46,027 bases of DNA, taken from the NCBI GenBank assembly GCA_013178415.1, contig JABLXA010000019.1, positions 1-46,027 of the forward strand. The letters are read 5' to 3'. Below are positions 1 through 46,027 of the stretch, one piece after another. Made by a program: the position numbers and the translations under genes. Within the stretch, counting starts at the first letter, position 1; each line of letters begins with the position of its first letter. The notes under the pieces were generated by a model. It had not been told where the DNA came from. It ran no database searches and worked only from the letters and a program-made list of their open reading frames with translations. This stretch comes from Bacillota bacterium. Its GTDB lineage: Bacteria; Bacillota; SHA-98; Ch115.

Positions 1-70
1 AAATCGTATCACTTGTCGTCACTATTTTGAGCTTATGCAGATGGACAATGTGTCTAGCTGGGCTTTTGCC

Positions 71-271
71 TTACTCGACACCCCAAAATGATCGAAAAAT
101 AGGCCTGGGTTGCGGAAGTTGGGCTAGTTGTTCTTCGGAAGGGATCTTGTAGCCCGGCAACCACTCGCCTGATTCGATTTTGGACCTTATAAACTCTTTA
201 ACTTGATGGTAGATAGGAACTAGCGAATATCTCTCAATGAGTTTCACGATTCGATCTCTCCTGTTGCGCAA
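71..271 (-). pseudogene. GntR-family regulator, N-terminal fragment
   Basis: Only the start of a GntR winged-helix domain remains: residues 18-50 carry the family opening (PIYHQVKEFIRSKIESGEW, then LPGYKIPSEEQLAQ). Straight after LAQ, where the recognition helix (normally a V-S-R-x-T-V/A segment) should come, the frame runs into unrelated residues (LPQPRPIFRS) and stops. An intact family member has about 230-350 residues; this has 66. It lies 61 bases downstream of the last permease gene of the sugar importer, on the same strand, so it was probably that operon's own repressor. Without a full DNA-binding or effector domain it cannot be functional. Confidence 0.75.
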
Positions 272-332
272 ATGCGTAAAGCGACCATTATGCGTAAGAA
301 TGCCTGTATTCTGCCGTATTAGCGGTGGTCGG

Positions 333-1226
333 TTAGCCCTTCAGTCCCTCTCGTGCGCCTTCATAGAACCTGTTCTGTATCAATATGAAGAAAATGATAG
401 CCGGCAAAGCGGTTATCATGGCAGCGGCATTATAGACGCCATAGGTAGCAACCCGAAGGGTTGCAGGGGTAGATGGAATACTGGTGGTTATTATTACGGG
501 CAGTGTATATTTGCTAGGAATAGAAATCATAGTACGGGCGTAAATGAAGTCTCCCCAGACAAATAGGAATGAATTTACAGCAGTCAAGATGATCCCGCCG
601 CCAGCTAGCGGGAGCATTACGTACCAGAGCATCTGAGAAGTAGACGCGCCATCGATCCTGGCGGCGTCTTCAAGGTCACGAGGAATCCCTAGGAAGACCT
701 GTCGCATCAAGAATATATTCGCAGGTAAGGCCATCGCCGTGAGTAGCAAAGCCAGACCCCAAAGGGTATCTTTTAGCCTTAGCAAACTCATGATATGCCA
801 CTGGGCGATAATTCCGGCCGTAAGTGGCACGAATTGAAGGAGTACGATCATATTGAAGATTCTGTCTCTATGGCGGAAATCCACTCTGGAAAAACCGTAT
901 CCCGCGAGGGTTGCGCATGTCACAACCAATATAACCGCAAGTGCACTTACTACCAAGCTATTCAAAATGGCCTGCTTGTAATCTATGACAGAAGTCTCGA
1001 AAAGAAACCTGTAGTTGGAGAAGTCGAGTCTCTTTGGCAGCAACCTGGGAACTAGCGAGTAGATCTCTTGTATGGTTTTAAAAGAGCTAGAAATTGTCCA
1101 AAAGATAGGAAAGACAACAACTATAGCGGTCACCGCTAAGACGAGATTCATGATCAGCTGTTGCCTTGTTTGAAACCCCAACATAGATCTTCTTTTCACC
1201 ACGAAAGATGCATCGGTTGCGTTCAT
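333..1226 (-). CDS. Sugar ABC transporter permease, MalG type
   Basis: Inner-membrane subunit of a carbohydrate importer of the CUT1 family (MalG/LacG-like), 297 residues, the usual length. The N-terminus leads into a first membrane helix at about residues 25-48. Further hydrophobic helices follow, and the cytoplasmic EAA loop that docks the ATPase is clear at about 185-205 (EDAARIDGAST...MLPLA). The C-terminus ends in the typical YEGAREGLKG tail. The ATG is preceded by a purine-rich GAGAGGGGG stretch. It starts 15 bases after the partner permease, so the two are co-transcribed behind the binding-protein gene. No ATPase gene is present nearby, so a shared MsmX-like ATPase encoded elsewhere is assumed. 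The substrate cannot be told from sequence. Confidence 0.95.
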   Translation of the reverse strand: MNATDASFVVKRRSMLGFQTRQQLIMNLVLAVTAIVVVFPIFWTISSSFKTIQEIYSLVPRLLPKRLDFSNYRFLFETSVIDYKQAILNSLVVSALAVILVVTCATLAGYGFSRVDFRHRDRIFNMIVLLQFVPLTAGIIAQWHIMSLLRLKDTLWGLALLLTAMALPANIFLMRQVFLGIPRDLEDAARIDGASTSQMLWYVMLPLAGGGIILTAVNSFLFVWGDFIYARTMISIPSKYTLPVIITTSIPSTPATLRVATYGVYNAAAMITALPAIIFFILIQNRFYEGAREGLKG

Positions 1227-1241
1227 ACCTGATGCCCCCTC

Positions 1242-2129
1242 TCAATCTCTATCTAGCTTCATCGTTCTCATTACGATAGTGGCTATCGCCAAGGTAAATA
1301 AAGATAACGTAAGGTTAATAGCTGCCGCATACCCTAGACGCTGTTCACCCCATATCGAAACCTCTGTGGCGTAATAAGGGAGTATTGATGTGGCCCTTGC
1401 GGGACCACCACCTGTCAAAGCTGTAACTTCTGCCAGTCCACCAGCCAACACACCGGCAGATTGGACGAAAATCAGAAACAACATGTTCTTTATCGATGGA
1501 AGATCCACATACCAGAACCGTCTCAAGGTATCTGCTCCGTCAATCAGTGCTGACTCTTTAACCTCACGTGAGATATTATAAAATCCTATTAGATAATAAA
1601 ACATACTTGCCCCAAAATTTCTCCAAATGACGGCTATGGCCAATGCAAACATAGCAACCTCGGGACTAGTAAGCCATGGTATAGGTTCAATCCCAAACTT
1701 CCCCAAGAAAGCATTTAGATATCCGTTTTGCTCGTATAGGGCTTTAAACATAGTCATTCCAGCGGAGAGCGGTATAATTACCGGAAGATATAAGAGTACC
1801 CTATAAATTCGTGCGGCCTTAGGGGATTTTAATTCAGCAATCAGCCAGCCTGTAGCCAAAGCCAATATTTGAGTAACTGGATAAGTATATAAAACATATT
1901 TTGCTGATATAACAAGCCCTTGCGCCACCCTATCATCGCTGATCAATTCCCTAAAATTCGCCAACCCTACCCATTTTCCAGTAAGCGTGACGCCTCTAAA
2001 ATCCATAAATCCCAACACTATACCCCAAATGATAGGCCAAAAATTGAAGATGAAAATGAAAATCAACGCAGGTAACACATACACGAGGCCACTCCATTCT
2101 CTAGTTTGATGCTTGACAGGTATCTGCAT
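1242..2129 (-). CDS. Sugar ABC transporter permease, MalF type
   Basis: First permease of the importer (CUT1, MalF/UgpA-like), about 295 residues. The N-terminal helix lies at about residues 16-36, and the EAA loop is at about 195-215 (KESALIDGADTLRRFWY). The frame opens at a TTG (2135), but the strong AGGAGG at 2138-2143 is only 2 bases from it and 8 bases from the ATG at 2129, so I chose 2129 (MQIPVKHQ...). The gene lies between the binding-protein gene and the MalG-type permease in a three-gene operon. A long stem-loop stands just upstream, between it and the binding-protein gene. Confidence 0.95.
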   Translation of the reverse strand: MQIPVKHQTREWSGLVYVLPALIFIFIFNFWPIIWGIVLGFMDFRGVTLTGKWVGLANFRELISDDRVAQGLVISAKYVLYTYPVTQILALATGWLIAELKSPKAARIYRVLLYLPVIIPLSAGMTMFKALYEQNGYLNAFLGKFGIEPIPWLTSPEVAMFALAIAVIWRNFGASMFYYLIGFYNISREVKESALIDGADTLRRFWYVDLPSIKNMLFLIFVQSAGVLAGGLAEVTALTGGGPARATSILPYYATEVSIWGEQRLGYAAAINLTLSLFTLAIATIVMRTMKLDRD

Positions 2130-2144
2130 CTCCAATTCCTCCTA

Positions 2145-2174
2145 AAGGCGGGAAGCCTTCCGGCTTCCCGCCTT
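2145..2174 (-). promoter_or_regulatory. Intercistronic stem-loop after binding-protein gene
   Basis: A perfect 13-bp inverted repeat (AAGGCGGGAAGCC at 2145-2157, complement at 2162-2174) with a 4-base loop sits between the stop of the binding-protein gene and the Shine-Dalgarno sequence of the first permease. No U-tract follows on the minus strand. It therefore looks less like a full terminator and more like the 3' stabilising or attenuating hairpin commonly found after solute-binding-protein genes, which yields more binding protein than permease. Confidence 0.75.
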
Positions 2175-2200
2175 CTAATCTCCCCATATCGGATACTCTA

Positions 2201-3499
2201 TCATTTGAATATCAGTTTGGAAAGCTGTTCATCTAGCTCCTTCTTGGCGCCCTTCATTGCTTCCATAGGATCCTTGATCTTACCAGAGAGATATTTCTCC
2301 GTCCATGGCCTTATGATCTCTATCTGTGCCCAGAAATTGGTTGTATTTATAATCGGAGTAGCCTCTTCCAAAACATCTGCCATGTCCAAGGCCCAATCCA
2401 AATCTTTACTTCCGGCAGCTAGACGATTATATGGAGTTCTATACGGAGGTAATTTCCCACTCTCAAATATTTTCTTCCACGTAAAATCGTTTGTAGGCCC
2501 AAACGCCCAAATCAGAAAGTCTACAGCTTCTTGAGGATGAGGTGCGTCCTTGTATAGATAGGCTGGGGTGCTCCAGAACACGGTACCGCCCCCGACATCC
2601 TTTGGAAGCCTGGTGAGTCCCGAGTTCTCCTTGCCTATAGTCTGGTATGCCCAGATTCCCGCCGAATGCTGGTATACAAACATTCCATATTGGCCTTTCA
2701 AGTAGGGTTCTGCAAAGGCGTCCCCGGCGTAAGGGTACCACATACTCGTGGGCATAGATAGCCCTTGTTCTATCCATTGCTTGAGCAAAAGGCAGGTCTT
2801 GATCATTCCTTCGCCGGTGACATCTACTAGCCCGTTGGGAAGGAATGGCTTCTTCGTAAAGGTCTGTTGAATTGCAGCAGGTCCTCTATGGAAGGGAATT
2901 ATGGTTGTAGAGATTCCATAAATTTTTTGTGCCTTGAAGGCATTTACAATCTTCTTGGCAAGAGCATTTACATCCTCCCAGTTGGTCACTGGAGGCTTGT
3001 CATATCCAACCTTTTTAAGGATGTCTTTTCTATAAAGAAGGGCGTCTATATCAATAGTTATTGGCATACTAGCAAAGTATTTATCCCTAAATTTGGTTTC
3101 TCCCAGGACTGATGGCAGCATGTCCTTCTCAATCAGAGCGGCATCTTTCTCCTTGGAATTCTTTATATATTCATCCATATACTGATACATCCCACCAATG
3201 AACCCTGGGGCCGTATCTGTGGCAGGCCACCCTCCAAGGAGCAGGTTCCACTCCATTTTCTTTTCACTTACGAGCTGCTTATATTTTTTCAAATCCATGC
3301 CAACATCTTCAAATACAATCTTGACATCGGGTCGGATCTTCTCATATTGCGCCGCTAATTCCTTGAGCGGCCATTCCGCCTGTACCCAGCCCATGGCATT
3401 TATTTTAACAATAGTCTTAGGAGCGGCAAATGCAGCAGAAGTCAAACTGAGCCCAATGAGAACCCCAAATATCAGCACCGCAATAAAAATCCTCTTCAC
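2201..3499 (-). CDS. Extracellular sugar-binding protein, family 1
   Basis: Solute-binding protein of the ABC importer (SBP family 1, MalE/UgpB-like), 432 residues. An n-region MKR, a hydrophobic core (about 4-24) and an ALA-type cut site (SAAFAAPKT) form a signal peptide. There is no cysteine at the cut, so this is not a lipoprotein. The mature part has the family pattern: an AAQYEKIRPDVKI helix-strand near the start, an ALLYRKDILKK segment near residue 155, and a DFLIWAFG helix late. The start is GTG at 3499, chosen because GGGGAGGT lies 8 bases upstream. It is first in an operon with two permeases. It delivers an unidentified oligosaccharide or polyol to them. Confidence 0.95.
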   Translation of the reverse strand: MKRIFIAVLIFGVLIGLSLTSAAFAAPKTIVKINAMGWVQAEWPLKELAAQYEKIRPDVKIVFEDVGMDLKKYKQLVSEKKMEWNLLLGGWPATDTAPGFIGGMYQYMDEYIKNSKEKDAALIEKDMLPSVLGETKFRDKYFASMPITIDIDALLYRKDILKKVGYDKPPVTNWEDVNALAKKIVNAFKAQKIYGISTTIIPFHRGPAAIQQTFTKKPFLPNGLVDVTGEGMIKTCLLLKQWIEQGLSMPTSMWYPYAGDAFAEPYLKGQYGMFVYQHSAGIWAYQTIGKENSGLTRLPKDVGGGTVFWSTPAYLYKDAPHPQEAVDFLIWAFGPTNDFTWKKIFESGKLPPYRTPYNRLAAGSKDLDWALDMADVLEEATPIINTTNFWAQIEIIRPWTEKYLSGKIKDPMEAMKGAKKELDEQLSKLIFK

Positions 3500-3962
3500 T
3501 TAATTCTACCTCCCCTATGGAATTTTACGAATTCATAAATAAATAGAATAAGATGGGACAACAACGCAGGCTGATACCTATCGAAGGAAGATCTTGGCTC
3601 TGCCTTATCACCCCCTCATTAAGGCGTGATTAGCGCGAGGCGCCCTCTGTAGGCGGCTCCTCCTGCTCCATGAGTGGAATTGGCAAAACCCAGGCGAGAA
3701 ATCAATAGTGTATACTCCTCTAGCTGTATATACTTCTATACTATATGGAATATTCCTTCCGAAATTCTGATTCTTCGTTTAAAATTCTTCGAAACCTAAT
3801 ATTCAAGGCCGATCAGGACAAGACCGAATATTCTCTGATCCAGGCCGGCAATATATGGCTTCCTATGCGGAAAAGGCTTGATCCGGAGAAAACAAGCAAA
3901 ACATACCTTGATACCTCCATTCCGGTGCTAGATAATAGAGGTGCAGGTAAATCGGCGAGAAA
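3500..3962. promoter_or_regulatory. Divergent control region with TATAC-rich candidate operator
   Basis: This 460-base gap separates the minus-strand importer from the plus-strand URO-D/PHP pair. At 3710-3746 it holds clustered half-palindromes: GTATAC (3710-3715), GTATATAC (3726-3733, a perfect palindrome) and TATACTATA (3737-3745). Such AT-rich palindromes suit a promoter plus GntR- or LacI-type operator serving one or both directions. No single -10/-35 pair stands out enough to be fixed. I see no supported gene; a 78-codon open frame at 3745-3981 has no recognisable content and overlaps the next gene. Confidence 0.3.
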
Positions 3963-5009
3963 ATGGGGTATACACGAATGAATCCACGAGATCGAGTCAT
4001 CAAAACACTGAGGTTTGAAAGCGTCGATCGAGCCCCCCGCGACCTCTGGTACTTGCCCGGAGTTGAAATGTTTAGGAAGAATGAGCTTGATGAAGTGCTC
4101 CAGGAGTTCCCTCCAGACTTCGCATCCCCCCGCTATAGGTATGGTAAATCAAGGCGTGCGCGCGGCATCCCCAATGTGATTGGCGAATATGTAGACGCCT
4201 GGGGATCTGTATGGACGGTAGCAGAGCCGGGAGTTATAGGTGAGGTGAAGGCCCCACCACTGGCTGATTGGTCGGCCCTCGATTCTTATACGCCTCCATG
4301 GGAGCTTCTTGAAGAAGCCGACTTATCGGAAGTGAATCGGAGTTGCGCCGAGACTGACCGGTTTGTAAAAGTGGGGACTGAAACGAGGCCTTTCGAGAGG
4401 ATGCAGTTCCTCCGGGGGACTGAGAACCTCTTTCTTGACCTGGCATATGGCACAAAAGAGGTATATAGGTTGCGGGATATGCTGCATGAGTTCTTCATAA
4501 GGGAAATGGAAATGTGGGCTAAGACAGATGTGGACGCAGTTGCGTTCATGGATGACTGGGGGGCACAAAAGGCGCTTCTCATCTCGCCAGAACTCTGGCG
4601 CAGTTTCTTCAAACCACTTTACAAGGATTACTGCGATATCCTGCATTCAGCAGGCAAGTTCGTATTCTTCCATTCTGATGGCAATATCGAAGTAATTTAC
4701 CCGGATCTCATCGAGATAGGAATAAGCGCGCTGAATTCCCAGCTTTTCTGTATGAATATAGAGGAACTTGGACGAAAGTATGGAGGCAAAATCACCTTCT
4801 GGGGCGAAATAGATAGACAGAAGATCCTTCCCTTCGGAAGCACGGATGAGGTTAGGCAAGCGGTAAGGCGCGTCCGGAGGGCGCTTGATACAGGGCATGG
4901 GGGCGTGATAGCCCAGTGCGAATGGGGGGTCAAGGATCCAAAGGAGAATATCCGCGCTGTGTTCGATGAATGGCTCAAAAGAAAGGAGCATGCTGCTGGC
5001 AATGAATAA
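3963..5009 (+). CDS. Uroporphyrinogen decarboxylase (URO-D) family protein
   Basis: A TIM-barrel protein of the URO-D superfamily, 348 residues. The N-terminus (MNPRDRVIKTLRFESVDRAP) is the family signature, and the barrel continues through TENLFLDLAYG, VDAVAFMDDWG and the FFHSDGNIEVIYPDL segment. Family members are either HemE or cobamide methyltransferases (MtaA type). Here the metal-binding HxCG of MtaA reads HSDG, and HemE's N-terminal arginine signature is not evident, so it belongs to the uncharacterised branch common in sugar-utilisation loci. The real start may be the second ATG at 3978, which matches the usual family beginning. It overlaps the PHP gene, so the two products are probably made in step. 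Substrate unknown. Confidence 0.85.
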   Translation: MGYTRMNPRDRVIKTLRFESVDRAPRDLWYLPGVEMFRKNELDEVLQEFPPDFASPRYRYGKSRRARGIPNVIGEYVDAWGSVWTVAEPGVIGEVKAPPLADWSALDSYTPPWELLEEADLSEVNRSCAETDRFVKVGTETRPFERMQFLRGTENLFLDLAYGTKEVYRLRDMLHEFFIREMEMWAKTDVDAVAFMDDWGAQKALLISPELWRSFFKPLYKDYCDILHSAGKFVFFHSDGNIEVIYPDLIEIGISALNSQLFCMNIEELGRKYGGKITFWGEIDRQKILPFGSTDEVRQAVRRVRRALDTGHGGVIAQCEWGVKDPKENIRAVFDEWLKRKEHAAGNE

Positions 5010-5955
5010 CATATCGCCCTTCGAGGTCAAAGGAAACTGGTACAAAGGTAACCTTCATTGTCATTCAACCGTGTCCGATGGGAAGCTGGCCCCGGAAGAT
5101 GTGGTTTCCCTTTATCGTGGCAATGGGTGGAATTTTCTCGCCTTCACGGATCACCGTGTTTTTGCGGACTGGAACAAGCTGGGCGATGAGGATTTTCTCA
5201 TAATCCCGGGCGTAGAATTAAATGTTGACGCAAGTAAAGAAGGCCGTCCGATATGCTATCACATTCTGGGGATCCAGGGAGGTAAGCCGGGGCAGCATGC
5301 CCGACTTGTAAGGGAATTAAGGCACGGGGATAGATGGGAACCTGCAGTCTGGCAGGGAATAGGTAGTGTCCAGGCTTTGATCGACGAGCTCAAATCAAGG
5401 AATAATCATGTGATCCTCTGCCACCCTGTCTGGTCCCTGACCGAGTTCGAGGATCTCAAGGACCTGGAGGGCTACTTTGCGATCGAAATCTACAACCATG
5501 GGTGCGAACTCGAATGCCATACCGGCCTTTCCACCCTATACTGGGATTCGTTGCTGAAGCGAGGGAAGAGGATCTGGGGCGTTGCAGTCGACGATGCTCA
5601 TCACCGCATCCAGGACGAATGTGGGGGTTGGGTAATGGTCAAGGCGCCGTCGCTCACTCGGTCTGCAATCGCTGAAGCGCTGGTCGAGGGGCGATTTTAC
5701 TCCTCAAGCGGACCCATTATAGAGGGTTTTGGGATTGATGACGGCGAGGCATTCGTGCGGAGCTCTCCGGTTAAATCGATCCATTTTATGACCGGGCCTT
5801 CAAGAGGGGAAAGCTTCCACGCCGCTCCTGGAGAATCTATAACGACCGCAAGATACAGGCTTAAGGGTAGCGAACTCTATGTCCGTGCCGAATGCGTAGA
5901 TGGTCATGGAAAGACCGCCTGGACGAACCCGATCTTCCTTGCTCCCGTTTCATAA
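5002..5955 (+). CDS. PHP-domain metal-dependent phosphoesterase
   Basis: PHP (polymerase and histidinol phosphatase) superfamily hydrolase, about 317 residues. It begins with the metal-binding motif GNLHCHSTVSDG, followed by FTDHR, a GVELN segment, and HPVW and DDAH motifs (near residues 140 and 200) supplying further metal ligands. Such stand-alone PHP proteins hydrolyse phosphoesters or similar bonds; the substrate is not predictable. I chose the ATG at 5002, because AAAGGAG (4982-4988) is the only good ribosome site. The ATG at 4990 is too close to it, and an upstream ATG at 4966 has none. The gene overlaps the URO-D stop by 8 bases, so translation is probably coupled. Confidence 0.85.
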   Translation: MNNISPFEVKGNWYKGNLHCHSTVSDGKLAPEDVVSLYRGNGWNFLAFTDHRVFADWNKLGDEDFLIIPGVELNVDASKEGRPICYHILGIQGGKPGQHARLVRELRHGDRWEPAVWQGIGSVQALIDELKSRNNHVILCHPVWSLTEFEDLKDLEGYFAIEIYNHGCELECHTGLSTLYWDSLLKRGKRIWGVAVDDAHHRIQDECGGWVMVKAPSLTRSAIAEALVEGRFYSSSGPIIEGFGIDDGEAFVRSSPVKSIHFMTGPSRGESFHAAPGESITTARYRLKGSELYVRAECVDGHGKTAWTNPIFLAPVS

Positions 5956-6059
5956 AACCTGAGGATATTCCCTCGATTACAAAGCAAGAGTCTCTCTGGT
6001 TCCAGGGGTAGTTCGTAACAAATTTCGGCAAATCCGGTAACTGCCTGGAGGCGATGTTG

Positions 6060-6626
6060 ATGTATAAAGACCCTGTAGATTACGTCAATCCCAACATCGG
6101 CACCATAGGCCACCTGCTCACCGCTACATCCCCGACAGTCATGCTTCCGCATGGCATGGCTCAAGTTGCACCCATCACAACACCCGGCATTATGGATAGA
6201 TACTTGGCCGATAAGATCTACGGTTTCCCAGTTGCCAATGTGGGGGGAAGATCCTCAGCTGCGGCGGCCATAATGGCAACCAATGGCGCAACCGAGATAG
6301 AACCCGCCAAATATGCTTCCACGTTCGATCATGACCTGGAGATCGTTTCGCCATATCATTATTCGGTTCTCCTGGAAGACTACGACATAATAGCGGACTG
6401 CACAGTGACCGCTCATGCCATATATTACCGATTTACCTATCCAGGGAATGCCCAATCACATATAGTATTGAATATGAAGGACAGCTCTGAATTGGAAATA
6501 CTAGATGCCACATCGCTCACTGGATATCTAGAGAGTTCAGGAGTCCGCCACTACATATACATTGAGTTCTCCAAGCCATTTCAATCTTGCCGAACATGGC
6601 ATGGTAGCACCATAATTATGCTATAA
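6060..6626 (+). pseudogene. GH92 alpha-mannosidase, N-terminal fragment
   Basis: The first 180 or so residues match the N-terminal beta-sandwich of glycoside hydrolase family 92: YVNPNIGTIGH, a TSPTVMLPHGMAQVAP core, a YGFPVANVG segment, and a final IEFSKPF. GH92 enzymes normally have 700 or more residues, with catalytic residues in the missing C-terminal (alpha/alpha)6 domain, so this piece cannot cleave mannosides. Homology stops near 6590, exactly where the toxin-antitoxin promoter region starts, and nothing resembling the rest of the gene is seen after that module. GGAGGCG lies just upstream; ATG 6060 has the better spacing than ATG 6054. It probably belonged with the URO-D/PHP pair as a glycan-use operon. 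Confidence 0.75.
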
Positions 6627-6631
6627 TTATG
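6611..6631 (+). promoter_or_regulatory. Toxin-antitoxin operator/promoter
   Basis: Two near-identical 10-mers, CATAATTATG (6611-6620, a perfect palindrome) and TATAATTATG (6622-6631), are 11 bases apart, so one helical turn. The second contains TATAAT, a perfect -10 hexamer. Phd/YefM antitoxins repress their own promoter by binding paired palindromes of this kind; conditional cooperativity with the toxin is the known scheme for the family. The ribosome site AAGGGAG follows, 8 bases before the antitoxin ATG. Confidence 0.6.
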
Positions 6632-6659
6632 TTGTGATTATAGCAAGGGAGTTGAGCGT

Positions 6660-6923
6660 ATGCCACAGATAAGACCCATCGCCGAGTTAAGGAATACAAG
6701 CAAAATTTCAAAGATCTGCCACAACCAATCGGAACCTATATTCATCACCAAAAACGGATATGGTGATCTAGTGATTATGAGCATGGAAACCTATGAAAGG
6801 CAGTTCGCGCTTGTAGATGTTTATAAAAAACTGGGCGAAGCTGAAAAGCAGATCGCAGACGGAGTTCCCCTGTTGGCGGGAGAGCAGGTGTTCAAGCGTT
6901 TGAGGGAAAAATATGCAAAATAG
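6660..6923 (+). CDS. Antitoxin, Phd/YefM family
   Basis: 87-residue antitoxin. The N-terminal half is the Phd/YefM DNA-binding fold: MPQIRPIAELRNTSKIS, then PIFITKNGYGDLVIMSMETYER. The charged C-terminal helix (about 55-87) is the usual toxin-binding arm. The ATG follows AAGGGAG by 8 bases. It overlaps the toxin gene by 11 bases, the normal antitoxin-first arrangement. It should neutralise the RelE-like toxin by direct binding and repress the operon through the paired palindromes upstream. Confidence 0.92.
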   Translation: MPQIRPIAELRNTSKISKICHNQSEPIFITKNGYGDLVIMSMETYERQFALVDVYKKLGEAEKQIADGVPLLAGEQVFKRLREKYAK

Positions 6924-7230
6924 TTATCAGCTGAGATTTACACCAATCGCCGAGGATGATTTGAAGGGGATATACCGATATATTTCAGAACATCTGGTTG
7001 CCCCAGAAGCCGCCAATGGCCTGATGGATGATATTGAGGCCTCCATCCTGCGGCTCAAGGAGTTTCCTTATTCAGGCAGCCCTGTCACGGATGATATTCT
7101 AAGTAGCCGTGGCTACCGCAAGCTGATTGTCAAAAACTATATTGTCTTTCACCTGATTGACGAGGTAGAAAAACAGATTGTTATTATGCGTGTGCTCTAT
7201 GGCGCGCAGAAGTATGAAGGTATACTGTAA
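6913..7230 (+). CDS. Toxin, RelE/ParE family
   Basis: 105-residue RelE/ParE-superfamily toxin. It starts YQLRFTPIAEDDLKGIYRYIS, the family's first strand and helices. It continues with an EFPYSGSPV loop and RGYRKLIVKNYIVFHLIDE, and ends with the typical IVIMRVLYGAQKYEGIL strand and tail. RelE members cut mRNA in the ribosome, while ParE members poison gyrase; the sequence alone does not separate them. The R-x-x-x-V-x-x-Y pattern in the RGYRKLIVKNY stretch is common to both. It is translationally coupled to the antitoxin by the 11-base overlap. The full-length frame suggests an active module. Confidence 0.92.
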   Translation: MQNSYQLRFTPIAEDDLKGIYRYISEHLVAPEAANGLMDDIEASILRLKEFPYSGSPVTDDILSSRGYRKLIVKNYIVFHLIDEVEKQIVIMRVLYGAQKYEGIL

Positions 7231-7254
7231 CGGGCACAAAATCAAATAAAAGGG

Positions 7255-7345
7255 CCATCGATCGAGCAGGAGGGGGTGTCTGGCCCCCGTCCCCTCATAC
7301 CACCGGACATGCGGACCCTCTTCCACTGCCCCCCAAAGGCACGCT
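7255..7345 (-). mobile_element. Group II intron 3' end relic (domains V-VI)
   Basis: Read on the minus strand, this stretch matches the 3' end of bacterial group II introns. The second half of domain V (GTCCGCATGTCCGGTGGT) is followed by TATGAGGGGACGGGGG, a domain VI stem closing with CCCCCTCCTGCTCGAT. The 5' strand of domain V is degenerate (GCAGTGGAAGAGG where GAACCGCCG-type sequence is expected). No reverse transcriptase gene or upstream intron domains are nearby, so it is a dead tail. A related copy lies at 42532-42604. Confidence 0.6.
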
Positions 7346-7422
7346 CGCATCCGATGCTGTAACCATTGATTGAGCTCCGTAACAAGAGTTTCCCGTCTAT
7401 AGACATAACTAGGAAACTCCCG

Positions 7423-8916
7423 CTAGACGGTTTGCTTATCTAATTGAATGGCCCGACGAGAAAGGGCATTAAGACCAGCTATTATCTCATCAATGGTCGG
7501 CGGGCATCCGCTGACAAACTCGATAAGATCTTCTGGATTTTTCTCTGTCATTTTGCGCACCCTGTGAGAGTGGTGTCTACAATAACCTTGCTGGCAATCT
7601 CCAACCGCAAGCAGGTAATCATCCATTCGAGCCAGGTTCTTGCTCCCTCTCAATATCTCTCTTCCCCCTGCCAGCACTCTTATGCTTGAGAGATCGTCCC
7701 TAACAGAGTTGATCACTCTATTGGCCAAGTCAATACATTTCCTGCATACCACATCGAAGGAGTCAAGAATCTCGTAATATCTGCGGCCAGAAGGCGGACA
7801 ACCCCCAATCCAGATTCCCTTCGACCGGTACTCTTCTCTGATACAATCACCCAGAAGCACTGTACGGGGATTCACGGTATCCGGCATATCCCAGGGGCCA
7901 GGCCCATATACAATATCCACTGATTCCAGCAGGACATTAGGACGGGCGAACCTATACACTCCCCCTTCAGCGATTGACCTGCATCCTGAGCAAGACTCGA
8001 GGTCGAAGAGTCTCAACTTGCCGCCGGAATCTTTCATTAGCTGCTGCGCAGGAGTCATGAACGGACATTCTGCATCTCTTATATTCAGCCCCCTGATCAA
8101 GATATAGTCGAGAGCATCCGTCCCTATCCCCCTTTGCGCTGCCCAGCGCAAATATCGAATTCTCGGATTCTGTTTCATGACACGTGTGCAGACAGTATCC
8201 ACCGCCACAGGGTCATTTCCGACTATTATGATATTGGCATGAATCGGATGATCAAAATCAGTGCCACCTGCCACCCCTTCTGCCCCAGTCCTCCCATCGA
8301 CGATTACCAGGTCAGCCGGCTTGATTCGATTGATGTCAACAAGGCATTCTTCCAATGCTCCATCCCTGTGAACTTCAGTTTTGTCAGTATCAGGTATCAG
8401 TCCAAAAGTATTCTTGAGAGCAACAGTAATCCCGCATGCTACATGGGTCTTAAGGGCAGGCACATTTATGAAAACATCGCTTTCAAGGAATATCCTGGGC
8501 AAATGCACAGTTTCCCTGTAAAGCGCGTCTTTAAGATGAACATCAACATATTCCACGTTGTCACAATCCACTAGTTCTACATTAGCACGTCTCGCCATAT
8601 CGAAATAGCCTAACCTTTGGAACGCCTCAGCCGTCCGTATCTCATTTCCGGCCCCTTCCCCCACGATTATCCTCGCCGGACCTACCTCCTTAACCAGCTT
8701 GACGACAGCTTCGACGATCCCTACACCCGTCGTCCCGCCAGATTCTGCAGGGGCTCCTGCAGTAAGATTGGGCTTTATGAAGACTGTATCAGTCTTTTTG
8801 ATATAGCGTGCAAGTCCGCCAACCATGTCTATGCAAGACCGGAGGGTACTTTCCAACTCACCATCTGTCCGGGCTATCACCACTTCAGAGAAAAGCGTCC
8901 TTGTCGTCTTGAGCAT
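7423..8916 (-). CDS. DUF362 domain-containing protein
   Basis: 497-residue member of the DUF362 family. Landmarks are VFIKPNLTAG (about 46-55), a GIVEAVVKLV helix, IIVGEGAGNE (about 82-91), FINVPALKTHVACGITVALKN (about 148-168) and the aspartate-rich VDINR...DLVIVDGRTGAEG. A second half is rich in cysteines (CSGC, CRKC, GDCQQGYC) and may hold a metal or iron-sulfur centre; this is inference. Family members often occur with ferredoxin domains and have no firmly known reaction. The ATG is preceded by a weak purine stretch. It stands downstream of an acyltransferase relic and an SDR gene on the same strand. Confidence 0.85.
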   Translation of the reverse strand: MLKTTRTLFSEVVIARTDGELESTLRSCIDMVGGLARYIKKTDTVFIKPNLTAGAPAESGGTTGVGIVEAVVKLVKEVGPARIIVGEGAGNEIRTAEAFQRLGYFDMARRANVELVDCDNVEYVDVHLKDALYRETVHLPRIFLESDVFINVPALKTHVACGITVALKNTFGLIPDTDKTEVHRDGALEECLVDINRIKPADLVIVDGRTGAEGVAGGTDFDHPIHANIIIVGNDPVAVDTVCTRVMKQNPRIRYLRWAAQRGIGTDALDYILIRGLNIRDAECPFMTPAQQLMKDSGGKLRLFDLESCSGCRSIAEGGVYRFARPNVLLESVDIVYGPGPWDMPDTVNPRTVLLGDCIREEYRSKGIWIGGCPPSGRRYYEILDSFDVVCRKCIDLANRVINSVRDDLSSIRVLAGGREILRGSKNLARMDDYLLAVGDCQQGYCRHHSHRVRKMTEKNPEDLIEFVSGCPPTIDEIIAGLNALSRRAIQLDKQTV

Positions 8917-8934
8917 GGATCGACCATCCTTTCG

Positions 8935-9018
8935 CTACATCCCCACAGTCCGGACAGAGACGCGGCGGACGAACACTGCCGCCGCGCCCCCGTCGATCAG
9001 CCGGTGATCTATGACCAA
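8935..9018 (-). pseudogene. E2 acyltransferase C-terminal relic
   Basis: The minus strand reads LVIDHRLIDGGAAAVFVRRV and seven more residues before a TAG. The DHRxIDG motif holds the catalytic histidine of 2-oxoacid dehydrogenase dihydrolipoamide acyltransferases (E2; LSFDHRVIDG in typical members) and lies near the C-terminus there. An in-frame TGA sits directly before it, and no other part of E2 is seen upstream. It is too short to be a gene and must be a leftover of a deleted one. Confidence 0.6.
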
Positions 9019-9162
9019 TCAGCGAGACTTACCCATTAGCAGCTCAAACCGAGTGATCTTCAAACCTATCGCTCACTTTTTCCATGGCTCTTCCTCGATG
9101 AATGTTTATGCATATAGGGCTTGGCCTTTGTTCTGCAAAATATCGCCTCCATATGAACGTGG

Positions 9163-10071
9163 TCAGAAATCAATGTTTTTCTGACGCAGATACTCGACCG
9201 CGGCGCGCACGGCCTTCCTATATTCCTCCAACACCTCAAAACTCCGACGTTCGAGGCGACTCGGCTCACCCAAAAGTGCTGTTAGACCCCCGTCAACCAT
9301 GAGAGAGACGCCCGTAACATATCGAGATTCGTCACTTGCAAGGTAAACACACGCCCAGGCAACATCTCTCGGTTCCCCGACTATGTGTAGTGGCTGATTA
9401 AGCTCCCTGTATTCCCGTTCCAAAGCTTCGATTTGTTTAGCCTTCTCTATTTCTCCGAGATCCAATAGGGCCTGCTTCAGCCTGCCTTTACTAACATCAA
9501 TAGCCCCTGGGTTACAGCTATTGACGCGGATTTTATAGGGGGCCAGCTCAATTGCCAAAGCACGCGTCATTGCGTCTAGCGCGCCCTTGGAGGCGGCATA
9601 GGCTGACCACATCGATGCCCCGGCTTTCCCGTGGACCGAACCTATCTGGATGATGGATCCGCCGCCCACGGCCTTCATATACGGCACTGCAAAGTGGATA
9701 GCAAGCCACCCGCCCCTGACGTTTGTGTTCATAACATCATCAAAATCAGAAAGCGCCCTTTCAAGCGGACCATCGACCTGATGAACAAATGCCGGGATCC
9801 CTGCATTGTTGACAAGGATGTCCAGGCGTCCAAAGGTCTCAACAGTGGAGACAACCATGCGCTCAACTTGGTCTACCTCACGGATATCGGTTTGGATCGC
9901 CAGGGCTTGGCCGCCAGCCTGGCGAATCTCCTCCGCCACGTCTTTGATCTTCTCCAGTGTGCGGGCCGCCAAAGTAACGCTCGCCCCTTCCCTGGCGAAA
10001 GTGCGAGCAATCTCAGCCCCTATCCCCTGTCCACTCCCTGTTACAATCGCTACCTTTCCAGACAACCGCAA
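9163..10071 (-). CDS. Short-chain dehydrogenase/reductase (SDR)
   Basis: NAD(P)-dependent oxidoreductase of the classical SDR family, 302 residues. The nucleotide-binding TGSGQGIG motif is at 11-18 and the NNAG motif at 88-91. The catalytic triad is S145 (IQIGS), Y158 and K162 (YAASK). The IRVNSCNPGAID segment and the late YVTGVSLMVDGG are typical. An extra C-terminal stretch of about 40 residues after VDGG (ending in LRQKNIDF) is longer than in the usual 250-residue members. The substrate is likely a hydroxyl on a sugar, polyol or acyl compound, but nothing fixes it. The gene stands alone, with an acyltransferase relic and the DUF362 gene downstream. Confidence 0.93.
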   Translation of the reverse strand: MRLSGKVAIVTGSGQGIGAEIARTFAREGASVTLAARTLEKIKDVAEEIRQAGGQALAIQTDIREVDQVERMVVSTVETFGRLDILVNNAGIPAFVHQVDGPLERALSDFDDVMNTNVRGGWLAIHFAVPYMKAVGGGSIIQIGSVHGKAGASMWSAYAASKGALDAMTRALAIELAPYKIRVNSCNPGAIDVSKGRLKQALLDLGEIEKAKQIEALEREYRELNQPLHIVGEPRDVAWACVYLASDESRYVTGVSLMVDGGLTALLGEPSRLERRSFEVLEEYRKAVRAAVEYLRQKNIDF

Positions 10072-10098
10072 CCGTGTCCCCTCCTATACCGACAATAG

Positions 10099-10586
10099 CT
10101 GCAGATCATCGGAGATCTCCAATCAAATAGTATACAGCATCCTTGGACGCGCGATGGGAGACTATCTAGATGATTGGCCGCGGCGCACCCGACATTCGCG
10201 CCATATGAGCTTAATACATTAAATCTCTCCACGACTGAAGCCGCGGGATTCTGCGACTCGGACCTTTTCGCGCCGCTATGTATAAGGTCTCCAGCACCTA
10301 TGAAATGGCACGATCCTCCAACTTCTATCTCTCGATTACCTTATATCTTTTGACTGTCTTGGCCCTTTTCCTGCATATGCTTTTTTCAACCTATGTGGGA
10401 TTTTACAGCGCATCGTTAGACTCCTGACTGGCGCACGGCCGGAAGAACATGAAGTCTAAGCAGAAAAGGACAAGGAAGGCAAAAGATGCATGATCTTCCT
10501 ACCAGGATAAAGTCTCTCTTTGATAAAAGTCGCGGAAATGACATAGTATTTCTTTGAAAGATCAAATGGGGACTGAATTCTAGATT
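10099..10586. other. Gene-free stretch
   Basis: About 490 bases between the divergent SDR and small-repeat-protein genes. Short open frames exist on both strands, but none has a recognisable motif or a good ribosome site. It presumably holds both promoters; I could not fix either with confidence. Confidence 0.4.
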
Positions 10587-10796
10587 ATGCTTGACGATAC
10601 TACTATATCGCAATATACCAAAAGGATTGAAGATATCCTCAAGGAATTCACTGAACAGATCGTAGCTCTACGGAGAAAGGGAGAGCTGACCATGCTCGAT
10701 GACACTAAGATATCGCAATGCAGAGCGGATATAGAAGGTATTTTGAGAGGATTCATTGAACAGGCTGAGGCTCAACGGAGGAAAGGAGAGTTGACC
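10587..10796 (+). repeat. 105-bp tandem duplication
   Basis: Two direct copies of 105 bases (10587-10691 and 10692-10796) encode the repeated 35-residue unit. Divergence is mostly third-position plus a cluster of substitutions in the middle, so the copies are old enough to have drifted but are kept in frame. Confidence 0.7.
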
Positions 10797-10958
10797 ATTG
10801 ATTCCGTGGAGAAACTGATAGCGGAGAATATGTCCGTAGTTGCTGAAAAAATCATGGATCTCGAAAAAACTCTTCTGGCCGAAACAAAGCCCGAAAATAG
10901 CGGGGAAGATCGTCATCCAACTTGCGACAGAAAGATGACCAAAAGCAAGGCGGACTGA
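10587..10958 (+). CDS. Small charged protein with internal tandem duplication
   Basis: 123 residues, not recognised as any family. Residues 1-35 and 36-70 are a tandem duplication: both begin MLDDT.ISQ and end RRKGELT, with about half the positions identical. The rest (71-123) is a charged, helix-prone tail (SVEKLIAENMSVVAEKIM). Each repeat ends in bases encoding RRKGEL, which also form a Shine-Dalgarno-like AAGGGAG or AAAGGAG. The second copy therefore has its own good ribosome site 8 bases before ATG 10692, while the first ATG has none. The ancestral and perhaps actual start may be 10692 (88 residues). No membrane segment or signal peptide. Function unknown. Confidence 0.5.
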   Translation: MLDDTTISQYTKRIEDILKEFTEQIVALRRKGELTMLDDTKISQCRADIEGILRGFIEQAEAQRRKGELTIDSVEKLIAENMSVVAEKIMDLEKTLLAETKPENSGEDRHPTCDRKMTKSKAD

Positions 10959-10985
10959 GAGCGCACAGATAATATCCGGAGAAGA

Positions 10986-11430
10986 TGGGCAGGCGTGGCT
11001 AATTCCTCGCCACCTCAAATCAGGGGTGACGTATTTTTAGGCAGGCTTTGTAAGAAGATGGCGAGGATTTCGGCAGCCTCCCCTCAGAAGTGGTGAAATG
11101 GTCGTCAGGTCGGGGTGATTCTGGGAGATCCTGGGTAGGTCTTACCTACAGGTAGCTGAAATCTCGTCAGGTTTCGTCGAGAGGTGGCGAAAATGCCGCC
11201 AGTCTTCGCTCCCGGGTGGCGGAATCCTCGCCACCTCATATCCAAATTGGAAAATTCAAGGAGATGATTATCCATCATAATACAGTTTATGGTATATATT
11301 GGGTCAAGGTGACGATATTTCGATCAGGCTGGGGGCAAGGCTGACGATATTCTAGTCAAGATGATGGCGAAGCTGGCGATGATTTCGCCAGTCTGCGATC
11401 AAGGGTGTCGCGATATTCATCACCCCCTGT
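10986..11430. repeat. Palindrome-rich degenerate repeat array
   Basis: Non-coding DNA dominated by variants of GGTGGCGA...TCGCCACC. Clear inverted repeats are GGTGGCG/CGCCACC (11215-11235, 7-bp stem) and CTGGCGA/TCGCCAG (11373-11391, 7-bp stem). Looser copies occur at about 10990-11015, 11058-11080 and 11190-11210. The longer block GCCAGTCTxCGxTC..GGGTGxCG is shared by 11198-11222 and 11387-11411. Spacing is irregular and the units differ, so this is not a CRISPR array. It may be decayed copies of a small palindromic repeat element. Confidence 0.55.
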
Positions 11431-11513
11431 GATAGTCTTGTCGCACCAAGCTACTGGCACGACGCGAAGAAATATGTTACCAATAAATTTACCCTCTGGG
11501 CCATCAGGAAGCT

Positions 11514-11732
11514 TTGCCCCCACGGCTGAAGCATGAATTGAGTGAGGCTCATAAGTATGATAATCTGGAATTGAAGCACACCCCTAGACTATGTCGTCTA
11601 TCAGGTCCGGAGGTCGTTCGTGCCTTGGAAGGGCTAGGCTTTGTGCAGGTACGCCAACGGGGGAGCCATGTCGTGTTAAGGAAACAGATACCAGAAGGGG
11701 ATGTATGCTGCGTTGTACGAATATTGAAATAG
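11514..11732 (+). pseudogene. HicA-like toxin fragment
   Basis: Residues 27-60 (CRLSGPEVVRALEGLGF, then VQVRQRGSHVVLRK) are the HicA mRNA-interferase core, including the catalytic GSH histidine. After CCVV the frame departs (RILK, stop), while another frame just beyond reads a short stretch resembling the missing loop and helix. A frameshift or deletion has probably removed the C-terminal strand and helix found in the normal 60-80-residue toxin. The first 25 residues do not match the family. No HicB antitoxin is recognisable nearby. Confidence 0.55.
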
Positions 11733-11868
11733 GGGAAATATCCGATGGAAGATAGCAACACCCTAGAGCCCGGGAGTACATACGGTACCTGGGGTCTTTG
11801 TTTTACTAGCGGTAAAGTCAATGGTATTTGAAGAGTCTCTTCACAATGGGGTAACCCTTTTGATCTTC

Positions 11869-12036
11869 TTAATCTAGCGTGCCAAGGACATAGAAGTCGA
11901 GGGCTCGATTCACTTCCATGCGGATCACATCAGTATCATCCAGTTTCAGGTTGACTGCAGAATCCAATATATCTCTTGTGAGACCCTCCACGATCACATT
12001 GGCATCTCGTGCAGCTGCGAGATTCCTGCTTGAAAA
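11869..12036 (-). pseudogene. Start-less open frame, unidentified relic
   Basis: An open frame of about 55 codons reads RNLAAARDANVIVEGLTRDI, then a DVIRMEVNRALDFYVLG end and a stop at 11869. It looks protein-like (amphipathic, charged) but has no start codon before an upstream TGA at 12037-12039. It could be the C-terminus of a lost gene. I do not recognise the family. Confidence 0.3.
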
Positions 12037-12103
12037 TCAAAATTCTTGCTCCGGCGGAGGAAATCCCATAAACTCAGAGAAGCAAATATAGCGGTGAATT
12101 TCC

Positions 12104-12388
12104 ATGGCCAAACAGAAATCAGGACGAGTTGATATAGAATGTGATTTGCATGGTTTGACGAGGGATGAAGCGTGGATCGAACTCCAGCAGGTGGTGGCCC
12201 TCTTGCGAAGACGCAAGAAGGGGCGCGCCCGCATAATCCATGGTTGTGGCGAGGTCCTGTCGGAGATGGTATATGAGTTTGCTCAGCAAGCGCCGGACCT
12301 ACAGATAGAGCAGGAGCGAAACAATGCAGGGGCTAGCATCATAGAGTTAATACCGGGCCGCGCGAGAGATTTTGGGCTACTCGTATGA
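12104..12388 (+). CDS. Smr-domain protein
   Basis: 94-residue stand-alone Smr (small MutS-related) domain. The two signature motifs are present: CDLHGLTRDEAW (about 13-24) and IIHGCGEVL (about 45-53), followed by the closing strand of the domain (GASIIEL). Smr domains are nucleases that nick or cut DNA or RNA; stand-alone versions are linked to recombination suppression or RNA decay. The LDxHG and HGxG pattern is close to consensus, with C in place of the usual G/K in HGKGxG. It faces the addA gene tail to tail. Upstream of the ATG is only a weak ribosome site. Confidence 0.85.
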   Translation: MAKQKSGRVDIECDLHGLTRDEAWIELQQVVALLRRRKKGRARIIHGCGEVLSEMVYEFAQQAPDLQIEQERNNAGASIIELIPGRARDFGLLV

Positions 12389-12468
12389 CATTGGCCTCTT
12401 ATCCTGATGCAGCGCATATGTTTGCAGTTGTTGATGCCGGTACGACATTGGCCTCTCTTATACTGATG
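12387..12468. repeat. Imperfect direct repeat between Smr and addA genes
   Basis: GACATTGGCCTCTTATCCTGATG at 12387-12409 recurs, with a two-base insertion and one change, at 12444-12468. The second copy overlaps the addA stop region. The 57-base spacing suggests a small duplication; no function is apparent. Confidence 0.5.
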
Positions 12469-15400
12469 GGAATAGGTCATTGCAAATAGCCTGATATCCA
12501 CACTGACTGCACAACCTCGAGTTCCCTCTGAGTCCTTTGAAGCCTTCAACCGCTTCCATTTCGCTGCATACCCTGATTGCATATGTTTTTGCGGCCTCAA
12601 GTGCATCGAGTGAAATATCACACCCATGCACTATGTCTGGGAACATAAAATAAATGAAGGCCTTTTCCACAAGAATGCCTGCAGCTCGCAGCGCCATGGC
12701 ATACACCCTGCTCTGGAGTTCATATACAGACAGTACCTCTGAAATCCCGGACTGATCAACGACATTTGTCTTGAAATCGACCAGGATTGCCGGATCTGTT
12801 CGCGCCCCTCCAGTATAGATCACTCTATCAGCAGCGCCCCTGAGGAAGATATTATCTGAGAGCCGGAAGACGAAAGGAATCTCATTGTCCACGGGCACCC
12901 CGTCTGCGACATATTTGAAAAAGTCGCTCTCAAGGTAATGCTGGATTATGCCCATGAGACTTTCTTTAGCCGGATGGAGCTGCGATTCCGGCACCCCTTC
13001 GGCCTTCAACGCCCATTCTAGGATTTCTTCAACTTCTCCGGCCCTTCGCAATCTCTCACAAACCCTATGGATTACATTTCCCCTGACAATCGGAGGGAGA
13101 ATGAGCCTTTCGCCAGAAGCCAGCTGATCATCATCCGAGATGATTGGAACTACTACATCCGTTTCTTCAAGAGTCATACCTGATTGTGGAAGGGACATCC
13201 TATATTGAAAGAAGAACCTCCTGGGGCATTCATGATAGGCCATCAAGGCCGATACCGAGAACCTCGATATGCGCCGCCCCCGATGAGGGAGCGGATTTAC
13301 CTGCTTTAAGAGGGTGGCTGCTGGTTCGCAAGATAGGTTTTTATGAGCCACGAGCGCATATTCAGCCATCTTTTGTGCCCATCCGGCCCTTTGCAAAGGC
13401 GCATGGGGCCATGGAGGAACCATGCCGCCCTCGCCCGCAGAATCTGTCGCGCTCCCGCCTTCAGGCACTGTCACGATCTGTAATTTGTCTTGAGGTACCA
13501 CATCCTGCAGCCACGAAAGCCAGGTGTCCCCCTTTGCTTCCGAAGGATCCTGGCCATTCAGTGAACCCACCATGATAAGGCAGTCTTCGGCCCTTGTCGT
13601 CGCCACATATAAAATGCGTTTAGATTCCTCGCGGTCCTTCTGGTCATCCAGAGAATGAATCCTCGTATATGCGCTGGTGTCTATCCAATCATCCCCAGGA
13701 TCTAACACATGGCCAGTATTGGGGATTTTCATGCCGACGCCCATTTCCAGGTCAAAAGAGAATATATCAGTATTTCGTCTACGCTGGTGGGCAATGTCCG
13801 GGACGATTACCACTGGAAATTGTAGGCCCTTCGCCTTATGAATGGTCAGCAGTTTTACGGTATCTCCTTCCTCGACCTCCAGGGTGGCCTCCTCCTCGCG
13901 AGCCGAGATCTCCTGGAGCCTGGAGATATTATCGAGGAAGCCTCCGATGCTAGAATACCGGGTCCGGGAGATCTCGCCGGCAATGGAAAGAATCTTTCGG
14001 ACATTGGACACTGCCTGCGCTCCGTCCGGCCGGGTGACGAGTACATTCTCAAAACCAGAACGAATGAGAAGAGTCTCGATCATCTCCCCGGCATTATGGC
14101 AGGCTCGCATCTGTTTCAATTCCTGCATAATCATACGAGCCCAGTTCAACTTCTCCTTTTCTTCATCTGGCATACTTGCGTGGGCCCGATCAAAATTCGC
14201 CCCCTCTGCGTCGATCCCTCTCCAGAATGCATATGCCAGTGGCGGGGATGGGGAATCCCCATTAGCGCTCCAGGCCAGACGGAGGAGAGTCTCATCCGAG
14301 AGGCCGAAAATCGGAGATCGCAATGCAGCAGCGAGCGACAGGGCATCATACTCATTTTCTACGGCACGTAAGGTCGATAAGATGTCCTGGATCTCCGGCC
14401 TATCATAAAAGCCTGTCCCACCTACAACATAATATGGAATCCCATGTTTCATGAGCGCTCTTTCATAGATTTTGATATTTGTAGCAGCCCGGAAGAGTAT
14501 TGCAATATCACCGTAACTTACGGGCCGCGATTCAACCACGATCGAACCAGAAACCTCCTTAGCGCGTGTTGCCAGGCACTTGCCGTGTTCAACCATCGAA
14601 ACGATCTGTTCGGCTATGAATTGAGCCTCTGCTTCGGGCCCACCATCTGGAATCCTGACGAATCTTACACGTTCCAGATCCTCTGATCCGTCAGGAGCTG
14701 GTTTTCGTGCGCATAGCTCTTCATATCTTATCTTCCAGGGTTCCCCAGTCGTAAGAGAATCGCTGGTCATGGAAGGATCTTCAGTCTCGACAGATCCCAT
14801 GATCTTCCCGAATGCCTGATTCACCAGAGATATGATACCGGGCTGGCTGCGGAAATTCTCCTGAAGAAGAACGACCTTGCCTCCATTCCTCTCGATCTTC
14901 CCCCTTACAATATTGAATAAAGACACCTCAGCCCCCCTGAACCTGTATATTGACTGTTTTGGGTCCCCAACGGCGAAGAGGGATCTCGTTGGGGGATCCC
15001 CGACCAGAAGGGATAAAATCCTCAGCTGCAGCCCATCTACATCCTGAAATTCGTCTACCATAATGAACTTGAATCGTTCACGATATTCAGCTAGTATGTG
15101 GGGATGATCTGATAGAAGGTTATATGCGATAACCTGAAGGTCAGCATAATCAAGTCCTGAAATGGCCATTTTTGCCTCTGAATAGCGCCGGTCAATCTCT
15201 GCCAAGAGCTCAAAGAGGCTTTCAAAATATGGACGCGCAAGAGCGTCAGCTATACCAAGCTGGATGTTTGTGGAGAACTCTTTGAGATCCTTGAATTGTT
15301 CCTTGACTGCATTTGCCACCTTGCCACCAAGTAGGGAACCGACCCCCAGCAATACCTGTCCTTTCTCCCTGACCTCATCAGGTTCGTAATGATCAAAAGA

Positions 15401-16192
15401 ATTCATGAAATATTGAGCGGCCTGCTGACAATCAGGAAGTCTGGATTTCAATTCTCTCAACTTCTCGATAGTTTGACCGGCCTTCGCGACGGCCGGGTCA
15501 TTTTCCTTCAGCGCGAGTTCTGATAAATCCTCGACAAATCGCCCCACATTGCAGACAAATCTCCTCAGATCATCGTCCAGGCTGATAAGAGACTCTTCCC
15601 TTACGCTTTCAATCGTTCTCCCGGCCTGCCTTATTTGCTTATATAACCTGGCGGCCTGATCCGCGAGCCTGTCAATGCCCGCAGCACCCGCCAGCTCCGC
15701 GTATTGCTCTCCTTCCCTTTCGAGAAGCGCAAGAACAGAAGACCTTGCGGCCTCATCAAGTAAAATAGCTGCTTGCGTCTCATCGAGCATCTCAAATCTC
15801 GGATCCACGCGACATTCTACAGGATTCTCGCGGATGAGATTAGAACAAAAACTATGTATGGTTCCGATATGGGCCCGCATGAGATCCTTCTTGATCTGCT
15901 GCCAGAAATCGGACTCTTCTGGTCTCCCGCGAAGCATCTCAATAAGTCCATCAACTGATGAGCGGATACGTTCCACCATCTCGCCGGCCGCTTTTCTGGT
16001 GAATGTGATCGCCACTATACCGTCTACACTCGAAAGGCGCTGCGCAAGAATAGCAAGATATCGCGCCACCAGCACCCGGGTCTTACCTGAGCCTGCGCCT
16101 GCGCTCACAAGGACGCTCCGATCGAAGGTAGTGGCCGCTTCCCTCTGATTTGGCGTCAACCCATGAAGTATGATTTCACAGGCCTCATTCAT
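12458..16192 (-). CDS. addA: ATP-dependent helicase/nuclease subunit A
   Basis: 1244-residue UvrD-type helicase with a C-terminal PD-(D/E)XK nuclease, half of the AddAB complex that resects double-strand breaks for RecA. Visible are a Q motif (LTPNQREAA), Walker A AGAGSGKT (31-38), TFTRKAA, Walker B VDEFQD, GDPKQSIYRFRGA, QENFRS, TIHKAKGLQFP and YVATTRAED. The nuclease has GNVIHRV, then ILVDFKTN and ELQSRVYAMAL. Unusually, a cysteine in YHECPRRF and C1228-x2-C1231-x5-C1237 at the extreme C-terminus form a four-cysteine pattern like the iron-sulfur staple usually described for AddB. It overlaps addB by ATGA, so translation is coupled. Confidence 0.96.
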   Translation of the reverse strand: MNEACEIILHGLTPNQREAATTFDRSVLVSAGAGSGKTRVLVARYLAILAQRLSSVDGIVAITFTRKAAGEMVERIRSSVDGLIEMLRGRPEESDFWQQIKKDLMRAHIGTIHSFCSNLIRENPVECRVDPRFEMLDETQAAILLDEAARSSVLALLEREGEQYAELAGAAGIDRLADQAARLYKQIRQAGRTIESVREESLISLDDDLRRFVCNVGRFVEDLSELALKENDPAVAKAGQTIEKLRELKSRLPDCQQAAQYFMNSFDHYEPDEVREKGQVLLGVGSLLGGKVANAVKEQFKDLKEFSTNIQLGIADALARPYFESLFELLAEIDRRYSEAKMAISGLDYADLQVIAYNLLSDHPHILAEYRERFKFIMVDEFQDVDGLQLRILSLLVGDPPTRSLFAVGDPKQSIYRFRGAEVSLFNIVRGKIERNGGKVVLLQENFRSQPGIISLVNQAFGKIMGSVETEDPSMTSDSLTTGEPWKIRYEELCARKPAPDGSEDLERVRFVRIPDGGPEAEAQFIAEQIVSMVEHGKCLATRAKEVSGSIVVESRPVSYGDIAILFRAATNIKIYERALMKHGIPYYVVGGTGFYDRPEIQDILSTLRAVENEYDALSLAAALRSPIFGLSDETLLRLAWSANGDSPSPPLAYAFWRGIDAEGANFDRAHASMPDEEKEKLNWARMIMQELKQMRACHNAGEMIETLLIRSGFENVLVTRPDGAQAVSNVRKILSIAGEISRTRYSSIGGFLDNISRLQEISAREEEATLEVEEGDTVKLLTIHKAKGLQFPVVIVPDIAHQRRRNTDIFSFDLEMGVGMKIPNTGHVLDPGDDWIDTSAYTRIHSLDDQKDREESKRILYVATTRAEDCLIMVGSLNGQDPSEAKGDTWLSWLQDVVPQDKLQIVTVPEGGSATDSAGEGGMVPPWPHAPLQRAGWAQKMAEYALVAHKNLSCEPAATLLKQVNPLPHRGRRISRFSVSALMAYHECPRRFFFQYRMSLPQSGMTLEETDVVVPIISDDDQLASGERLILPPIVRGNVIHRVCERLRRAGEVEEILEWALKAEGVPESQLHPAKESLMGIIQHYLESDFFKYVADGVPVDNEIPFVFRLSDNIFLRGAADRVIYTGGARTDPAILVDFKTNVVDQSGISEVLSVYELQSRVYAMALRAAGILVEKAFIYFMFPDIVHGCDISLDALEAAKTYAIRVCSEMEAVEGFKGLRGNSRLCSQCGYQAICNDLFPSV

Positions 16193-19100
16193 GATCCATC
16201 ACCAGCTGAAGGACAGCTTACCTTTGCGCTATACTCTCCTACAATAGGAGACTTTTGAGCCATTCTCTCCTGGCTGAATCTGCATAGGGTGGCGAAATCG
16301 CAGCCAGGTCCAAAACTCTGTCTTCCCACTGGGCCGGCCATGAGAGGACAGATAGATTTGTATGGATGAGGCGGGAATAGACCCTGCCTGATCCTGCTCA
16401 CATAATCAAATACATAGCCCCGGACGGCAGCAAGAAAGGAATTCCACTCCTCCTCGTCGAGTAATCTTCTCCTTCTTTGGGCCCCCATTCTGTCAGCAGA
16501 CTCCTTTCTCCATAGGCCTCCGCTGAACTTCGCGCCCTTCACAGTCAAGTAAGCTGCCGCGGCTGGTTCTGCTTCCTTGAGGAATTCTGAAACAGCGAGA
16601 ATGTATAACGGCAACTGCAAATCCTTTCCGTTTTCAATCAAATCAAGCGCCGAACCTCCGGAATATTTATAATCGATTATCATAGATAGCTGATCCTCGG
16701 CCACATCTATGCGATCGATTTTGCCACATATCCTTATACCTTGCTCACCCGATGATGGTGGATCTCCCGGAAAGAGTATCAAAGGCGTTGAAACGGAACG
16801 ACTGTCTAAGCCCGGCCTTGTTTTCATCCCAAATGCCCATTCAAAGTAGCTAGGAAGCGGCTTTGCGGGCTCATCCCGTGATGTTTCAAATCTTATGAGG
16901 GCGATGATCCTTACAAGCAAATCCTTCTTTCTCACCTCAAGGATATGCGGCGGGATACCGATAGCTGTCTTTGAGAATTCCTCAAAGACCTTCTCCACAT
17001 CCCCGGCTGCCTCTGCGAGATAATCCTCGATAGCCTCAGGCCTGAGCCTCTCTCCGCCATGCCTCGAATAGAATCTTCTCAGGATCTCATGGCAAATCTT
17101 GCCGCGGTCAAGGGGACTCAAATCATCGATGATTTCCTCGAGAGGCGCCAGTCTGAGTTCTCGCCTACAAAAATAGGCAAATGGACACCTCCCATAATCC
17201 CCCAGGAGAGCAGCGCTATAGATAAATGAAGGATTATATTTTTCTTCCAGCCCGGCCTTGAGGTCGGCTGAGCAAATAAGGCCGTCATATGGTCCATAGT
17301 CAGGTCCCCATCTGGATTCTTCCACTTTCAGAGACGATAAAGTATGCAGCCAGATCTCTGGCGCCGCTGAAACGTATATGGCCAATGCAGAATAGAGATC
17401 TCCCTGCTGGGTTCGCAGCGCCTCCTCACCAGCCAAGACTTTGGCTCCCAGGCTTGGCGCCGCAGCCATTGCCCCCTTGATGGCCATCTGACTCTGTTGT
17501 ATCGAATTCTCGTTTGGCAATCTCGTAGGCTCAAAGATGTCGCTCTGCTGAACTGGCATCCGCCACAGGTCATAGAACAACCTAGCGCCTAGTTCGCTCA
17601 AATTAGTGATGTTACCGTAATCCGTCGGAATGACTCTGGAAAAGGGAATCCTGCATTTCTCTTTAACTCTGAGATCTTCGCCATGCGTAAATCTCTCTAT
17701 GAAAGGTGAGGGAAAGATCGGTCTGCCCTTTTCATCAGCATATGGATAGGTCAGGTAGAGGATCTTTAAGGCGAGATTGCTAGAGACATCAAAAAGGGTC
17801 TTTTCGTGTAACATGAGCTCAGAACTTGTAGCAAGATATATCCCTTTATCTCGTAGCGCAAGGCGTGCCCTATCTCCTAGAAGCCAATCTTGGGAGATAT
17901 GCTTGGGGAATTCCCCATCTGAAAGTCCAGAGATGAATACAACAGGAAAGGAAAGTCCACGAGACTGGGTGGGTGATGTCACCAAGACCCCGCCTGGTTT
18001 TCCGATCTTGCATGTATACCTTGCGCTCCGAAGAGCCACACCAAGTTTTGAAATGAACTCTGAAAGGGTCATCTCCCCTGCAAGGTCGAGTCCCGCTGTC
18101 ATCTTATTTAGCATCTCGAGGAACTCCGCCCAGGCGGCCCAGTCTCGTAGACCTCCTCCCCGCCTGAATCTTTTCCCGAAACCGAGACAGGAAAGGAGCT
18201 GAGATAGGGCATCAGCGAAGCCAGGAGCTGTGGACCTGCGAGGGATCACATCCCATCTGCTGAAGAATCCACTCAGGTATTGCCTGAGGGCGCGAGTTCG
18301 CACGAGCCTTACCTTGGGATCCATTTTGAAAGCTTTTTCTTCCTCATCATCTAGATCCAGCTCTGACGATTCCTGCCGCCCCCCATCGCCCGCCACTATT
18401 TGTTCGAGACGGCCTATGACATCATCCAGGCGAGCAAGCCACTCATCCCGAGTCCCAAGGTAACCTCTTTGCGGGAAAAGGAGTTCAGCATCATGAATCA
18501 CAGAAGGGTGATTCGATATATCCGGGGGCAATTGCTGCAGCAGGTCATTGCAAACAAGATAATCGCACGCGACGAGCCGGGGTAGATTAAAGCCCTTGTC
18601 TTTTTCATCGAGAATACATTCTAATAATAGCATAATTGCGCCAATCATGGGGTTTTGGGAGAGAGGTTCCGTCCATGTGAGATCCAATGGGACTCCCTCC
18701 CTTTCGAAAGCACGATAAAAGCTATCGATCCTCGGCCCTAATTCCCGCACAATGACGCAGATTTCGTCTGGTTGAAAATCGCCCCTTACGATAAGCTGCT
18801 TGACCCTTTTCGCAATCTCCTGCGCCTCTGCCTGCGAGCCTGGAGCTTCGATTATTCTTACTTCCTCAGGTCTGGCCGCGCCTTCGATATCTCGGCTCTC
18901 AATGTCCCTAGCCTCTGACACCATGATTTTTATCCCCTCAGGTCCGCCCTCCCCTTCGACGTCTCTGATATCTCCGGCCTCGATGACCTCGGCTTCCGGC
19001 ACAATTGCGCGCGGAGCATAAGACTCAACCGTCGGAGATTGTGGCTCAATCGCCGGGGATTGCGACTTGACCGCCAGGGATTGCGGTTCGATCGTCTTGG

Positions 19101-19965
19101 AAGTTCCAATGAAGCATTGGCCTATTAGCACCCTTGCAGCCTCGAAAACCTCTCTTTGAGCAGGAACAATGTCGAAAAACGCATCTGCGAGAAGTATTCG
19201 CACTTGATTAAATAATCCTCTGTGATTCTTCCCGGCCCCAGCCCGCAGAACATCGCGCGCCAGAAGAGGACGCCCCTCTCTATCAAGGAGTCGGTGAGCC
19301 TTCAAGAATTCCTCGTATTCATGGTAGATGCGCTGGATCTCATAGCGTCTCTGGCCATCACCGTCTGAGACCGAGGAGCATTCAAAAGCCATTTTCAGGC
19401 CATCTGGACTTACCGCGGCTAGCTTGAGTTCACCGATTAGTTCTCCCAGGGAAGCGATGAAACCGGGAGTCTCTGCCACGCCCGCGAAGTATTTGATATC
19501 TCCTGCTCCCTTAAGCTCCTTTACAATATGTTCGATGATGAATTGCCTGGCCAGGTCATCCAGGTTATCAGGCTCAGGAACAAGGCCCGCCGCAACCCCA
19601 GCTCTTATTATCGAGGTCACAAATCCGTCAAAGGTATAGATGTTCAGCCTGGGGATCGCGCGGGACGGAGATTCAAGCAAAATGATCTCCTCTATCCGTT
19701 CCACTAGATGGGATGTAGGCAATACCAGGATGAACTCCCCAAATCGCCCTTGTCTTGCCATCTCAAGGGCAATATCTATAGGAGTAAGGCCACGCCAATC
19801 CTCCGGAGCCTGGGTAAGACTGCTCCAATCTCCTGGAACCCGAGTAAGACCATCCCGATGCCCCGAACCCCGAATAGGTCCATTGCAATTCCCGGAACAC
19901 GGAATATCGCGCGTCACAATCTTCCCTCCGATAAAGGGGCCTGTGACAACGACTTCTATGAAAAT
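16189..19965 (-). CDS. addB: ATP-dependent nuclease subunit B
   Basis: About 1258-residue AddB. The inactivated helicase half shows SPTQSRGLSFPVVFISGLSD and GEFPKHISQDWLLG. The C-terminal nuclease has GKICHEILRRFY, KIDRID and IIDYKYSGG, and LPLYILA. Cysteines in YGRCPFAYFC, plus ICPLM and GCDFATLC near the end, fit AddB's 4Fe-4S staple. The frame could open at ATG 20031, but that overlaps the upstream gene by 47 bases and has no ribosome site. AGGAAGG (19975-19981) lies 9 bases before an ATT at 19965, starting FIEVVVTGPFIGGKI, a position and shape matching AddB's N-terminal Walker A. GTG 19917, behind GGAGGG, is the alternative. The Walker A reads GPFIGGKI, so its final S/T is lost. Confidence 0.93.
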   Translation of the reverse strand: MFIEVVVTGPFIGGKIVTRDIPCSGNCNGPIRGSGHRDGLTRVPGDWSSLTQAPEDWRGLTPIDIALEMARQGRFGEFILVLPTSHLVERIEEIILLESPSRAIPRLNIYTFDGFVTSIIRAGVAAGLVPEPDNLDDLARQFIIEHIVKELKGAGDIKYFAGVAETPGFIASLGELIGELKLAAVSPDGLKMAFECSSVSDGDGQRRYEIQRIYHEYEEFLKAHRLLDREGRPLLARDVLRAGAGKNHRGLFNQVRILLADAFFDIVPAQREVFEAARVLIGQCFIGTSKTIEPQSLAVKSQSPAIEPQSPTVESYAPRAIVPEAEVIEAGDIRDVEGEGGPEGIKIMVSEARDIESRDIEGAARPEEVRIIEAPGSQAEAQEIAKRVKQLIVRGDFQPDEICVIVRELGPRIDSFYRAFEREGVPLDLTWTEPLSQNPMIGAIMLLLECILDEKDKGFNLPRLVACDYLVCNDLLQQLPPDISNHPSVIHDAELLFPQRGYLGTRDEWLARLDDVIGRLEQIVAGDGGRQESSELDLDDEEEKAFKMDPKVRLVRTRALRQYLSGFFSRWDVIPRRSTAPGFADALSQLLSCLGFGKRFRRGGGLRDWAAWAEFLEMLNKMTAGLDLAGEMTLSEFISKLGVALRSARYTCKIGKPGGVLVTSPTQSRGLSFPVVFISGLSDGEFPKHISQDWLLGDRARLALRDKGIYLATSSELMLHEKTLFDVSSNLALKILYLTYPYADEKGRPIFPSPFIERFTHGEDLRVKEKCRIPFSRVIPTDYGNITNLSELGARLFYDLWRMPVQQSDIFEPTRLPNENSIQQSQMAIKGAMAAAPSLGAKVLAGEEALRTQQGDLYSALAIYVSAAPEIWLHTLSSLKVEESRWGPDYGPYDGLICSADLKAGLEEKYNPSFIYSAALLGDYGRCPFAYFCRRELRLAPLEEIIDDLSPLDRGKICHEILRRFYSRHGGERLRPEAIEDYLAEAAGDVEKVFEEFSKTAIGIPPHILEVRKKDLLVRIIALIRFETSRDEPAKPLPSYFEWAFGMKTRPGLDSRSVSTPLILFPGDPPSSGEQGIRICGKIDRIDVAEDQLSMIIDYKYSGGSALDLIENGKDLQLPLYILAVSEFLKEAEPAAAAYLTVKGAKFSGGLWRKESADRMGAQRRRRLLDEEEWNSFLAAVRGYVFDYVSRIRQGLFPPHPYKSICPLMAGPVGRQSFGPGCDFATLCRFSQERMAQKSPIVGEYSAKVSCPSAGDGS

Positions 19966-19984
19966 GGTGGATTTCCTTCCTGAA

Positions 19985-21682
19985 TCACGACGGAATGGGC
20001 GCCTGCCTGGCGGAGGCGTAAACCATCGCATTCATGAAGGCCTCTGAAAATCCAGGTTGACCGCCAAGGTCAACATGCTCCACCTCTTCGGCTATTCTGA
20101 GGGCGCGTTCAGCCGCCTCTTTTGACAGGAGCGCCATAATAGCCCCGGCGCCAGCGCCATTTCCAATGGGAATGATCTTATCCAGCGAGACCTGCGGCAC
20201 AATCCCCAGGATACGCGCGCTTTCCTTGCTGATATAGTTGCCAAATCCCCCGGCCAGATACACAGCCTCAATATCAGAATCATCAACTCCGGCCATCCTC
20301 TTAAGGGTCTCTATACCGGCATGAATAGCGGCAGAGGCAAGCTGGAGTTCACGAACGTCGCGCTGTTTGAAGGTGATCTGGGGTTTCGATATTACAAATT
20401 CCACCTCAGAAGATCCGTTTTGTATCCTATTAAATAAGGGGAGTTCGCCGAATACCTCGATAACCTCTTCCCGGGTCCTCATCCGGCCCGTTTCTGTAAT
20501 GATACCGAGGGTTAAAAATCCTGCTACAAGGTCAGCCATGCCCGACCCACAAATCCCTAGCGGCTTCGCACCACCGATTGTCGAAAAGTGGATGTCTCCG
20601 ACACCATGATCGAACGATACATGATCTATCGCCCCTGCCGTGGCAGGCATGCCTACGCTGATACGCCAGCCTTCAAAGGCTGGACCTGCGGCGGTGGAAC
20701 ATGCCAAGAGCTTGCCTTTTGACCGCAGCACCATCTCCCCGTTGGTTCCGAGGTCGATGGCCATGGCTGTGCCCTCTCTTCTATCAAGACCTGAGGCGAG
20801 TATCACAGCTACCGTATCAGCCCCGACAAACCCGCCTATATTGGGCAATAGAAACACTGTCCCATCATGGCCGATTTCCAGACCTGATTCTTCCTGAGTC
20901 AGCGTAAGGCCTGACTTGACTACAGGCTCAAATGGCGCCACCCCGAGCGGAGATGGATCGATCCCAAGGAAAAGGTGGTGCATGCATGTATTACCTACTA
21001 CAACGGCTGAGGATATCTTCCCTGTTTCAACTCCCGCTTTGGCAGCTGCCTCCTTTATGATGGCATTGACGCCGCCAAGCACAGCTGACCTTAGCTCCGC
21101 CGTCGCCTCCGGGCTTGAGCCTGCATAGGCGATTCTCGATATGACATCGGCCCCGAATTTGGACTGGGGATTCACTCGGGATGCCACAGCCAGCTGTTTT
21201 CCGCTCGTAAGATCCATAAGATAAGCAACAAGGGTGGTAGTGCCGATATCAATAGCAACCCCATAAGATGCGCCACCCTGAACTCTCCCGGGCGCTACCG
21301 AGGGAGGGATTGGAGATATGCTAAAATCAGAGATCTGAATTGTATCTGTCAAAATCCTGGCCCCGGCAAAAGATGATTCTCCGGGAAGAATCACTACGAC
21401 ATCTCCTAATGTATTCGTCTGGCAGGCAAGTCTTATACCAGACGCCAGATCATTAGAAGAAAGATGCTTCCCTTCTATAGAGGTCAGCCCACTGACTTCG
21501 CCCATGGGCTTGACCTTGCATTTACCGCAACGTCCGGTCCCCCCGCAGGTGGCGCGCAGGTCGATTCCTGCTTTCACTGCTGCTTCCAGAAGCGTCACTC
21601 CGCAGGGGACCTCAATTTCGCGAATAGTAGACATATCAGATGCAACAAATTTAACGAGGCAGGTAGTCTTTGAAGAGGACAT
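19985..21682 (-). CDS. RACo-type corrinoid reductive activator
   Basis: 565 residues: an N-terminal [2Fe-2S] ferredoxin domain (C46-x5-C52-x2-C55, then C87), a linker, and an ASKHA-type ATPase (GVAIDIGTTTLVAYL at about 140, MAIDLGTNGEM, late YLAGGFGNY). This is the architecture of RACo and similar proteins (DUF4445), which use ATP to reduce inactive Co(II) corrinoid proteins back to Co(I) in methyl-transfer pathways. It implies corrinoid methyltransferases elsewhere; the URO-D-family gene at about 4 kb is a possible but unlinked partner. GGAGGAAGC precedes the ATG. It lies directly upstream of addB with only about 20 bases between stop and proposed start, so it is first of the operon. Confidence 0.93.
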   Translation of the reverse strand: MSSSKTTCLVKFVASDMSTIREIEVPCGVTLLEAAVKAGIDLRATCGGTGRCGKCKVKPMGEVSGLTSIEGKHLSSNDLASGIRLACQTNTLGDVVVILPGESSFAGARILTDTIQISDFSISPIPPSVAPGRVQGGASYGVAIDIGTTTLVAYLMDLTSGKQLAVASRVNPQSKFGADVISRIAYAGSSPEATAELRSAVLGGVNAIIKEAAAKAGVETGKISSAVVVGNTCMHHLFLGIDPSPLGVAPFEPVVKSGLTLTQEESGLEIGHDGTVFLLPNIGGFVGADTVAVILASGLDRREGTAMAIDLGTNGEMVLRSKGKLLACSTAAGPAFEGWRISVGMPATAGAIDHVSFDHGVGDIHFSTIGGAKPLGICGSGMADLVAGFLTLGIITETGRMRTREEVIEVFGELPLFNRIQNGSSEVEFVISKPQITFKQRDVRELQLASAAIHAGIETLKRMAGVDDSDIEAVYLAGGFGNYISKESARILGIVPQVSLDKIIPIGNGAGAGAIMALLSKEAAERALRIAEEVEHVDLGGQPGFSEAFMNAMVYASARQAPIPS

Positions 21683-21912
21683 GAACAGCGCTTCCTCCTT
21701 CTCCCTATCCTTTGTTTATAGTATCTTATCATGGTATACTCAGAAGTAAAAGAGCAATTCCCACCATGATCTAACAAATTCCTAAGCAATTCTGATAAGT
21801 TGGCGGGTTTGCCGCGACTAGCTTGATGCCGGTCATTGGAGGGGATGGTGTGGACCTGGTCTCGAAGTTATCGCGGGAGCGCGGTGACCAATATGCCTTT
21901 CATTGCGGGGAC

Positions 21913-22080
21913 ATGGCTTCCACTATGGGGGTGAAGTCATTGAAAGCTCAACGTCCGACTTTCTGGCTCATTCTTTTGGTTTCGCTGGCTCTGGCCGGTG
22001 CCGGCATAGCGCTGGATGAGCCGCGGCAGGTTTTCAGGAACGCAGTCGTCATCTGCCTATCATGCATAGGAATTCAATAA
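21913..22080 (+). CDS. CD1871A-like CXXC membrane peptide
   Basis: A short protein of about 55 residues. It has one membrane helix (FWLILLVSLALAGAGIA) and ends VFRNAVVICLSCIGIQ. This matches the small CD1871A-type CXXC family (typically helix, then a LRKAINICLECIGIG tail). The frame extends upstream to ATG 21823, but that part shows no family similarity. ATG 21913 or 21925 is more likely, with only a weak GGGGA site. It precedes the NapH-like ferredoxin gene by 61 bases on the same strand. The CXXC may feed or accept electrons or bind a metal; no role is proven. Confidence 0.7.
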   Translation: MASTMGVKSLKAQRPTFWLILLVSLALAGAGIALDEPRQVFRNAVVICLSCIGIQ

Positions 22081-22141
22081 AAACGGCCATTTGCTTGCCC
22101 GTTTACTCATGATGAATTGGACGATCCAAAGGGGGAGCTAG

Positions 22142-22906
22142 ATGAAACGGATTCGTTCGACCTTTAGAAATCTCGGCCAGCTTTCCGGCCTTATTCTCGC
22201 AAATTCCTATTTCTTTAAGTTCCTGAAACATGTTCCATGCCCGACCCTCAACTGCTATGCCTGTCCCGCCGCGAATTTCGCATGTCCCATTGGAACTTTG
22301 CAGCATTTCGCGGCGATCCGCAGGATTCCCTTCTTCACTATCGGAATCCTTGGAGCGATAGGAAGCATATTTGGCCGGGCGGTATGCGGATGGGCATGTC
22401 CAGTGGGAGGGTTACAGGAACTCCTGTACAAGGCTCCCGTTCGTAAGATCCATGTTTCCAATCGATTCACATTCTTGAGATTCTTCATTCTAGCTATTCT
22501 AGTGTTCGCTATCCCCTACTCCACCATGGAACCATGGTTTTCAAAGCTGTGCTTTGTGGGAACCATTGAGGCAGGTATCCCCTTGGCTATAGGTAATTCA
22601 ATGATAAGAAGCCTTATTGGCCCATTTTTCTGGATGAAAGTAGGGATTACCATATCAATATTGGCCGCGATGCTTTTCGTCAAAAGGCCCTTCTGCAGAT
22701 TCTTCTGCCCATTGGGGGCCATATACTCGCCATTTAATAGGGTGGCCCCAGATTTCGTGAAACTGAAGCCTGACCTTTGCACGAACTGCGGCCTATGCAC
22801 CAAGCTCTGCCCGATGGATCTGGATGTTCCCAGAGAAGTAAATGGTCTCAACTGCATTCGGTGCCGGGAATGTGTTGGTGTCTGCAAGGCTCTGGCAAGG
22901 CCTTGA
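22142..22906 (+). CDS. Membrane 4Fe-4S protein, NapH/NosR-like
   Basis: 254-residue membrane ferredoxin of the NapH/CcoG/NosR polyferredoxin group. It has four or five membrane helices and two cytoplasmic CxxxCP motifs (CGWACPVGGLQE at about 82-93, CRFFCPLGAIYSP at about 186-198). The C-terminus has two 4Fe-4S clusters: CTNCGLCTKLCPM and CIRCRECVGVCKA. The N-terminal CPTLNCYACPAANFACPIG is an additional cysteine-rich loop. It probably passes electrons across or along the membrane to an unidentified acceptor. GGGGGAGC lies before the ATG. It forms a pair with the CXXC peptide just upstream. Confidence 0.9.
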   Translation: MKRIRSTFRNLGQLSGLILANSYFFKFLKHVPCPTLNCYACPAANFACPIGTLQHFAAIRRIPFFTIGILGAIGSIFGRAVCGWACPVGGLQELLYKAPVRKIHVSNRFTFLRFFILAILVFAIPYSTMEPWFSKLCFVGTIEAGIPLAIGNSMIRSLIGPFFWMKVGITISILAAMLFVKRPFCRFFCPLGAIYSPFNRVAPDFVKLKPDLCTNCGLCTKLCPMDLDVPREVNGLNCIRCRECVGVCKALARP

Positions 22907-22938
22907 CCTTTTCCATAAATAAACCCGCGGGCTCCCCA

Positions 22939-22987
22939 ATTTCGGATCATGTTTCGGATTTCGGATCATGTTATTTCGGATCATGTT
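22939..22987. repeat. Three 15-bp direct repeats
   Basis: ATTTCGGATCATGTT occurs three times: 22939-22953, 22958-22972 and 22973-22987. The last two abut and the first is separated by 4 bases. It lies 30 bases downstream of the ferredoxin gene stop. It could be replication slippage or a protein-binding site; there are too few copies for a CRISPR. Confidence 0.8.
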
Positions 22988-23158
22988 TCAGATAATGAAT
23001 TTTAATTAGCCTGCAGGGAATAGTTATGAAACATAGAATTGGTTGATCTAAATCTTGATCGATGCGGACGGTGCTCTGGATGCGTGTAGTCTCATGTAGT
23101 CTCATAAAGACCCGCACCCAGTGTGTCCGGCGAAAGACGATGGTCTGGAGGCAATTCA

Positions 23159-24016
23159 ATGATAATCCGCAACCAAAGCGCCAAGTCATATACAAGGCAT
23201 AAGCGTTTGCTAATGGTCATCCATGCGGTCGTATTCCTTGCCTTTATCGCCATCGTGGCTTTGAGCGCTGGGTGCTCACAGCAATTCGTGATCTCATGCA
23301 TCGAGGCCGAGGAAAGATCTGTATCCTTTCCCGAGATCAAGATACACGCGAAGGTTCTCCCTGATGGTTCAATGGATATTCGAGAGGACCATACAGTGTT
23401 GTTCAAGGGAGCTTTTACGAAAGGAAAGAGATGGATCCCCCTAAAACCGGGCTATGAGCTCTTGGGCTTCCAAATGTCGGAAGGAACGAATCAGTATAGG
23501 GAAGAGGATGCCAACAGCGCAAGTGGACGACCCGGGACTTATATTGTGAAAAGGGAAAAGGATAAGGTTGAACTTGACTGGTTCTTTGAGACCTCTGGGG
23601 GGGAAAGGACTTTCACGATACAATACCGCGTTCCTGGCGCGGTGACAGCCTACAAAGATGTTGCCGAGCTTTATTGGAAATTCGTCGGAGATGAGACCAG
23701 TGAACCTGTGTCCCACGTCTCGGTGACTGTGGAGCTGCCGCTGGGGGCTGATAAAGACGAGATACGCGCCTGGGGACATGGTCCTTTGCATGGCATTGTG
23801 AAGATACAGGATGGTTCCAGGGTGACCTCGAGGGTCAATGACCTCCCTATGCCGCCCTCAGTCCCTCATCTTCATCCTCTGGCGGTGGCGGCGGATTCAG
23901 TTCTGGTGGAGGAGGTGGTGGCGGCGGAGGAGGCACGAGTTTCAGTTGAAATGGAACAGCACCTGAGTTTTCGATGCCATATTTTCATTTTTGGGAGAGG
24001 AGTTTGTCGGATATGA
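23159..24016 (+). pseudogene. DUF2207 membrane protein with internal deletion
   Basis: Residues 1-230 match the N-terminal extracellular part of DUF2207 proteins: a membrane segment (about 17-38), then EIKIHAKVLPDGSMDIREDH, a KGKRWIPLKPG stretch and WGHGPLHGIVKI. After VNDLP the expected 300 or so residues with the membrane helices are missing. In another frame (23866-23949) comes SSSSS, then GGGGGFSSGGGG...TSFS and a stop, which is exactly the glycine-rich C-terminus of this family. So a deletion with a frameshift joined the two ends, and the current frame runs on in nonsense to 24016. ATG 23159 follows GGAGG by 7 bases. Confidence 0.75.
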
Positions 24017-25704
24017 ACAATTTGAACAAATATCGAATGGGGATCTCGATGTCTATGAAAGTCATGAAACCGGTTATTCTTGCTCTGATTCTGGGTCTTT
24101 TATTTAGTGTCATAGCCATCAGTGTCGGTGCACAGGAGAAGGATGTGGCAGGTTTGGCGAAAAAGACTGCTATCCAGTACATAGATGAGAATCAGAATCT
24201 TACGGTGGATATAGCCAAATCACTGTGGGACTATGCAGAGGTTGGACTGAATGAATATAAGTCCATCGTTAAGGTCATGGATGTGCTGAAGAAGGCAGGA
24301 TTCAATGTTGAGCCGTCAGTAGCTGACATTCCAACAGCTTCACTTGCTACATGGGGAAGCGGCAAGCCGGTCCTTGGCATCTATGAGGACATAGATGCGC
24401 TGCCAGGGGTCGGGCATGGCTGCGGTCATAACCTCAACACTGCTGCAGGTGTGACTGCTGCCATCGCTCTCAAGGAAGCCATGGAAAAGCACGGAATACC
24501 GGGAACCATCAAGCTTTTCATCAACCCGGCCGAGGAAATATGGGATGTCGCTCCATTGGTGGCAGCAAAAGGCTACTACGATGATGTGGATGTTCTCATT
24601 TCATTCCATGCAGGAACAGAGAATACCTCAGAATTTGGCAGCACCATGGCAATGGATCATGTTGAGTATAAATTCAAGGGAAAGGCTGCCCATGCCTCAG
24701 CCTCGCCTGAGAAAGGGCGCAGCGCTCTTGATGCAGTTGAAATCATGAATGTGGCTGTGAACTATCTGCGCGAGCACTTGATCCAGGAGATGAGGATTCA
24801 TTACGTGATCACTGATGGCGGCGCGGCCCCCAATATCGTCCCGGCAACAGCTGCCAGCCGCTATTTCATACGCGGGCCCAAATATCCTGACGTGGCTTAC
24901 GCACGGCAGCGGATTGATGATTGTGCAAAGGGCGCGGCCCTAGCTACAGGGACCGAGCTGGAGATCGGGTTCAGTTCGGGGATATATAACAAGGTACCCA
25001 ATAAGGCTCTGGCTTACCTCACAGTAGATGCGATGAAGGAAGTCGGAGCGCCTGTGTTCACCGACGAAGATAAAGCCCAGATGGAAAAGCTAGGGATCAA
25101 GGGCGTCCCGACATCTGAATTCAAAGAGCCAGAGGGATCACAGAGCTTCGGTTCCAACCCAATTGGCGATGTTACATGGAAGACTCCATCAGCCACCCTT
25201 TCTGTGGCGACATGGACTCCAGGAACGGCCGGGCATTCGGCGGAGTCGGCGAAACAGTCAGGGGCTGTATATGGCTTCAAGGGAGCCATAGCGGCATCTA
25301 AGGGCCTCGCTGTCTTGGGGATAGAACTGCTGACAAACAAAGAGGCTCTGGGCAAGGTGAAAGCCGAATTCCAGGAGAGAATGAAAGGAATGCCTCCGTA
25401 TGAAGGAAAGGCCATGATACCAGAAGTGGCCTACCCCGAGCCACCGGGAATCACCATAACGGCGCAGGGCCAGGCGAAGTTCATCGCGGCGCAGACAGCA
25501 TTCAAGGAATCAGCCGGCGACAAGATACAAGTATTCACTATGTCAGGCGAAAAGTTGGCAGAATATGTGGTGCCCTCCGCGCCTGAGGCTGAATATTCAT
25601 TCAACCTGTCCCAGCCGGTAGAACCCGGCCAGCGCTTGAAGATAGCCTACATTGGTGAGAATGGCTCATTCAAATGGTTCTATGGATATGCGCATGTGAA
25701 ATAG
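24013..25704 (+). CDS. Exported AbgB-like M20 amidohydrolase
   Basis: Zinc-dependent peptidase or amidohydrolase of family M20D, about 563 residues, closest in pattern to AbgB (p-aminobenzoyl-glutamate hydrolase subunit). Metal and catalytic signatures are EDIDALPG, GHGCGHN, NPAEE, ISFHAGTENT and, late, TAGHSAESAKQSG. Unlike AbgB it starts with a signal peptide or membrane anchor (VMKPVILALILGLLFSVIA, cut near VGAQE), so it works outside the membrane. A C-terminal extension of about 100 residues follows the peptidase fold (ITITAQGQAKFIAAQTAF onward) and ends in a beta-rich segment. ATG 24013 was chosen because GGGAGAGGAG lies 10 bases upstream. Substrate unproven; an amide of an amino acid is likely. 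Confidence 0.9.
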   Translation: MNNLNKYRMGISMSMKVMKPVILALILGLLFSVIAISVGAQEKDVAGLAKKTAIQYIDENQNLTVDIAKSLWDYAEVGLNEYKSIVKVMDVLKKAGFNVEPSVADIPTASLATWGSGKPVLGIYEDIDALPGVGHGCGHNLNTAAGVTAAIALKEAMEKHGIPGTIKLFINPAEEIWDVAPLVAAKGYYDDVDVLISFHAGTENTSEFGSTMAMDHVEYKFKGKAAHASASPEKGRSALDAVEIMNVAVNYLREHLIQEMRIHYVITDGGAAPNIVPATAASRYFIRGPKYPDVAYARQRIDDCAKGAALATGTELEIGFSSGIYNKVPNKALAYLTVDAMKEVGAPVFTDEDKAQMEKLGIKGVPTSEFKEPEGSQSFGSNPIGDVTWKTPSATLSVATWTPGTAGHSAESAKQSGAVYGFKGAIAASKGLAVLGIELLTNKEALGKVKAEFQERMKGMPPYEGKAMIPEVAYPEPPGITITAQGQAKFIAAQTAFKESAGDKIQVFTMSGEKLAEYVVPSAPEAEYSFNLSQPVEPGQRLKIAYIGENGSFKWFYGYAHVK

Positions 25705-26025
25705 CCTGAGATCCAAGATCTAGGATATGCACATAAATATGCATATATAGAATAAACGGTCTAAGATATGGCTATGTGTATATGAGGTAGTCTGAGACGA
25801 TTATACCAGCTATGCGGCTGGTGTCGCCAACTACAGGAGTTGCGGCGCCGGCCGCATGGCGTATGATAGAGGTCCGTTGACTTTGCCATACTTACGGGAT
25901 AGACTGATCATAAGGGCGCTTGAGCGATTTGGGCGTGTGGACGATCTGGGGTACATGGGCAATCTAAGATGGTAAAGGTTCTAAGTCTATTTCTCTCAGC
26001 CTGAACCCGGAGGCGATCTTTTCAA
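25705..26025 (+). other. Gene-free stretch with consecutive hairpins
   Basis: No supported gene. At 25806-25860 several short stems follow each other: CCAGC/GCTGG (25806-25810 with 25817-25821), CAACT/AGTTG (25828-25832 with 25838-25842), and a GC-rich palindromic stretch (CGGCGCCG). None is followed by a U-tract, so they are not a standard terminator. They could be a small structured RNA or a leader of the next gene; I do not recognise a known riboswitch. Confidence 0.3.
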
Positions 26026-27186
26026 ATGGACTGTATGGAACTGCTCGACCTGATCAAGAAGGGGAAAGACTCGACCCTCCAATTCAAGAAGGAGTTCAAT
26101 AGCATAGATGCGCTGGCTGCCGAAATCTGTGCCTTTGCTAATACAAAGGGCGGGAGGATCGTTATCGGGGTCTCGGATACAGGGGAAATCACCGGTGTTC
26201 ACGATTTGAACAGACTCAACCAGTGGATCTCCAATGCCGCCTCACAGAAAATCGACCCGCCTGTAGAGGTCACAACACAGAACCTGTTATGTGAGGGCAA
26301 ACTGGTGGTATTAGTTGATGTCCCCCTGGGCCCCAACAAACCCTATGCAGTTCAGAAAACGGAATTCTGGCTGAAAGTGGGCGCAGATAAGAGGCGAGCC
26401 ACTCGCGAAGAACTTAGGAGGCTGATGCAGGCTTCCGGTGGCCTATATGCAGACGAAATGCCAATCATGCGAGCCCATATCGATGATATCGACATGGATA
26501 GATTTAGAAGATTCTATGAACAAGAATATGGGATGAGCCTGATAGATGATGAGGAAGCATATAGGGCATTATTAAACTTAAAACTAATGCAGGGGCCTCA
26601 CCCTACCCTAGCTGGATTGCTCTTATTTGGGAACAAGCCGGAGCGGCTCAGGTCCCAATTTATCGTAAAGGCTGTAGCATTCGTCGGGACGGAGATTGTT
26701 GGCCGGGAATATCTTGATAGCGAGGATATCACCGGAACCCTCTATGACCAATATAGGGATACTATGGCCTTCCTGAAGCGGAATTTGCGTAAAGTCCAAA
26801 GGGGAAGGGATGTAAACCTGCCAGGTGTTTGGGAAATACCCCAGATTGCGCTAGAAGAGGCAGTTGTAAACGCCCTTGTTCATAGGGATTATTTCATGAA
26901 CGCAAGTGTAAAAATCATCATCTTTGACGATCGCGTGGAAATCATAAGCCCCGGGAGGCTCCCCAACACCGTCAGCATCCATACCATAAAACAGGGAATC
27001 CAGATCGCCCGCAACCCTATTCTATTATCATTTGTTCCGAAACTGCGCATACCTTATCGTGGCATAGGGTCGGGAATCCGGAGGATGATATTTGAGTGCA
27101 GGCAAGCGGGGCTACCGGAACCCGAGTTTATCGAGGACGAGTCAAAAGAAGAATTTAAAGTGATCTTCGCCCGGATTGCCCAATAA
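26026..27186 (+). CDS. AlbA_2/Schlafen-type DNA-binding protein
   Basis: 386-residue cytoplasmic protein. It has an N-terminal AlbA_2 (Schlafen) domain: LIKKGKDSTLQFKKEFNSID, AAEICAFANTKGGRIVIGV and a KPYAVQKTEFWLKVGA strand. A C-terminal ATPase-like half has EEAVVNALVHRDY and IEIISPGRLPNTV-type motifs (here VEIISPGRLPNTV, RNPILLSF). This layout is common to RecG-like putative transcriptional regulators, which are often annotated as ATP-dependent helicases without evidence. GGAGG lies 12 bases before the ATG. Target and role are unknown. It stands alone upstream of ychF. Confidence 0.9.
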   Translation: MDCMELLDLIKKGKDSTLQFKKEFNSIDALAAEICAFANTKGGRIVIGVSDTGEITGVHDLNRLNQWISNAASQKIDPPVEVTTQNLLCEGKLVVLVDVPLGPNKPYAVQKTEFWLKVGADKRRATREELRRLMQASGGLYADEMPIMRAHIDDIDMDRFRRFYEQEYGMSLIDDEEAYRALLNLKLMQGPHPTLAGLLLFGNKPERLRSQFIVKAVAFVGTEIVGREYLDSEDITGTLYDQYRDTMAFLKRNLRKVQRGRDVNLPGVWEIPQIALEEAVVNALVHRDYFMNASVKIIIFDDRVEIISPGRLPNTVSIHTIKQGIQIARNPILLSFVPKLRIPYRGIGSGIRRMIFECRQAGLPEPEFIEDESKEEFKVIFARIAQ

Positions 27187-27260
27187 TCCATGTATTCTCT
27201 ACGGTTGATCCGCGCCGGGAGGTGGGACATTCCCCTCTTTCACAGAGGAGATGATAGACA

Positions 27261-28388
27261 ATGATGCGCATCGGCATTGTAGGGCTTCCTAACGCAGGCA
27301 AGTCTACCCTTTTCAATGCCCTGACGCAGGCAGGCGCTCAGGTAGCAAGCTATCCGTTCACGACGATAGACCCTAATGTCGGCATAGTTCCTGTGCCGGA
27401 TCCAAGACTCGACAGAATTGCCTCGATCGTTAAGCCCGAGAAGGTCACTCCTGCAACCGTCGAATTCGTGGACATAGCCGGCCTTGTAAAGGGCGCGAGC
27501 CGCGGGGAAGGCCTTGGCAACCGTTTTTTGGGACATATTCGCGAAGTTGATGCTATCGCGCATGTAATCAGGTGCTTCACAAACCCCGATGTCCCCCATG
27601 TATCCGGAAATCTCAACCCTGTGCTAGATGCCGAGATTGTGGAGACCGAGCTCATCCTGGCGGACATAGAAACAGTAAAAAAGCGTCGCGACAAGGCAGC
27701 CAAGATGCAAAAGAGCGGGGATAGGCACTACCAGGAAGAGACCATTCTCATGGATAGGCTAAAGGGCGAACTCGAAGGGGGAAAGCCTGCTAAACTGGTC
27801 CCTCTATCGGATGAAGAAAAGGCATGCATTCAGAGCCTGTTCCTCCTCACGATGAAACCTGTCGTCTACGTTGCCAATATTGGTGAAAATGACCTCAAAG
27901 ACAGCGCAGCGTATTTGCGCGTATTGACAGAATGGATCCAATCTCGGGGAGAGAATGCGCCGGTGGTGGCCATATCTGCGAGACTTGAGTCCGAACTCGC
28001 TGATCTCACCCCTGACGAGGCCCAAGAATACCTTCAAGAACTTGGGATGGAATCATCGGGGCTGAAAAAGCTCGTGATCGCGGCATATAGCGCCCTTGAT
28101 CTCATAACCTTCTACACTACAAAAGGAACAGAGACCAGAGCCTGGACGCTGCGCCGCGGAGAGACCGCCTTTGAGGCAGCCGGGAAAATCCATACGGATA
28201 TGCAGCGAGGCTTCATCAAGGCAGAGGTGATACGATATGAGGATCTAGTGTCTGCAGGATCCTTCGCCGAGGCAAGGGAAAAAGGGCTTCTTCGTCAAGA
28301 GGGACGAGAATATCCGGTTCAGGACGGAGATGTCATCCTGTTTCGTTTCACTCAACCACCCCGGACTGAAGTCCGAGGCCTGCGGTAA
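27261..28388 (+). CDS. ychF: YchF/OLA1-type nucleotide-binding protein
   Basis: 375-residue conserved P-loop protein of the Obg/OLA1 group, normally an ATPase binding the ribosome. The Walker A is GLPNAGKST (8-16). DIAGLVKGA, GLGNRFLGHIREVDAI, the NxxE-like YVANIGEND (about 205) and the C-terminal TGS/DUF933 signature (FYTTKGTETRAWTLRRG, PVQDGDVILFRF) are all present. GAGGAG (27245-27250) precedes two ATGs (27261, 27264). A 5-bp stem, CCTCT/AGAGG (27234-27248), could cover the ribosome site. It is the last gene of the plus-strand block. Confidence 0.97.
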   Translation: MMRIGIVGLPNAGKSTLFNALTQAGAQVASYPFTTIDPNVGIVPVPDPRLDRIASIVKPEKVTPATVEFVDIAGLVKGASRGEGLGNRFLGHIREVDAIAHVIRCFTNPDVPHVSGNLNPVLDAEIVETELILADIETVKKRRDKAAKMQKSGDRHYQEETILMDRLKGELEGGKPAKLVPLSDEEKACIQSLFLLTMKPVVYVANIGENDLKDSAAYLRVLTEWIQSRGENAPVVAISARLESELADLTPDEAQEYLQELGMESSGLKKLVIAAYSALDLITFYTTKGTETRAWTLRRGETAFEAAGKIHTDMQRGFIKAEVIRYEDLVSAGSFAEAREKGLLRQEGREYPVQDGDVILFRFTQPPRTEVRGLR

Positions 28389-28540
28389 AAATCTAGGCGC
28401 AGTCTCACGATTGACCCGCCCCAGCATCTGAGCTGAAGGACAAGGCGACGAGGATGCTACATTATTGGGAGGCATCCTGCGCCAGATTTTGTGAAGCCAA
28501 TGGAATCAATGTGGGGCGTCCCTTAATCGAATAGCCAGAG

Positions 28541-28566
28541 CTGGGCCAGCGTCAAATCCGGCCCAG
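28541..28566. terminator. Candidate bidirectional terminator hairpin
   Basis: A perfect 7-bp inverted repeat, CTGGGCC/GGCCCAG (28541-28547 with 28560-28566) and a 12-base loop, lies in the convergent gap between ychF and the Gln/Thr-repeat gene. TCCTTCATT follows on the plus strand, a weak T-tract. It may end either or both transcripts. Confidence 0.4.
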
Positions 28567-28632
28567 TCCTTCATTACCAGAGCATGAAATGTGTATGAGA
28601 TATGGTCCTAACGAAGTATAGCCTTACCGACC

Positions 28633-29688
28633 CTATTTGGCCTGTGTTGTTAACTGGATCTGGAGCCTGAGCCGGGTTTGAAGCTCGTCACAGGATCCGC
28701 GCTGAGCTATGCACTGGAGAGCTACTTTCTCAGCTGTCTCCGCATCCACCCCGGCAAGAACAGCTCCCTGCACCGCCGCAGCAATCTTCGCAGTCTCCTC
28801 GACAGAATAGCCTGACTGTATCGCTGCCCTGACACACTCTTCTATATTGACATGGATCCGGGTTCTCAAGCGGAGCCTTTCCTGGTAGGAAGCCCCGCCG
28901 GCCTGGACCTGCGTTTGGTCCTGGGTTTGATTCTGGGTCCGGGTCTGAGTCTGAGTCTGAGTTTGGGTCTGAGCTTGAGCCTGAGTCATGGTCTGGGCTT
29001 GAGTTTGGGCCTGGTGAGTCTGAGCCTGAATCTGACCTTGGTAAGTGGCATTGAGTTCTTTGCGCAACTGCGCCTCGAGCCTGGTTCTTATCTGGGCTGA
29101 TATCTCGTTCATGGCGCGGATCCTCATACATAAGGCCTCAACCTGCTCGTTCATTTCAGCCTCCAGCTCGCCACTAATTATGGCATCAGCCCCCCCACTA
29201 CCTGAAGCACCTGAGCCCGGGCCAGCCTGAGCCTGTGTCTGGTTCTGGCCATTGCTACCCATGTCATCTTCGCCGGGAGATCCCACCAGATTCCAATTGT
29301 CCCCATTATCCTCATCATCGATATCCACCTTGAGCCCTGCCGGAGCATTCCCACCGATATTCGAACCGAAACCGCCATTCCCTCCATTCCCTGAACTGGC
29401 GCCATTCCCCGCGCTAGATTCAATCCCGGCGTCAGCTCCATTCCCTGTGCCAGTTCCACTCTCGATGCCAGCCCCATTCCCGCCACCATTGGGTCCTCCG
29501 CCTGACTTCCCTGCACCTACAGTCCCACTGCCGCCGGCCTTAGGTCCGGGGCCAGCTGCATATGCCATTCCCCTGGTAAATGATATCATGCCCAAAAAAG
29601 TCACAAACACTGTTATAATCACCAGCGCCCCAAGCGCCGACAACCTCCTCTTTGCGCCAATGTTTTTCCTGACCGATTTCGCCATCAT
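28633..29688 (-). CDS. Secreted Gly-rich, Gln/Thr-repeat protein
   Basis: 351 residues, unlike any family I know. A signal peptide (positively charged 4-15, hydrophobic 17-37, then RGMAYAAG) leads to a Gly/Asn/Ser-rich stretch (45-118). An acidic patch (121-142, DIDDEDNGD) follows. A helix-prone region (173-215) comes next, then a Gln/Thr tract (218-262, e.g. QAQTQTQTQTQTRTQ) and a C-terminal helical part with two cysteines and EETAKIAAAVQGAVLAGV. There is no LPXTG, membrane anchor or lipobox, so it is exported, and the tract could form adhesive or fibrillar structure (inference). GGGAG precedes ATG 29688. It is the last gene of the cAMP cluster, with two CRP sites upstream. Confidence 0.85.
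   Translation of the reverse strand: MMAKSVRKNIGAKRRLSALGALVIITVFVTFLGMISFTRGMAYAAGPGPKAGGSGTVGAGKSGGGPNGGGNGAGIESGTGTGNGADAGIESSAGNGASSGNGGNGGFGSNIGGNAPAGLKVDIDDEDNGDNWNLVGSPGEDDMGSNGQNQTQAQAGPGSGASGSGGADAIISGELEAEMNEQVEALCMRIRAMNEISAQIRTRLEAQLRKELNATYQGQIQAQTHQAQTQAQTMTQAQAQTQTQTQTQTRTQNQTQDQTQVQAGGASYQERLRLRTRIHVNIEECVRAAIQSGYSVEETAKIAAAVQGAVLAGVDAETAEKVALQCIAQRGSCDELQTRLRLQIQLTTQAK
28903..29037 (-). repeat. Gln/Thr codon repeat tract
   Basis: In-frame array of hexanucleotide-like CAGACT/CAGACC/CAAACT units encoding alternating Gln and Thr (or Ala), residues 218-262 of the secreted protein. Units of six bases keep the frame if copies are gained or lost, so length could vary between strains. 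Confidence 0.8.
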
Positions 29689-29997
29689 GAAATCTCACTC
29701 CCCCGTTATGATATTCTGCCGCAGGATGCCACGATGTTCTGCCGCGTCCATGCGAATTGCCATAGTTGGCTATGTAAGACGGGCTCGGCTGATCCCTCGA
29801 GGCTCTATTCCCCGGAATTCCTGCCCATATCAACATGGACGCCGCAGGCTCTGGCATTGCCTTCAATTTCATATTAGGGTACAAACGGGAAGAGATTTGT
29901 GGGCTCCGTCACAGGGATTTCGTGATCTTCATCACATTTTGACTATAGATATACAGGACAAACCCAAACCTAAAACATACGGTCTAATGAGAGCGGA
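29689..29997 (-). promoter_or_regulatory. Control region with tandem CRP sites and -10
   Basis: Two near-consensus CRP sites (TGTGA-N6-TCACA) face the Gln/Thr-repeat gene. Site 1 (29898-29913) reads TGTGACGGAGCCCACA on the minus strand, one mismatch. Site 2 (29921-29936) reads TGTGATGAAGATCACG, one mismatch, with AAA flanking it on the left. A -10-like TAATAT sits at 29871-29876. With its last base at -7 the start is 29864, so site 1 centres at -41.5 and site 2 at -64.5. Site 1 thus covers the -35, the class II CRP-activator geometry. The centres are 23 bases apart. The start point would lie 176 bases before the ATG, a long leader. No -35 is seen. Confidence 0.7.
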
Positions 29998-30756
29998 TCA
30001 AAAGGAAAGCAGGCTGCGAAGGCTTTTTTCATCTATGATGATGATGTTCTTCTCGTGGATTTGAATTAGGCCGTCACTTTCCAGCTCAGCCAGAATGCGA
30101 CTCGCAGTTTCCCTGGTAACTCCCGAAAGGTTGGCGAGTTCCTGGTGAGTTAGCTTAAGGTCGATGGTATACCCATAAGGACCTGGTCTAGAATGCTTTC
30201 TCAAAAGATCCAGGAGGGTAGATACTATCCGGCTTCTCGCATCCCCGAAACTAAGATATTCGATCTGCTGATCAGCCTCACGGAGACGGGCCGTCAGGAC
30301 GCGAATGACCTTGAGAGCGATTTTCGGAATTGACGCCATAATGTCAAGGAAATGCTCTCTGGATATCATAATAAGCCTGGCGTCTTCGAGAGCCTGCGCT
30401 CCAGCGGAACGGGGGAACGCGTCAAGAAGGGACATCTCGCCGAAGCAGTCTCCTCTGGAGACCATCGCCAGCGTTTTTTCTCTTCCCCCGGCGGAGAGTC
30501 TATATATCCTGACAGCGCCATCCTTTACAATGAACATCGCGCCGCCAGGATCACCTTCGAAAAATATGTGATTTCCTTTTTTATAAATCCTCTCTTGCGC
30601 TATCGCTGCCACCCGCGCCAATTCCTCATCGGACAGGTCAGAAAATAGCTCAACCTGACGGAGGAACTCGGCCATGCTTCGTTCAGCTACCGAGTCATCC
30701 GCCTGATGCAATTGAGAATAATCGCTGTTACTTACTCTTCCCACGGCTCTCTCCAT
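29998..30756 (-). CDS. CRP/FNR-family transcription regulator
   Basis: 252 residues: a cyclic-nucleotide-binding beta-roll (about 36-145), a dimer helix and a C-terminal winged helix. The phosphate-binding cassette FGEMSLLDAFPRSAGA (105-120) has the G-E and R-S residues that hold the phosphate and ribose in E. coli CRP. The recognition helix has R215, E216 and R220 (TRETASR), the residues that read TGTGA. The T127/S128 positions of E. coli CRP are not obviously conserved, so cAMP is likely but not certain. Upstream of ATG 30756 is GAAGG, 3-5 bases away; it overlaps the FecR gene end by 29 bases. An internal ATG at 30675 (MAEFLRQ) is an alternative. Confidence 0.95.
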   Translation of the reverse strand: MERAVGRVSNSDYSQLHQADDSVAERSMAEFLRQVELFSDLSDEELARVAAIAQERIYKKGNHIFFEGDPGGAMFIVKDGAVRIYRLSAGGREKTLAMVSRGDCFGEMSLLDAFPRSAGAQALEDARLIMISREHFLDIMASIPKIALKVIRVLTARLREADQQIEYLSFGDARSRIVSTLLDLLRKHSRPGPYGYTIDLKLTHQELANLSGVTRETASRILAELESDGLIQIHEKNIIIIDEKSLRSLLSF

Positions 30757-31849
30757 GATCCTTCATATGATTCTCCCCGTGATTCTCTGCGGGATTTTCT
30801 CCAGGCGTCTCCCCGAGTCCCTCCCCGAGAGTCTCTTCGAGACCCTCCTCAGGATTCTCTCCGGAGCTCTTTCCGTAATCCTCCCCAGCCGTCTCCCCGT
30901 TTCCGCCGGCATTCGCCCCAATCTTCCCAACCTCATCTTTTACGTTATCAATCCATCTCTTTACGCCCTGCCACATCCGCTCTTCGTTAGAGGACATGGC
31001 AGCAGGTGGCTGAGGAGGCCTCCCCGGGTGAATCGCAGTTTCCTGCCCGGCCCCCACAATGACAGATTCACCCATGGCCGTCACCTCTACCAGGCCCTCG
31101 CGGACAGATACACCAGTCGCCATTGAAGGCAATACGTACGCAGAGAAAAGCGTTCCTCTTACCCCAATCGTGGCCGCATCGGTGATCACCTCGAAACCAG
31201 GGGGCGTATCCGAGGCTATTCCAAGCACCTGGAGGATCTTTATATATACCCTTCCGAAAAACAATCTTGTCCTGAGAACCACTCGAGACTCAAAGGGAGA
31301 TTCTTCCCTGTACCCCATTTGGGGTTTGAGGCCGCCCCCTTGCGCGACTTCGCCTTCTAGCCCTGAATCCTCCTGCATCCCGGAATCTACATGAGGCATG
31401 GCGGCAGAAATTGCCTCGAGCTGGAATTGGGTCTCTGGCTCGAGTCTTATCCAGCCCTTTAGCGGTCGAGCCCCCGGTCCGGGCCTGGCTCCAACTCGCT
31501 GCATAGACTCATAGACAACCTGAATCTCGGCCCACGAATTCTTTCCGGTACGGACCTTATCTGACGGTCCCAAGGGGAATCCACTTCCCACCACACGCCA
31601 GACCTTTTCCTTCCCCAGACAGACTTCCACCTTTCCTTCTACCCTGGATATGACGGCAGAGATAGCCGGCGCGGAAGCCACTGCAGTCCCCGTTCTTGAA
31701 TCCAGCTGGGCGCCCCGGGACAATGCGTGAGACAGTGAAAAAGAACATAGCGACAGCATGGCTATAAGGACAAGTAAGAGACCAGCCCTCATCTTCTCCA
31801 TATTGCGGAATTTCTGCTCCTGTTGGGAAAATCTTGATGGGCGTAGCAT
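30728..31849 (-). CDS. Exported FecR-domain protein
   Basis: 373 residues. A signal peptide or membrane helix (RAGLLLVLIAMLSLCSF, about 21-37) is followed by a FecR-like sensory domain: SRVEGKVEV, DKVRTGKNSWAEIQ, RVYIKILQVLGI, then ATIGVRGTLFSAYV and VREGLVEVTAMGESVIV (about 68-275). The extracellular FecR fold is best known for passing an outer-membrane signal to an anti-sigma partner; here no sigma factor is adjacent. Instead it lies 46 bases downstream of the cyclase. The C-terminus (about 315-373) is a hydrophilic run of GEN, GEGLGETPGENPAENHGENH units with no known fold. The start is uncertain: ATG 31849 has a weak ribosome site and internal ATGs are possible. Confidence 0.85.
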   Translation of the reverse strand: MLRPSRFSQQEQKFRNMEKMRAGLLLVLIAMLSLCSFSLSHALSRGAQLDSRTGTAVASAPAISAVISRVEGKVEVCLGKEKVWRVVGSGFPLGPSDKVRTGKNSWAEIQVVYESMQRVGARPGPGARPLKGWIRLEPETQFQLEAISAAMPHVDSGMQEDSGLEGEVAQGGGLKPQMGYREESPFESRVVLRTRLFFGRVYIKILQVLGIASDTPPGFEVITDAATIGVRGTLFSAYVLPSMATGVSVREGLVEVTAMGESVIVGAGQETAIHPGRPPQPPAAMSSNEERMWQGVKRWIDNVKDEVGKIGANAGGNGETAGEDYGKSSGENPEEGLEETLGEGLGETPGENPAENHGENHMKDHGESRGKSK

Positions 31850-31895
31850 TTATCCTGACGCCTCTTCTTTCTTTGCCACTGCCTTTTCCTTTTCT

Positions 31896-33986
31896 CTATT
31901 GTCCCGCCTGCCCGCAATTGGCCCCACATTGCCCACGCGCTATTGTTACCTTCCATATCTCCACCGGAATGCTCAGACCCCGCAATGTCATCTGCCCAAG
32001 CCCCTCGCAGAAGAGGATTTCCCACGGAATATGGGGCGTCTTATCCTTTTGCTCATACTCCGATTCGGACGACCCACTCTGGGCCGTAGTCCCATCCGCT
32101 TGCCCCCTGACCATATGGAAACTAGCGCCATCCATGAGGATTTCTTGAGGCCCTGCAAGCTCCTCTAGCCGACTTGCTATATTGACCGTATTTCCAATGG
32201 CCGTATAATCCATGCGCCTGCCGGTCCCTATATTCCCGACCACGGCATCGCCAGATGATATGCCAATCCCGACCCGCAGGCCATACTCCATCTTCCCTAC
32301 TTCATCCAGGATCTCAATAGCAGCTTTGATTGCCCGGGATGCATGGTCTTTTAGCGGCGCCGGCGCGCCAAAAATAGCCATTATGCCATCACCCATGAAT
32401 TTATCCAAAGCCCCACCCTCCCGGATCACCGCCTCCCCCATCACTTTGAGGTATTGATTCAGAACGTTCACTGCCATCTCAGGGTCTTTGACTGATGCAA
32501 ATGTCGTAAAACCCCTTATGTCTGCAAAAAGGATAGTCACCTTGCGACGCGATCCTCCGAGGGCGTATCCACCCGGGGCGGATAGGATCTCCCGGACGAC
32601 CTCCGGAGCCAGATACCGTTCAAAAGTCTTCCTCACTTCATAGCGTTTCTTTTTCTCGACGACCAGCGCCTGAACCAGAGTAGCAATGTATGAGACCGCT
32701 ATGGCTGTCACGACAGGCACTATATCTAGCCACAGGCCGTATCGCCAGAGAAGTGCGAATCCAGCGCCTATCGCGAATACCATCGATATGAGGGCCGGGA
32801 ACAGAGCATGAAGAAAAACAGGAAATCTACCGGCTCCCCAATCGCCTCCTACGTCTGCCCCGGGAATCCCGGGAACTCCAAAAGCCCCGGCTGCGCCCGC
32901 TGCTAGGCTCCCCGCCGCCATCATGCCCACTGTGACCAGAGGGCTCACTCTTTTGATGAAAGCGCCGGATAAAATGGTATCAAGCGCCATAGCGTTTATT
33001 CGCAGCCCCGATGTCACCCCTCCCGGGACAGAGAGAGGCGTTGGATAGAAATCTCTGAGTCCCCTGGCTTCCATGCCGATGATGACAGCTTTCCCCTTGA
33101 ATGTCTTACTGGGGATCTTTCCTGCCAGCACTTGATGATAGGGAACCACGAGCATGCCATGGCTGGATGGAGCCAGCCCACGGAGATAATTTATGAACAT
33201 GCTGCTAGTCGCGTCCAGCGGGATCCCGAGCGGCTTTCCGCCGTCCCCGACCAATTCAAGATACCGGCCCGGAGCCAGGTTCATAGATTTCTCCGAGATT
33301 CCCAGATAAACTCTGGCGAGCTCCACGGGCAGGGAGAGATATAACCTCCCCTCCCCTTTTACCGCGACGGGCACCCTTCGCACCATACCGTCATCATCAG
33401 TAAGAGCGACTATATGGCCGACCCCGGCGGCCGCTCTGCGCAACGGCTCCAAAGGCAGGATTTCACCGATCCCCTGGAAGAGCCTTGACCCCGGAGTCAT
33501 AAATTTGCCAGCGAAAGCCCCCGCAAGTACCACATTGCCTGACGCGATGCTTGCATCAGCCAACCTTTTGTCCCCTATTATATCTTTCGTGTCTGGTTCG
33601 GAAAACATTATATCAAAACCTATTGCCTTTGCACCCGCTCGCGACAGGATTTCCGTCAATCTCGCATGAATCGAACGGGGCCACGGCCATTGGCCGATCT
33701 GTTGTAGAGAAGCATCATCAATTACCACTAGAACTACGGGAGAATCTCCATTCAAGCTGCGTTGAGAGGAAAATATGCGTGCCCCAGCTCTCATTCTGAC
33801 ATCATAGGTCATGAGTTCCAAGGGTTCAAAGGTGCCTTTCAGAAAGAGCAAAATCAGCAGCAATAAAATCGAGAGACCCAGTTTGAGATGAGAAATCCAT
33901 CCCGGCGAACCCGCATCGCCACCTGACACAAGTAAAGCTCGAATTGCTCCGGCCACGGGAGCGACTATGCGGCCCGGCCTTTTCAA
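31896..33986 (-). CDS. CHASE2-domain class III adenylate cyclase
   Basis: 696 residues: membrane helix (about 33-50), extracellular CHASE2 sensor (about 55-345, with VVLVVIDDASLQQIGQWPWPR and AIGFDIMFSEPD), three more helices (about 347-440), then a cytoplasmic class III catalytic domain (482-660). Key residues are present: metal aspartates D489 (FADIRGFT) and D533, K529 (LDKFMGDG), D593 (RMDYTAIG), N599 and R606 (NTVNIASRLE). The Lys/Asp pair indicates ATP rather than GTP. CHASE2 is thought to sense an extracellular signal. The start is TTG 33986 with GGGAGGGGAG just upstream. It probably makes cAMP for the CRP-type regulator two genes downstream. Confidence 0.95.
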   Translation of the reverse strand: MKRPGRIVAPVAGAIRALLVSGGDAGSPGWISHLKLGLSILLLLILLFLKGTFEPLELMTYDVRMRAGARIFSSQRSLNGDSPVVLVVIDDASLQQIGQWPWPRSIHARLTEILSRAGAKAIGFDIMFSEPDTKDIIGDKRLADASIASGNVVLAGAFAGKFMTPGSRLFQGIGEILPLEPLRRAAAGVGHIVALTDDDGMVRRVPVAVKGEGRLYLSLPVELARVYLGISEKSMNLAPGRYLELVGDGGKPLGIPLDATSSMFINYLRGLAPSSHGMLVVPYHQVLAGKIPSKTFKGKAVIIGMEARGLRDFYPTPLSVPGGVTSGLRINAMALDTILSGAFIKRVSPLVTVGMMAAGSLAAGAAGAFGVPGIPGADVGGDWGAGRFPVFLHALFPALISMVFAIGAGFALLWRYGLWLDIVPVVTAIAVSYIATLVQALVVEKKKRYEVRKTFERYLAPEVVREILSAPGGYALGGSRRKVTILFADIRGFTTFASVKDPEMAVNVLNQYLKVMGEAVIREGGALDKFMGDGIMAIFGAPAPLKDHASRAIKAAIEILDEVGKMEYGLRVGIGISSGDAVVGNIGTGRRMDYTAIGNTVNIASRLEELAGPQEILMDGASFHMVRGQADGTTAQSGSSESEYEQKDKTPHIPWEILFCEGLGQMTLRGLSIPVEIWKVTIARGQCGANCGQAGQ

Positions 33987-33999
33987 AAGGACTCCCCTC

Positions 34000-34018
34000 C
34001 CGGGTTATTATACCATGT
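34000..34018 (-). promoter_or_regulatory. Promoter of the cyclase operon
   Basis: On the minus strand a perfect extended -10 (TGGTATAAT, hexamer at 34007-34012) would start transcription near 34000, only about 14 bases before the TTG of the cyclase. A weak TTCCCA sits 17 bases upstream as the -35, as is usual for extended -10 promoters. Confidence 0.6.
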
Positions 34019-34343
34019 TTCCTGTTCTATGGGAAAGACGGAAATTTATTCATGAAATACTATCGAGATTATTGACATTTCCCACATCAGGCTAGCTGGG
34101 TAAAATAACCATGCTTATTTGCATTCTCTGGCAGGGAAAAGCTAGATAGGGACGAATATATTCTTAATAGACTCTCATACTGCTAGTGATGACGAAAACC
34201 GCAGCGCGCATTCTTTGGGTCAGTCCCTATGCCGGCCCAACTGACGCCATCAAAGAGGGAGATCTTTTCATGTCAATGAGATTAAAGGACCCGGTCAGCG
34301 GATTCAGCCATCTATTTGGTAGCCTGAGCCATTTCTACTTTAT
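34019..34343. other. Gene-free stretch between cyclase and dehydrogenase genes
   Basis: No gene is supported. It lies downstream of the exopolysaccharide operon and upstream of the cyclase promoter, all on the minus strand. GTCAGT...ACTGAC (about 34219-34245) is a loose inverted repeat that might end the upstream transcript. I see no clear U-tract. Confidence 0.35.
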
Positions 34344-35729
34344 CTACCTTCTAGCGTGAAATGAAAGGGAGTGCCCATATGAGATACTCTGATAGTCGAC
34401 AGGGTCCGGGGCGCCAAGCTTTATGATTTTCGGGCTGTTTATGCCCTTGAAGGCATTCCTGGTATCAAGTATCAACATCGAGTGCTCTTCAATCCATCTA
34501 TAGTCGTAAACCGAATGATCAGTGCAGAGAACAACACAATCTGCAGCTTTCAGCTGCTCCTCAGTCAATTCAATGGATTCCACCACCTCACCGTTGAAGA
34601 GGATATTCCTGCAGTATGGGTCATGATAGGCTACCAGGGCTCCCTCCCCCCTGAGTAAACGGTATATCTCCAGGGCGGGGGACTCTCGTATATCATCGAT
34701 GTCTCGTTTGTATGCCAATCCCAGGAGAAGTATGCTCGCTCCTTTTATATCCTTTCCCTCTCTTTTGAGCGCCTGGCAGACCCTATATATGACATGCCCC
34801 GGCATGCTTCTGTTGATATCGCTCGCCAACTCAATAAATCTCTCATAGAAACCTAGACGTTCGGCCTTCCAGGATAGGTAGATTGGATCCAGCGGTATAC
34901 AGTGGCCGCCCACCCCAGGCCCGGGGTAAAATGGCATGAAGCCAAAAGGCTTCGATGACGCGGCGTCTATGGTTTCCCATATATCCACTCCTATGCGTTC
35001 GCAAAGCAAGGCCATTTCGTTTATAAGGGCTATATTGACACTGCGGAAGGTGTTTTCAATGAGCTTGACCATCTCGGCCGTTGTTGCGGAACTGACAGGT
35101 ATAACCCGAGAAATAAATGTTCCGTATAATAGCGACCCTAGCCTCGTACACTCAGGCGTAACTCCACCTACCACTTTCGGTATATCGCTCATTTTAAACT
35201 TAGGATTTCCTGGATCTACTCTTTCAGGAGAAAAACAAATGAAGACATCCGTCCCGGCGCGATAGCCCATAGCCTCGAAGGAATCCTGTAGAAGTTCTTC
35301 GGTGGTCCCTGGATAGGTTGTGCTTTCAAGGACGATAAGCATTCCCCTATGGGCATGCATTTTCAAAGCATTCACCGCTGACACCAAATATGTTAGATCG
35401 GGAACCTTCTCTTTTCCAACGGGAGTCGGTACGCATATGCTGACGGTATCCGCCCTGCTTAGACGATCAAAATCTTGGATGGGTTCCAGCATGCCCGATG
35501 ATACTGCTTGCTGAACGTCGGTTTCTGGCACGTCAATTATGTAAGACTTACCCTCAGTGAGCAGCCTGATCTTCTCCGGATTCACATCTATGCCCGTCAC
35601 ATGAAATCCAGCTTTACACATTGCTATAGCAAGTGGCAACCCCACATATCCTAGTCCGATCACTGCTGCACTGGCACGCCTTGAGAGGATTTTGGCTTCC
35701 AACTCTCTGGCTACAGAATCACCAGACAT
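34344..35729 (-). CDS. Nucleotide-sugar dehydrogenase (UDP-HexNAc type)
   Basis: 461-residue NAD-dependent dehydrogenase that oxidises C6 of a UDP-sugar twice to the uronic acid. Rossmann motif GLGYVGLPLA (25-34), E135 in LESTTYPGTTEEL, a VKLIENTFRSVNIALINE stretch with K222 and N226, and the catalytic C277 in GPGVGGHCIPLDP are present. The family with this pattern (WbpA/WbpO, UDP-GlcNAc or UDP-ManNAc) differs from UDP-glucose dehydrogenase; which hexose it uses cannot be decided. It overlaps the glycosyltransferase gene by 11 bases, so translation is coupled. It supplies the activated uronic acid for the polymer. Confidence 0.93.
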   Translation of the reverse strand: MSGDSVARELEAKILSRRASAAVIGLGYVGLPLAIAMCKAGFHVTGIDVNPEKIRLLTEGKSYIIDVPETDVQQAVSSGMLEPIQDFDRLSRADTVSICVPTPVGKEKVPDLTYLVSAVNALKMHAHRGMLIVLESTTYPGTTEELLQDSFEAMGYRAGTDVFICFSPERVDPGNPKFKMSDIPKVVGGVTPECTRLGSLLYGTFISRVIPVSSATTAEMVKLIENTFRSVNIALINEMALLCERIGVDIWETIDAASSKPFGFMPFYPGPGVGGHCIPLDPIYLSWKAERLGFYERFIELASDINRSMPGHVIYRVCQALKREGKDIKGASILLLGLAYKRDIDDIRESPALEIYRLLRGEGALVAYHDPYCRNILFNGEVVESIELTEEQLKAADCVVLCTDHSVYDYRWIEEHSMLILDTRNAFKGINSPKIIKLGAPDPVDYQSISYGHSLSFHARR

Positions 35730-37047
35730 GAAACCACCGCCCTTCTATTGGCCCAACCCCATCACTTTGGAACCCAGACCCCGCCTTAACTTGCCGCACC
35801 TGTCGCGTCCCCCAGCTAGTATCAGTCGAATTCAGGATGGCCTGGTAGATCTGCCATGAAAATACAAATGCATTTAGGAAAACAAACACAAAGGCATACA
35901 GCCAAAGCCCATCTCGCCGATGAATCCGGTAATACAGCCCGTAAAGAGCCCCAAGAATCATAAGGCCGGCAAGATAACCCCATCGGGTGGCGGGGCTCAT
36001 GACGAGCGAACGAATGAGCACAATAGGTGAACAAAGCGTAAAGAAAACCGACAAATAGTAGGGTATAGATGCCCCGGGATTCCTCCGCCACATATGGGTA
36101 ACAGCGATTAGGGTCTCGCGAAACCATGATTTTTTCCACCTGAGTTGCTGCCGGAAATACCCTCTCCAAGTTTCAGGAACTATAGTCCGGACTATCGCAT
36201 CTGACATATACAAGAGAGAATATCCCTCTCTGAGCAAGAGATTCGTCAGGCTACGATCATCACCAAAGGTACACCTCTTGCCGAGGAAAGTCTGGTTTTT
36301 CCATCTCTCCAGGACCTTCAGCACCGCGCTCCGACGATATGCTGAGTAACATCCGGAGCAGCACGTAACACTTTTGAAGACACTTTCAGACGCCTTGATA
36401 ATGCGGAATGAGACAAAATATCTGACTGCCTGCATTTTGGTAAGCAGGTTGCGTTCCTTGTTTAAGACATCAGCATGCCCTACAACAGCGCCAACCTTGG
36501 GATCTGCAAAAGCTCTAACCAGAGGAACAAGGGACCCCGGCTCTATAACGCTATCAGAGTCAATGAACACCACTATTTCGGATTCCGAGCGGCATATGCC
36601 CTCGACCATTGCGGAACGCTTGCCGCGATTGACATCCCAGTTTATAGCCTCCACCTGGGGAAACATGTCCGCGGCACGGGCAATCTCCTGCCAGGTCCCG
36701 TCTGTCGAACCGTCATTTACCACGATGATCCGAAGCTGGCCAGGCGGGTAACCTACCGTGCAGCATGCCTGGATTGTCTTGAAGATGGCCTTCTCTTCAT
36801 TCATCGCAGGGATTACAATTGTTACGGACGGGTAGAAGTCCCTTGTAGTGCCTTCTGCAACCAATCGCTCAGGAGCGTAAAGTAGCAGGCAAAATAGACG
36901 AAACATCAGATAGGACGTGGCCATCAGGCCATATATACCGAAGACAGGATCATTGTGTATGAATCTGAGATGGTGAATCTTGAGTCTTATCAGTATCGCT
37001 ATGACCGCCAGCCAGAGGACAAAAACGGCTATGTCGTTTGTGGGCAT
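35719..37047 (-). CDS. Hyaluronan-synthase-like glycosyltransferase, GT2
   Basis: 442-residue membrane processive GT2. N-terminal membrane helices span 7-59. The catalytic domain has VTIVIPAMNEE (75-85), D112 of NDGSTDG, D163-x-D165 (DSDS), an SGCYSAYRR segment (231-239), G262-D-D (FGDDRSL) and the QxxRW product-binding motif at Q300-R303-W304. C-terminal membrane helices and a final SWGTRQ, the WGTR tail seen in hyaluronan and chitin synthases, follow. Such enzymes polymerise and export a beta-linked polysaccharide. Adjacent to a uronic-acid-forming dehydrogenase, a hyaluronan-like glycan is plausible, but polymer identity is inference. It follows the sensor kinase by about 70 bases. Confidence 0.9.
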   Translation of the reverse strand: MPTNDIAVFVLWLAVIAILIRLKIHHLRFIHNDPVFGIYGLMATSYLMFRLFCLLLYAPERLVAEGTTRDFYPSVTIVIPAMNEEKAIFKTIQACCTVGYPPGQLRIIVVNDGSTDGTWQEIARAADMFPQVEAINWDVNRGKRSAMVEGICRSESEIVVFIDSDSVIEPGSLVPLVRAFADPKVGAVVGHADVLNKERNLLTKMQAVRYFVSFRIIKASESVFKSVTCCSGCYSAYRRSAVLKVLERWKNQTFLGKRCTFGDDRSLTNLLLREGYSLLYMSDAIVRTIVPETWRGYFRQQLRWKKSWFRETLIAVTHMWRRNPGASIPYYLSVFFTLCSPIVLIRSLVMSPATRWGYLAGLMILGALYGLYYRIHRRDGLWLYAFVFVFLNAFVFSWQIYQAILNSTDTSWGTRQVRQVKAGSGFQSDGVGPIEGRWFHVW

Positions 37048-37120
37048 AAGTAAAATGCGAAGGCGTTCCCCCGGATGATCTGGTGCTCCTCAGCGTCTAC
37101 ACATTCTATAATTTCCTGCT

Positions 37121-38644
37121 CTACTCGCCCTCCTGTAGAACGATTGCTCGGGGCAGAATCACTTCAAATGTACTACCCTCACCAAGTCTGCTTCTTGCGG
37201 CGATGGAGCCTCCATGCAGCTCCGCTATGGTTTTCGCTATGGCTAGTCCCAGGCCTATGCCGCTTGTCATATCCATCCCATTTATGGAAGCCGCCCGAGA
37301 CCTTGAGCTGTCGACCCTGTAAAATCGATCGAAGATTCTCGGCAATTCCTCCTCAGGAATTCCAGGCCCCGTGTCAGAGATCATGACGTGGATGGAGTCA
37401 TCTTCCACCTTCATTTCTATTTTGATCCTCCCGCCGTGCGGGGTGTATTTTACCGCATTGTCAACGATATTCCTGAACATCCGCATGAGTTGAACTCTAT
37501 CCCCATTTACTATATATGTCTGCAACCTTGCAGTAGCTGGCGCACATTCTATGTCTATCTCCTTTAATGACGCTAGTCTTACTCCATAGTCAAAGACATC
37601 CCCCAGCAAAGTACTCAAATCGACCGGCGCAACATTCAGTTTCATCTGGCGGAAATCTGCCCGCGCAAAAAACAGAAGGTCATCGATAATATGGGAAAGC
37701 CTGCTCGCCTCATCTCTTACATTCAAAAGAGCTGCACGACATTTTTCCATGGTAGGATTTGGATCCCTTAATGCTATATCTGCAGCGCTTCTTATGACAG
37801 TGAGAGGCGTGCGGAGCTCATGTGAGACATCGGCTGTAAACTGCCGTTCCTTCTGAAACTGATCATCCAAACGGCCCAACATCTCATTGAAAGTGCGGGC
37901 CAACCGTCCCACTTCATCATCTACGTTCTGTAAATCTAGTCTCAAGCTCAGATCTTTGGCAGTGATCTTTCGCGCGGTTCGAGTTATGGCGTCAATTGGC
38001 GCAAGGGCCCGCCACGCCATCAGGTATCCGGTTATCCCCGCAAGAACGAGAGCCCCCAGGATGAGAGATCCAAGTATGAGCCGCAGGCGTGTCAAGGTGG
38101 ATTCCAATGTAAAGAGTGATCGACCTACAACCACAACGCCAACCTGTTCACCCCTCATTTCAAGGGGAACGCACAGGAAGCGAATGGCCTCCTTTTCGCT
38201 TGCTCTCAGGGTGCCGATCACCGAATCTCCATGCAGAGCCGGACCAATGACATCAGGTCCTGCAGGCAGAACTTTGCTTGAATCTCCTGAGGTGGCTCTG
38301 ATATGCCCGGCCATATCCAATATGATAAATGGGATGTTCGTCGAGGTTGAAGACAAATGTGTTCTGCCTGATATTCTGGGGTGGTCTGCACTGCCGTTGG
38401 CGATTGTAAGCCCGTCTGGACCAACGTCGATTGTGGCTTCAATTTGCTCAGTCCTTGTCTGTAAGGCTGCGTCAAGATCACTGTAAAGACTCCTTTCCAT
38501 GGATACATATACAAGGACACTGAATCCGATAAGCATGGCGGCAAGCAGAAAAACATACCAAGCAGTGAGTCGCGTGCGAACGTTCGTCAAGCAGATCTTG
38601 ATTTTCGAGAACGCTTCAGAGGATGTTCTTACTATATGGTTCAT
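37121..38644 (-). CDS. Sensor histidine kinase
   Basis: 507 residues: TM1 about 27-49, an extracytoplasmic sensor about 50-185, TM2 about 186-210, HAMP 211-262, then HisKA with the phospho-accepting H275 in DVSHELRTPL. The ATPase domain has NIVDNAVKYTP, DTGPGIPEEE, DRFYRVD and GIGLGLAIAKTIAELHG. It phosphorylates the response regulator encoded directly before it: the RR stop TAA is immediately followed by this gene's ATG. The signal is unknown. The next genes in the operon make polysaccharide, so that is the likely regulated output. Confidence 0.96.
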   Translation of the reverse strand: MNHIVRTSSEAFSKIKICLTNVRTRLTAWYVFLLAAMLIGFSVLVYVSMERSLYSDLDAALQTRTEQIEATIDVGPDGLTIANGSADHPRISGRTHLSSTSTNIPFIILDMAGHIRATSGDSSKVLPAGPDVIGPALHGDSVIGTLRASEKEAIRFLCVPLEMRGEQVGVVVVGRSLFTLESTLTRLRLILGSLILGALVLAGITGYLMAWRALAPIDAITRTARKITAKDLSLRLDLQNVDDEVGRLARTFNEMLGRLDDQFQKERQFTADVSHELRTPLTVIRSAADIALRDPNPTMEKCRAALLNVRDEASRLSHIIDDLLFFARADFRQMKLNVAPVDLSTLLGDVFDYGVRLASLKEIDIECAPATARLQTYIVNGDRVQLMRMFRNIVDNAVKYTPHGGRIKIEMKVEDDSIHVMISDTGPGIPEEELPRIFDRFYRVDSSRSRAASINGMDMTSGIGLGLAIAKTIAELHGGSIAARSRLGEGSTFEVILPRAIVLQEGE

Positions 38645-39328
38645 TTAGCTATTTGACCCACCCGAGACAAGACGATAGCCTTCACCACGGACCGTCTCCA
38701 ATAATCTAACATTGAAGCCTTCGTCGATCTTCCTTCTGAGGTAGCGGATGTAGACATCTACCAGATTAGAATTCGAGACGAAGCCATATCCCCATACATG
38801 TTCTTCGATAGCTCCACGAGTCACTATCTGATTTGGATGGCGCATCAGGTATTCGAGGATACGGTATTCAGTGCCAGAGAGCTGCACTCGCCTGTCGCCC
38901 CGTATAGCCTCATGCGTCGCAGTATCCAGACTAAGCTCCCCCACCGTCAAGTTTTCCGATTTCAATTCCCTGGCCCTGCGCAAGAGCGCCCGCAAACGCG
39001 CGACAAGTTCATCAAAGGAGAATGGCTTAGTGAGGTAGTCATCAGCTCCCGCATTTAGGCCTGCTACCTTGTCATTCACCTCATCTTTGGCCGTGAGGAT
39101 CAAAATCGGGGTTTCGTTGCCTTCCTCCCTGAGTCTGCGGCATACAGTAAGCCCATCCATCCCAGGAAGCATTAGATCGAGGATAATAACGTCATAGTCT
39201 GTGCATGAGGCCTGTTCATACGCCATATTTCCATCATGCGCCACATCAGCAGTGAAACCCTCATTCTCGAGTCCCTTCTTTATAAGGGATGCGAGTTTGA
39301 CTTCATCTTCGACCACCAGGGCAAGCAT
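38645..39328 (-). CDS. Response regulator, OmpR/PhoB family
   Basis: 227 residues: a receiver domain with acidic residues VEDE (6-9), phospho-acceptor D51 (LDLMLPG), T79 and K101 (LTKPF), then an OmpR-type winged helix (YRILEYLMRHPNQIVTR, VDVYIRYLRRKID, VRGEGYRL). It should activate or repress transcription on phosphorylation by the adjacent kinase. ATG 39328 has AAAGG 4 bases upstream. It is first of the RR-HK-GT2-dehydrogenase operon. Confidence 0.97.
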   Translation of the reverse strand: MLALVVEDEVKLASLIKKGLENEGFTADVAHDGNMAYEQASCTDYDVIILDLMLPGMDGLTVCRRLREEGNETPILILTAKDEVNDKVAGLNAGADDYLTKPFSFDELVARLRALLRRARELKSENLTVGELSLDTATHEAIRGDRRVQLSGTEYRILEYLMRHPNQIVTRGAIEEHVWGYGFVSNSNLVDVYIRYLRRKIDEGFNVRLLETVRGEGYRLVSGGSNS

Positions 39329-39357
39329 AGCATCAACCTTTCATCCAGATTATCCTG

Positions 39358-39558
39358 TCAGAACAACCCAGCGCTTGAACAGGCTAGGAGGTATCCCGCT
39401 TTTCGGACCATGTCTTCTATGCTTTTATCATAATCTCCATATGGATAGCTGAAAATATTGACATCTTCATTAAGCAAGTTCTTGAGGAGGATCCTGGAGC
39501 AATATATCTCATGCCATGCTCTATCTTTACTGACGAGGGTAAGGCGAGGGTGAGTCAA
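39358..39558 (-). pseudogene. Polysaccharide deacetylase, C-terminal fragment
   Basis: The reading starts LTHPRLTLVS and continues EDVNIFSYPYGDYDKSIEDM and RKAGYLLACSSAGLF before a stop. These are motifs of the NodB-type carbohydrate esterase 4 fold: THP(x)L, where HxxxH zinc ligands lie, and YPYG with the ensuing helix. The upstream part with the catalytic aspartate is absent and the first metal histidine position reads as arginine, so this is a remnant. It lies just before the response regulator gene, on the same strand. Confidence 0.7.
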
Positions 39559-39961
39559 AGTTCTGATTACTTCCTTCTCCCCTCATGTAACATATTCCTG
39601 AACAGTCAAGCCTGTGTCCCAAACTATGGATAGCCAACTCCAACTAGTGGATCCAGAATCGTCAGACCTCTCTTTCGATCACTCAAGACGCGGATAAGCG
39701 AAATTTGAGCGATCTCAAGAGCGATGTGAAATGCCCCGGGATGCGGTTTCTCATATCCGATTGCAGCGGAGGAAAGGCACTTTGTGACTAGCACGAATCC
39801 GGCGCGAGACCTTCATTGCTGCATGCCCCTTACACGAGCTATGAATCCCCGCATATAGGGTTTGACAGAGGGTAACCCCCTGCCCTGGGCCTCCCATTGC
39901 GCCCTTTCAATGGTAGGTCAGACTTGTGCAAACAGGCCACTGGGTTGCCGCTATCACCGGT
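39559..39961. other. Gene-free stretch
   Basis: About 400 bases with no open frame of recognisable content on either strand. It may hold the lost part of the deacetylase gene in decayed form, but I cannot see similarity. Confidence 0.35.
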
Positions 39962-40291
39962 CTACCATTTCTTAAACACAAAGAAGACCGCCCCAATGAT
40001 CATGAGGAAACCCACTATATAGTTCCATTTGAGCTGCTCCCTGAGATATACCACGGAAAAGACGCTAAAAACCACCAGAGTTATGACCTCCTGAATGGTT
40101 TTCAACTGGGCTGCCGAGAACTGGGAATATCCTATGCGGTTAGCAGGGACCTGGAAGCAATATTCCACAAAGGCGATAAGCCAGCTAGCTATAATCGCCT
40201 TCCATAAGGGGGATTCCCTATATTTCAAGTGTCCATACCACGCAAAGGTCATGAAGATATTGGAGATAGATAAGAGGATAACCGTCTTCAT
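39962..40291 (-). CDS. DUF486 (DMT-like) small membrane protein
   Basis: 109 residues with four membrane helices, the size and pattern of DUF486: SNIFMTFAWYGHLKYRESPLW, IAFVEYCFQVPANRIGY, SAAQLKTIQEVITLVVFSVF and a final WNYIVGFLMIIGAVFFVF. It is related to the drug/metabolite transporter fold, with no proven substrate. GAAGGCGAG lies upstream of ATG 40291. Confidence 0.9.
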   Translation of the reverse strand: MKTVILLSISNIFMTFAWYGHLKYRESPLWKAIIASWLIAFVEYCFQVPANRIGYSQFSAAQLKTIQEVITLVVFSVFSVVYLREQLKWNYIVGFLMIIGAVFFVFKKW

Positions 40292-40444
40292 CCCGTTTTC
40301 TCGCCTTCTTCTTTCGGGGTATCGAATTCGGATATCATATTACCATGTAGTTTCGGTTACCTTCGTTCTGACGGATTTACCTAACGCCTTCACCCGTTCA
40401 GCCGTGTTCCGGATACTGATATAAGCAACGGGATCTCTATTTCG

Positions 40445-40780
40445 CTATGGATTTCCAAAATCCTTGTATCCTGTGATCTGCAGGTATGTGGTAAATTTAG
40501 CCGGAGGGGCGATCTCGCGGCTCAGTCGCCCCAAGGTATTACAGGTATGGCATTGGAACATGTTCAGCCCCTCAATATAGAGTTCAAGCGGGTTGAGATG
40601 CGGTTCATCAGCCCGTGAGACTTCAGATGGGAAAGTCAGATGCATCATGACCCAAAGCAGCACGGGAATGAAGAAGGTGGTTGATTTGACGCCGAAGGAA
40701 TATACCTGACAATGGGCAGGAGATAGGAACACATGGGCGGTGGCGGGGCGAACCCTCGGATGCAGGTGCCCCGCCATCAT
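40445..40780 (-). pseudogene. Unidentified open frame, possible relic
   Basis: An open frame of 111 codons starts 4 bases after the permease stop. Residues 30-111 look protein-like (TTFFIPVLLWVMMHLTFPSE, then a GLNMFQCHTCNTLGR segment and YLQITGYKDFGNP). CHTCN resembles a haem CxxCH site but lacks the histidine. The first 25 residues are spanned by a strong hairpin (40742-40775) and are unlikely to be coding. I do not recognise a family; it may be the C-terminus of a lost gene. Confidence 0.3.
40742..40775 (-). other. 8-bp stem inverted repeat after permease gene
   Basis: GGCGGGGC/GCCCCGCC (40742-40749 with 40768-40775) with an 18-base loop lies 10 bases downstream of the last permease codon. 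No T-run follows on the minus strand, so it is a stabilising or weakly terminating hairpin, not a clear intrinsic terminator. Confidence 0.5.
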
Positions 40781-40783
40781 CGT

Positions 40784-41617
40784 TCATTTTATGGCTCCGG
40801 CTGTCAATCCCTTTACCAGGTATCTCTGTATAAATGCAAATGCAATAGCCACAGGGATGACGGCTATTGTTGAGGCAGCCATCATCTCATGCCAATAGAC
40901 TATGTTGTACCCTGAGAAATCATACAACGCCAATGTGATAGGCTTTAGGGCACTATTCGTAAGGAATGTCAACGGAAACATGAGCTGATCCCATCCCATG
41001 ATAAAAGCATATATGCCTGCTGCAGCCAACCCAGGTGCGGCTAATGGCAACATAACCCTGTACAGGGCTTGAATCCTGCTACAACCATCTACCATTGCTG
41101 CCTCTTCTAGCTCTCTGGGGATACTGTCAAAATAACCATGGAGAAGCCATATGACCATTGGTAGAGTGAAGGCAGCGCTGGTTACGATCACTGAGGTAAG
41201 GGTATTCAGAAGGCCATAGGCGCGGATCACTTTATATAGAGGAAGAATAAAGACAACAGGAGAAATCATCTGACTGGCTAGTATCCCAAATAGAAGGGAA
41301 TTGCGCAAGGAAGTGACAGTCCTGCTGATTCCATAAGCTGCAGGAGCTCCCAATAGTATCGAGAGGATTCCGGTCGCGCCCGCAATTGCGAGACTGTTTT
41401 TAAAGGGTATATAGAACTTATACTGTCCACTCCATACAGTAAGGTAGTTTGACCACTCTGGTTTTCCAGGGAATAGCTTTGGAGGCCATTCAAATAACGA
41501 ATCATAGGATTTGAGACTCGTGCCTATCATCACGATAACAGGGAATACCATCAATCCTATGAGCAGAATCAACAACAAATGGGTCATCATCAGATCCAGG
41601 GTCTTTCTTCTGTTCAA
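40784..41617 (-). CDS. Sugar ABC transporter permease, MalG type
   Basis: 277-residue CUT1 permease. N-terminal helix about 12-34, further helices, and the ATPase-docking EAA loop at about 173-190 (REL EEAAMVDGCSRIQAL, then VMLPLA). The tail ends KGLTAGAIK, typical for MalG. It overlaps the partner permease by 4 bases and is therefore coupled. It is the last gene of the second importer; no ATPase is encoded in the window. Confidence 0.95.
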   Translation of the reverse strand: MNRRKTLDLMMTHLLLILLIGLMVFPVIVMIGTSLKSYDSLFEWPPKLFPGKPEWSNYLTVWSGQYKFYIPFKNSLAIAGATGILSILLGAPAAYGISRTVTSLRNSLLFGILASQMISPVVFILPLYKVIRAYGLLNTLTSVIVTSAAFTLPMVIWLLHGYFDSIPRELEEAAMVDGCSRIQALYRVMLPLAAPGLAAAGIYAFIMGWDQLMFPLTFLTNSALKPITLALYDFSGYNIVYWHEMMAASTIAVIPVAIAFAFIQRYLVKGLTAGAIK

Positions 41618-42513
41618 GCCTGCTCACCCCCGCGCCTAAGGATGCGCCAATAAAGTATGCTAAATGCCATCAGGATAATTAGTGTAACAGTCGCATATGC
41701 CGAACTCATTCCAACATCGTAGTTGGAGAAAGCTTCACGGTAAGTCTTGACCACTAGGATTTCTGTAGCGTTCAGTGGGCCGCCCCCTGTCATTGTCCAG
41801 ATAATGTTAAATGAATTAAAAGTCCAGATTATTGATAATGTTGTTGCGGCCAGCAGTACCGGGATAAGAAGCGGCATGGTTATAAAGCGAAACTTGTGCC
41901 ATGATCCAGCCCCGTCTACTGACGCCGCTTGATAGATGTCATTCGGTATAGATTGTAGCCCCGCCAGGAATACAATGGCCATAAACGGAACCCCCCTCCA
42001 CATGTCTACAACCATTGCAGCGAGAAATGCAGAGGTCGTATTCCCAAGCCAGGAGTAATGATCGGATAGAATGCCAAGTTTCATCAGATAGTAGTTGAGC
42101 ATTCCATATTGACCATTGAAAATCCATTTCCATACAATTGCGCCTATCACCTGAGGCGTAGCCCACGGAACAAGCAGCAGAACACGATATACTGCATTAC
42201 CGCGGAATTCCTTGTTTAGCAGGACTGCTATGAGCAACCCGATTAAACTCTTCCCCAGGACAGAACCTAAGGTCCATACAGTTGTTCTAAGAAGGGTGCT
42301 CCAGAATCCTGGATCGATAGCAAGGGTGATGAAATTCGTAAACCCTATAAGAGTGGAGCCAGCCATAGGATTGATCAACGATTCCTTGAATACTGAAGAT
42401 TTCAAGGTGGTAAGTAGTGGGAACCCTATTATGGCTATCATGCATATGAGTGCGGGCAAGGTCGCAACCAGTGCCGTCTTCTGTTGGTCATCCAATTTGA
42501 TCTTAGTACTCAT
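41614..42513 (-). CDS. Sugar ABC transporter permease, MalF type
   Basis: About 299-residue CUT1 permease with six predicted helices. The EAA loop is at about 190-210 (IYQAASVDGAGSWHKFRF). The frame opens 25 codons further upstream, but ATG 42513 (MSTKIKLDDQQK) has a perfect AGGAGG 7 bases before it, so I chose it; the upstream part overlaps the intron-like relic. It lies between the binding-protein and MalG-type genes. Confidence 0.95.
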   Translation of the reverse strand: MSTKIKLDDQQKTALVATLPALICMIAIIGFPLLTTLKSSVFKESLINPMAGSTLIGFTNFITLAIDPGFWSTLLRTTVWTLGSVLGKSLIGLLIAVLLNKEFRGNAVYRVLLLVPWATPQVIGAIVWKWIFNGQYGMLNYYLMKLGILSDHYSWLGNTTSAFLAAMVVDMWRGVPFMAIVFLAGLQSIPNDIYQAASVDGAGSWHKFRFITMPLLIPVLLAATTLSIIWTFNSFNIIWTMTGGGPLNATEILVVKTYREAFSNYDVGMSSAYATVTLIILMAFSILYWRILRRGGEQA

Positions 42514-42526
42514 GATTGGCCTCCTA

Positions 42527-42604
42527 TCACCAAGAGAGGGGGCATCCCACCCCCATCCCCTCATACCGCCAGACATGTAGACCCTCATCCGGCGGTTCGC
42601 GGCC
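42527..42604 (-). mobile_element. Second group II intron 3' relic
   Basis: On the minus strand GAACCGCCGGATGAGG, then a CATGTCTGGCGGTATGAGGG block and a GGGATGGGGG...CCCCCTCTC stem follow the same pattern as the relic at 7255-7345. It includes both strands of domain V (CCGCC...GGCGG) and the domain VI stem. It sits between binding-protein and permease genes, so it must be read through in the operon. No intron-encoded protein is present. Confidence 0.55.
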
Positions 42605-42625
42605 CATTCCGGGCATACAAAGAGC

Positions 42626-42649
42626 GGCGGGTATGTTCGAATACCCGCC
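42626..42649 (-). promoter_or_regulatory. Stem-loop after second binding-protein gene
   Basis: Perfect 9-bp inverted repeat GGCGGGTAT/ATACCCGCC (42626-42634 with 42641-42649) with a 6-base loop, 19 bases downstream of the stop. It has the same place in the operon as the hairpin at 2145-2174, with no U-tract, so it is likely a stabiliser or attenuator giving more binding protein than permease. Confidence 0.7.
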
Positions 42650-42667
42650 AGAAAAAGGACACCAGGG

Positions 42668-43933
42668 TTACTTCTTTGAGGAGGCAGGGACTAGACCCTG
42701 CTCTTCGATCTCACGTGCGGCCTCTTTCACTGCCTGCTCAGGTGTGGCCTTCTGTAAAAGTACCTTCTGAATCATCTCAACTATAATCTTCTGCATAGGC
42801 TCCCAACGGAGCGGTTGAGGCTGTGGCACTCCATATTGGGCCATCTTAATAAAAGTAGAGAAATATGGATCTTTCTGAAATTCCGGCAATCCAGCAATCT
42901 TAGGCCCTTGAGGAACAAGGCCTCCGATCTTATCTCTAAATATCTGCTCTTGCTCGCTTGTTATGAAGTCAAGCAGTAGCCAGGCTTCCTTAGGATGCTT
43001 GGTCTTACTATATATCCCCGTGCAGTCGGAAACCAATTCAGTCGCTATACCCTCCGGCCCAGCAGGGAGCAAGGCCGCCGCATAAGGGGTCTTTGGATTC
43101 TGTGGAGGCCTCCCCACGGACCTGCCTCCCCATGGCCCACTTACGAACATCGCAATCCGGCCAGCAGCAAATAACTCTGGCAATTGTTCACGGTGGTATT
43201 CAAGGGGATTCGGAACGACCTTATGTACTGTATATAGATCTCGATAGAATCTGAGGGCTTCTATGGCTCGAGGACTATCTAAGATGAGATTTCCTTTTTC
43301 ATCGAATACGTTCCCACCCGCCTGGAATAAATAACAGAAGTACTGAGAGAGCGTGCTAACATGATTTGCCCCGGCAATGGCGAATCCATAGATGCCCGGA
43401 TGCTCTTCTTGCACCTTCTTCGCGACTTTGACAAGTTCATCCCATGTCTTTGGAGGCGTTTTAATTAAATCACTTCTATAAATCAAGGCCTGGGTGCTAT
43501 ATGCCCGTGGCATTGCATATAGTTTGCCCTTGTATGTCATCGCTTTAATAAGGCCTGGATAATACATGTTACGTTTATCTTGTGTTACTAGTTTATCGAG
43601 CGGCATAAAGGCTCCCATTTCGACAAACTCTGGGAGCCATCTTGCTCCTATTTGTATCACATCTGGGCCGTCTCCGGCCATGATCATGTTGACAAGCCTA
43701 TCGTGCACCAAATCCCAAGGAACGTCAAGCAGCTCAACCTTTATATTAGGATATTTGGCTTCAAACCTTTCCAGGTGACCCTGCCATGTCTGGCGGGATA
43801 CTGGCTGGTCGCCACCCGGATATAGCCAGCGTATTGTAACCTTCTCTGCTCCAAATGCACCTGACGAAGATATGGCGACAGTTAGGATCACGATAAGGAA
43901 CCAAGAGAATGACAAAGCGCACTTCTTTCTCAT
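42668..43933 (-). CDS. Extracellular sugar-binding protein, family 1
   Basis: 421 residues, SBP family 1. Signal peptide (MRKKCALSFSWFLIVILTVA, cut near GAFGAEK) without a lipobox cysteine at the cut. The mature protein has a HLERFEAKYPNIKVELL motif, VIQIGARWLPEFVEMG, a YALIYRSDL-type segment (ALIYRSDLIKTP) and a FVSGPWG stretch typical of these binding proteins, and ends with an ATPEQAVKEAA helix. ATG 43933 is preceded by AGGAGGT at 10 bases. First of an operon with two permeases. Confidence 0.95.
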   Translation of the reverse strand: MRKKCALSFSWFLIVILTVAISSSGAFGAEKVTIRWLYPGGDQPVSRQTWQGHLERFEAKYPNIKVELLDVPWDLVHDRLVNMIMAGDGPDVIQIGARWLPEFVEMGAFMPLDKLVTQDKRNMYYPGLIKAMTYKGKLYAMPRAYSTQALIYRSDLIKTPPKTWDELVKVAKKVQEEHPGIYGFAIAGANHVSTLSQYFCYLFQAGGNVFDEKGNLILDSPRAIEALRFYRDLYTVHKVVPNPLEYHREQLPELFAAGRIAMFVSGPWGGRSVGRPPQNPKTPYAAALLPAGPEGIATELVSDCTGIYSKTKHPKEAWLLLDFITSEQEQIFRDKIGGLVPQGPKIAGLPEFQKDPYFSTFIKMAQYGVPQPQPLRWEPMQKIIVEMIQKVLLQKATPEQAVKEAAREIEEQGLVPASSKK

Positions 43934-44351
43934 GTAATATGGTACCTCCTATCTCCTTGTGGGATTATAGTATATCGCGGTACATCGAAGCCTATATCCT
44001 GTCTACTGGATCCCTCCTTTTTGCGGCATGCAGGTGATAAATAAGGGGAAGTGGTTGAATGGGACAAGATCGGATCTCCAGGAAAACATTTCGCATCCTC
44101 ATTATACTAAGGAAATCCTGCATGGTCAATATATTAATTCTTGTGTCGAAAATACTTCCAGCTCTTTCATCATTCAAACGGTAGAATGTTTATATTGAGA
44201 TTCCGCAAAATTATTGGTATCATCTATTTAACGGTGTATGCCGATGCAACATTGACGAAGACTTATTTCTAATCCTGTATAAAGTTTGAGTCTGCATGAT
44301 TTGGCCGCTAGAATAACCCGTAATGGGAATACCAGAGGGAGGAAACAGCCT
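43934..44351. promoter_or_regulatory. Divergent control region, importer and ROK regulator
   Basis: About 420 bases between the importer (minus) and the ROK gene (plus). On the minus strand TATAAT at 43964-43969 is a good -10 for the importer; the -35 is weak. The stretch just upstream of it (GTACCGCGATATAC) is a loose palindrome that could be the regulator's operator. No other gene is supported. Confidence 0.45.
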
Positions 44352-45434
44352 TTGAAAGCCATAAAGACAACAGCTAGCTCCGCGCTGGCAAAACAAATCA
44401 ATCGCTCGCTAATTCTAGACTGTCTATCGAAATATGCACCCCTTTCCCGGTCCGACATAGCGAGGCTTACTCGATTAAGCCCATCCACGGTCTCAGGGAT
44501 AATTGATGAACTGATCAAGGCGAAATTCGTTCTAGAGATACAATCTGGGCCATCAACGGGCGGAAGAAAGCCCATACTTCTAGGTTTTAACCATTCGGCC
44601 AGGATGGCCATTGTCGTGGAAGTGACAGTGAGCATGATCCGAGCCGCCAGTGTAGATCTAGGGGGTGCCATAGGGTTATTATCTGAAATTCCATCTAGTG
44701 ATTTATCTACTGAGGAACTGGTTGGGAAGATACTTGAGGTTATAGCCAGGATACTTGCCAGGATTCCCAAAAGGCATCGCGAAGTTGTTGGCGTAGGAAT
44801 CGTCATACCAGGCATAGTGAATACTGCGGAGGGATTGGTGATCCGTTCCTCTCGCCTGAACTGGACGAACGTGCCACTTGGCAAGATAGTATCAAGAGAA
44901 TTTTCAGTCCCTGTTCTCATTGAAAGGGACGTGAGGGCCGCAGCCTATGGAGAAAGGATTTTCGGCAAGGCCAAAGGAGTAAGCAGTTTTGTATATGTAA
45001 CTATAGGAAAGGGCGGTATAGGGGCCGGTATAGTGATTGATGACAATCCTTATCCAGGAGCTAATATGAGGGCTGGCGAATTGGGACATATAACAGTGGC
45101 TCTTGGAGGCGAAAGATGTTCCTGCGGGAATGCCGGATGCCTTGGCACCTTTATTGGAGGGGATGTGCCGGACATCCAGACTGACACCCTCATAGAATAC
45201 TGTGGCGCAGGTATCGTGAATCTTGTGAACCTTATCGACCCAGAGATGGTCATATTGGGTGGCGAATATATTGACTCAATTCCCGGACTAGCGACAGCCA
45301 TTGGAGAATTCGTTCATAATAGGGTTCTACCTGTCCCCATCGATTCACTAAAAGTGGTCCCCTCAGAACTGGGCCCGAAGGCTTATCTCCTTGGTATGGC
45401 CAGTCTTGTTTTCAACAGTATCTTAGGAGCGTAG
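44352..45434 (+). CDS. ROK-family transcriptional regulator, internally shortened
   Basis: 360 residues with the TTG start at 44352 (GAGGGAGG 9 bases upstream; an ATG-like opening at 44286 has no good site). An N-terminal winged helix (LSRSDIARLTRLSPSTVSGII) is followed by a sugar-kinase-like ROK domain: GVGIVIPGIV, RDVRAAAYGE, then GHITVALGGERCSCGNAGCLGTF with the zinc-binding cysteines. After GCLGTFIGG the usual 50-60-residue helical segment is missing: the frame goes straight to VNLVNLIDPEMVILGG. The deletion is in frame. The effector is probably the sugar carried by the divergent importer. Whether it still folds and senses is uncertain. Confidence 0.85.
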   Translation: MKAIKTTASSALAKQINRSLILDCLSKYAPLSRSDIARLTRLSPSTVSGIIDELIKAKFVLEIQSGPSTGGRKPILLGFNHSARMAIVVEVTVSMIRAASVDLGGAIGLLSEIPSSDLSTEELVGKILEVIARILARIPKRHREVVGVGIVIPGIVNTAEGLVIRSSRLNWTNVPLGKIVSREFSVPVLIERDVRAAAYGERIFGKAKGVSSFVYVTIGKGGIGAGIVIDDNPYPGANMRAGELGHITVALGGERCSCGNAGCLGTFIGGDVPDIQTDTLIEYCGAGIVNLVNLIDPEMVILGGEYIDSIPGLATAIGEFVHNRVLPVPIDSLKVVPSELGPKAYLLGMASLVFNSILGA

Positions 45435-45580
45435 ATTATTTTGTGTAAATGGTCTTTTCATATGATCCCCCGCCACGGGCCATAGGGCAGACGCAGCCAC
45501 CTCCATCCGGTCACCGAACTGAAGAATGAGCTGCGATATACAGTCTGCCCATTCCCTTACTGGCGTAGTCCATTTCTTGG

Positions 45581-46027
45581 TCATGTCCATGGTAGCAATG
45601 CCTTATCTGTACTTCCAATTGAGGTAGGACCACCATCTTCGAAACCCTCGACATTCGCAACATGAAACCACTTGGGACTTCTGTGGAACCTTGCCGAGTT
45701 GTTTCAGCACCGGCTCCAGTATGCAGGCTTGAGACTCCAAGTCTGAAGCTTGGCAAGTTCTATAATATTCGGGGCATCAAAGCCTTCCGGGAAAATGACC
45801 CATTTCCATACTCCTTCTCCTACAACCTGCCTCTCTAGCTCTAGATTACCGGTCATCAGATTAATGCTGCCAGGCGATGAAGGTACGCTCACACCTGACC
45901 TGTTTGAAGAACCGTCAAATAAGTTTGATATCAGTGCATTGGCTGTAGCAAGGAAGTCCACTGGATTCAAACTCCCCCCGCCTATCGGTACTGCATCCGG
46001 AATCCGTCCGTTCATATCGATGAAATC
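45581..46027 (-). pseudogene. Unidentified gene with in-frame TGA, cut by window edge
   Basis: One minus-strand frame is open from the window edge (46027) to 45707, reading MNGRIPDAVPIGGGSLNPVD, then PGSINLMTGNLELERQVVGE and WVIFPEGFD. It then meets TGA (45704-45706) and continues in the same frame with protein-like residues (NNSARFHRSPKWFHVANVEG and FEDGGPTSIGSTDKALLPWT) to a second TGA at 45581. I do not recognise the family. A nonsense mutation in a decaying gene is the simplest view. Confidence 0.45.

Follow-up and report, generated by a model that had tools for sequence, protein, structure and literature searches.

Several described systems share parts of the gene set studied here. In S. 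meliloti, clr (SMc02175), cyaD1 (SMc02176), SMc02177 and SMc02178 stand side by side; SMc02177 encodes a FecR domain and is activated by Clr, and SMc02178 encodes a periplasmic or exported protein and is a direct Clr target (PMC5498481). Experiments support that this set works via 3′,5′-cAMP (PMC5498481). In addition, its signal is relayed by way of NsrA, a protein of the outer membrane (PMC13001267). The FecR protein was dispensable for signal perception (PMC5498481), and this weighs against a simple receptor role for FecR. Meanwhile, in the BiofilmReg system of Burkholderia, a CHASE2 sensor kinase is encoded together with an exported LysM-FecR protein, and the output is a histidine kinase with a response regulator, with neither a cyclase nor a CRP (PMC5192318).

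The window analysed here is a stretch of 46,027 nucleotides, contig 19 of a Bacillota genome of 3.57 Mb (completeness 100%, contamination 2.6%). The four minus-strand genes named in a preliminary description, namely a CHASE2 cyclase gene, a FecR-domain gene, a CRP gene and a gene for a secreted repeat protein, were all found as open reading frames in that order (table 1). Thus, the window resembles the clr-cyaD1 set in having a CHASE2 class III cyclase, an exported FecR protein, a CRP and an exported target in adjacent genes. It resembles BiofilmReg in encoding a CHASE2 sensor together with an exported FecR-domain protein; however, the CHASE2 domain of the window is fused to a cyclase.

Table 1. 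Features of the cyclase-FecR-CRP locus and the repeat-protein gene, in positions of the window
Feature	Position	Strand	Basis
Predicted promoter of housekeeping type for the cyclase operon, TTCCCA-17-TATAAT, TG ahead of the -10	34007..34035	-	Sequence
Class III nucleotide cyclase of the transmembrane CHASE2 type; 696 aa, starting with TTG	31896..33986	-	Pfam CHASE2 and Guanylate_cyc; hydropathy
Cyclase catalytic motifs FADIRGFT (32505-32528), DKFMGDGIM (32379-32405) and MDYTAIGNTVNIASRLE (32163-32213)	32163..32528	-	Alignment with CyaB, 3r5g
FecR-domain protein of 373 aa, exported or membrane-anchored; residues 19-44 hydrophobic	30728..31849	-	Pfam, relatives, fold match, hydropathy
CRP-family regulator; cNMP pocket FGEMSLLDAFPRSA from 30444, recognition helix TRETASRI from 30117	29998..30756	-	Pfam, alignment
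Upstream predicted CRP site TGTGATGAAGATCACG, centre about -64.5	29921..29936	-	One-mismatch site, conserved motif
Promoter-proximal predicted CRP site TGTGACGGAGCCCACA, centre -41.5 (class II)	29898..29913	-	Motif, spacing to -10
-10 hexamer TAATAT for the repeat gene, 21 nt beyond the CRP site	29871..29876	-	Sequence
Repeat protein, secreted (signal peptide) and predicted as a direct target of CRP; has low-complexity segments rich in Gly and in Gln/Thr, and a helical domain at the C-terminus	28633..29688	-	Hydropathy, model

The cyclase scored 198 bits with Pfam CHASE2 and 78.7 bits with Guanylate_cyc, both far over the cut-off. Its hydrophobic segments lie at residues 28-59, 387-416 and 418-444, and hydropathy places the CHASE2 domain between them, facing the periplasm. 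Because the host genome encodes an Omp85 protein, the host likely has an outer membrane, so that the CHASE2 and FecR domains would both face a periplasm. The catalytic residues are complete, as the preliminary description had claimed: the motifs FADIRGFT, DKFMGDGIM and MDYTAIGNTVNIASR contain the aspartates for metal binding, the Lys/Thr pair for specificity and the Asn/Arg for the transition state. In addition, the closest solved structures are the adenylate cyclases CyaB1/CyaB, and the product of the cyclase is most likely cAMP.

The CRP protein matched Pfam cNMP_binding (91.5 bits) and the Crp HTH. Its cNMP pocket keeps the G-E and R-S residues, and the R-E-R pattern noted earlier is indeed present in the recognition helix. 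The gene overlaps the end of the FecR gene, and it likely starts at the GTG at 30744 rather than the ATG at 30756, since a ribosome-binding site fits the former. Among CRP relatives, the pocket Arg-Ser is invariant and Gly-Glu is nearly so. The conserved pocket residues suggest that the CRP binds the cyclic nucleotide made by the cyclase. Furthermore, the genome of the window encodes one CHASE2 protein and one class III cyclase (the CHASE2 cyclase of the window), compared with 28 class III cyclases in S. meliloti. There are two cNMP-domain proteins in this genome, the CRP of the window and a protein on contig 14 in which DYS replaces the pocket PRS. Since the contig 14 protein lacks the pocket Arg-Ser and also R-E-R, the CRP of the window is the sole evident candidate receptor for the sole class III cyclase.

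At the positions of T127 and S128 of E. coli CRP, the C-helix residues that contact adenine, the CRP of the window has A-D, and most of its relatives have T-N as in M. tuberculosis CRP. The nearest solved structure is that of a Thermus CRP (4ev0), which we take to need no effector; the protein also matches 7pza, presumably Clr, at 102 bits versus 72 bits for E. coli CRP. The A-D pair leaves room for another nucleotide or for a constitutive CRP. If so, the messenger would not be cAMP: the cyclase would make cGMP or another product, or the CRP would be ligand-independent and expression would be set by its level. Both the A-D pair and the likeness to 4ev0 favour this explanation. However, the Lys/Thr substrate pair of the cyclase is that of bacterial adenylate cyclases such as CyaB, the conservation of the pocket and the T-N pair of most members point to cAMP, and Clr of S. 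meliloti is 3′,5′-cAMP dependent (PMC5498481). Thus, we consider a messenger other than cAMP, or none, to be quite improbable.

The FecR protein of the window, taken alone, gave 23.5 bits with Pfam FecR, slightly below the cut-off of 24. All 30 aligned relatives (30/30) match PF04773. A sequence search of the PDB gave no match for this protein, and a fold search served instead: the AlphaFold model matches the FecR-type anti-sigma structures 6ovk and 4m0h with a Foldseek probability of 1.00. The FecR assignment is secure, resting on the relatives and the predicted fold, and the hydrophobic segment at the N-terminus agrees with the earlier reading of an exported protein. The periplasmic FecR fold is shared with the FecR/PupR anti-sigma systems of cell-surface signalling. 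However, the protein has a hydrophobic export segment at its N-terminus and no cytoplasmic anti-sigma domain, and its gene is adjoined by those of the cyclase and CRP, with no adjoining gene for an ECF sigma factor or a TonB receptor. It should be noted that the signal peptides of all exported proteins were assessed by hydropathy only.

The conservation of the neighbourhood, which had been proposed as a check, was examined in two samples. The first included 17 genomes of the class, ten of which have the cyclase; the same-strand order cyclase-FecR-CRP was found in 9 of these 10, and the exception (G001) retains cyclase-CRP without FecR. The second was an even sample of 398 Bacillota genomes. 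CHASE2 occurred in 46 of them, including 36 outside the class, and the order was present in 13 of the 36, with cyclase-CRP in one more (L189); among the remaining CHASE2 genomes outside the class, several loci end at contig edges or have no clear cyclase domain. L188 was also considered as a cyclase-CRP locus, and it was dropped because no Crp HTH could be recognised in its cNMP protein. Thus, the linkage of cyclase, FecR and CRP exceeds chance. The protein distances of the three are correlated (r = 0.90-0.93), in agreement with the expectation for a vertically kept operon; such co-inheritance could come from operon linkage alone. Outside Bacillota, the most similar loci commonly have the cyclase-FecR pair as in the window, with many loci in Armatimonadota/Zipacnadia and also in Alphaproteobacteria; however, a CRP gene was found beside the pair in none of them.

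In the repeat protein, a hydrophobic export segment is accompanied by disordered Gly- and Gln/Thr-rich stretches, in line with the preliminary description. It matched no Pfam family, and its model (pTM 0.29) is too uncertain in fold for searching. Homologues are located at the equivalent place in L102 and L103, two members of a neighbouring family. Homology to the secreted proteins of L105/L107/L109 or L183/L195/L196 was also considered and rejected, since profile comparison yielded either nothing or no more than a match over 28 low-complexity columns (86%). Likewise, an "LCxRIRAM" likeness to L184 that was spotted by eye was not confirmed by HMM search. The gap between the CRP gene and the repeat gene is 309 bp and the repeat gene has its own promoter; therefore, it cannot simply be counted as a fourth member of the operon.

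To find candidate operators without choosing a motif, all palindromes of 5-mer half-sites with spacers of 0-11 (12,288 patterns) were scanned in the DNA 3′ of the cyclase and 3′ of CRP at the 22 loci with the cyclase-FecR-CRP order (44 regions). TGTGA-N6-TCACA ranked first, being present in 22 of the 44 regions (mean 0.55, sd 0.93), and ranks 2-5 were shifted versions of it. The density of these sites was 24 per 16.5 kb in the gaps versus 9 per 399 kb in the flanks, a 64-fold difference, and 19 of the 22 loci have at least one site in their gaps. In addition, three of the nine flank sites precede a reversed secreted-protein gene beside CRP (L183, L195 and L196). A -10 element peaks exactly 21 nt past the site in three groups separately, namely after CRP, in the cyclase-FecR gap and before the reversed secreted genes. 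With the -10 at -12 to -7, this spacing puts the centre of the site at -41.5. This is the class II position, and in class II promoters of the E. coli type a TGTGA-N6-TCACA site with this centre is followed by a -10 element.

The promoter of the repeat gene in the window fits this arrangement, with a CRP site near -41.5 and a -10; class II promoters do not need a good -35. Unlike the E. coli promoters, it lies in a Bacillota host and has an extra tandem site, and its activation is a prediction. Both sites in the window have one mismatch each and are 23 bp apart; the same tandem arrangement is present in L103, and weaker copies were found in L102, L105, L107 and L109. The -10 hexamer is TATAAT in L102 and in L103. 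Sites and geometry are computed, and we infer from them that the CRP activates the repeat gene through a class II promoter.

The exported products beside the module vary by lineage. The repeat-protein family belongs to the order of the window, and three genomes of the class genus g5 have Asp/Asn/Gly-rich exported proteins. A secreted family with a GWG motif is linked to the module in L183, L195 and L196, where the secreted gene is reversed and has a CRP site in front. The same family is unlinked in six g5 genomes and again has a predicted class II CRP promoter there; no CRP sites were found ahead of the two GWG proteins in the genome of the window. In L180 and L193, the predicted CRP target beside CRP is a DegS-like kinase. 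Most outputs are alike in being exported proteins that combine a small helical domain with a disordered tail.

The CRP could also be a general regulator that stands beside the cyclase by chance, with the repeat gene as one of many targets and no dedicated circuit. For instance, there are 96 one-mismatch TGTGA sites in the genome of the window versus 34 in the control, so that further targets of the CRP are possible in this genome. The g5 members have 4-8 perfect sites versus 0-1, and the unlinked GWG family is a second predicted class II target kept in six genomes. However, the composite pattern (CRP site, 21 nt and TANNNT, one mismatch allowed) occurs just 4 times in the genome of the window versus 2 in the reversed control, and G003 has a single occurrence, namely the promoter of the repeat gene. 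Furthermore, a -10 at class II distance was present at just one of the other site loci sampled, and the sites are concentrated in the cluster's own gaps. Thus, we regard a general regulator without a dedicated circuit as unlikely.

Alternatively, the module might mainly control envelope polysaccharide or biofilm formation; in this case, the repeat protein would be part of the matrix, and the ugd/glycosyltransferase genes nearby would belong to the module. The genes for a UDP-sugar dehydrogenase and a GT2 enzyme are directly upstream of the module in the window, CHASE2 is paired with FecR in the Burkholderia biofilm operon (PMC5192318), and Clr drives succinoglycan synthesis in S. meliloti (PMC5498481). 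However, polysaccharide genes were not found beside the module in relatives by tblastn, the L103 module is preceded by a seryl-tRNA-synthetase-like ORF, and the polysaccharide genes of the window have no CRP site ahead. This function is doubtful in our opinion, slightly more so than a general regulator.

Taken as a whole, we think it probable that the locus encodes a cell-envelope signalling circuit with one cyclase and one receptor, made up of the CHASE2 cyclase, the CRP, a CRP-driven repeat gene and a FecR accessory. In this circuit, the predicted constitutive promoter at 34035-34007 would drive cyclase, FecR and CRP. A periplasmic condition would act on CHASE2 and switch on the cytoplasmic class III cyclase, and the cyclic nucleotide produced, most likely cAMP, would be bound by the CRP from the same operon. 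The CRP-cAMP complex on the tandem TGTGA-N6-TCACA sites would then give class II activation from -41.5 and lead to the secreted low-complexity/helical protein. The FecR-domain protein would be exported and probably serves the CHASE2 receptor as an accessory or partner, since the two are often paired. A CRP site in the cyclase-FecR gap of many relatives would make FecR and CRP themselves CRP-driven, a positive feedback. The cyclase-FecR gap of the window has no such site, and FecR and CRP would ride on the cyclase promoter, near which a CRP site was sought and none was found. Besides the linkage and the operators, the correlated protein distances and the working S. meliloti set (PMC5498481) speak for the circuit. 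The A-D pair, the nearest structure 4ev0, the 96 one-mismatch sites, the dispensability of FecR for signal perception in S. meliloti and the genome with cyclase-CRP but without FecR speak against it.

The circuit had been described as self-contained. This holds as far as the single class III cyclase, the second CRP-family gene without the pocket Arg-Ser and R-E-R, the kept linkage and the class II operators before the repeat gene are concerned; however, the CRP of relatives has further predicted targets that are unlinked, so that the circuit is not always closed. The claim that no system of this composition had been described fails, since the S. meliloti set consists of the same four gene kinds (PMC5498481), while the reading as a circuit is now strongly supported by sequence. 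The features of that set are present in the window: intact catalytic residues of the CHASE2 cyclase, an adjacent FecR, an adjacent CRP with the pocket residues, and an adjacent exported-protein gene with a predicted operator of the regulator. Judged from these genes, the Bacillota module would work like the Clr circuit, yet it is not a member of the Clr type, because the Clr-box HGTYHCNNNNGRWACW is absent and the operator is TGTGA-N6-TCACA. Gene order, secreted target and the exclusiveness of the cyclase also set the Bacillota version apart from the S. meliloti precedent. To our knowledge, Bacillota is usually regarded as a phylum without cAMP-CRP control. No paper was found that connects Firmicutes with CHASE2 and adenylate cyclase, or with class III cyclases and CRP, in a coverage that leaves out most subscription journals.

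In a broader and more tentative view, which we think possible but hold with less than even confidence, CHASE2-cyclase, FecR and CRP would form an old and general envelope-sensing module. FecR would relay the signal to CHASE2, CRP-cAMP would lead to secreted low-complexity/helical proteins and to more FecR and CRP, the loop would be closed in Bacillota, and the symbiosis circuit of S. meliloti would be a specialised offshoot. If the proposed circuit is true, Bacillota would have a cAMP-CRP circuit, supported by sequence, in which one cyclase and one receptor act on a defined output promoter. It would also be a simple system for studying CHASE2 sensing without the many cyclases of S. meliloti. 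Furthermore, the occurrence of CHASE2, FecR and CRP together in two phyla would make the role of FecR for the CHASE2 receptor and the purpose of the exported targets testable.

The GWG family of secreted proteins is characterised by a repeated GWGEI motif and a Gly/Lys tail, and its genes were found both adjoining the cyclase/CRP locus and on unlinked contigs of six genomes of g5, a genus in the window's class (see table). The three linked copies scanned had no match in Pfam. Linkage of this family to the cyclase locus is present in one lineage and absent in another. In the window's own genome, no CRP site (TGTGA-N6-TCACA) precedes either of the two GWG-family genes.

In the relatives, the gene after CRP in L180 encodes a Pfam-confirmed DegS-like histidine kinase, and the ORFs after CRP in L193, L198, L204, and L189 resemble it. 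A CRP site precedes the kinase ORF in both L180 and L193, and that of L193 also has a good -10 hexamer at the class II distance from the site. In addition, these two similar loci carry a perfect TGTGA-N6-TCACA near 4456 (L180) and near 15078 (L193), which in both places the site at a comparable distance, some 5 kb, on the upstream side of the cyclase gene.

The other CRP-family protein of the window's genome lacks the Arg-Ser of the cNMP pocket and the R-E-R helix. One neighbour of its gene codes for a CcdA-like membrane protein, the other for a ferredoxin-like protein; this second CRP-family member is perhaps a redox-type regulator. The genes for a UDP-sugar dehydrogenase, a GT2 glycosyltransferase, a HAMP histidine kinase and a response regulator found upstream of the module possibly form a polysaccharide unit. 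On plasmid p1 of Shinella, NHLP bacteriocin export genes immediately follow a FecR-CHASE2 cyclase pair.

Judging from its sites, the GWG family is a second predicted class II target of CRP.

Features in the window, its genome, and related loci
Feature	Locus	Positions
Other CRP-family protein, window's genome	L004 (G000:C14)	26760-27023
GWG, window's genome	L243 (G000:C28)	1371-2120
GWG, window's genome	L248 (G000:C8)	107018-107797
GWG, linked	L183	12978-13940
GWG, linked	L195	5905-6684
GWG, linked	L196	13233-13949
GWG, unlinked	L214, L215, L216, L217, L218, L227	
DegS-like kinase	L180	13174-14337
FecR-CHASE2 cyclase pair and NHLP export genes	L207	3266-11462
UDP-sugar dehydrogenase, GT2 glycosyltransferase, HAMP histidine kinase, response regulator	window	34344-39328
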